From: Eubacterium sp.
GTDB taxonomy: Bacteria > Bacillota > Clostridia > Lachnospirales > Lachnospiraceae
NCBI GenBank assembly: GCA_017433295.1
Contig: JAFRHL010000048.1
Span: 1 to 32,139 of the forward strand
Length of the DNA: 32,139 bases
Direction: 5' to 3'
In this document: positions 1 through 32,139 of the stretch, piece by piece
How positions within the stretch are numbered: the stretch's first letter is position 1
How the letters are laid out: each line of letters begins with the position of its first letter
Program-made: the position numbers and the translations under genes
The notes under the pieces: generated by a model
The model's database searches: none
Seen by the model: only the letters and a program-made list of their open reading frames with translations
What the model was told of the DNA's origin: nothing

Positions 1-216
1 CGGCGGGGCTGAGACAAAACAGTGGACATGGTCGCCTTCTCCGGTTTCAAAAAGATGGACGGTAAAGCCTTTATCCTCAGCGATCTGGAAAACAAGGGTC
101 TTCAGGTATTCTTCAACTTCTCTTGTAAGGATCTTCCTGCGGTACTTGACCGACCATACCACATGGTAATTGGTATTATACACGCAGGTGCGTGCATGGA
201 TTAGGTTTTCTTTCAT
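1..216 (-). CDS. tnpA: IS200/IS605-family transposase TnpA, N-terminal 72 residues (cut by window edge)
   Basis: Single-strand (Y1, HUH-type) transposase of the IS200/IS605 family, truncated only because the window begins inside it. Read on the minus strand from an ATG at 216 it gives 72 residues beginning MKENLIHART, with the family signatures YHMVWSVKYRRK near residues 17-28 and the metal-binding HUH motif HVH (residues 63-65) in GDHVHCFVS. The catalytic tyrosine would lie further left, outside the window. I see no convincing Shine-Dalgarno before the ATG, which is common for these elements. Large hairpins lie upstream at 241-291 and 304-324, as expected near the left end of such an element. 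Family assignment is firm; whether the whole element is intact cannot be seen. Confidence 0.88.
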   Translation of the reverse strand, partial: MKENLIHARTCVYNTNYHVVWSVKYRRKILTREVEEYLKTLVFQIAEDKGFTVHLFETGEGDHVHCFVSAPP

Positions 217-240
217 GCATATAGTATAACATATATCAAA

Positions 241-291
241 GATCAAGGCAAGAAAAACACGAATGTATGTTCTGGTTTTCTTGCCTTGATC
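241..291. repeat. Long inverted repeat (16-bp perfect arms) upstream of tnpA
   Basis: The arms at 241-256 and 276-291 are perfect reverse complements (GATCAAGGCAAGAAAA and its complement) separated by a 19-nt loop. On the minus strand the second arm is followed by TTTGATAT. The element lies between the small ORF at 334-402 and tnpA, both on the minus strand. It could be the transcription-blocking hairpin at the left end of an IS200-type element, or an intrinsic terminator of the thpR transcript. A weaker hairpin (CTCGG at 304-308 with CCGAG at 320-324) lies next to it. The structure is certain; the role is inferred. Confidence 0.6.
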
Positions 292-333
292 CGGCGCTTT
301 CATCTCGGCAATTGAATAACCGAGGATTCCCGC

Positions 334-402
334 TTATCTTCCTAAAGCAAAAATCATCACGAGAACAGCTGCCATTAATACTATTAACATTCTCTTTTTC
401 AT
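334..402 (-). CDS. Small hydrophobic peptide, 22 residues
   Basis: A 22-residue ORF on the minus strand reading MKKRMLIVLMAAVLVMIFAL followed by GR and TAA. Two to four positive residues precede a single 16-residue hydrophobic stretch, so it would be a single-pass membrane peptide or a bare signal-anchor. A strong ribosome site (GGAGG, 8 nt before the ATG) supports translation, and it begins 22 nt after the thpR stop, so it would be on the same transcript. No family was recognised. It could be a small membrane regulator, a toxin-like peptide or a degraded remnant of a longer secreted protein; the good ribosome site is the only positive evidence. Confidence 0.42.
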   Translation of the reverse strand: MKKRMLIVLMAAVLVMIFALGR

Positions 403-424
403 GATATTATCCTCCAGTAAATTC

Positions 425-916
425 TTATATCTCCATCAATTCCGTATAAACAGGTTTTCCATCCTTAAATGTTGATTTCATCAGGGAAATGCTTTTCACC
501 ATCATTTCCCCTTTTGGTGGGGCAGCCCGTTTCCAGTTACCGGAAGCCCTGCGGATTATGGTAACATGGGGCACAAATTTCTTCTTATCATAGATTACAC
601 CGGTGTTATCCAGGGCAGTTCTTACGGATCTGGCCACTGCAGACAAGCCCTGATTTCCCTTCATTCCGACCCAGATTAAATCTCCAAAAGCTCCCAAATC
701 GGAAAAGGACAGTTTAAACGGTTTAACAGACACATTTTTTAGCGCGTCTTTTACTGCTCCCGGATCATCGGTCTCCCCAATAAATGCCAATGTCAGATGC
801 AGATTCTGCACAGGGGTATAATTCCCTTTGACACCTTTCTTTTTCAAATCGTGCATAGTCGCGGTAATAGTCTTTTTCATTTCGTCTGATAATTGGATTG
901 CAACAAACAAACGCAT
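425..916 (-). CDS. thpR: RNA 2',3'-cyclic phosphodiesterase (2H family, LigT/ThpR)
   Basis: 163-residue member of the 2H phosphoesterase superfamily, which opens 2',3'-cyclic phosphate ends of RNA and was first described as 2'-5' RNA ligase. The two catalytic HxTx motifs are visible as HLTL at residues 40-43 and HVTI at 117-120, and the protein begins MRLFVAIQL as is typical of ThpR. Length fits the family (about 160-190). The ATG at 916 has a GGAG site 8 nt upstream. The gene lies between the TetR-family gene and a 22-residue ORF on the same strand. A REP-like palindrome (945-971) separates it from the upstream regulator. Cytoplasmic; the physiological substrate is unknown here. Confidence 0.9.
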   Translation of the reverse strand: MRLFVAIQLSDEMKKTITATMHDLKKKGVKGNYTPVQNLHLTLAFIGETDDPGAVKDALKNVSVKPFKLSFSDLGAFGDLIWVGMKGNQGLSAVARSVRTALDNTGVIYDKKKFVPHVTIIRRASGNWKRAAPPKGEMMVKSISLMKSTFKDGKPVYTELMEI

Positions 917-944
917 CTTTCACACTCCATTCTTTCCCAGGAGA

Positions 945-971
945 GGAGACAGGGGACGGTTCTCTGTCTCC
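945..971 (+). repeat. REP-like palindrome, copy 1 (forward)
   Basis: A 27-bp imperfect palindrome with 8-bp arms GGAGACAG and CTGTCTCC around GGGACGGTTCT. RNA from the plus strand can extend the stem to 12 pairs using G-U pairs. Here the symmetry is enlarged: 941-952 is perfectly complementary to 971-982, adding a second half-copy. It lies between thpR and the TetR-family gene. Six copies occur in the window (others at 3657, 19926, 19975, 20895 and 22011). Confidence 0.88.
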
Positions 972-984
972 TGTCTCCTCTCCT

Positions 985-1524
985 TTATAACGTAGTTTCA
1001 AAAAAGAAGCCGCTGATATCCTCCGGTGAATACTCTTCATGTTTCATCCACCAGCGTACTGTCTCCGCAAAATCACAGACCATATGATTCAACATATAGT
1101 CCCCCGGGATCGTAGATTTCTTTTCTCCAAGCTCTCCCTCAAACACCTGCTCAAGATGCTCCTTAAAGTATCTCATAAATATTTCCCCGCTTTCGCAGGA
1201 AAGAATCCCCCGGATGTAAGCCCTGTTGTCCTGAAGATGATACAGGATATGGGTGATCTCCGCCCTGATATCCTTTTTGCAGTCCGAAAAATCATGGGTG
1301 CTCTCTGCTGTCAGAGTATCGGAAAAGACATGATCAAATATTTCTGTACAAAGAGCTTTTAACAGGTCATCTTTCGTTTCAAAATGAGAATAGAAGGTGC
1401 TCCGTCCGATATCCGCCGCATCTATGATCTCCTGTACCGTTATTCTGCTGTAGGACTTTTTTTCAAGCAGTCTGCTGAAGGCCTCATACACTGCCTGCCT
1501 TGTCTTTTTCTGCCGCCGGTCCAT
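985..1524 (-). CDS. TetR/AcrR-family transcriptional regulator
   Basis: 179-residue one-component repressor. The N-terminal helix-turn-helix domain (about residues 5-52) has the TetR pattern: RQKKTRQAVYEAFSRLLEKK, then ITVQEIIDAADIGRSTFYSHFETKDDLL. The remaining helical part would bind an inducer. The reading frame is open further upstream, but the ATG at 1524 is chosen because AGGAGG lies just before it and because MDRRQKKTRQA is a normal TetR start. It is divergent from the P1B heavy-metal ATPase with 176 bp between them, so it probably controls that gene, itself, or both. A 12-bp perfect palindrome at 1674-1685 is a candidate operator. The inducer is unknown. Confidence 0.85.
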   Translation of the reverse strand: MDRRQKKTRQAVYEAFSRLLEKKSYSRITVQEIIDAADIGRSTFYSHFETKDDLLKALCTEIFDHVFSDTLTAESTHDFSDCKKDIRAEITHILYHLQDNRAYIRGILSCESGEIFMRYFKEHLEQVFEGELGEKKSTIPGDYMLNHMVCDFAETVRWWMKHEEYSPEDISGFFFETTL

Positions 1525-1595
1525 TCCTGTCCCTCCTGAATCCTGAACATTTTTCTGAAAATGTACACTAGCGAACTTTATCGTGTATCTGATTA

Positions 1596-1625
1596 TTGTT
1601 TTTTTGTTTTGTCTGACACTATAAT
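1596..1625 (+). promoter_or_regulatory. Candidate sigma-A promoter for the P1B ATPase
   Basis: TTGTTT (1596-1601) and a consensus TATAAT (1620-1625) are 18 bp apart, about 75 bp upstream of the ATPase start codon. The same intergenic region carries an inverted TACAC/GTGTA pair at 1564-1568 and 1583-1587, which may be a further regulator site. The assignment is by eye. Confidence 0.4.
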
Positions 1626-1673
1626 CACTACAAAATATATTATTCGTTATTATATAAAATATACTGTTTTTAA

Positions 1674-1685
1674 TGACAGCTGTCA
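1674..1685. promoter_or_regulatory. Perfect 12-bp palindrome, candidate operator
   Basis: TGACAGCTGTCA is a perfect palindrome located just before the ribosome site (GGGAGG) of the P1B ATPase gene, downstream of the candidate promoter. Its position in the divergent TetR/ATPase intergenic region makes it a plausible TetR-family operator. This is inference; no dimer footprint can be seen. Confidence 0.35.
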
Positions 1686-1700
1686 ACGGGAGGTTTTAAC

Positions 1701-3656
1701 ATGATAAAAAAGATGAATGATTTTCTTGCAGGGTGGCCTATGACAATCATCGGAGGTCTATTCCTGATGGCATCCTTTATCCTTCCCCGCATCGGATTTC
1801 CCGCCGGGGAATACCTGGCCTGGCCCTGCGTGGTCATCTGCGGCCTTCCTCTTCTTTACCTTGCCATCTACAGGCTGATATTTAATAAAGGAATCAGTAA
1901 GATCTCTTCCTGTCTCCTCATCTGCCTGGCCATGATCGCTGCCCTGATGATCGGTGATCTTTTTGCCGCGGGCGAAGTCGTTTTTATCATGGAAATTGGA
2001 GCTCTGCTGGAGGAAATGACTACAAACCGGGCAAGGCAGGGGCTCAAAAATCTGATTGATCTTACACCAAAAACGGGCAGGATCATTCGCAATGGAAAAG
2101 AGGAGGTTATCCCGGTTGATGCCATTTGCAAAGGTGATACCCTGCGTATCCGGCCGGGGGAAACTATCCCGGTTGACGGTATCATAAAAGCCGGGGAAAC
2201 CTCTGTAGATCAATCTGTTATGACCGGGGAGAGTCTGCCTGTGGATAAATCCATTGGAGACGTTGTTTTTTCAGGAACAATGAACTGCTTCGGATCCATC
2301 GACATGGAGGCAACAAAGGTCGGTGAGGACAGCTCTCTCCAGAAGCTGATCAGGATGGTCGAGGAAGCAGACAAAAATCAGGCTCCCACTCAGCGTATCG
2401 CAGACAAATGGGCAAGCTGGCTTGTCCCCATCGCCCTCTTGATTGCCTTCACTGCCTGGCTGGTCACCGGAAACATTGTAAGAGCCGTGACTGTCATGGT
2501 GGTCTTCTGCCCCTGCGCCCTGGTACTGGCTACCCCCACTGCTATCATAGCTGCCATCGGCCAGGCTGCCAGGCATGGTGTGATCATTAAATCCGGGGAA
2601 GCCCTTGAGAAAATGGGAAAGGTTGATACCATTGCCTTTGATAAAACCGGAACCCTCACGGAGGGGACCCTCAGGGTCAGTGACATCGTTCCCCTTTCAG
2701 ATACTTTTGCGAGTAATAAACCGGAAATGCTCAGGCTTGCCGCATCCGCGGAAAGCAGAAGTGAACACCCTCTTGCCAGGGCAATCACAGAGCAGGCGGG
2801 ACTTGAAGGATTAGAATTGTATGACGTGGACGAATTCAAAATGACAGCCGGAAAGGGAATCTCCGCACGTATTATCGGTATCCCGCTGCTTCAGGATAAC
2901 TCGGAGTCCCAGATTACTGAAATCTGCGGCAGTTCATTGTCCAGGAACAAAGATCTTGATGGTGTATCCTGTCTCTTAGGCAATGAAAAATATATCTCAG
3001 AAAACGGAATTGCCATAGATGACAGGACATCAGATATTCTGGACAGCTTGCAATCAGAAGGAAAGGCCTCCATTATTGTCGTCTGCCAGAAACAGGTCAT
3101 TGGTATTATTGCCCTGTCAGATAGCCTCCGTCCAAAAGCCCCTGATATGGTAAAACGGCTGTCCGCCATGGGGACAAAGACAGTTCTCCTAACCGGTGAT
3201 AACAGGAAGGCTGCGGAATATTTCGCCAAACAGGCCGGCATCCGAGAAATACAGGCAGACCTGCTGCCGGAGCAAAAAGTGGAAAAGATCTGTGCTCTAA
3301 AAGAAAAAAGTACCGTCTGCATGATCGGTGACGGTATTAATGACGCACCTGCGCTTAAAACAGCAGACGTTGGGGTCGCAATGGGTGTAATGGGCAGCGA
3401 TATTGCTGTAGAGGCCGCCGATGTTGCACTTATGACAGACGATATCTCAAAACTCCCCTATCTTAAGTGGCTCTCTGACACTACGGTAAAAACAATCAAA
3501 ACAGCTATCACTCTTTCCATGTGTATCAACTTTATCGCCATCATCCTGTCAGTAAAAGGTATACTCACACCAACTACAGGAGCGCTTGTCCATAACGCCG
3601 GCTCCTGTTTTGTGGTCCTGCTCGCGGCACTTCTTTATGACCGAAAGTATGCTTGA
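1701..3656 (+). CDS. Heavy-metal translocating P1B-type ATPase (CPC class)
   Basis: 651-residue membrane ATPase that exports transition or heavy-metal ions. Visible landmarks are the actuator motif TGES (175-178), the transmembrane metal site CPC (270-272), the phosphorylation motif DKTGTLT (aspartate 314), the P1B-specific SEHPLA, and GDGINDAPAL in the hinge region. There is no N-terminal CXXC metal-binding domain; the protein starts directly with membrane segments. The last helix carries GALVHNAGS rather than the classical CopA or ZntA residues, so the ion (Zn/Cd/Pb, Cu or another) cannot be fixed. GGGAGG precedes the ATG. Divergent from the TetR-family regulator, which is its likely repressor. 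A REP-like palindrome starts at the base after its stop codon. Confidence 0.92.
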   Translation: MIKKMNDFLAGWPMTIIGGLFLMASFILPRIGFPAGEYLAWPCVVICGLPLLYLAIYRLIFNKGISKISSCLLICLAMIAALMIGDLFAAGEVVFIMEIGALLEEMTTNRARQGLKNLIDLTPKTGRIIRNGKEEVIPVDAICKGDTLRIRPGETIPVDGIIKAGETSVDQSVMTGESLPVDKSIGDVVFSGTMNCFGSIDMEATKVGEDSSLQKLIRMVEEADKNQAPTQRIADKWASWLVPIALLIAFTAWLVTGNIVRAVTVMVVFCPCALVLATPTAIIAAIGQAARHGVIIKSGEALEKMGKVDTIAFDKTGTLTEGTLRVSDIVPLSDTFASNKPEMLRLAASAESRSEHPLARAITEQAGLEGLELYDVDEFKMTAGKGISARIIGIPLLQDNSESQITEICGSSLSRNKDLDGVSCLLGNEKYISENGIAIDDRTSDILDSLQSEGKASIIVVCQKQVIGIIALSDSLRPKAPDMVKRLSAMGTKTVLLTGDNRKAAEYFAKQAGIREIQADLLPEQKVEKICALKEKSTVCMIGDGINDAPALKTADVGVAMGVMGSDIAVEAADVALMTDDISKLPYLKWLSDTTVKTIKTAITLSMCINFIAIILSVKGILTPTTGALVHNAGSCFVVLLAALLYDRKYA

Positions 3657-3683
3657 GGAGACAGAGAACCGTCCCCTGTCTCC
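3657..3683 (-). repeat. REP-like palindrome, copy 2 (inverted)
   Basis: The same 27-bp palindrome as at 945-971 but inverted. It begins directly after the TGA of the P1B ATPase gene and lies between two convergent genes, where a hairpin could also stop transcription (TTTTCC follows on the plus strand). Confidence 0.88.
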
Positions 3684-3689
3684 TTTTCC

Positions 3690-4481
3690 TCAGTATACCT
3701 TAAAATAAAAAACATGTTTTGTACCGCAATTGTTCATGGTTACCTTTGCGTCTCCCATCCCTTTAACAGTGACAATGCCATTGGGCATCGCCGAAACTAC
3801 CCCGGGATTGGATGACTGATAGGTGGTTCCTCTTTTTGGAAAAGAGAATACCCATGATTTACCTCCGGTCCTTTCATAACTGACTAACAGTTTCATCTTA
3901 CTCTTCTCTATTTTCAGAACAAGATTCAGGAATTTCTTTCTGTCGGCATTTCTTTTTGTCGCCCTGGTCCTGGCTGATTTAAGAGCCCTTACATCCGCCG
4001 TTGATAATCCCCTTGCAGTCATCTTGTCAACATAAGGGTACATGAGACTGGACTTTGCCTCTGCATGGTCAAGACCTGCGGCATGGCCGAGTTCATGGGC
4101 TATAGCCAGGATTCTCAGTTGCTTACTCAATCTGTTCATGTTCGGTTTATAAAGAAAAATTGTTCCCTGAAACTGGCTGGTGGAAGCACATATGCTCTGA
4201 TAGGCCAGCTTTGACTTGTCGGCTATCCATACATCCCTTTTGATCTTTTTTGTTGTGTAACGAAAGATGTTGAATCGCTTATTCAAAAGCTTTACAGCCT
4301 GTCTTACTTCTGATTTATAACGGGATGTACTGTATACCCATATCTGGCCATCATAATGATAATAACAGTCCGGCGGGTTTGCCTTGCTTTCCGACACTAT
4401 GGGAGTGACTGCTGCCTGTGTATTCAGGCAAATACCTGCTGCCATAATAATCATCACCATAAAAGATATTATACGCCTCAT
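3690..4481 (-). CDS. Secreted metzincin (matrixin-like) zinc metalloprotease with C-terminal Ig-like domain
   Basis: 263 residues. Residues 1-23 form a signal peptide (MRRIISFMVMIIMAAGICLN, then TQAA). The zinc site HELGHAAGLDH (residues 129-139: His129, Glu130, His133, His139) with the Met-turn SLMYPY (Met147) marks a metzincin of the M10 matrixin type, compact and without a hemopexin region. Residues about 200-263 look like a small bacterial Ig-like (BIG2) beta domain (TYQSSNPGVVSAMPNGIVTV...KVTMNN). No autoinhibitory Cys-switch is obvious. The start at 4481 has AAGGAG upstream. Its target is unknown; it would act outside the cell or at the wall. It stands alone, converging on the P1B ATPase gene and divergent from the ydjG-like gene. 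Confidence 0.85.
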   Translation of the reverse strand: MRRIISFMVMIIMAAGICLNTQAAVTPIVSESKANPPDCYYHYDGQIWVYSTSRYKSEVRQAVKLLNKRFNIFRYTTKKIKRDVWIADKSKLAYQSICASTSQFQGTIFLYKPNMNRLSKQLRILAIAHELGHAAGLDHAEAKSSLMYPYVDKMTARGLSTADVRALKSARTRATKRNADRKKFLNLVLKIEKSKMKLLVSYERTGGKSWVFSFPKRGTTYQSSNPGVVSAMPNGIVTVKGMGDAKVTMNNCGTKHVFYFKVY

Positions 4482-4663
4482 AATCCATCTCCTTAATATA
4501 CTATATCCCCTATGCTATTTCCTGTATGCTATTTCCGGAGAGTTCCCTCTTTCATATATTTTACATGATTTATCTCAAAGATTCAATAAAAAAGATACCT
4601 GTCTGTTTAACTGGACTTTCCCGATTTTACATAGTAAAATAGCAGTAACCAAACCATAAAGAA

Positions 4664-4704
4664 CCTCTCGAACATCTGAGGATTATTCTCGGGAGGCTTT
4701 TTTT
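4664..4704 (+). terminator. Terminator-like hairpin in the leader of the ydjG-like gene
   Basis: CCTCTCGA (4664-4671) pairs with TCGGGAGG (4689-4696), one pair being G-U, and is followed by seven T residues (4698-4704). It ends just upstream of the AGGAGG ribosome site of the gene at 4721. There is no plus-strand gene upstream to terminate, so it may be an attenuator in that gene's own leader. An internal CTGAG/CTCGG pairing could form an alternative fold. Confidence 0.5.
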
Positions 4705-4720
4705 AGGAGGTGGAAGCTTT

Positions 4721-6355
4721 ATGTACAACTGTAGAAACTGCGGAGGTAATCTTCGCTTTGATATTCCAACACAAAGGCTGAAATGTCCCTATTGCGACAG
4801 TGATTATGATTGCTATGAGATGGAAGAGTATGCGGGCAGCCCTGCGGAAGAAGACAAAGATTCCTATGATGTAACCGTTTTTTCATGTCCTCAGTGTGGG
4901 GGAGAAATAATCAGCACCGATCAGAGCGTTTCTGAGTTCTGTTCTTACTGCGGTTCCTCTGTGGTTCTTGACACCAGACTGCGCAAGGAGAAACGTCCTG
5001 CGAAGATCATTCCCTTTCAGAAGACTTCTGAAGACTGTGTCAATGCCTACAAGCAGAAGCTCAAAGCCTCCATCTTCGCTCCGGGCATCCTTAAGGACCC
5101 TAAATTTCTGGAAAACTTCAGAGGAATTTACATACCTTACTGGTCCTATGGTTTTACCCATAAAGGAAATGTCTCCCTCACCGCAAAACACGAATACAGG
5201 TCCGGGGATTATGACGTGACGGACTATTATAACGTTACCGGCGATGTGGACGCCAGTTATGACGGACTATGCTTTGACGCATCTTCGTCCTTTGACGATG
5301 CCATCAGCGCTGCCATTGCACCCTTTGACCCGGGCCAGATGAAGGATTTCGTCCCCTCCTATCTTTCCGGTTTTTACGCGGACGTGGCTGATGTGGGTGC
5401 GGAAACATATATGGATGAAGCCAATAACATGGCAAATGAGGAAACGATCCGGGTCATTGAAAGGGATCCGGTTGCCGGAAAATATCCCATCAGCACATCT
5501 TCCGGGACAAAGACCATGAACCAGAATCTGAAAACCAATATCAGAGAACCTGTGGGAGCCATGTTTCCTGTATGGTTCCTTACCTGGCGGGACAGGGACC
5601 GGGTGGCTTACATGACCGTGAACGGACAGACCGGAAAGGTGGCGGCGGACATTCCCATCGATGAACGCAAATATATTTTTGCTGCTCTGCTCTGTGCCGT
5701 GCCCCTGTATTTCCTCCTGAACGCGGTCTTCTCCTTCACTGCCCCCACCGCCCTATTTTTCGCCGGATTATTTTCTCTGGCCTCAGGTATCATTTATTAT
5801 GAGGAAATATCCAGTATTATAAAAAGGGATAACCGGGAGCTTGATAAGGGTTTTCAAAGAAAACAGACTGCCGGCAAAGCTAAGGAAAAGAAAGGGAAAA
5901 AAAAGCAGCAGAAGAAGCAAAATAAAAAGGATACACCCTTCCTTCACCGGGTTATCCATCTCGGTATGATTGCTTCTCTGGTCCTGACATTGATAGCTGC
6001 CTGCGTTATTTACTTTTCAACAGATGATATTTTTGAAACCATCTTCCACCGGGTGACTCTGAACTTCCTGCTTATCTCAGCAGCCTTCATTTTCTGGGAG
6101 ATGACCTTTGATGACAAGGATAAACCGGGCGTAAAATATAAACCGGAGCAGGGAATCGTGGGTTCACAGCTGGCAGTTCTTTTAGCCGCTGTTATCAATA
6201 TCCTTCATCCTGTTTCTGATGTGATCTACTATATCGGAATGATCATTGCCTATGTCGGTATCTTTTCTACTTTGATCAATGTCATTCGAAAGTATAACCT
6301 TCTGATAACAAGACCTATTCCGGAGCTGCACAACCGGGGAAAGGAGGCACCATGA
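4721..6355 (+). CDS. Double zinc-ribbon membrane protein (YdjG-like)
   Basis: 544 residues. Two tandem N-terminal zinc ribbons are visible: Cys4/Cys7/Cys22/Cys25 and Cys56/Cys59/Cys74/Cys77. A soluble region rich in Tyr and Asp follows (about 85-315), then hydrophobic segments at about 320-370 (two), a very basic KEKKGKKKQQKKQNKK linker, and about four more hydrophobic segments to the end. With the next gene, overlapping by ATGA, it resembles the Bacillus subtilis ydjG-ydjH pair, where the zinc-ribbon and TPM proteins act with the SPFH protein YdjI and PspA at the membrane under envelope stress. PspA and YdjI equivalents are not in this window, so that role is inference. AGGAGG precedes the start codon. 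Confidence 0.78.
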   Translation: MYNCRNCGGNLRFDIPTQRLKCPYCDSDYDCYEMEEYAGSPAEEDKDSYDVTVFSCPQCGGEIISTDQSVSEFCSYCGSSVVLDTRLRKEKRPAKIIPFQKTSEDCVNAYKQKLKASIFAPGILKDPKFLENFRGIYIPYWSYGFTHKGNVSLTAKHEYRSGDYDVTDYYNVTGDVDASYDGLCFDASSSFDDAISAAIAPFDPGQMKDFVPSYLSGFYADVADVGAETYMDEANNMANEETIRVIERDPVAGKYPISTSSGTKTMNQNLKTNIREPVGAMFPVWFLTWRDRDRVAYMTVNGQTGKVAADIPIDERKYIFAALLCAVPLYFLLNAVFSFTAPTALFFAGLFSLASGIIYYEEISSIIKRDNRELDKGFQRKQTAGKAKEKKGKKKQQKKQNKKDTPFLHRVIHLGMIASLVLTLIAACVIYFSTDDIFETIFHRVTLNFLLISAAFIFWEMTFDDKDKPGVKYKPEQGIVGSQLAVLLAAVINILHPVSDVIYYIGMIIAYVGIFSTLINVIRKYNLLITRPIPELHNRGKEAP

Positions 6356-7182
6356 TCAGACCATCCTCGATTCTATTACATAAAAATCGGCTTGTCTCCG
6401 CTTTGTTCCTGTTATTGATCTTTCTTATCTGGGGACAGATCGCAGTATCTGCGGCCTCCTCCGGGCTGACCCTTGAAACCGGTGAAGAAGGCTCTGAAAG
6501 GACTTATAAAACAGCCGGCTCTGATTACCGCATTTATTTTAACGATGAAGAGGATCTGCTTTCAGAATCAGAAGAAGAGGACCTGCTCTCTGTAATGGAG
6601 CCCATCACGTCCTACGGAAATGTTGCATTTATGACTACCCGGATCGATCGCAGCGACTATGAAGGCGCCACAGGTGATATTCTTCACCAGCTCTTCGGCA
6701 GTGCCAGCAGTACCATTTTCCTCATCGATATGAATCACCGGCAGCTGATCATATTCAGTGACGGAGATATTTATGATATTATCACCAAAAGCTATGCCAA
6801 TACCATCACAGATAATGTTTATAAAATAGCTAAAAAAGGGAATTATTACGATTGTGCCCGGGAAGTTTACACTGAAATGAATACCCTCCTGTCCGGGAAT
6901 AAGATTGCCCAGCCCATGCGTCATATCACCAACGCCATGCTTTCGGTAATCCTGTCTGCCTTTATCCTCTATTTCATCAGCAGAAAAATCTCCCGGCAGC
7001 AGGCAGCAGAAAGCAGCGATATCATGAGTGTCATCGGCGCCAGCTGTTCATTTACCGGGGACAAACCGGTATTTACCAGAAAGAGCAAAGTATATAATCC
7101 ACACACCAGCGACAGCGGCGGCTCCGGCGGCGGTGGCGGTGGTGGAGGAGGCGGCGGTGGCGGCGGAAGCCACGGTTTCTAA
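6352..7182 (+). CDS. TPM-domain membrane protein with polyglycine tail (YdjH-like)
   Basis: 276 residues. A signal peptide or N-terminal anchor covers about residues 11-35, followed by a TPM-type domain (about 57-185, with YRIYFNDEEDLLSESEEEDL at its start), a transmembrane helix (about 193-210), a short cytosolic part and a C-terminus of about 20 glycines ending SHGF. Glycine-rich tails of this kind are usual in TPM (DUF477) proteins. It overlaps the upstream zinc-ribbon gene by 4 nt, so the two are co-translated and probably form one membrane complex. The biochemical activity is unclear: TPM domains have been called phosphatases in plants but act as assembly factors in bacteria. Confidence 0.82.
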   Translation: MIRPSSILLHKNRLVSALFLLLIFLIWGQIAVSAASSGLTLETGEEGSERTYKTAGSDYRIYFNDEEDLLSESEEEDLLSVMEPITSYGNVAFMTTRIDRSDYEGATGDILHQLFGSASSTIFLIDMNHRQLIIFSDGDIYDIITKSYANTITDNVYKIAKKGNYYDCAREVYTEMNTLLSGNKIAQPMRHITNAMLSVILSAFILYFISRKISRQQAAESSDIMSVIGASCSFTGDKPVFTRKSKVYNPHTSDSGGSGGGGGGGGGGGGGGSHGF

Positions 7183-7220
7183 TACTGTCTTTCCGAAGGC
7201 ATTTACATCAACAATTATAA

Positions 7221-8483
7221 TTAACAAAGGGATATTTGAATTTTTTCCAGCAGTACATCCATCCTGCCACCGCAGATCATTTCCGGAGAATCAACTGAGC
7301 CCGCATCCAGCTCCACAGAAATAAGGCGAACACCTCCGGCTGACGGCTGTTTCTGTGGTTGCCTGGCTTCGGCTGCAATCTCTTCCTCCTGGTTTTTTTC
7401 TCCAGAAGGCTTTTTCCCGCCAAAAGCCTCTTCAAGCATCTCGCGGGCAGCCTTCAGGGTTCGGGCTTCCACCTTGCCCCCTCCCACTGTCCCGAGGAAC
7501 TTTCCATCTCCTAAAACAAGCATTCTGGCCCCGGCATTTCTGGGGCCGGAACCCACTTTTCTGATCACAGTGGCCAGAACAACTTGTGTCCGGATCTGTT
7601 CTGATTCATTATCCCCACTAAGAGCGTCTATATCTCCGTTATAAATATCTTTATCCCCGCAAAGAATATCCAGCATCTCCTCGGGATACCCGAATCTTTT
7701 GTCCCCTGAGTTACAGGTCTGAATGATCTCTCCCATGATACATACGGCAATTTCCTCCGGGGTCTCTGCCCCGATCTTAAGACCGATGGGCATATGGACC
7801 TGCCTGATGGCCGCTTCGGAATAACCCTCTTCACGCAGATTCTCCGTGAGCAGGGTTACTTTTTTTCTGCTTGCCATAAGGCCGATGTAGGCATATTCCT
7901 TCTTAAGGATCGCCTTCAAAGTAAGGAGGTCCTCACTGTGGGCTTTGGTGACAATGATAAAACAGGTATCCTGATCACCCGGTATCTGGGCAAGCCCCTC
8001 CTCATAAACATCTGTGATGACCTTGTCAGCCCCTGCCTCCCCGGCCTTTAAGGAGAATTCCGTCCGGTCGTCAATGACGGTCACGTGATAGCCCAGAAGT
8101 TTACCCATACGGACTACGGCCAGACCCACGTGGCCCGCGCCGCAGACCACCAGTTTCTTCTTACCTCCCAGGAGTTCATAGTAAACTGTCTCTCCCTCCA
8201 GCTCAATAAGACCCGGTCCGGACAGGCCCGCCAGGTCCGGTGTATGGGCTTTAAACCATATTTCGGAAGCCTTGAAATTCCCAGGGTCCCCGACGGCTGA
8301 CTCCTGTGCCCTGTCAGCTTCCCGCCGGTCCACGGCAGCTTCCCCCTGTATTCCTTCTACCGTGTGCAGTCTCCCGTTAACAAAAAGAGCCCTGCTTCCT
8401 GCAAGGCTGCCTTTTACTATAACCGCTGACACATTCTTATTCCGGGGATTCAATTTTCTGATTTCTTTATAAATATTACTCAT
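7221..8483 (-). CDS. XdhC/CoxI-family molybdenum-hydroxylase maturation protein with unusual domain order
   Basis: 420 residues. XdhC proteins insert sulfurated molybdenum cofactor into xanthine dehydrogenase-type enzymes. Normally an XdhC_CoxI domain precedes a Rossmann domain. Here the Rossmann part (LVVCGAGHVG at about 110) comes first and the conserved XdhC_CoxI segment (VVLATVIRKVGSGPRNAGAR ... GTVGGGKVEA ... CGGRMDVLLE) is C-terminal. The first 100 residues look like a degenerate second copy (SAVIVKGSLAGSRALFVNG). The ATG at 8483 is preferred over that at 8492 because GAGGG lies 8-9 nt before it. It follows atpC by about 45 nt, so it may share the ATPase transcript. No molybdenum hydroxylase gene is in the window. 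Confidence 0.85.
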   Translation of the reverse strand: MSNIYKEIRKLNPRNKNVSAVIVKGSLAGSRALFVNGRLHTVEGIQGEAAVDRREADRAQESAVGDPGNFKASEIWFKAHTPDLAGLSGPGLIELEGETVYYELLGGKKKLVVCGAGHVGLAVVRMGKLLGYHVTVIDDRTEFSLKAGEAGADKVITDVYEEGLAQIPGDQDTCFIIVTKAHSEDLLTLKAILKKEYAYIGLMASRKKVTLLTENLREEGYSEAAIRQVHMPIGLKIGAETPEEIAVCIMGEIIQTCNSGDKRFGYPEEMLDILCGDKDIYNGDIDALSGDNESEQIRTQVVLATVIRKVGSGPRNAGARMLVLGDGKFLGTVGGGKVEARTLKAAREMLEEAFGGKKPSGEKNQEEEIAAEARQPQKQPSAGGVRLISVELDAGSVDSPEMICGGRMDVLLEKIQISLC

Positions 8484-8528
8484 CACAGACATTCCCTCTA
8501 TACCGATTCCATCATCGGCCGTCTCAGG

Positions 8529-8942
8529 CTATGACAAACTGGTATCGTTCTTTACCCGCATCCGGCCGATGGACCGGATCAGGCTGGCCTGGGCCAGGTA
8601 ATACTCTTTGATGCTGCGTTTCTGCAGAATAGCCTCCCTGGCCTCCGCTTCCTTCCTTCTGGCCCGCTCAATGTCAATCTCGTCCGGATGCTCCGCCACT
8701 TCTGTAAGGATAAGCACATCGTTATCCTCCACGCGCATCATACCGGAGCCCACGAAAGCGATCTTCGTCTCCTGACCGGCCATCCGGTACTTAAGCTTGC
8801 CGGGCACCACAGAGAACACCATGTTCTCATGCCCCGCCATGATGGCATATTCCCCATCCACTGTGGGGATCACTACCATCTCGGCATCGCCGGCAAGAAA
8901 GATATCCTCCGCTTCATATATCCTCAATGAAAATGTGTTCAC
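8529..8942 (-). CDS. atpC: F1Fo-ATPase epsilon subunit
   Basis: 137 residues, the rotor and inhibitory subunit of F1. The N-terminal beta-sandwich begins with FSLRIYEAEDIFLAGDAEMV and contains the typical DGEYAIMAGHENMVF segment. The C-terminal part is the expected helical hairpin (IDIERARRKEAEAREAILQK). The start is GTG at 8942 with GGAGGAG upstream. Last ATPase gene of the operon, 22 nt after atpD and followed closely by the XdhC-family gene. Confidence 0.93.
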   Translation of the reverse strand: MNTFSLRIYEAEDIFLAGDAEMVVIPTVDGEYAIMAGHENMVFSVVPGKLKYRMAGQETKIAFVGSGMMRVEDNDVLILTEVAEHPDEIDIERARRKEAEAREAILQKRSIKEYYLAQASLIRSIGRMRVKNDTSLS

Positions 8943-8964
8943 TTACATCATCTCCTCCGGAAGC

Positions 8965-10356
<1,392 letters not shown>

Positions 10357-11259
10357 TTATTTCCTGCCTCCGCTTCGTGCTTTCCGCTGTGCCTTCGCCC
10401 CCGCGGAGATCTCGGTGATCTCCTGGGTAATGACAGACTGGCGGACACTGTTGTATTCCACCTGAAGATCTGCCAGGATCTCCTGGGCATTCTTATTGGC
10501 GGAATTCATGGCATTCATTCTGGCATTCTGCTCCGCGGAAAAGCTGTCCACCAGAGCACCATAAATAAAGCCTGCAATATATCCCGGCATAACCTGGTCA
10601 ATAACCTCAGTAACAGAAGGATAAAACTTATAATGGATATCTATCTTGTTCATTTCCTCCTTGGGCGTCATGAACGGCTTTCTCTCAAAGGGAAGCAGCT
10701 TCATCCTCTTGACCGTGGAGGTAAGTTCATTTTCCATGTCACTGTAAATAACCCGGATCTCGTCTACTCTTCCTTCATCATACTCTGTCAGCAGAATTTG
10801 ACTGATCTCCCTGGCCCGGTGCATGGTAGGATTCTGGGCGGTATACAGGAAGGACTGCTCAATGGGAATATTGTGCTTCATGTAATACCGTCTTCCATAC
10901 TCGCCCACCACGTAAAGCTTCATTTTTTTGTGTTTCTGCATCTCCTGGTTGGCCAGTTTGATCACATTATAGTTATAAGAACCGGCCAGCCCCTTGTCCG
11001 CGGTGATTACCAGATAGGCATAGGTCTCCGCCGGCTTTCGCCCGGTCTTGGGATAAAAATAGGCAGAATTCACATCCCCCTCAGTCTGAAAGATCCTTTT
11101 GATCTCATGCTCCTGCATTTCAAAGAAGGGCCTGGTATTATTCAGCTCCTGCTTTGCTTTCTGAAGCTTTGTGGAGGAAATGAGATACATGGCGTTGGTG
11201 ATCTTATGGGTATTCTTTACACTGTTTATTCTGTTTTTGATTCCGGCTATATTAGACAT
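10357..11259 (-). CDS. atpG: F1Fo-ATPase gamma subunit
   Basis: 300 residues, the central shaft. The N-terminal coiled-coil helix (AGIKNRINSVKNTHKITNAM) and the C-terminal helix (MNAMNSANKNAQEILADLQV ... SVITQEITEI) are conserved. The central Rossmann-like part includes the family segment VITADKGLAGSYN. The start codon overlaps the atpA stop region by 8 nt and only a weak ribosome site is present, suggesting translation coupled to atpA. Confidence 0.96.
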   Translation of the reverse strand: MSNIAGIKNRINSVKNTHKITNAMYLISSTKLQKAKQELNNTRPFFEMQEHEIKRIFQTEGDVNSAYFYPKTGRKPAETYAYLVITADKGLAGSYNYNVIKLANQEMQKHKKMKLYVVGEYGRRYYMKHNIPIEQSFLYTAQNPTMHRAREISQILLTEYDEGRVDEIRVIYSDMENELTSTVKRMKLLPFERKPFMTPKEEMNKIDIHYKFYPSVTEVIDQVMPGYIAGFIYGALVDSFSAEQNARMNAMNSANKNAQEILADLQVEYNSVRQSVITQEITEISAGAKAQRKARSGGRK

Positions 11260-13021
11260 TTTCTAACCACTTCTTTTTATAACTTCCGGCAATCTCAACG
11301 ATCCTGCTCTTATCCTCATCCGAAAGAAGGCCGCTGGTATCAATTCTCTCACAAAGGTCTGACGCAGTATGCTCAAAATATGTCAGCAGGTCCCGGCGGA
11401 ACCGGTCGATCTTTACCAGGGGAACCTCCTGCATCACATGGGCGGTTCCTGCCACCAGCAGGATCACCTGCTCATGCAGGCTATAGGGCTGTCCCTGATT
11501 CTGGCGAAGCAAATGCATCAGCCCCTGACCGTAGACTAGCCTCTTCCTGGTACTTTCGTCCAGGTCGTTGGAGAACTGGGTAAAAACCTCCATCTCCCGG
11601 TACTGGGCCAAATCAAGACGGATACTTCCGGTGGCCTTCTTCATGGCCTTTGTCTGGGCCGCCCCGCCTACACGGGATACGGAAAGGCCTACATTGACTG
11701 CAGGCCGCTGCCCCGCAAAGAAAAGGTCCGACTCCAGGAAGATCTGTCCGTCGGTGATGGATATGATATTGGTCGGTATATAGGCAGATACATCTCCTGC
11801 CTGGGTTTCCACGATGGGCAGGGCCGTCAGACTGCCGCCTCCGATCTCATCGGAAAGTCTGGCTGACCTCTCCAGCAATCTGGAGTGAAGATAAAATACA
11901 TCCCCCGGATAGGCCTCCCGTCCCGGGGACCGCTCCAGCAGCAGTGACAGGGCGCGGTAGGCAATGGCATGCTTGGACAGGTCATCATAGACGATCAGCA
12001 CATCCCGGCCCTTACGCATAAAATACTCACCCAGGGCGGTACCCGAATAGGGGGCAATAAACTGCATGGGGGCAGACTCACTGGCCGACGCATTTACCAC
12101 GATGGTATAATCCATGGCTCCCTTTTTCCGCAGGGAAGCCACCAGCTGGGCCACACTGCTGGCCTTCTGCCCGATGGCCACATAAATACATATAACGTCA
12201 TTATTTTTCTGGTTTAAGATGGTGTCAATGGCAATCGCTGTCTTGCCCGTCTGGCGGTCTCCGATGATCAGTTCCCTCTGCCCTCTTCCGATGGGAAACA
12301 TGGAATCAATGCAGAGGATCCCGGTATTCATGGGAGTATCCACAGCCTGTCGCTCAATGATCTCCGGCGCCGCCGCCTCTATGGGCAGGTAATCAGAAGG
12401 AATGATGGGACCCTGTACGTCAATGGGGATTCCCAGGGCATCAATGACCCTTCCCAGGAAGTCTTCCCCCACGGGAACACCGGCAGTCTTCTTGGTTCTG
12501 CGTACCCGGCTTCCCTCCATGATACTCTCTTCGTCTCCGAACAGAATGATACCCACACAATCCGGCCGCAGGTCCTGAACCATACCTCTGATGCCGGATT
12601 CAAAAACGACAATTTCCCCGTAAACTACACTCTCCAGGCCGTCCGCAAAAACGATTCCGTCTCCCACCATGGTTACGGTGCCTTCTTCTTCGGGCAGGGC
12701 GGCAAGTGTCCAGGACTCCAGAGTGTTCTTATATAAAGTGATCAGGTCTGTCCCGCCGGGAGTCTCATCCTCCACGGCTTTCTTCCGGAGCATATCCTTA
12801 AACTGCTGGATACGGCCTTCCCTGGTCCAGTCATAGGTCTCATGGCCGACTGCCAGCCGGAACCCGGATGTGATATCCTCATCATGTACCCAGACCAGCT
12901 CATAATCCTTATGATATCTATTTTTAAGAAAATCCTCAAAGCGTTTCTTTCTTGCCTCATCCGGCGCGGCAGCAGAATACAGGTAGGCTTCCGGCCTTCT
13001 GCCCTCAATCTTATCAGGCAT
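11252..13021 (-). CDS. atpA: F1Fo-ATPase alpha subunit with an N-terminal delta-subunit-like domain
   Basis: 589 residues against about 500 for normal alpha. From about residue 93 the sequence is ordinary alpha: [20 protein letters not shown], P-loop GDRQTGKT (254-261, against about 169 in E. coli), and the Arg-finger region near [10 protein letters not shown]. Residues about 15-78 are extra and match the C-terminal domain of delta (AtpH): YSAAAPDEA, an amphipathic helix, [38 protein letters not shown]. No atpH lies between atpF and atpA. The start at 13021 is chosen because AAAGGGG lies 9 nt upstream; it overlaps the atpF stop by 8 nt. Two further upstream ATGs (13042, 13054) would add up to 11 residues. 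The fusion is read from the sequence; its function is inferred. Confidence 0.95.
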   Translation of the reverse strand: [589 protein letters not shown]

Positions 13022-13514
13022 TCTCTGCACCCCTTTCGGCATTCTTCTCTGCATCCTCTAAAAATGCGTCGTAAAAGCTGTCCGTATCACCATTCACCAG
13101 AAGCTTATCCGCGGCATCGGCAATAATACTGGAAATGTCATCCTTTGCTCCATCCACGATCTCCTTCCGCTTCCGCTGTGCTTCTGTTTCTGCCTTACTG
13201 ATGATCTGCGAAGCCTCTTCCTCGGCCTCTTTCATCTTCTGGCTGCGCAGAGTCTTAAGCTCTTTGGCTGCTTCCTGCTTCTTCTGGCTGATCTCCTCCT
13301 CGAGGCTTCCCAGCTGGGCTTCCCTCTCCTCTTTCAGCCTGCGCGCTTCTTCAAGCGCGCTGTTCTTCTCATCATCCAGCTTCTTATAATGTTCTTCTCT
13401 CTGCTCCATAAACTTCTTTACGGGACCATACAGAAGAAAATACAGGCCTCCGAAGAGGATGATGACATTAAACATATGAATCAAAACCTGTACAAAATCT
13501 ATTCCAAGCGGCAT
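13014..13514 (-). CDS. atpF: F1Fo-ATPase b subunit (peripheral stalk)
   Basis: 166 residues. One N-terminal membrane helix (about 8-28, VLIHMFNVIILFGGLYFLLY) is followed by a long charged coiled coil (about 35-140), then a short acidic tail. Length is normal and no delta-like domain is attached, unlike the mycobacterial b-delta fusion. The ATG at 13514 has AGGAGG 9 nt before it. The stop overlaps the start of atpA. Its C-terminal end would normally bind the delta C-terminal domain, which is here part of alpha. Confidence 0.94.
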   Translation of the reverse strand: MPLGIDFVQVLIHMFNVIILFGGLYFLLYGPVKKFMEQREEHYKKLDDEKNSALEEARRLKEEREAQLGSLEEEISQKKQEAAKELKTLRSQKMKEAEEEASQIISKAETEAQRKRKEIVDGAKDDISSIIADAADKLLVNGDTDSFYDAFLEDAEKNAERGAENA

Positions 13515-13610
13515 ATCGCTTTGCCTCCTCTATATACTAACTGGCTGCTGCCTGCGGTCCGTTTTATCCTGTGCAGGCGCAGCATGAGCCGGTTCTTTCT
13601 CCCGGCAGTA

Positions 13611-14033
13611 TCACATGACGAACACGATCAGTATCGCGACGATCAAAGCGTAAATTACCACCGTTTCAATAAATACCAGACCCAGCATAAGTAAAGTCCG
13701 GATCTTATCCTCTGCCTCAGGCTGGCGGGCTACCCCCTCTGTAGACTTGGATATGGCATTACCCATGGACAATGTTCCGCCCAGGGCTGCCAGACCGATG
13801 GCCAGAGCCGCGCTGATGGCTTTTCCGGCAACTCCGGAATCTCCGGATTTCTCCACTGTCTGCTCAGAAGAATCCGTTTCCTCTTCTACGGTTTCCTGCA
13901 CTGCGCTTTCCCCTGCCGCAGCATTCTGGTTCCCTGCGGCATACAGACGAACGGTTCCAACGATAAGGCCTGCTGCCATCACAAAGATCAGCAGTCCCAG
14001 TGTGATTGATAAAGGTTTAATAAATTTAAGCAT
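13611..14033 (-). CDS. atpE: F1Fo-ATPase c subunit with N-terminal signal-like extension
   Basis: 140 residues; ordinary c subunits have about 75-90. The c hairpin occupies residues about 66-140, with the loop RQP at 103-105 and the ion-carrying glutamate Glu123 in GLVFIETVVIYAL. Before it are an extra hydrophobic segment (about 8-26) and an acidic, Gln/Glu/Ala-rich linker (about 34-64) that resembles a cleavable signal peptide plus spacer. Thr124 follows the glutamate, as a hydroxyl residue does in Na+-type rings, but the position of the usual helix-1 glutamine is Met90, so the coupling ion is uncertain. AGGAGG precedes the start. 96 nt separate it from atpF. Confidence 0.92.
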   Translation of the reverse strand: MLKFIKPLSITLGLLIFVMAAGLIVGTVRLYAAGNQNAAAGESAVQETVEEETDSSEQTVEKSGDSGVAGKAISAALAIGLAALGGTLSMGNAISKSTEGVARQPEAEDKIRTLLMLGLVFIETVVIYALIVAILIVFVM

Positions 14034-14051
14034 AATATTCCTCCTGATTGC

Positions 14052-14936
14052 TTAAGAAACAACGGCTTCTTCCGTATTGATATCCTTGTTCTTCTTCTTT
14101 TTGTTATGGTTCTTCTTTTTGCTCTCTGTCACTTCAGTGACCTCCCCGTAATAAACCGAAGTCAGCATGGTCAGGACATAAGCCTGTATCAGGGCATGCA
14201 GCACTGTAAACAGTACGCCGACAATTACCGGCAAAAAGAAACTCAATGTAATATAGTAATATACCAGCTCCGTCGTGAGCATACCGGACAGTAAGGCTCC
14301 AAACAAACGGAAGGTCATGGAGACCGGCAGGGAAAACTCCTTTAAGGCCTTTAATATTCCCTTAAAACCATTGGTGCAGATACCTCCGAATACAATAAAC
14401 AGATACGAGAAGCATCCCATGGCAATGGCCCCGTTAATGTTGGCCAGAGGCGCCGGCAGGGCAACGGAATGTCCCTGGGCGGTCCGGGCCTGAAATCCGA
14501 AAAGCTCGAACATGGTACCGGTGAAAATATAGGTGCCGGCCGCAAAGATATAAGCTCCCAGGGCCTTATTCTTATGAGGACTGTTGCCCTTTGCCAGTCC
14601 GTCGAATATTCCCACCCACATTTCTATGAGCATCTGGAAACGCCCCGGCACATACCGGAACCTGGGTATGGCAAATATACGGATCAAGGCCGCGAACAGC
14701 AGAAGGCCTGCCGTTACAACGAAACCGGACACCAGAGAAGGATCCACCTGGAGTCCTCCCGGTAAAACAATTTTATTCCGATCATGCAAAACCGCATCTC
14801 TCATGGTCTCCTTTACCGTCTCATGCCGTATGGAATACCGGTGAGTCATCACGATTCCCACGATCAATATCGCCAGCATTACCAGCAGAATGATCAATAT
14901 TTTCTTTTTATTCTGTTCTTTCAAGCTTCTCACCAC
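14052..14936 (-). CDS. atpB: F1Fo-ATPase a subunit
   Basis: About 290 residues, the Fo stator channel. The essential arginine is in SMTFRLFGALLSGML (Arg210 in this numbering), and HALIQAYVLTMLTSVYYG is the conserved last helix. Two extras stand out: a long N-terminal part (a first hydrophobic helix at 12-30, then about 40 polar residues) and a C-terminal tail of about 25 residues rich in lysine (KKKNHNKKKKNK). The start is uncertain: two consecutive GTG codons (14936 and 14933) lie very close to AAGGAGG, while a TTG at 14924 gives MKEQNKKK with 11-nt spacing. First gene of the operon; no atpI precedes it. Confidence 0.92.
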   Translation of the reverse strand: MVRSLKEQNKKKILIILLVMLAILIVGIVMTHRYSIRHETVKETMRDAVLHDRNKIVLPGGLQVDPSLVSGFVVTAGLLLFAALIRIFAIPRFRYVPGRFQMLIEMWVGIFDGLAKGNSPHKNKALGAYIFAAGTYIFTGTMFELFGFQARTAQGHSVALPAPLANINGAIAMGCFSYLFIVFGGICTNGFKGILKALKEFSLPVSMTFRLFGALLSGMLTTELVYYYITLSFFLPVIVGVLFTVLHALIQAYVLTMLTSVYYGEVTEVTESKKKNHNKKKKNKDINTEEAVVS

Positions 14937-14959
14937 CTCCTTGTTTTCATATCAGCTAT

Positions 14960-14988
14960 AAACTATACCTTTTTATTGTATTTGTAAA
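14960..14988 (-). promoter_or_regulatory. atpB: Candidate promoter of the ATPase operon
   Basis: On the minus strand TTTACA (14983-14988) is 17 bp from TAGTTT (14960-14965), in an AT-rich stretch ending about 15 bp before the atpB ribosome site. The -10 is weak and the assignment is by eye. Confidence 0.35.
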
Positions 14989-15058
14989 CCCCTTTTTAAA
15001 GAATTTGTAAAGACATCAGGGCACAGGATCCGATTATGCAGGGAAAACATGTATTTTC

Positions 15059-15087
15059 TTGACTTAAAATCCTCGCAATCGTATAAT
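15059..15087 (+). promoter_or_regulatory. Consensus sigma-A promoter of the efflux operon
   Basis: TTGACT (15059-15064), a 17-bp spacer and TATAAT (15082-15087). Transcription would begin near 15094, about 79 nt before the adaptor gene, with an intrinsic terminator inside this leader. Confidence 0.75.
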
Positions 15088-15119
15088 TACCTTAATTAAT
15101 CTCAGCTGCGCTAACCCGC

Positions 15120-15150
15120 TCGAAATCGCTGAGGCGATTTCGATTTTTTT
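15120..15150 (+). terminator. Intrinsic terminator inside the efflux operon leader (candidate attenuator)
   Basis: A perfect 10-bp stem (15120-15129 with 15134-15143), loop TGAG and seven T residues (15144-15150). It lies between the consensus promoter and the ribosome site of the adaptor gene. CTCAGC at 15103-15108 can instead pair with GCTGAG at 15128-15133, which would break the terminator stem and act as an antiterminator. No leader peptide ORF with a ribosome site was seen, so any control would be by RNA folding, a protein or a ligand. Confidence 0.65.
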
Positions 15151-15172
15151 CTCAGGAGGCCAGTAATATAAT

Positions 15173-16954
15173 ATGAAGAAAAGACCTCTTTTAACCAGAA
15201 TCAGATATACAACTGCTTTATTTCTTGCCGGCGTCCTGACGGTTTCTTCCCTCACGGGCTGCCTGAAGAAAAAAGAGAAAAAATCTCTGTCTGACATCAA
15301 GGTGGACACATGCATCGCCGAGACCGGAAGGCTGGAGATCAGCACGGATTATATTGCCACCCTTTCCCCCAATCTGACCGTGGATGTGGTCCCCCTGGCA
15401 GCCGGGACGGTGGAACAGATCCCTGTTAAGGTGGGAGACCGTGTCCGGGAAGGAGATCTTTTATGTCAGCTGGACGATACTTCTGCTGACCTGTCCGTTC
15501 AGTCCGCCAGGGATGCGGTCAAATCCGCCAGGGCCGGAAAGGAAGCCGCCCAAAGTCAGACAGATACCGCAAAGATTCAGGCGGATGCTAATGTAAAGAC
15601 CCTGAAAAAAACATTAAAGACCTATAAATCTTCTCTTGATACTGCTGAAAAGCAGCTGGAGAAGCTTAAAAACTCCAGAAATACCGTTAAGAAGTCCCAG
15701 GCAGCCGCCCAGAAGACCTTGGCGGCCGCAAAAAAGCGTTTTAAAACAGCCCAGCGGCTTCTGGTACAATTTGAAGCATTCCTGAACAACAATCCCGACT
15801 GTAAGACCACTGCCGGGCTTACCGCTGCCGCCACTACGGTATCCTATGTCCCGCAGACCCCTTCCCAGCCTGTGCCTGCCGCTGCTCCGGATAACCCGGC
15901 GGCGGAGAATAACGCGCAGGCCCAGGGAAATAATAACCCGGCGGCAGATAATAATGCGCAGGCCCAGGGGAATAATTACCCGGCGGCGGGCCCTGATTCT
16001 TCCGTCGACGCCGCTGCCTCCCAGGCAAAGCAGAAGCAGGCTCAGGCACTGATGTCTGCTCTGACAGAGGCCGGCCTTACGGTAGAATATCTGAGAACCA
16101 CCGGTTTAGAGGCCTTAAAGGGAGATGCGGAGGACGCCCAGACTGCTTTCACCGGTTCCGGTTCCGGCCTGAGCCAGCTGGACACCAGTATCGCCACTCT
16201 GAAAACCAATATATCCCAGCTTAAAGGGCAGATCTCCGCCACAAAGGACAGTCTGGCCACTGCGGAAAAGCTGGCCGAGGCCGCCTCTGCCGGCAGTGAG
16301 GTATATGATGCCCAGATCGAGGCCGCCAAAACAGGGGTGGAGGCTGCCCAGTACCAGAAGGATCTTTACCGGCTTACCGCACCCATCAACGGTATTGTGG
16401 ATGCCGTCAATGTAAAGGAACATGGCATGGCTTCCCAGGGATTAGCTGCCTTTACCATATCTGAAAAGGACTCCATGATCGCTGCCTTTTATGTGACGGA
16501 GGATGTAAAGAATTTTCTTAAAATCGGGGACCAGGCGGCCCTGATCAGGAAGGAGGACGACGAGCAGGCACAGGACCTGGGCCACATTATCTCCATCGGG
16601 ACAGCCGTGGATCCCCAGAAGGGCTTATTTAAAGTGGAGGCAGAGTTTGTCACCACCGGGCAGAAGGAACTGTCCTCCGGCTCCAGTGTAAAGCTCTCCA
16701 TTGTGAGCAATGCTGTATCCGGCGAGCTTCTGATCCCTTACGATTCTGTATATTATGATGACGGTCAGGCTTATGTATACAAGGTGACCGACGGCAAAGC
16801 CCTGCGGACTGATATAGAAACCGGTCTGTTCAATGAAAAATATATCACTGTCGCTTCCGGTCTTGCGGAAGGTGACTGTATCATTACTACCTGGGCTTCC
16901 GGTCTGAAGGATGGGGCCAAAGTAAAAGTCATGAGTGGGGAGGATAGCAAATGA
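15173..16954 (+). CDS. RND efflux adaptor lipoprotein (HlyD/membrane fusion protein family)
   Basis: 593 residues. A lipoprotein signal peptide ends in SLTGC (Cys30), so the mature protein is lipid-anchored outside the membrane. It contains a lipoyl/barrel half (VDVVPLAAGTVEQIPVKVGD), a long helical hairpin region (about 100-190 and 300-395, rich in Ala, Lys and Gln), the second lipoyl half (LTAPINGIVDAVNVKEHGMA) and C-terminal beta domains (LLIPYDSVYYDDGQAYVYKV). A disordered insert of Pro, Ala, Asn and Gln sits between the coil arms. It overlaps the RND gene by 4 nt. No TolC-type partner exists, as expected for a Gram-positive envelope. Substrate unknown. Confidence 0.9.
   Translation: MKKRPLLTRIRYTTALFLAGVLTVSSLTGCLKKKEKKSLSDIKVDTCIAETGRLEISTDYIATLSPNLTVDVVPLAAGTVEQIPVKVGDRVREGDLLCQLDDTSADLSVQSARDAVKSARAGKEAAQSQTDTAKIQADANVKTLKKTLKTYKSSLDTAEKQLEKLKNSRNTVKKSQAAAQKTLAAAKKRFKTAQRLLVQFEAFLNNNPDCKTTAGLTAAATTVSYVPQTPSQPVPAAAPDNPAAENNAQAQGNNNPAADNNAQAQGNNYPAAGPDSSVDAAASQAKQKQAQALMSALTEAGLTVEYLRTTGLEALKGDAEDAQTAFTGSGSGLSQLDTSIATLKTNISQLKGQISATKDSLATAEKLAEAASAGSEVYDAQIEAAKTGVEAAQYQKDLYRLTAPINGIVDAVNVKEHGMASQGLAAFTISEKDSMIAAFYVTEDVKNFLKIGDQAALIRKEDDEQAQDLGHIISIGTAVDPQKGLFKVEAEFVTTGQKELSSGSSVKLSIVSNAVSGELLIPYDSVYYDDGQAYVYKVTDGKALRTDIETGLFNEKYITVASGLAEGDCIITTWASGLKDGAKVKVMSGEDSK
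15893..15989 (+). repeat. 42-bp tandem repeat inside the adaptor gene (two units plus 13 bp)
   Basis: Units at 15893-15934 and 15935-15976 are near-identical and a partial third unit follows. Each encodes 14 residues (NPAAENNAQAQGNN, then NPAADNNAQAQGNN). This is an in-frame, hydrophilic spacer between the two arms of the adaptor's coiled coil and is a likely site of length variation by slippage. Confidence 0.9.
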
Positions 16955-19900
16955 TTCTCACAAAACTGGTCCTGAAGCGCCCTGTTTCCACGGCACTGGT
17001 GGTCCTGGGCATCCTTGTCTTCGGGGTGATCGCCCTTTTCAGCTTTGATATGGAACTGACCCCTGATATCCAGATGCCCATGATGCTGGTCAATACGGTC
17101 TATCCCGGGGCAGGTCCCGAAAGCATCGAACAGCTTGTCACAAAAAAGATCGAAGACGCCGGCAGCTCCCTGTCCGGCGTTGAACAGGTTCTTTCCTATT
17201 CTTACGATAATTATTCCATGGTGGCATTCACCTATGACTATAACATGGATATGAATGACGCCTACACAGATCTGTCTGCTGCCCTGGATATGCTTAAGCT
17301 GCCTGACGACTGCCAGGATCCTACCATCATGCAGATGGATGTCAATGTCATGAGCACCATGACCATCTCTGTGACCAACGACGGATCTTCGGATATGATG
17401 GCCTATATTGAAAATACCATGGTGCCGGCTCTGGAGGCTGTGCCGGATGTGGCCAGAGTCCAGGTCACCGGCGGACGGGAGAACTATGTCCGGATCCAGC
17501 TGGATGAGAAGAAAATGCAGCAGTACGGCCTCAACATTTCCGGTATCGGTCAGACCATCGGCATGACCCAGTATAATGTCCCTGCCGGGACCATCAGCGG
17601 GGGAAGCCAGGATATCAGTGTCAGCACCAGCTCCAAGTATCTGTCACTGGACGATGTGAGGAATACGGTCCTTACCACATCCCAGGGGTCATTCATCACA
17701 TTGGGCGACGTGGCCGACATCAGCATGGCGGCCAAGGATGCGGAAAGCATAAGCCGTTACAACGGGCAGAATAATGTGAGTGTCAGCGTCACCAAACGGC
17801 AGAGCGGGTCCACCGTCCGGGTATGCCGCAACCTCCGAAAAACCTTAAAAAGGCTGGAATCCGGAGACCCCGGCGTCCTCTTTGATATCAGCTACGATGC
17901 CGGCGGCAGCATCACCGACTCCCTGAAATCCGTGGGGGAGACCCTGATCTTCGGTGTTGTCCTTGCCATGGTTATTCTTTTTATCTTCTTCGGAGACTGG
18001 AGGGCCAGCCTGATCGTCGGCAGCTCCATGCCCCTTTCTGTATTTGCCACCCTGATCTGTATGTACCTGTTCGGATTCAACCTGAATATCATCACCACCG
18101 GAGCTCTGGTTATTGCCATAGGTATGATCGTTGATAACTCCATTGTGGTCATTGAAAGCTGCTTCCGTCTCCGGGAAACCACGGAAAACATTAAGGAAGC
18201 CGCCATACAGGGGGCCGGAACGGTCTCCATGAGTATTTTCGCTTCCACCATCACCACCTGTGTAGTATATCTTCCCCTGTCTCTGATCTCCGGTATGGCG
18301 GGACAGATGTTTTCCCAGCTGGGCATGATCATTGTCTTTGCCATGATCGCCTCTCTGATCATGGCCCTTTGTATCGTACCCCTGCTTTATGTCAAGGTAA
18401 AGCCCGCAGAAAAGACCGATAATCCCGTCAATCATTTTCTGGACAGGGTAAGAGCCCTTTATGGAAGAATGCTCCGCAGGCTTTTGTACCGCAAAAAGAC
18501 CACGATGGCGGTGAGTGTCCTCCTGCTGATCATTTCATTTTTTCTGGCTTCCACTCTGGATTTTGAGCTGATCCCCACCAATTATGACGGCAGCATCACC
18601 ATCACTTCCACCTTCCGGTCGGGAACAAAGCTTTCCGCCATGGGGGAACGGATGAAGGAACTTGAGAAAATGGTTGCCTCGGACGATCATTTTAAGAATT
18701 ACAGCCTGTCCATTTCCCAGAACACTGCCACCCTGACCGCTTATGCCAGGAAACACTGCGGCAGGACCAGTGAAGAAGCTATAAATGAATACTCTGATAA
18801 ACTCTCCGGCATGACTGATGTGGACATCTTTGTCCAGGCTTCCGGAGGCGGCAGTGAGATGATGAGCGGCTATGCCACAGACCTGGTGGATATTGTCCTG
18901 GAAAGTGATGACCTTCAGGCCCTCTCGAAGGCTTCTGACCAGGTGGAGGCCCTGATGCGTAAAACCCCAGGAGTGTTACATGTAAAGTCAGACGCATCGG
19001 CCGCCAAGTCTTCCGCCCATGTGATCATCGATCCTTTAAAAGCCGCCAATGCCGGTCTGTCACCGGCCCAGATCGCGGGAGACCTTTATCAGACTCTGAC
19101 CGGCATGACCGCCGACAGTATGGAAATAGATGGAAAGAATTATGATATTATATTGAGATATCCCAAAGGCACCTACGCAGACCAGAACCAGCTCATGGAT
19201 AAGGTCCTTACGGGCATGACCGGCAGACAGACGGTACTGTCGGATATCGCAGGCCTCAGGATGACCCAGGAACCCCAGATGATCCAGCGCAGCGACGGCA
19301 GGTACCAGCAGACTATATCGGCCACTGTAGACAGTGAGCAGAAAAGTAAGATCAATAAGACAATAGAAAAGAAAGTTAAAAAAATGAAATTCCCCAAAGG
19401 GACCGGCTTAAGCTCTTCCTACATGGATAATATGCGGTCAGAGAATCTTACCGCCATATTCCGGGCCATCCTTTCAGGAATCTTTCTGGTATTTCTTGTG
19501 ATGGCCATGCAGTTTGAATCCTCCAGGTTCTCCCTGATGGTCATGACCTGCATTCCCTTCTCCCTGATCGGCTCCTTCCTTCTGCTTTTTATAACCAGAA
19601 ACAGCCTGAACATGGTTTCCATGATGGGATTTCTGATGCTGATGGGAATCGTGGTAAATAACGGCATTCTGCTGGTGGACACCGCCAATCAGGAAAAAGA
19701 GCATATGGCACTGGCGGACGCCCTGATCCGGGCCGGCACCATCCGTCTCCGTCCTATCCTCATGACCACCCTCACCACCATCCTTGCCATGATCCCCATG
19801 GCCCTTTTCAGCGACAATAAGATGATGAGCGGTATGGCCTTCGTCATCATAGGCGGACTGGTGGCTTCTACCCTCCTCTGCCTCCTGATGATGCCCACCT

Positions 19901-19965
19901 TCTACCTGATCCTTTCGCGTAAAAGGGAGACAGGGGACGGTTCTCTGTCTCCTTCCTCCCGCTAA
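16951..19965 (+). CDS. RND-family efflux transporter permease
   Basis: 1004 residues, proton-driven exporter of the AcrB/HAE superfamily. It has the usual duplicated plan: a membrane helix near residue 12, a large outer loop (about 35-320), six helices including GALVIAIGMIVDNSIVVIES, a second outer loop (about 555-830), and six helices including MLMGIVVNNGILLVDTANQE. The acidic proton-relay aspartate lies in GMIVDNSIVVIE; the second repeat has NN in its place. The start overlaps the adaptor stop (ATGA). The final residues, RETGDGSLSP onward, are encoded by a REP-like palindrome at 19926-19952, so the native C-terminus probably ended near LSRKR. Confidence 0.93.
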   Translation: MILTKLVLKRPVSTALVVLGILVFGVIALFSFDMELTPDIQMPMMLVNTVYPGAGPESIEQLVTKKIEDAGSSLSGVEQVLSYSYDNYSMVAFTYDYNMDMNDAYTDLSAALDMLKLPDDCQDPTIMQMDVNVMSTMTISVTNDGSSDMMAYIENTMVPALEAVPDVARVQVTGGRENYVRIQLDEKKMQQYGLNISGIGQTIGMTQYNVPAGTISGGSQDISVSTSSKYLSLDDVRNTVLTTSQGSFITLGDVADISMAAKDAESISRYNGQNNVSVSVTKRQSGSTVRVCRNLRKTLKRLESGDPGVLFDISYDAGGSITDSLKSVGETLIFGVVLAMVILFIFFGDWRASLIVGSSMPLSVFATLICMYLFGFNLNIITTGALVIAIGMIVDNSIVVIESCFRLRETTENIKEAAIQGAGTVSMSIFASTITTCVVYLPLSLISGMAGQMFSQLGMIIVFAMIASLIMALCIVPLLYVKVKPAEKTDNPVNHFLDRVRALYGRMLRRLLYRKKTTMAVSVLLLIISFFLASTLDFELIPTNYDGSITITSTFRSGTKLSAMGERMKELEKMVASDDHFKNYSLSISQNTATLTAYARKHCGRTSEEAINEYSDKLSGMTDVDIFVQASGGGSEMMSGYATDLVDIVLESDDLQALSKASDQVEALMRKTPGVLHVKSDASAAKSSAHVIIDPLKAANAGLSPAQIAGDLYQTLTGMTADSMEIDGKNYDIILRYPKGTYADQNQLMDKVLTGMTGRQTVLSDIAGLRMTQEPQMIQRSDGRYQQTISATVDSEQKSKINKTIEKKVKKMKFPKGTGLSSSYMDNMRSENLTAIFRAILSGIFLVFLVMAMQFESSRFSLMVMTCIPFSLIGSFLLLFITRNSLNMVSMMGFLMLMGIVVNNGILLVDTANQEKEHMALADALIRAGTIRLRPILMTTLTTILAMIPMALFSDNKMMSGMAFVIIGGLVASTLLCLLMMPTFYLILSRKRETGDGSLSPSSR
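19926..19952 (+). repeat. REP-like palindrome, copy 3 (forward, inside the RND gene)
   Basis: The same 27-bp palindrome as at 945-971, here within the last codons of the RND transporter gene, whose stop codon follows at 19963-19965. It is 22 bp from copy 4, making a closely spaced direct pair. Confidence 0.9.
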
Positions 19966-19974
19966 TCCGAGAGG

Positions 19975-20001
19975 GGAGACAGGGGACGGTTCTCTGTCTC
20001 C
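19975..20001 (+). repeat. REP-like palindrome, copy 4 (forward)
   Basis: Same 27-bp palindrome, followed by TTTTTC on the plus strand. It lies between the convergent RND and nitroreductase-like genes and could serve as a terminator of the efflux operon. Copies 3 and 4 form a doublet, an arrangement typical of REPIN-like elements, although these two are direct rather than inverted. Confidence 0.9.
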
Positions 20002-20008
20002 TTTTTCG

Positions 20009-20872
20009 TTAATCCCAGTAATAATAGGCCACCGCATCGTACTCTTCCGGCATGCCGATGCTTTCCGCGCCCTCCGGTGCGCCCATCTGCCAGTCAATAT
20101 AGTCCTGCTGGGACGCTATGGCGTCAAAGTTCAGCATGGTGGCTCCGATATCCAGAAGAGTATCCTTAACAGAAGTCATGTCCTCTTTTTTAGCACAAAG
20201 GATGACCTGCCTGCCCTTTAAAACGTAGCGGTAGGGCTGGCGGTTTAAAAAGCTGGGGGCCAGGCTGGCAGCGTAGAAGGACTTGTCCAGAAGGGGATCC
20301 ATCTGCTGATTAACCCAGTCTACAGCCACTCCCCATTTGTCCTGATAAACCAGCTCATCCTGGGCGATCTTGGGAGCAATGTGGCCTTTCCGCTCTTTAA
20401 AGTGGACATTGGAAGGAGTCCGGATGTCCAGACGTCTCTTCGTCTTTTCCTTTACTCCATAGCCGCAGGCGATCACCACCACGGCTTCCTTTTCAGAATC
20501 GATTCCGGCAGCAGCTTTTGCGGCATCACTGTCATTGGCAGTCAGCCAGCAATGACTGATCCCCATCTCTGTCAACAGCAGGCAGAGGTCTTCCCCAATA
20601 TAACCGGCATTCTCCATATAATAGTCCGCCTTCTCAGAAAGCAGCACCAGATAGGCCGGAGCCATAAAGCTCTTACCCTGATATCCCGTTACGCCTTCCA
20701 TGCGGAGCATGGTATCGCCGGTCCGGATGGCCAGCACCACATCAATGTCAGGCAGCAGCCTGTGCAGCTTTGGGAAGCTCTCGGCAATCATATCCAGCTT
20801 CTCCTGTTCCAGGACCTTTTTCCTGAATTCACGAATGGACGTCCTCTTCTCAATCTTCTCCATATACTTCAT
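20009..20872 (-). CDS. Nitroreductase-like flavoprotein (TM1586-type)
   Basis: 287 residues with two similar halves. The first half has the nitroreductase opening IEKRTSIREFRKKVL and a middle GYIGEDLCLLLTEMGISHCW segment. The second half (about 170-270) has DPLLDKSFYAASLAPSFLNR, the S-x-x-N-R-Q-P pattern seen in this family. This resembles the putative TM nitroreductase family (TM1586), with FMN binding expected but not provable here. Cytoplasmic. The start at 20872 has AGGAG 8 nt upstream; Met4 is a possible alternative. It is the last gene of the long minus-strand cluster and is separated from the GH73 gene by a REP-like palindrome. Substrate unknown. Confidence 0.75.
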   Translation of the reverse strand: MKYMEKIEKRTSIREFRKKVLEQEKLDMIAESFPKLHRLLPDIDVVLAIRTGDTMLRMEGVTGYQGKSFMAPAYLVLLSEKADYYMENAGYIGEDLCLLLTEMGISHCWLTANDSDAAKAAAGIDSEKEAVVVIACGYGVKEKTKRRLDIRTPSNVHFKERKGHIAPKIAQDELVYQDKWGVAVDWVNQQMDPLLDKSFYAASLAPSFLNRQPYRYVLKGRQVILCAKKEDMTSVKDTLLDIGATMLNFDAIASQQDYIDWQMGAPEGAESIGMPEEYDAVAYYYWD

Positions 20873-20894
20873 TTAAGTCACTCCTCTCTGCCAG

Positions 20895-20921
20895 GGAGAC
20901 AGGGGACGGTTCTCTGTCTCC
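20895..20921 (+). repeat. REP-like palindrome, copy 5 (forward)
   Basis: Same 27-bp palindrome, in the 57-bp gap between the GH73 gene and the nitroreductase-like gene, both on the minus strand. It ends 9 bp from the GH73 stop codon. Confidence 0.9.
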
Positions 20922-20929
20922 TTCTTTCA

Positions 20930-21955
20930 TCATTTATCATAATCTGTCAGATGGTATTTCTTAATAAGCCTCTCCAGATTCTTTGTATAATCAGAAAAAG
21001 TGCAATATCCGCCTTTTTTTATGATCCTAAGCTGTGTCTTATAGTTTTTTGTTTTTGCGATACCGGCATAGCGAAGCCTGCTGCCGTTTCTGGCATGGAG
21101 GAAATATGCCGAGTGGTCCTGAATGTTCTGCATCACATTATCATATTTGCGGAAGCGGTCTGTGATGGTCACAACCCGTTTTCCGTACTGCTCTCTGGTG
21201 CGTTTGACGACCACCTTGCCCTTCCATTTGGAACCCGACCAGTTATTTCCTGAGAGATAGGCCTTCATCCCGAACAGATTATTCCCTTTCTGGGCCAGCA
21301 GGGAGCAGCCGCTGTAACTCTCATGGATAGCCTGGGCGATGGTGATGGATGCCAGAAAACCGCTCTTTTTATACTCTTTTCTGGCCAGGGGACCCAGAAA
21401 CTTTACGAACTCCTCTGTACTCATCAGCATAAAAGGCTTTGTCTGGAGGTTCTTTGTGGATGTGATCCTGGCCTTACGGGGAGTATAGATCACCCGTTTT
21501 GAAGCCGAATCATACCGGTACTTAAGCCCCAGGATATTTCCAACCCTTGCAGCCGGAATCATGGGGATCTGTTTTCCGTTTTCCTGCTTTACCAGCCGCA
21601 TGGCCGCCGGCAGAGTATATTTAATCTCTTCATTCACGATCATCTGCTTCTTTCCCAGATAGAGCTTACCATGGATATTATTGCGGTCTATTTCCAGCAG
21701 TTTTTTCTTTGCCGTATATTTTACCTCGACACCAAGGCCGGGATAAGCAGCGATATCCTTGCAGGATACCATAATGACCGTTCCCACCTTCTTTCCAGGT
21801 ATTCCTTCCGAAGCCGTCATGGCCGCCGGGGCTGATGTATTACCATCGGCTGCGGCTTCCGCCCGGACCGGCACACCCGAAACTGCCGCCCACAGTGAAA
21901 GCACCAATACCATAAAGGCACATCCCGCAATTATCCTGCTCTTCAATCTGTTCAT
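20930..21955 (-). CDS. Secreted GH73-type peptidoglycan N-acetylglucosaminidase
   Basis: 341 residues. Signal peptide at about 1-35 (ending near VPVRAEAAA). Residues about 60-155 resemble a copper amine oxidase N-terminal (wall-associated) domain: LEIDRNNIHGKLYLGKKQMI and VGNILGLKYRYDSASKRVIY. Residues about 180-341 are a GH73/FlgJ-type glucosaminidase: SITIAQAIHESYSGCSLLAQ with the catalytic glutamate in HESYSG, then NLFGMKA and FRKYDNVMQNIQDHSAYF. It would cut glycan strands during wall turnover. AGGAG precedes the ATG, and that start region lies inside the extended 3' end of the upstream metallo-beta-lactamase-fold gene (overlap 116 nt). Confidence 0.88.
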   Translation of the reverse strand: MNRLKSRIIAGCAFMVLVLSLWAAVSGVPVRAEAAADGNTSAPAAMTASEGIPGKKVGTVIMVSCKDIAAYPGLGVEVKYTAKKKLLEIDRNNIHGKLYLGKKQMIVNEEIKYTLPAAMRLVKQENGKQIPMIPAARVGNILGLKYRYDSASKRVIYTPRKARITSTKNLQTKPFMLMSTEEFVKFLGPLARKEYKKSGFLASITIAQAIHESYSGCSLLAQKGNNLFGMKAYLSGNNWSGSKWKGKVVVKRTREQYGKRVVTITDRFRKYDNVMQNIQDHSAYFLHARNGSRLRYAGIAKTKNYKTQLRIIKKGGYCTFSDYTKNLERLIKKYHLTDYDK

Positions 21956-22865
21956 GATAATTATCTCCTCTCCCTCGATCTCTTAACTCCCCTTGTATCA
22001 TGCCATCGGAGGAGACAGAGAACCGTCCCCTGTCTCCTTTTCTGGTAAGCTCGACTCTGACGCCCGCTTCCTCCAGAAGTTCAACCACTTTCTCATTCTC
22101 GGGCTCCTCTTCGGAAGAGCATATCACCGCTTCCTCCGGAATAAAACAATTAAGCAACATCTTCACAGGCTTCTTGTCCCGTCCATGATGCGGAACTTTA
22201 AGCCAGGTAAACCGGGTTCCGTCATACTGCTTTTCAACATACTCCCTCACCCTTTCCTTCTGGGCATCTCCGGTAAAGAGCAGGCTGTCCTGCGAAGCTT
22301 TAACACTGACGATCAAAGACAGGTTGTTATCCTGATTCTTTTCATAGGTTTCTGCCAATGGTGGATAAATAGCAAGGGCTGCATCCAGCAAGGCCAATTC
22401 TTCCGTTTCCCTAACAATTTCCTGCTCTGTGCGGGTCTCCTGTAAGCTCTGAAACAGTTGCCTGTATTCCTCACTGTCCTCCGCCCCACGAGTCATATAG
22501 CACTTCTTAACAGTTACCGCCTTAAGGATAGCCGGGGCTCCCCCGATGTGATCCTTATCATAATGGGTAAGGATCAGTGCGTCCAGGGTATCGATCCCCT
22601 GATCCCGGAGGATCTCAAGAAGTCTGTCCGCGTCTCCGGCTTCTCCGGCATCAATCATAACCGCCTGCCTGTCATTGTACATGATAAAGGCATCCGCGCA
22701 ATGGTCAAGTTTCGGACAAAGCAATGTAAAAGCTCCATTTCCCTTCTTTTCCACAACCACGGAGCTCTGCTTTTTCCCCTGAAAATGTAAAGCGAAAAGA
22801 AGGAGACACAACAGGGCTGCTGCCAGAACCATTGGCAGAGCCAGCTGTTTTTTGCTGTTTTTCAT
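21840..22865 (-). CDS. Membrane-anchored metallo-beta-lactamase-fold protein (ComEC-like C-terminal domain)
   Basis: 341 residues as an open frame. An N-terminal membrane segment (8-28) is followed by a metallo-beta-lactamase domain facing outside: metal site THYDKDHIGG (His101, Asp103, Asp105, His106), FTGDAQ and VPHHGRD. This matches stand-alone proteins related to the nuclease-like domain of ComEC. The 3' end is abnormal. After ELTRK the frame passes through a REP-like palindrome (GDRGRFSVSS), reaches DGMIQ where the family normally ends, then runs 116 nt into the GH73 gene. The original stop was probably lost or displaced. The AGGTGAT ribosome site is one of three tandem copies. Confidence 0.85.
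   Translation of the reverse strand: MKNSKKQLALPMVLAAALLCLLLFALHFQGKKQSSVVVEKKGNGAFTLLCPKLDHCADAFIMYNDRQAVMIDAGEAGDADRLLEILRDQGIDTLDALILTHYDKDHIGGAPAILKAVTVKKCYMTRGAEDSEEYRQLFQSLQETRTEQEIVRETEELALLDAALAIYPPLAETYEKNQDNNLSLIVSVKASQDSLLFTGDAQKERVREYVEKQYDGTRFTWLKVPHHGRDKKPVKMLLNCFIPEEAVICSSEEEPENEKVVELLEEAGVRVELTRKGDRGRFSVSSDGMIQGELRDRGRGDNYHEQIEEQDNCGMCLYGIGAFTVGGSFGCAGPGGSRSRW
22011..22037 (-). repeat. REP-like palindrome, copy 6 (inverted, inside the MBL-fold gene)
   Basis: Same 27-bp palindrome, inverted relative to copies 1, 3, 4 and 5. It is read in frame by the metallo-beta-lactamase-fold gene as GDRGRFSVS. Confidence 0.9.
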
Positions 22866-22868
22866 AAA

Positions 22869-22908
22869 ATCACCTGATTGTTATATCACCTGCTTATTAT
22901 ATCACCTG
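22869..22908 (-). repeat. Triplicated 16-bp segment carrying the ribosome-binding site
   Basis: ATCACCTG occurs at 22869-22876, 22885-22892 and 22901-22908, with a 16-bp period and mostly shared filler. On the minus strand this gives three AGGTGAT elements in a row before the ATG at 22865. The farthest copy covers the last codons of the DUF4956 gene and the nearest is the actual ribosome site. Confidence 0.85.
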
Positions 22909-23628
22909 TTTACTTCCCCGTTCCACTATGGAAGGCGCAACAATAAGAACCACATTCATATTTCCGTTTCTGCTTCGGATCAGGTCAAGAAACTTCTTCT
23001 GGTCCATTTTGTCCCTGGGAACGATTCTGTAACGGAGCTCACACATGGAGCCGAAATCTGTAGTCCGCACCATCAGCAGCTTGTAGCTTTCTGTGAATTT
23101 TTTCAATACCGGGTCAAATGCTCCCTGGAAATCAAGATTCTCCGGCACCCAGATTTTCAGGATCATACTTGCGGAATGGGTATTTCCCCAGTTGGCCCCC
23201 TCCAGGATGAAAAGCACCAGAAGCATGATCACGGCAAACAGAAGGCTGTAAGCCACATAGCCGCAGCCGCTTAAGACCCCGCAGCAAATGCTGACAAAAA
23301 GATAGGCAAGGTCCTTCGTATGAATGGGACCGCTTCGAAAACGAACCAGTACAAAGATGCCGGAAAGGCCCAGTCCCGTAGCAATATTCCGTCCCACCAT
23401 GGTGATCACAACTGCTGTGGCCGCGGGCACAATGACCAGGGCAAGGGCAAGGCCGTCTGCTGCCAGGTCCTTTCTCCGATTATGGGTGTAAAGGGCACTG
23501 AAACAAAGACCGCAGAAAAGGGAGGTAAAAATTATCAGCAAAAATCCTGTTAAAGTAACATCCAGCGCAATATCTGAGTCCAGTACCCGGCTGAAGATCG
23601 ACAGTTTCTGTGAAATAGTTAACAGCAT
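22897..23628 (-). CDS. DUF4956-family membrane protein
   Basis: 243 residues. About four membrane segments occupy residues 25-145, with the family's conserved stretch VITMVGRNIATGLGLSGIFV followed by LVRFRSGP. A soluble C-terminal domain (about 150-235) follows. DUF4956 proteins commonly occur beside VTC-type polyphosphate polymerases, as here (VTC gene 56 nt upstream on the same strand), so it is probably the membrane partner of that enzyme; the mechanism is not known to me. AAAGGAG precedes the ATG at 23628. Confidence 0.88.
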   Translation of the reverse strand: MLLTISQKLSIFSRVLDSDIALDVTLTGFLLIIFTSLFCGLCFSALYTHNRRKDLAADGLALALVIVPAATAVVITMVGRNIATGLGLSGIFVLVRFRSGPIHTKDLAYLFVSICCGVLSGCGYVAYSLLFAVIMLLVLFILEGANWGNTHSASMILKIWVPENLDFQGAFDPVLKKFTESYKLLMVRTTDFGSMCELRYRIVPRDKMDQKKFLDLIRSRNGNMNVVLIVAPSIVERGSKQVI

Positions 23629-23684
23629 AGAAAATTCTCCTTTTATTTGTTTATCTTAAAAAATGTAAAAATAGTGGTATGCTT

Positions 23685-24446
23685 TTAAATATGCCCGAGC
23701 ACATTTACGGCCTCCGAATCCTCCAGAACCTCTTCCTTCAGATAAGTTTTATAGGCCACACCATATTTTGAAAAAGATGATATATGTACATTTTCCCGGG
23801 ATAAGAGATTGGCAAACCACAAAGGAAATGCCTCTGATACCTTGACCTCCATCAGACGAAAATCCTCAGCCATCAAGGGCGATCCTTCTTCCCGGTTCCC
23901 AAAACCAATATTCCCTCTCAAATACCTGATGTTCTGGTCAAATGTCAGTCGAAAAGCCGGGTCCTCTCTGTCAAAAAATGCCATCCTGTCATAAGACAGC
24001 CGCATGACAGGTTTTACCTTTTTGTGCTGCAGATAATAAGCAATCTCTTTTAAGACCTGGTTTGTCATATAAGAAGCCTTATCCGGAAACTTTCTCTTTG
24101 TAAGGAACAATTCCGCTTCCTGTAATGTAAGGCTGGCTCTCCTCTTAGTCACCATACGGTTTACCTTTTTTTTCATTTCCAGAAAAACCATGTCCTCCGG
24201 AGACCTGGGCAGTCCATAGCTCCTGAGGCGGAGCTTTTCCTTATAAAAAGGCTTGGACAAGGATTCACGAATCACATCATACTGGTCTGTGTCAAAATAA
24301 AGATTGCATATTGAGTAGGTCTGACCCTCCCGGCAGTATTTATCCGCTTCCATATGGGTCCTGATCTCAGGAAGAAGCCTGTTCATCACCGCCTCATCCA
24401 TCAGATATTTCTTTTCATATCGCTTAAATACCGTAATTGCCGCCAT
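23685..24446 (-). CDS. VTC-domain polyphosphate polymerase
   Basis: 253 residues, a stand-alone VTC catalytic domain of the triphosphate tunnel type, which makes polyphosphate from ATP in the yeast vacuolar complex. Visible tunnel motifs: RYEKKY (9-14), SICNLYFDT, KEKLRLRSYG, VFLEMKKKVNRMVTKRR, MRLSYDRMAF and LMEVKVSEAFPLW. Basic residues for phosphate binding (Lys and Arg in these motifs) and acidic metal ligands (Glu in EMKKK and MEVK) are present. No SPX domain and no membrane segment, as usual in bacteria. The DUF4956 gene directly downstream probably encodes its membrane partner. GGAG lies 8 nt before the ATG. Confidence 0.9.
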   Translation of the reverse strand: MAAITVFKRYEKKYLMDEAVMNRLLPEIRTHMEADKYCREGQTYSICNLYFDTDQYDVIRESLSKPFYKEKLRLRSYGLPRSPEDMVFLEMKKKVNRMVTKRRASLTLQEAELFLTKRKFPDKASYMTNQVLKEIAYYLQHKKVKPVMRLSYDRMAFFDREDPAFRLTFDQNIRYLRGNIGFGNREEGSPLMAEDFRLMEVKVSEAFPLWFANLLSRENVHISSFSKYGVAYKTYLKEEVLEDSEAVNVLGHI

Positions 24447-24471
24447 AGTAATACTCCATTCTTACCGGGGT

Positions 24472-25557
24472 CTACAGATTATCCAGCAGCTCACCGTAGC
24501 TGCGGTATCTTTCACCCCCCGCCACATGAACCTCATCATAGGGTCCGGGCTGTTCAGATAATAATTTCAGGTCATCTTGTCGGGCTATCATATCACGGTA
24601 TCCCAGCTCAATATTTTTCATTATATAATCATGATTAAAATTCGCAGTTCCGCTGAAAATGCCTCCCAGATCCTCGCCGGGATAAAGATGGACAAAAACA
24701 GCCCCGTTATAATACTGTTCCCGGTTGATCATAGTATTCAGCTTTCCGATCTCGGACCATTCCGAGACCTCTGCCCTGGAAGAACAATGGATCACCACAA
24801 ATCTGCGAAAGCCCAGATGGTAGAGGGGGGCAACCGGCATATTGCTTCCAAAAACAGGAACTCCCCCATCAATATATCTGGCTCCGCCAAGCTCCCTCTC
24901 TTTCAGAGCGATGGGAAAGGCCGAGCTGGCCAGAAGGCAGGTCACCTTTTCCTGCTCAGACAACTGGTTCAGGATAAAATCCTTCGGATAACCGCTCTCA
25001 TAATCAAAGGCTGTCACCACCGTAAGTAAGCCTTCCGGGGTAATCTTCTCCACGACTCCGCTGGTCCGGATCAGCTCCTCCAGATACTCATCATTTTCTT
25101 CCGACGGACTGAAAAAACCATCCGTTCCGTTCATCCGGGACTCTTCCATGATGGTCCAGAGTTTTTCCATGATATCCGGTCCGCCGCCGGCAAAGAGGGC
25201 CGCATTCAGGGCCCCGGCAGAGGTACCGGCCACTCCTGTGATCCGACTGGAATAATCATCTTTTCCCAGAATCTCCAGCAAAGCCCGGCAGGCTCCGGCC
25301 TGATAGCTGCCCTTTCCTCCGCCTCCGGTCAGCACCAGGGCCAGTCCCGATGAGGCTGTCCTGACCCTCTCCTCCAGGTCAGCATCCAGAAGTGCATGGA
25401 TATCCTTTGCCCTGGCCTTTAATGAGTCCGGCCGGATTCGCTGGTCTTTCATCCGGTCTACCCGGTCCAGATTGTCCGAAACACGTCCCATGGTATCTAT
25501 AATGTCCTGATCATCGATGAGAGCCATTAGCTTTTTCAAAGACTCTTTATCCATCAT
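24472..25557 (-). CDS. Patatin-like phospholipase
   Basis: 361 residues, a Ser-Asp dyad lipid acyl hydrolase. The oxyanion loop GGGGKGSYQAG starts at about 78, the nucleophile elbow is GTSAG (Ser113), and the catalytic aspartate is in YIDGGVP. Residues 1-70 are a charged helical prefix (ESLKKLMALIDDQDIIDTMG). No signal peptide, so it should act from the cytoplasmic side, perhaps on membrane lipids. Two consecutive ATG codons follow GGGGGTGAG; either could be the start. It lies 22 nt after the GH32 gene and 25 nt before the VTC gene, so these are probably co-transcribed. Confidence 0.9.
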   Translation of the reverse strand: MMDKESLKKLMALIDDQDIIDTMGRVSDNLDRVDRMKDQRIRPDSLKARAKDIHALLDADLEERVRTASSGLALVLTGGGGKGSYQAGACRALLEILGKDDYSSRITGVAGTSAGALNAALFAGGGPDIMEKLWTIMEESRMNGTDGFFSPSEENDEYLEELIRTSGVVEKITPEGLLTVVTAFDYESGYPKDFILNQLSEQEKVTCLLASSAFPIALKERELGGARYIDGGVPVFGSNMPVAPLYHLGFRRFVVIHCSSRAEVSEWSEIGKLNTMINREQYYNGAVFVHLYPGEDLGGIFSGTANFNHDYIMKNIELGYRDMIARQDDLKLLSEQPGPYDEVHVAGGERYRSYGELLDNL

Positions 25558-25579
25558 CTCACCCCCTGTGTTCTAAATA

Positions 25580-27112
25580 TCAACACACGGCTTCCCTCTT
25601 TGCGCTCCCGTCATGTGCGATCTCATACTTCTCCACGCTGATCTCCGCGTCGCCTTCAGAGATAAAAGAGATTCCCTCTGCCGCCTGATCCGTTTCCAGT
25701 ACAGAAGTGAGCGTATAGCGGCCGTCATTCACAAATATCTCCGCGGAATAACGGTCCAGAAGAAGCCGGAATTTCACCTGACCGGTGCTGTCCACCTTCA
25801 GCCTGCGCACCGGCAGAGCATCATCCCGGTATCCGGAAACAGACCGGTCCAAAGTAATCAGGCCCTCCTTTTTATCGTAGCGAAGGATCACGGCATAATA
25901 CTGTCCTTTTATCTCCCCTTCGGCAAAACGGATCTCAAAACTGTCATAGTCGGACTTCCATCCCGGGCTTACAGACACCGTCATATCCAGACAGCGTCCC
26001 TGGACTCCTTCCAGCCTGATTCTGCCGCTGACCGGCACTCTCCTTAAAATCACGGGATTCCTTCTTCTTTGCAGCAGTTCCCGGACAGGGGTCTGAATCA
26101 GGTATCCGTCTTTTACAGAAAGCTCCCGGGGCACAGTCATCATTCCCGCCCAGCCGTTCACATATTCTCTTGTTCTGGCATTTTCCCAGGCCTGCATCCA
26201 GGCAATAAGGATCCTTCTTCCATCCGGTGCCTGCATGGTCTGGGCAGCATAAAAATCATACCCGAAATCCAGGGCATGAACCTCCTGTCTTATGAAATCA
26301 TGCTTTTCCTTGTCGTAAATACCCTTTATATAGACATTTCCATGCCTGTTCTGGAATTCCCCCTCCTGCACCATATCCTGAGGAGACAGGAGAAGAAAGG
26401 CACTGCCCTCCAGTTCAAAAAAGTCAGGGCATTCCCACATGGAACCTATTTTCCCCCTGCTCGCGTCAAGCACTTTAAGATAATCCCATTGAAAGCCATT
26501 CCGGCTCCGGTACAGGAGAACCTGTCCGTGCCCGTCAGCAGCCCGGCTGCCGACAGCCATATAATAACAGGCTTCCTCCTCGTCCCTCCACACCTTAGGA
26601 TCCCGGAAATCATAGATACTGGCTCCTTCCGGAAGATCTGCCGATGTGATCACCGGATTATTATCCCATTTGCTGTAATCCCTGCCATCACCGGCTGCCA
26701 GGCACTGGACCTGCCGGATCTCTCTTCTTTCCTCATTAAAAAAGGGTTCCCTGCCGGTATAAATGAGAAGCTGTCTGCTTCCGGTCTCTCCATCCGGAAT
26801 CTCCACAGCACTTCCCGACCAGCAGCCCTCCACATCGTAGGGCTGATCAGGCGCCAGGGCTGCCGGAAGAAAGTCCCACTTAAGCAGGTCCTCCGATACC
26901 GCATGACCCCAGTGCATGGGCCCCCATTCTGTCGTATAGGGAAAATACTGATAAAAAAGATGATATCTGTCCTGATACCAGGAAAAGCCATTGGGGTCAT
27001 TCATCCACCCCGTCAAAGGGGTAAAATGATAGACCGGCCTGTTTTCCGGCAGAATAGCAGCTTCTTTTTCCCTCTCATAATCTCTTGCCTGCTGTAATTT
27101 TTCGCTGATCAT
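25580..27112 (-). CDS. GH32 beta-fructofuranosidase / sucrose-6-phosphate hydrolase
   Basis: 510 residues, intracellular (no signal peptide). The GH32 five-bladed propeller carries WMNDPNG with nucleophile Asp39, FRDP (Arg170-Asp171-Pro172, transition-state stabiliser) and WECPDF with acid/base Glu227. A C-terminal beta-sandwich covers about 360-500. Substrate could be sucrose-6-phosphate, sucrose or short fructans; no PTS or other sugar transporter is adjacent to decide. The frame is open 56 codons further upstream, but the ATG at 27112 follows AGGAGAGGGAG and gives the normal MISEKLQQARDYE start. Two candidate promoters and a 16-bp inverted repeat pair upstream suggest substrate-dependent repression. 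Confidence 0.93.
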   Translation of the reverse strand: MISEKLQQARDYEREKEAAILPENRPVYHFTPLTGWMNDPNGFSWYQDRYHLFYQYFPYTTEWGPMHWGHAVSEDLLKWDFLPAALAPDQPYDVEGCWSGSAVEIPDGETGSRQLLIYTGREPFFNEERREIRQVQCLAAGDGRDYSKWDNNPVITSADLPEGASIYDFRDPKVWRDEEEACYYMAVGSRAADGHGQVLLYRSRNGFQWDYLKVLDASRGKIGSMWECPDFFELEGSAFLLLSPQDMVQEGEFQNRHGNVYIKGIYDKEKHDFIRQEVHALDFGYDFYAAQTMQAPDGRRILIAWMQAWENARTREYVNGWAGMMTVPRELSVKDGYLIQTPVRELLQRRRNPVILRRVPVSGRIRLEGVQGRCLDMTVSVSPGWKSDYDSFEIRFAEGEIKGQYYAVILRYDKKEGLITLDRSVSGYRDDALPVRRLKVDSTGQVKFRLLLDRYSAEIFVNDGRYTLTSVLETDQAAEGISFISEGDAEISVEKYEIAHDGSAKREAVC

Positions 27113-27142
27113 ACTCCCTCTCCTTTTTGGATATATATAAAA

Positions 27143-27243
27143 GCGGCACCTATATAATATGTCAAACTCAATCTCCAATCTGATCTGCTTTAAGAACTTT
27201 ATCCCGCAGACCTGTCCTGTTAACATAATTATATAGATGCCGC
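27143..27243. promoter_or_regulatory. Inverted repeat pair (16-bp arms), candidate operators of the GH32 operon
   Basis: GCGGCACCTATATAAT at 27143-27158 and ATTATATAGATGCCGC at 27228-27243 are complementary at 15 of 16 positions, centres 85 bp apart. One arm overlaps the -10 of P1. The other fills the spacer of P2. RNA from P1 would not contain both arms, so a DNA-binding role is more likely than an RNA hairpin. Confidence 0.55.
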
Positions 27244-27256
27244 TCCTGTAAATCAA
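27228..27256 (-). promoter_or_regulatory. Candidate promoter P1 of the GH32 operon
   Basis: On the minus strand TTGATT (27251-27256), a 17-bp spacer and TATAAT (27228-27233). The -10 lies inside one arm of the inverted repeat pair. A second possible promoter (P2) uses TTGACA at 27160-27165 with TTTTAT at 27137-27142, also 17 bp apart. Confidence 0.6.
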
Positions 27257-27276
27257 GTGAAAACACGACAGATGTC

Positions 27277-28263
27277 TCATGTATTAGCGAAATCCATGAT
27301 CCTGTTGGTCCTGTCAAAGAAATAACTGCTGCAAAAAAGTATAACAAGCATGCACATGCAAAGCAGGATCAGCATATAGGTTTCGGGAAAGAGCGCCATC
27401 ACCAGCTTTTTCCCTGAAAGAGCCCAGAATATCTTAAGAAACAGATAGTGCCAGACAAAAATCGGCAATGTCTTTGTGCCTATCACTGAAAACGCAGTCC
27501 TTTTTGACGGAACACTGAGAATAAGCAGCAGTCCTGTAACCATTGCCCCCAGATACTGGGCTATACGGAGCAGCGGCCCGCTATGCCCCATTATGCCGAT
27601 TTCATCATAGGCTTTCTTTGCTTTCAGCAGACCTATAAATGAATAATAATCGTTCCCTTTCACCAGGAAAAAAAGCAGCAGGGCAATAAGAATTATTCCG
27701 GCTCCCACAGATATATCCGGTTTGCTGTATTTCTCCAGCAGGCTTCGATCGGCATAATATCCCAGAAGAAAAAAGGGATAAAAAACACAGCTTCTCATAA
27801 AAGCAAACAGATTTCCGGGAATATCCGAATATCCTGCCAGCAGTCCCACCGCCAAAGCTGCTGACAGCAGCAGGAGGGGTCTGGTTTTCTGAAAAATAAT
27901 GGTGATCACAAGAAAAAGAAATACTGCCATGGCATACCAGTCCGGTCCATTGGTCCGGAAAAAATTAAGCCGCAGTTTTTTCTTATGAACCAGGGTCCCG
28001 AAGGTGTCCAAAGCTCTGATAAAAATATACAGGGCCAGATAAGAAAATACCCTGTTCCACTGTTTTTTGCGAATAATCGTTTTTGAAAATAATCCCGAAA
28101 CAAAGATGAAAAGCGGCATGTGAAACATATAGATAAAGACATATAGCCCCTTTACCAAGTCGGATTCATTCCGGAAAGGAAACAGTATATGTCCCAGCAC
28201 GACCATAAAAATCAGCACAAACTTCAGGTTATCCCATTTTGCACTTCTTTCCTGATTTTGCAT
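27277..28263 (-). CDS. Acyltransferase-3 family integral membrane protein
   Basis: 328 residues with about ten membrane helices. The N-terminal DNLKFVLIFMVVLGH segment has the conserved histidine of the family, which moves acetyl or other short acyl groups onto extracytoplasmic sugars, wall polymers or lipids. MFHMPLFIFVSGLFSK is the second typical motif. No SGNH domain is attached. The start at 28263 has GGAGG 8 nt upstream and lies 40 nt inside the 3' end of the Nudix gene, so the two are translationally coupled. Acceptor unknown. Confidence 0.85.
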   Translation of the reverse strand: MQNQERSAKWDNLKFVLIFMVVLGHILFPFRNESDLVKGLYVFIYMFHMPLFIFVSGLFSKTIIRKKQWNRVFSYLALYIFIRALDTFGTLVHKKKLRLNFFRTNGPDWYAMAVFLFLVITIIFQKTRPLLLLSAALAVGLLAGYSDIPGNLFAFMRSCVFYPFFLLGYYADRSLLEKYSKPDISVGAGIILIALLLFFLVKGNDYYSFIGLLKAKKAYDEIGIMGHSGPLLRIAQYLGAMVTGLLLILSVPSKRTAFSVIGTKTLPIFVWHYLFLKIFWALSGKKLVMALFPETYMLILLCMCMLVILFCSSYFFDRTNRIMDFANT

Positions 28264-29726
28264 ATAAAATCCTCCGTGATTTTTGCTGTAACTCCCCAGA
28301 TCACTGCCTCTGGAGTCCGGTAAAAAACTATCTCCTGCTTCTTTTTCCGAAAAGGATAGTTTTCACCTCCCGGAATAAGCTCATAAGGGAAGTCTTCTCC
28401 GGGTCTGGTAACCAGCTCTGCCATACGCTTCAGGGGTTCATGGGACTTAAACCAGGAAAGGGGAACAGAAAAAACCTTTCCCACTTCCGACTCGGAGTAA
28501 GTATCATGATAATCATGAAGCAGCGCCGCAAAGGGCCAGACGGGCGCCCCTGAAGGTCCCATCTGCGCGTCCAGAGCTGCCAGGATCTCAATCTGATCCG
28601 GATCTACCAGCAGCTCCTCTGTGGTCTCTCTGACAGCCGCCTCCCGCGGACTCTCACCGACCTCCACGATCCCCCCGGGGAAACATATCTCTCCCGGCTG
28701 ATGAGCAAGTCCTGCCGCCCTTTGTTCATAAAGAATATGATACCCGTCATCTTTTCGGATCAGAGGAATGACCACCGCTGCAGTCCCTTTCCTCTCCGGG
28801 ATTCCCGGTCTGTGTCCATACCAGATGCCCCGGATAATATCCGGCAGCTGGTCCGTCCGGGCCTTCTCTGTTTCTTTTGCTGTCTCCGGAGTCAGAGATC
28901 CCCGGATTCTGCCCGGCTCATTCTTAAAATGCATGATCATATCTGCCGTCAGACTGACATGAGCCGGCTCATCCCCGATCTCCCCCCGGGCAACCCAGCG
29001 GGCAGATTCCAGCTCATTCGTATCCATATGCACCAGAGGCCTGCCATCCACCTCACAGAAAAATCCCATCAGCAGATCGCCGGCAAAACCCCAGGGCTGG
29101 CTTTTATAATAGCGGATATTCTTCACATGAAGACCCACCTCTTCCATGACCTCCCGGCGGACAGTTTCTTCCACGGTCTCTCCAATCTCACAAAAACCGG
29201 CGATCAGGGCATTCCCCTTATGCTCTCTCCCGGCATAGCGGGTCATCATGATCCGGTCCCCGTCCGTAACTCCCACGATCACCGCCGGATTGATCCTGGG
29301 ATATATCCGGTTTCCACATGCCGGACATGACAGCATCCTTTCCTGTTCATCATGAACGGTGGCCCCGCCGCACCTGCCGCAGAAACGGTTGTCCCGGTAC
29401 CATACATAAAGATGCCAGGCAGTCATGGCCGCAAAGCATACCTCCTTGGGACGTGCCCTGCGCAGGGTGCGCAGGGAATGCAGGCAAAAGGAATCCCCCT
29501 CACCCCGGGACTCCCCTGTATACAAAAAAAATGACCTGTCGTCAATACGGAAAAGATATTGCAGTTTTTCGGAAAATGCTTCTGCTGTCGGAAAGACAAC
29601 CTTTCCATTCTCCTGAAGCTGCGCAAGAATCTTTCCATGGCGAAAGACAAATACAATATCATCCTTCTCCGGCTCTTTCGGAGAATAGTCATTATGAAAT
29701 ATTCTGGGCATGATATCCTGGATCAT
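28224..29726 (-). CDS. Fused double Nudix hydrolase (NudC-like NAD pyrophosphatase + NudL-like CoA pyrophosphatase)
   Basis: 500 residues holding two complete Nudix modules. The N-terminal half resembles NudC (NAD+ diphosphatase/RNA deNADding): a pre-domain, a zinc ribbon (Cys116, Cys119, Cys134, Cys137), Nudix box GFCEIGETVEETVRREVMEE (178-196) and SQPWGF (209-214), close to the NudC signature SQPWPF. The C-terminal half (about 295-500) resembles CoA diphosphatases (NudL/UPF0035): GHRPGIPERKGTAAVVIPLI, then Nudix box GIVEVGESPREAAVRETTEE from Gly352, with Leu instead of the final Gly. The start at 29726 has AAGGAGAT 8 nt upstream. It overlaps the acyltransferase gene. Confidence 0.88.
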   Translation of the reverse strand: MIQDIMPRIFHNDYSPKEPEKDDIVFVFRHGKILAQLQENGKVVFPTAEAFSEKLQYLFRIDDRSFFLYTGESRGEGDSFCLHSLRTLRRARPKEVCFAAMTAWHLYVWYRDNRFCGRCGGATVHDEQERMLSCPACGNRIYPRINPAVIVGVTDGDRIMMTRYAGREHKGNALIAGFCEIGETVEETVRREVMEEVGLHVKNIRYYKSQPWGFAGDLLMGFFCEVDGRPLVHMDTNELESARWVARGEIGDEPAHVSLTADMIMHFKNEPGRIRGSLTPETAKETEKARTDQLPDIIRGIWYGHRPGIPERKGTAAVVIPLIRKDDGYHILYEQRAAGLAHQPGEICFPGGIVEVGESPREAAVRETTEELLVDPDQIEILAALDAQMGPSGAPVWPFAALLHDYHDTYSESEVGKVFSVPLSWFKSHEPLKRMAELVTRPGEDFPYELIPGGENYPFRKKKQEIVFYRTPEAVIWGVTAKITEDFICKIRKEVQNGIT

Positions 29727-29743
29727 TGTGCCATCTCCTTCCC

Positions 29744-29781
29744 AAAAAAATGTACCTGTCCAAATAAATGAACAGGTACAT
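29744..29781 (-). terminator. Intrinsic terminator after the L,D-transpeptidase gene
   Basis: Perfect 10-bp arms ATGTACCTGT/ACAGGTACAT at 29750-29759 and 29772-29781, loop of 12. On the minus strand the stem is followed by a run of T (plus-strand A run 29744-29750). It lies between the transpeptidase stop and the Nudix gene ribosome site, so it should end the transpeptidase transcript. Confidence 0.75.
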
Positions 29782-29818
29782 AGTCCTACTGATTCTTTAC
29801 TACAGCGTCAGCTGATAA

Positions 29819-31513
29819 TTAATAAGAAACCACCGTGGTTCCCTTGGGCATGCGGTCATAAATGTATTTCGCATTACTGGTGGTACAGCGGACACAGCCA
29901 TGGGAAGCAGGCCTGTCTAATGTGGCAGTAGCTACCCCGCCGCTTTTATACAGCGGTCTGCTGTGGAAAGAGTTCCTGCCGCAATAATGAGTTACATAAA
30001 GACACTTGGTGGTGGCGTAATACCAGCCTTTTTCTTTTCTTCCAACCTTGAAAACACCCCGGGGCGACCTGGTACTGGCCTTTCCGGTGGCGCAGGAAAA
30101 GGCTCTGATCATCTTCCAGTTGCCCTGCTGACCCTTAAATACGGATACCTGCTGGGTATAATGGCTGACCCAGATCAGATACGGAGTAGGGCTTTTATAG
30201 CCTTTATAGTTGACAAATGCGGTCTTTACCTCTTTGGAATACTTTTTGGTGGTATATACTTCTCTTTTCTTCCCCACATAAGTGATGGATCTTACTTCAT
30301 TTGCCAGGATCTTGTTAGTATCCTGAACCGGATTTAACTCCACAAGATTCGAAGACAGATCGCTTCGGTATTTCCTGGTGCCTACTTTGGTGACCGCAAA
30401 TACTTTGATCTGATAATCTGTATTCTCCGTCAGTTTCTTCAGAGAGATCCTCTGCTTTTTTGTTTCACCCAGCTTTGTATACTGGCTGTCGGTTTTTTTC
30501 TTGAAATATGCTATATAACTGGTTGCTTTATCTGTCTTATTCCATGTAAGGATCAGGCCGCCCTTTGAATCGCAGACTGCCTTTGCCCCCTTTACCCTTC
30601 CTGCCACAACCGGCACAGCTGCAGACCGGGCAACAGACATGGGGCCCGGAATGGTATTCGTATCAAAAGCCGCAACAGGTTCAACCTTAAAGTAATACTT
30701 GCTTCCGGGCTTCAGACCGGTAACAGTACAGGAGGTAGCGGTCACATTATCCATGGCCAGACTATATTTCCCTTTAACAGTAGTTCCCTTATAGACCCTG
30801 AAATATGCAGCATCTGTGGACGGGTTCCAGGAAATCGTCACCCGCTTTGTATTCGGTACTGCCTTCACGCCTGAAACTTTGGATGGTGCCTTGATATAAG
30901 TCAGTCCCCCACTCTGGCTTTCTCCGAAGTGTTCTTTGCCGTCAATCAAAGCGAATGGGATCAGGCAGGCAGTATAATTACCATTTGACAGGCCGGATCC
31001 CGAAAGCTTCTGGCTTTCTTTCTTACTGTCAGTCAATTTTGAGCTCAGCTTTGGCACGAGGTCTTCCCCGGCAGCATAAAGGCTGACATAATAACCACTA
31101 TATGTGGCGCTGTTCTTAACCTTCCAGGAAGTATTAATGTCACTGCCGCTTTGCGCCGCTTTAAAGGCTGCCACAGCATCGCCGGTAAAGTAATACACGG
31201 TCATGGTATTCTTCTCACTGCTGGTGATCTGAAGCTGATACCTTGTATCCCTCCGGTAATTATTATCCAGGTTATAGATGCCATCCTTCGGAAGCTTTCC
31301 TTTACTGATGACCTTGTTTCCGGAAGACAGAGAATATGTGTACCCTTTCTTCGAAAACTCCTCAAAATGTAATACCAGTGCTTTTCTTGCCGGATCTGCA
31401 TATGCTGTTTTCCCCTTGCCTGATACTTCGGCTGCCAATGCTCCGTTTCCGAAAATACATCCGCCCAGGAAGAGTAAAAACAAAGCAAACAGAATATTCC
31501 GCTTTTCTCTCAT
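29819..31513 (-). CDS. Secreted L,D-transpeptidase (YkuD) with fibronectin type III domains
   Basis: 564 residues. Signal peptide 1-28 (MREKRNILFALFLLFLGGCI ... ALAAE). Residues about 30-205 are a beta-rich region of unclear family. Two fibronectin type III domains follow (about 210-302 and 305-398: APSKVSGVKAVPNTKRVTIS and VAGRVKGAKAVCDSKGGLIL). The YkuD domain occupies about 430-564, with the catalytic SHGCVR (Cys540) preceded by a histidine-containing FHSRPLY. It would form 3-3 cross-links or attach proteins to peptidoglycan outside the cell. GGGAGG precedes the ATG; it has its own consensus promoter and a terminator, so it is a single-gene unit. Confidence 0.92.
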   Translation of the reverse strand: MREKRNILFALFLLFLGGCIFGNGALAAEVSGKGKTAYADPARKALVLHFEEFSKKGYTYSLSSGNKVISKGKLPKDGIYNLDNNYRRDTRYQLQITSSEKNTMTVYYFTGDAVAAFKAAQSGSDINTSWKVKNSATYSGYYVSLYAAGEDLVPKLSSKLTDSKKESQKLSGSGLSNGNYTACLIPFALIDGKEHFGESQSGGLTYIKAPSKVSGVKAVPNTKRVTISWNPSTDAAYFRVYKGTTVKGKYSLAMDNVTATSCTVTGLKPGSKYYFKVEPVAAFDTNTIPGPMSVARSAAVPVVAGRVKGAKAVCDSKGGLILTWNKTDKATSYIAYFKKKTDSQYTKLGETKKQRISLKKLTENTDYQIKVFAVTKVGTRKYRSDLSSNLVELNPVQDTNKILANEVRSITYVGKKREVYTTKKYSKEVKTAFVNYKGYKSPTPYLIWVSHYTQQVSVFKGQQGNWKMIRAFSCATGKASTRSPRGVFKVGRKEKGWYYATTKCLYVTHYCGRNSFHSRPLYKSGGVATATLDRPASHGCVRCTTSNAKYIYDRMPKGTTVVSY

Positions 31514-31611
31514 ACAAAACCTCCCAAAATCCTGTGAACAGTTTCAAAATAATGATTGAGACGGGCCAGTTAAGCCATCTGCTTTCCACTCTGAATTTAT
31601 GTGTAAATGTT

Positions 31612-31640
31612 ATTATATAATCATAATTACATTCCGTCAA
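31612..31640 (-). promoter_or_regulatory. Consensus promoter of the L,D-transpeptidase gene
   Basis: On the minus strand TTGACG (31635-31640), a 17-bp spacer and TATAAT (31612-31617), giving a leader of roughly 90 nt before the ATG at 31513. No structured element was noticed in that leader. Confidence 0.75.
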
Positions 31641-31709
31641 GTATTTTAGCCGTCTGCCTGGCCTTATTTGTCTCATATTGTTACTGTTTACAGTCGACAG
31701 GGTCTGAGA

Positions 31710-31738
31710 TTGACAGAATCACATAAAGAAGGAATATT
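31710..31738 (+). promoter_or_regulatory. Possible promoter of the CsoR-type pseudogene
   Basis: TTGACA (31710-31715) with a 17-bp spacer to AATATT (31733-31738), about 40 bp before the start codon. The -10 is poor. No classical CsoR operator (G/C-rich palindrome) was seen. Confidence 0.35.
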
Positions 31739-31777
31739 CTTTTTATGAATACTATTGTTTATATCCGGAGGTGCTTT

Positions 31778-32015
31778 ATGAAACAATGCATGGATTCTGA
31801 CAATCTCCACAGGAGATTCAAAAAAAATTATCGGCCAGGTTAATGCCATTGACAGGATGATTGACGAGGATATTCCCTGCGAAGACATCCTTGCCCAGAT
31901 CAATGCTGCAAAATCCGCCCTGAACAAGGCTGCCAAGCTTATATTGGAAGGGGCGCCGTATGCCAGGGCGATCTTTCTGATTCCCTGTTCGGACAGGATG
32001 TTGATTGTCAAGTAA
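31778..32015 (+). pseudogene. CsoR/RcnR-type metal-sensing repressor, frameshifted and C-terminally altered
   Basis: From the ATG at 31778 (ribosome site GGAGG) the frame reads MKQCMDSDNLHRRFKK and stops at 31841. After the eight-A run at 31820-31827 the other frame continues the family sequence: IIGQVNAIDRMIDEDIPCED, then ILAQINAAKSALNKAAKLIL, ending EG at about 31952. Removing one A restores a single reading frame to a stop at 32013-32015. The first metal-site cysteine (PCED) is present, but the expected His and Cys after LILEG are absent and the last 20 residues (APYARAIFLIPCSDRMLIVK) do not look like the family. It is therefore broken twice. A transposase gene begins nearby on the other strand. 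Confidence 0.8.
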
Positions 32016-32035
32016 AATTGGTTCTTCCGCATTTG

Positions 32036-32139
32036 TTAGTAATGTGTGGGCTTCTCATACATTAGCTTTGCTTCCAACAGTGTCTTGCCACAACGCCCAT
32101 ACATTGATTTCTTAATGGTTTTTACTTTGCTGTTAGTTC
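32036..32139 (-). CDS. Transposase, C-terminal 33 residues (cut by window edge)
   Basis: The minus strand is open from the window edge to a TAA at 32036-32038 and ends with KTIKKSMYGRCGKTLLEAKL followed by MYEKPTHY. NSKVKTIKKSMYGRC resembles the C-terminal end of DDE transposases of the ISL3 type (N-x-K-x-K-x-I-K-x-x-x-Y-G), but only 33 residues are available, so the family is tentative. GGTTCTTCCGC at 32019-32029 could be the element's terminal inverted repeat. The insertion lies at the 3' end of the broken CsoR-type gene. Confidence 0.5.
   Translation of the reverse strand, partial: TNSKVKTIKKSMYGRCGKTLLEAKLMYEKPTHY

Follow-up and report, generated by a model that had tools for sequence, protein, structure and literature searches.

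Organization of the operon

The window, the 32,139-nucleotide stretch of DNA analyzed here, carries in a single operon the genes for the ATP synthase subunits alpha, beta, gamma, epsilon, a, b, and c, each identified by Pfam. The genes are arranged in the order a-c-b-[deltaCTD-alpha]-gamma-beta-epsilon, where deltaCTD-alpha denotes an alpha subunit fused to the C-terminal domain of delta (Table 1). The separate two-domain delta that is typical of F-type ATP synthases is not found in this operon by the ORF list or by Pfam. No delta gene lies between atpF and the alpha gene, as the initial annotation had stated, and atpF overlaps the alpha start. The subunit c has a Met at the position held by Gln in the c of a canonical operon elsewhere in the genome, according to a comparison of 77 c ORFs in which a genome can recur under different locus numbers, the window's own c being there twice.

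The alpha ORF comprises 600 aa when counted from its first ATG. Translation probably begins with the ATG at 13019-13021 (MPDK), which gives a protein of 589 aa, versus 505 aa for the other alpha of the genome. The sequence AAAGGGG sits 8 nt ahead of this ATG, and a Shine-Dalgarno (SD)-like 4-mer precedes the chosen fusion start in 74 of 80 relatives.

Table 1. Coordinates of the operon genes and of the features in the fusion gene
Feature	Position	Strand	Basis
atpC, epsilon, 137 aa	8529..8942	-	PF02823, PF00401
atpD, beta, 463 aa	8965..10356	-	PF00006, PF02874
atpG, gamma, 300 aa	10357..11259	-	PF00231
atpA carrying the delta C-terminal domain (deltaCTD-alpha)	11252..13054	-	ORF; TIGR00962; OSCP and ATP-synt_ab domains
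Delta/OSCP C-terminal domain	12788..12991	-	Residues 22-89 of the 600-aa ORF; PF00213 104-172; AF2 model and Foldseek
Shine-Dalgarno-like AAAGGGG	13030..13036	-	Sequence; within the atpF end
atpF, subunit b, 166 aa	13014..13514	-	PF00430, E 1.6e-11; own-genome search
atpE, subunit c, 140 aa, signal-peptide-like N-terminus	13611..14033	-	PF00137
atpB, subunit a, 294 aa	14052..14936	-	PF00119, E 1.1e-19

Identity of the N-terminal extension

The fusion alpha scores 726.2 bits against the atpA model TIGR00962 (cut-off 484.45). Its residues 22-89, in the numbering of the 600-aa ORF, match the Pfam OSCP family PF00213 at profile positions 104-172 of 172, scoring 25.6 bits over the whole alpha and 30.1 bits when just its first 95 aa are used, both above the cut-off of 22.3. 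The OSCP profile was matched individually with E <= 0.01 by 52 of 54 aligned full-length proteins, the window's included. A profile built from 55 fusion N-termini aligns without gaps to residues 108-176 of E. coli delta (5t4o, E 2.4e-6). The delta N-terminal domain is absent: the OSCP match begins at profile position 104, and the atpF stop falls at the alpha start.

Residues 12-124 in an AlphaFold2 model gave 14 PDB matches with E <= 1e-3 in Foldseek, all of which are ATP synthase chains. Nine of them are delta, OSCP, or b-delta according to profile search or PDB titles, and the remaining five (6cp3_Y, 6cp6_Y, 9b3j_O, 6tdu_AM, and 7njs_d) we take to be delta/OSCP-type subunits. Matches ranked below the fourteenth (E > 1e-3) take in V-ATPase and ribosomal chains. 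The linker joining deltaCTD and alpha has low confidence in both the N-terminal and the full-length model. The top PDB match of the full-length alpha model is 9jc1_I, an engineered delta(dN)-alpha (576 alignment columns, E 2.8e-53), and 9jc1 is also the top PDB match of the fusion N-terminal profile (E 3.5e-7). Profiles and predicted models together confirm the extension as a delta C-terminal domain without the N-terminal capping domain. Both the identity and the missing capping domain had been proposed in the initial annotation, the former from a gap-free alignment to E. coli delta; the alignment agrees with the profile of 55 N-termini, and the fold search that it recommended indeed leads to delta/OSCP chains. 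A chance match or a wrong start is ruled out by the profile, the fold, and the conserved upstream SD-like site.

Distribution and the second operon of the genome

Among 250 sampled genomes of the window's family, 56 encode the domain within a stop-free frame of at least 576 aa, a count that leaves aside G125 (contig end) and rows with internal stops (e.g., G160, G182, and G086). Up to 30 of the 56 frames, those returned as loci, were read. The fusion is present in 80 of 80 loci from named records, which are the best 80 of 579 relatives and hence near the query by selection, and a phmmer search with the genome's own single delta (E <= 1e-3) found no separate delta ORF in any of the 80 fetched stretches. 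The window's alpha belongs to a large clade whose members come from Lachnospiraceae, Oscillospiraceae, and other Clostridia. The carriers include strains with culture-collection numbers, such as Eubacterium ruminantium ATCC 17233 and Flintibacter muris DSM 110149. In some relatives (e.g., L187 and L189), alpha is fused to a complete delta. A b-deltaCTD-alpha frame was also found, and it contains an in-frame TTG with AAGG upstream.

The genome of the window does have a full-length delta, at 40480-40995 of contig C14 (E 4.8e-45). This gene sits in an operon of its own together with a, c, b, alpha, and beta, and the c of this canonical operon bears a sodium-type motif. The initial annotation had denied a separate atpH, which holds for the fusion operon and not for the genome, and had named an intact atpH elsewhere as evidence against its reading. 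The finding on C14 speaks against that reading only formally, because the C14 atpH is part of the second operon, and in 28 of 40 fusion genomes examined a separate delta was not detected. Not detected here stands for no hit below E 0.01 apart from the fusion itself; weaker hits (E 0.011 to 2.8) fall in other frames. The count is not a frequency, as the 40 genomes were chosen for carrying fusions and 15 of them (G034 to G246) for suspected delta loss. The 28 include two single-contig, 99% complete genomes (G271 and G496) and four genomes (G121, G191, G340, and G441) with just three ATP-synt_ab matches each (E <= 1e-20). These four appear to have no second rotary ATPase, the fusion enzyme being their only one, so that a prediction of several stalks is directly testable in them.

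Origins of the fusion and of the truncated delta

On the tree, the C-terminal-only state changes 8 times (7-9 in the bootstrap). Support is weak for several branches among full and C-terminal-only forms; the starred branches force only 2 changes in one tree but 6 in another. Fused versus separate delta requires 5 changes. A single clade was rejected by the AU test for the C-terminal-only forms (p 0.0022) and for the fusions (p 4.8e-39), the clades for these tests having been chosen after a first tree had been seen. Four separate-delta forms are nested among the fusions, so some of the changes between fused and separate delta could be re-splitting. The sequence trees reject a single origin for the delta-alpha fusion as well as for the loss of the capping domain.

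Proposed working and its alternatives

Textbooks treat one peripheral stalk and one a subunit as constant features of F-type ATP synthases. Ueno et al. (2025; PMC12229609; PDB 9jc1) built a deltaCTD-alpha fusion in the FoF1 of Bacillus PS3, in which stalks and a subunits average about two on gels (SDS-PAGE) and reach up to three in cryo-EM, with an H+/ATP of 5.8. Every stalk was docked via the canonical delta-b2 contact. Their engineered enzyme shows that the delta N-terminal domain enforces the single stalk and the single a, and natural exceptions were suspected (PMC12229609). The evidence from our trees for repeated loss of the capping domain argues independently, from evolution, for this design rule.

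For the window we lean towards a working form in which two or three b2 stalks are paired with one a subunit apiece and the ion/ATP ratio is high. Of delta, the encoded enzyme retains the b-binding C-terminal domain, attached to the beginning of alpha. As alpha is present three times per F1, each head would offer three equivalent b2 docking sites, and the delta N-terminal domain, which from its place on the threefold axis would restrict the head to a single stalk, is absent. Two or three b2 stalks could then each press their own a subunit to the c ring and pass more ions per ATP. The outcome would be ATP synthesis at a low ion gradient, or many ions pumped per ATP. We infer the stalk number, the a-subunit number, and the ion/ATP ratio from the engineered enzyme. 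The initial annotation had expected altered stoichiometry and geometry of stalk attachment; the former is upheld in the sense that it can change, because each alpha probably carries a b-binding domain, while a necessary change of the latter is not supported, given the canonical contact in the engineered equivalent.

That all three alphas carry the domain, as initially claimed, is probable, since no start for a plain alpha common to the relatives was found among 81 sequences (ATG with an SD-like 4-mer). Mixed heads, in which internal starts or clipping yield plain alpha as well and one alpha per head has the domain, are highly unlikely. When GTG and TTG are counted too, starts with an SD-like 4-mer lie near the point where plain alpha would begin in 44 of 81 sequences (background mean 31); with a 5-mer, the number is 18 of 81, against a background mean of 4.9 and a maximum of 20, and the in-frame TTG of the b-deltaCTD-alpha frame points the same way. 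However, ATG with an SD-like 4-mer occurs there in only 11 of 81, below the average of 16 of 81 for other alpha stretches, and a shared internal start of this kind was discarded as no commoner than elsewhere in alpha. The commonest shared position, residue 127 (in 24 of 81 sequences), lies inside the barrel, into which such a start would cut, and comes after glutamate-rich codons; we do not take it for a genuine start. Only slightly more credible is a hybrid enzyme that uses the canonical delta, or plain alpha, in trans and thereby has a capped single-stalk head. The full delta and the 505-aa alpha on C14 would permit it, and both kinds occur in 12 of the 40 chosen genomes, but the fused C-terminal domain already serves the b-docking role. 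Delta lent by another operon is rejected as a general rule by the 28 genomes in which no separate delta was detected, four of which have fewer ATP-synt_ab matches than a second rotary ATPase would need. That the extension is something other than a delta domain, or goes untranslated, is scarcely conceivable: the single-sequence OSCP score is modest, but the profile and fold searches point to delta, as do 52 of 54 aligned proteins, and the extension occupies the delta slot between b and alpha and is conserved in 80 loci, mostly with an SD-like 4-mer at the start.

The main competitor is a streamlined single-stalk enzyme, in which one b2-a unit is assembled on three domains, with b and a limiting or clashing, and two domains stay empty; the fusion would merely spare a subunit and make stalk attachment covalent. 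We regard it as rather unlikely, yet well ahead of the foregoing alternatives. Most engineered cryo-EM particles bore no stalk (15%) or one stalk (51%) (PMC12229609). The full delta-alpha fusions would hold three capping domains for one central site, which counts against several stalks; since such relatives exist, fusion alone need not mean several stalks and may be kept without symmetry. In addition, b-delta fusions are known elsewhere, so joining stalk parts may itself be useful. In contrast, extra stalks did assemble in the engineered enzyme, at about two per complex, and the repeated loss of the N-terminal domain makes more sense if this domain stands in the way of something. The engineered enzyme also pumps less than the wild type (PMC12229609), which we weighed, as we did its mostly zero- or one-stalk particles, against the form with several stalks.

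With the form with two or three stalks, a wider proposal can be made, whose chances we put slightly below even. Three-stalk, three-a F-ATPases may be common in gut and rumen Clostridia, having arisen from several delta-alpha fusions followed by repeated loss of the delta N-terminal domain. Organisms like the window's would run a low-gear proton enzyme beside a conventional sodium enzyme, and the natural ion/ATP ratio would be set by the number of a subunits, not by c-ring size alone.

Comparison with known systems

In N-ATPases, delta is absent or fused with b, and the gene order is beta-epsilon-X-X-a-c-(b/delta)-alpha-gamma according to PMC11738941. The window's operon likewise has no separate delta, but it does not begin with beta-epsilon and two extra genes. 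Its alpha scores 601.5 bits against the N-ATPase alpha model TIGR03324, below the cut-off of 750.5, which rules out this identity. In mycobacteria, as described in PMC5709465, delta is joined to b, another stalk subunit, whereas in the window only the C-terminal half of delta is joined to the three-copy alpha and b is separate. A b-delta fusion is rejected here, as the 166-aa b matches only ATP-synt_B above the cut-off.

The initial annotation considered known delta fusions to be of a different kind. This kind is in fact already known: Ueno et al. designed it and named natural delta-alpha fusions, in Acidaminococcus fermentans and under UniProt G4Q3K6 and A0A1I2C5T3 (PMC12229609). Besides their work, no report of delta-alpha fusions turned up among the matches listed from the open-licence PMC literature, which is no proof of absence. 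The Acidaminococcus-type fusions are described as lacking the delta N-terminal domain and predicted to have several stalks, and are likened to the window by description only. By its domain, the N-terminal loss, and the lack of an operon delta, the window's fusion is of the delta(dN)-alpha type. As in the engineered PS3 enzyme, deltaCTD without the N-terminal domain is found on the N-terminus of alpha, and there is no separate delta. The engineered enzyme is hand-made, with the epsilon C-terminal domain removed, whereas the window's is natural with both epsilon domains, and its c has a signal-peptide-like N-terminus, unlike the PS3 enzyme. Extra stalks were seen on the engineered particles and are predicted for the window's enzyme. 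To the work of Ueno et al. we add family-wide counts, the separate-delta survey, trees on the origins of fusion and loss, and the full delta-alpha fusions. With the stalk-holding part on a three-copy subunit in this gut-type bacterium, the enzyme could have as many as three stalks rather than a single one. The fusion looks widespread in nature, and the window belongs to a family of candidate natural exceptions to the rule of one stalk and one a.

The alpha subunit carries the C-terminal domain of delta

Between atpF and atpA, the window's ORFs and Pfam matches show no delta gene, as the initial annotation had stated. The first in-frame ATG of atpA falls within atpF. The ATG at 13019-13021, which has AAAGGGG 8 bases upstream and overlaps the atpF stop, is likely the start, and alpha from there has 589 residues, compared with 505 for alpha of the genome's second operon.

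As had been proposed, the extra N-terminal part is the C-terminal domain of delta. Alpha residues 22-89 match positions 104-172 of the 172-position OSCP profile (PF00213, delta family), which is its C-terminal part up to the last position; the score is 25.6 bits for the whole alpha and rises to 30.1 bits when the first 95 residues are taken alone, against a cut-off of 22.3, and 52 of 54 aligned full-length fusion proteins match individually at E <= 0.01. In the PDB, a profile built from 55 N-termini matches best the engineered Bacillus PS3 delta(dN)-alpha chain 9jc1_I (E 3.5e-7), followed by E. coli delta 108-176 (E 2.4e-6), free of gaps like the initial alignment. Residues 12-124 were modelled with AlphaFold2 at a mean pLDDT of 69.2, rising to blocks of 83-89 across model residues 11-60. 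All 14 Foldseek hits of this model at E <= 1e-3 are ATP synthase chains, and profile search or title identifies nine as delta, OSCP or b-delta; V-ATPase and ribosomal chains appear among the weaker hits. The model of the 589-residue alpha (mean pLDDT 73.6) matches 9jc1_I best (576 columns, TM 0.69/0.71).

Features of the window, of its genome and of related loci
Feature	Source	Positions	Strand	Basis or remark
atpB	window	14052-14936	minus	ORF + Pfam
atpE	window	13611-14033	minus	ORF + Pfam; signal-peptide-like N-terminus
atpF	window	13014-13514	minus	ORF + Pfam
atpA, long	window	11252-13054	minus	ORF + Pfam
atpG	window	10357-11259	minus	ORF + Pfam
atpD	window	8965-10356	minus	ORF + Pfam
atpC	window	8529-8942	minus	ORF + Pfam
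TPM-domain protein	window	6352-7182		Pfam; long C-terminal glycine run
544-aa ORF preceding it	window	4721-6355		no Pfam match at 0.001
HlyD-type adaptor + AcrB-type RND pump	window	15173-19965	opposite to operon	adjoins operon
Canonical F-ATPase operon (L001, L083, L085)	G000, the window's genome, contig C14	about 36945-42495		second operon; separate delta, Na+-type c motif
Full delta-alpha fusion	L187	6593-8614		669-690 aa
Full delta-alpha fusion	L188	6409-8451		669-690 aa
Full delta-alpha fusion	L189	6774-8846		669-690 aa
Full delta-alpha fusions	L190-L193			669-690 aa
b + delta C-terminal domain + alpha	L194 (G054)	7156-9492		778-aa frame; operon without separate b
Fused alpha	L184 (G340)	6726-8642		21-residue unit (MNEMSDNEFRSRVASATNGVA) in tandem at N-terminus, ahead of delta domain

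The claim that each of the three alphas bears a b-binding domain probably holds. Internal starts were sought between residues 80 and 135, from the end of the delta domain to the alpha barrel, in 81 proteins. Of the 81, 11 have an in-frame ATG preceded by a Shine-Dalgarno-like 4-mer there, no more than in other alpha stretches (mean 16, range 0-44); at the start of the fusion itself, 74 of 80 show such a 4-mer. With GTG and TTG counted too, candidate internal starts number 44 of 81 against a background mean of 31 and, for a 5-mer, 18 of 81 against 4.9 (maximum 20), which tells against the claim. The most shared place, residue 127 (24 of 81), we do not judge to be a plain-alpha start, since a start there would cut into the barrel, after glutamate-rich codons. 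Each alpha probably carries the delta domain, and an alpha3beta3 head would thus have three docking domains.

Spread of the fusion and apparent loss of separate delta

Judged by sequence, the fusion alpha is a large natural family. Named genome records hold at least 579 relatives among at least 593 matching stretches. The best 80 of these relatives, a set biased as the best matches to the fusion, all have fused alpha and, as far as contigs extend, the order a-c-b-alpha-gamma-beta-epsilon; their loci have no ORF with the genome's own delta as best match. Their titles include Lachnospiraceae, Oscillospiraceae, Eubacterium ruminantium ATCC 17233, Flintibacter muris DSM 110149, Neglectibacter, Anaeromassilibacillus and Mogibacterium. 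The survey of long alphas found fusions in the family and class, and beyond the class in the phylum. The N-terminal profile matches 106 of 250 family genomes (E <= 1e-6), in 56 of them within an uninterrupted frame of at least 576 aa, while most other matches are separate deltas; it matches 35 of 392 class genomes (E <= 1e-10), 31 with such a frame. Among 398 phylum genomes, fused frames beyond the class occur in G669, G905, G726 and G828 (contig-cut). A separate delta is present in G905, and none was found in G669, G828 or G726.

An intact atpH elsewhere had been named as counterevidence. The window's genome does have one full delta, on contig C14, but it adjoins its own b, c, a, alpha and beta and pairs with that canonical operon. 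Borrowing of delta from elsewhere as a rule was rejected: among 40 fusion-bearing genomes, chosen by hand and in part because delta seemed to be missing, a full-length separate delta exists in 12, and 28 have the fusion as sole delta match with E below 0.01. In 24 of the 28 alpha carries the C-terminal domain alone (including G054, where b is joined too), and in four the full delta is fused. Two of the 28, G271 and G496, consist of one contig each and are 99% complete. In four others (G121, G191, G340, G441), ATP-synt_ab matches at E <= 1e-20 number just three: alpha, beta and one other. As a V/A-type enzyme would bring two more, these four genomes appear to have no rotary ATPase besides the fusion enzyme.

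Origin of the fusion

When 59 alpha cores, stripped of the delta part, are placed in a tree, separate-delta forms lie at the base, and full fusions (about 670-690 aa, N-terminal domain retained) interleave with C-terminal-only ones. The C-terminal-only state requires 8 changes (7-9 across bootstraps), of which the starred branches by themselves force 2. With groups named after sight of a first tree, a single clade is rejected for C-terminal-only forms (p 0.0022) and for all fusions (p 2.4e-5). A second tree of 47 rows, including carriers beyond the class, gives 5 changes between fused and separate and 8 for C-terminal-only (starred branches force 6), and likewise rejects one clade of fusions (p 4.8e-39). 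Because four separate-delta forms nest within its fusions, re-splitting may account for some of the changes. Locus L247 of G669 groups away from the window's clade, hence an independent fusion is likely there. We read the trees, which allow for recombination as an alternative, as suggesting that delta and alpha, operon neighbours, fused more than once, with repeated later loss of the N-terminal domain.

OSCP matches in full fusions L187-L193 start at profile position 10-35, so the N-terminal domain is present; three capping domains would compete for the single central site of each head. The triple frame of L194, found in one of 41 related genomes, has an in-frame TTG in its linker with AAGG upstream. 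A stop codon lost recently, or a mistake in assembly, may account for it; a genuine frame would put b and alpha at 1:1.

Ion specificity

In c ORF counts that include some genomes more than once, the Gln...Glu-Thr pair occurs in 30 of 30 canonical-operon ORFs of the family, Met at the Gln position in 77 of 77 of the window's lineage, and Ile...Glu-Ala in 20 of 21 full-fusion loci. Gln and Glu-Thr/Ser we take to be part of the Na+ motif. The ProAD rule (PMC11738941) assigns H+ to a c site without any Na+ residue. By motifs and rule, the window's genome, which also has an Rnf/NQR-type membrane subunit, probably encodes two enzymes, the canonical one for Na+ and the fused one for H+. Rumen butyrivibrios are described as having an ATP synthase for each of these two ions (PMC11026938). 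The link of fusion to H+ is not general on motif grounds, because c of G669 and G828 carries Gln...Glu-Ser. Their loci L247 and L250 combine a delta-alpha fusion with this Na+-type motif. The N-terminus of the window's c resembles a signal peptide; among c ORFs of related loci, 73 of 75 show a hydrophobic 18-mer and 55 of 75 an AxA site.

Stalk number and comparison with known fusions

Among the open-licence PMC papers listed we found no report of the fusion's breadth in Clostridia, of fusion genomes without separate delta, or of full-fusion intermediates or repeated N-terminal domain loss. The kind of fusion was described in 2025 by Ueno et al. (PMC12229609) for an engineered enzyme, with natural cases taken up in their discussion. 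They removed the delta N-terminal domain of the Bacillus PS3 enzyme and joined the remainder to alpha, which gave three near-identical sites with stalk docking via the canonical contact, and concluded that this domain restricts stalks to one. Since the window's alpha has the same architecture, we lean towards two or three stalks per head as most likely. A single-stalk enzyme seems less likely. Engineered particles with 0, 1, 2 and 3 stalks made up 15, 51, 26 and 8%; stalks and a subunits each came to about two on gels, and H+/ATP reached 5.8 (PMC12229609). An enzyme with several a subunits would synthesize ATP at a low gradient, or pump out many ions for each ATP spent. As natural fusions that are likely multi-stalk, Ueno et al. 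pointed to Acidaminococcus fermentans and two UniProt entries (PMC12229609).
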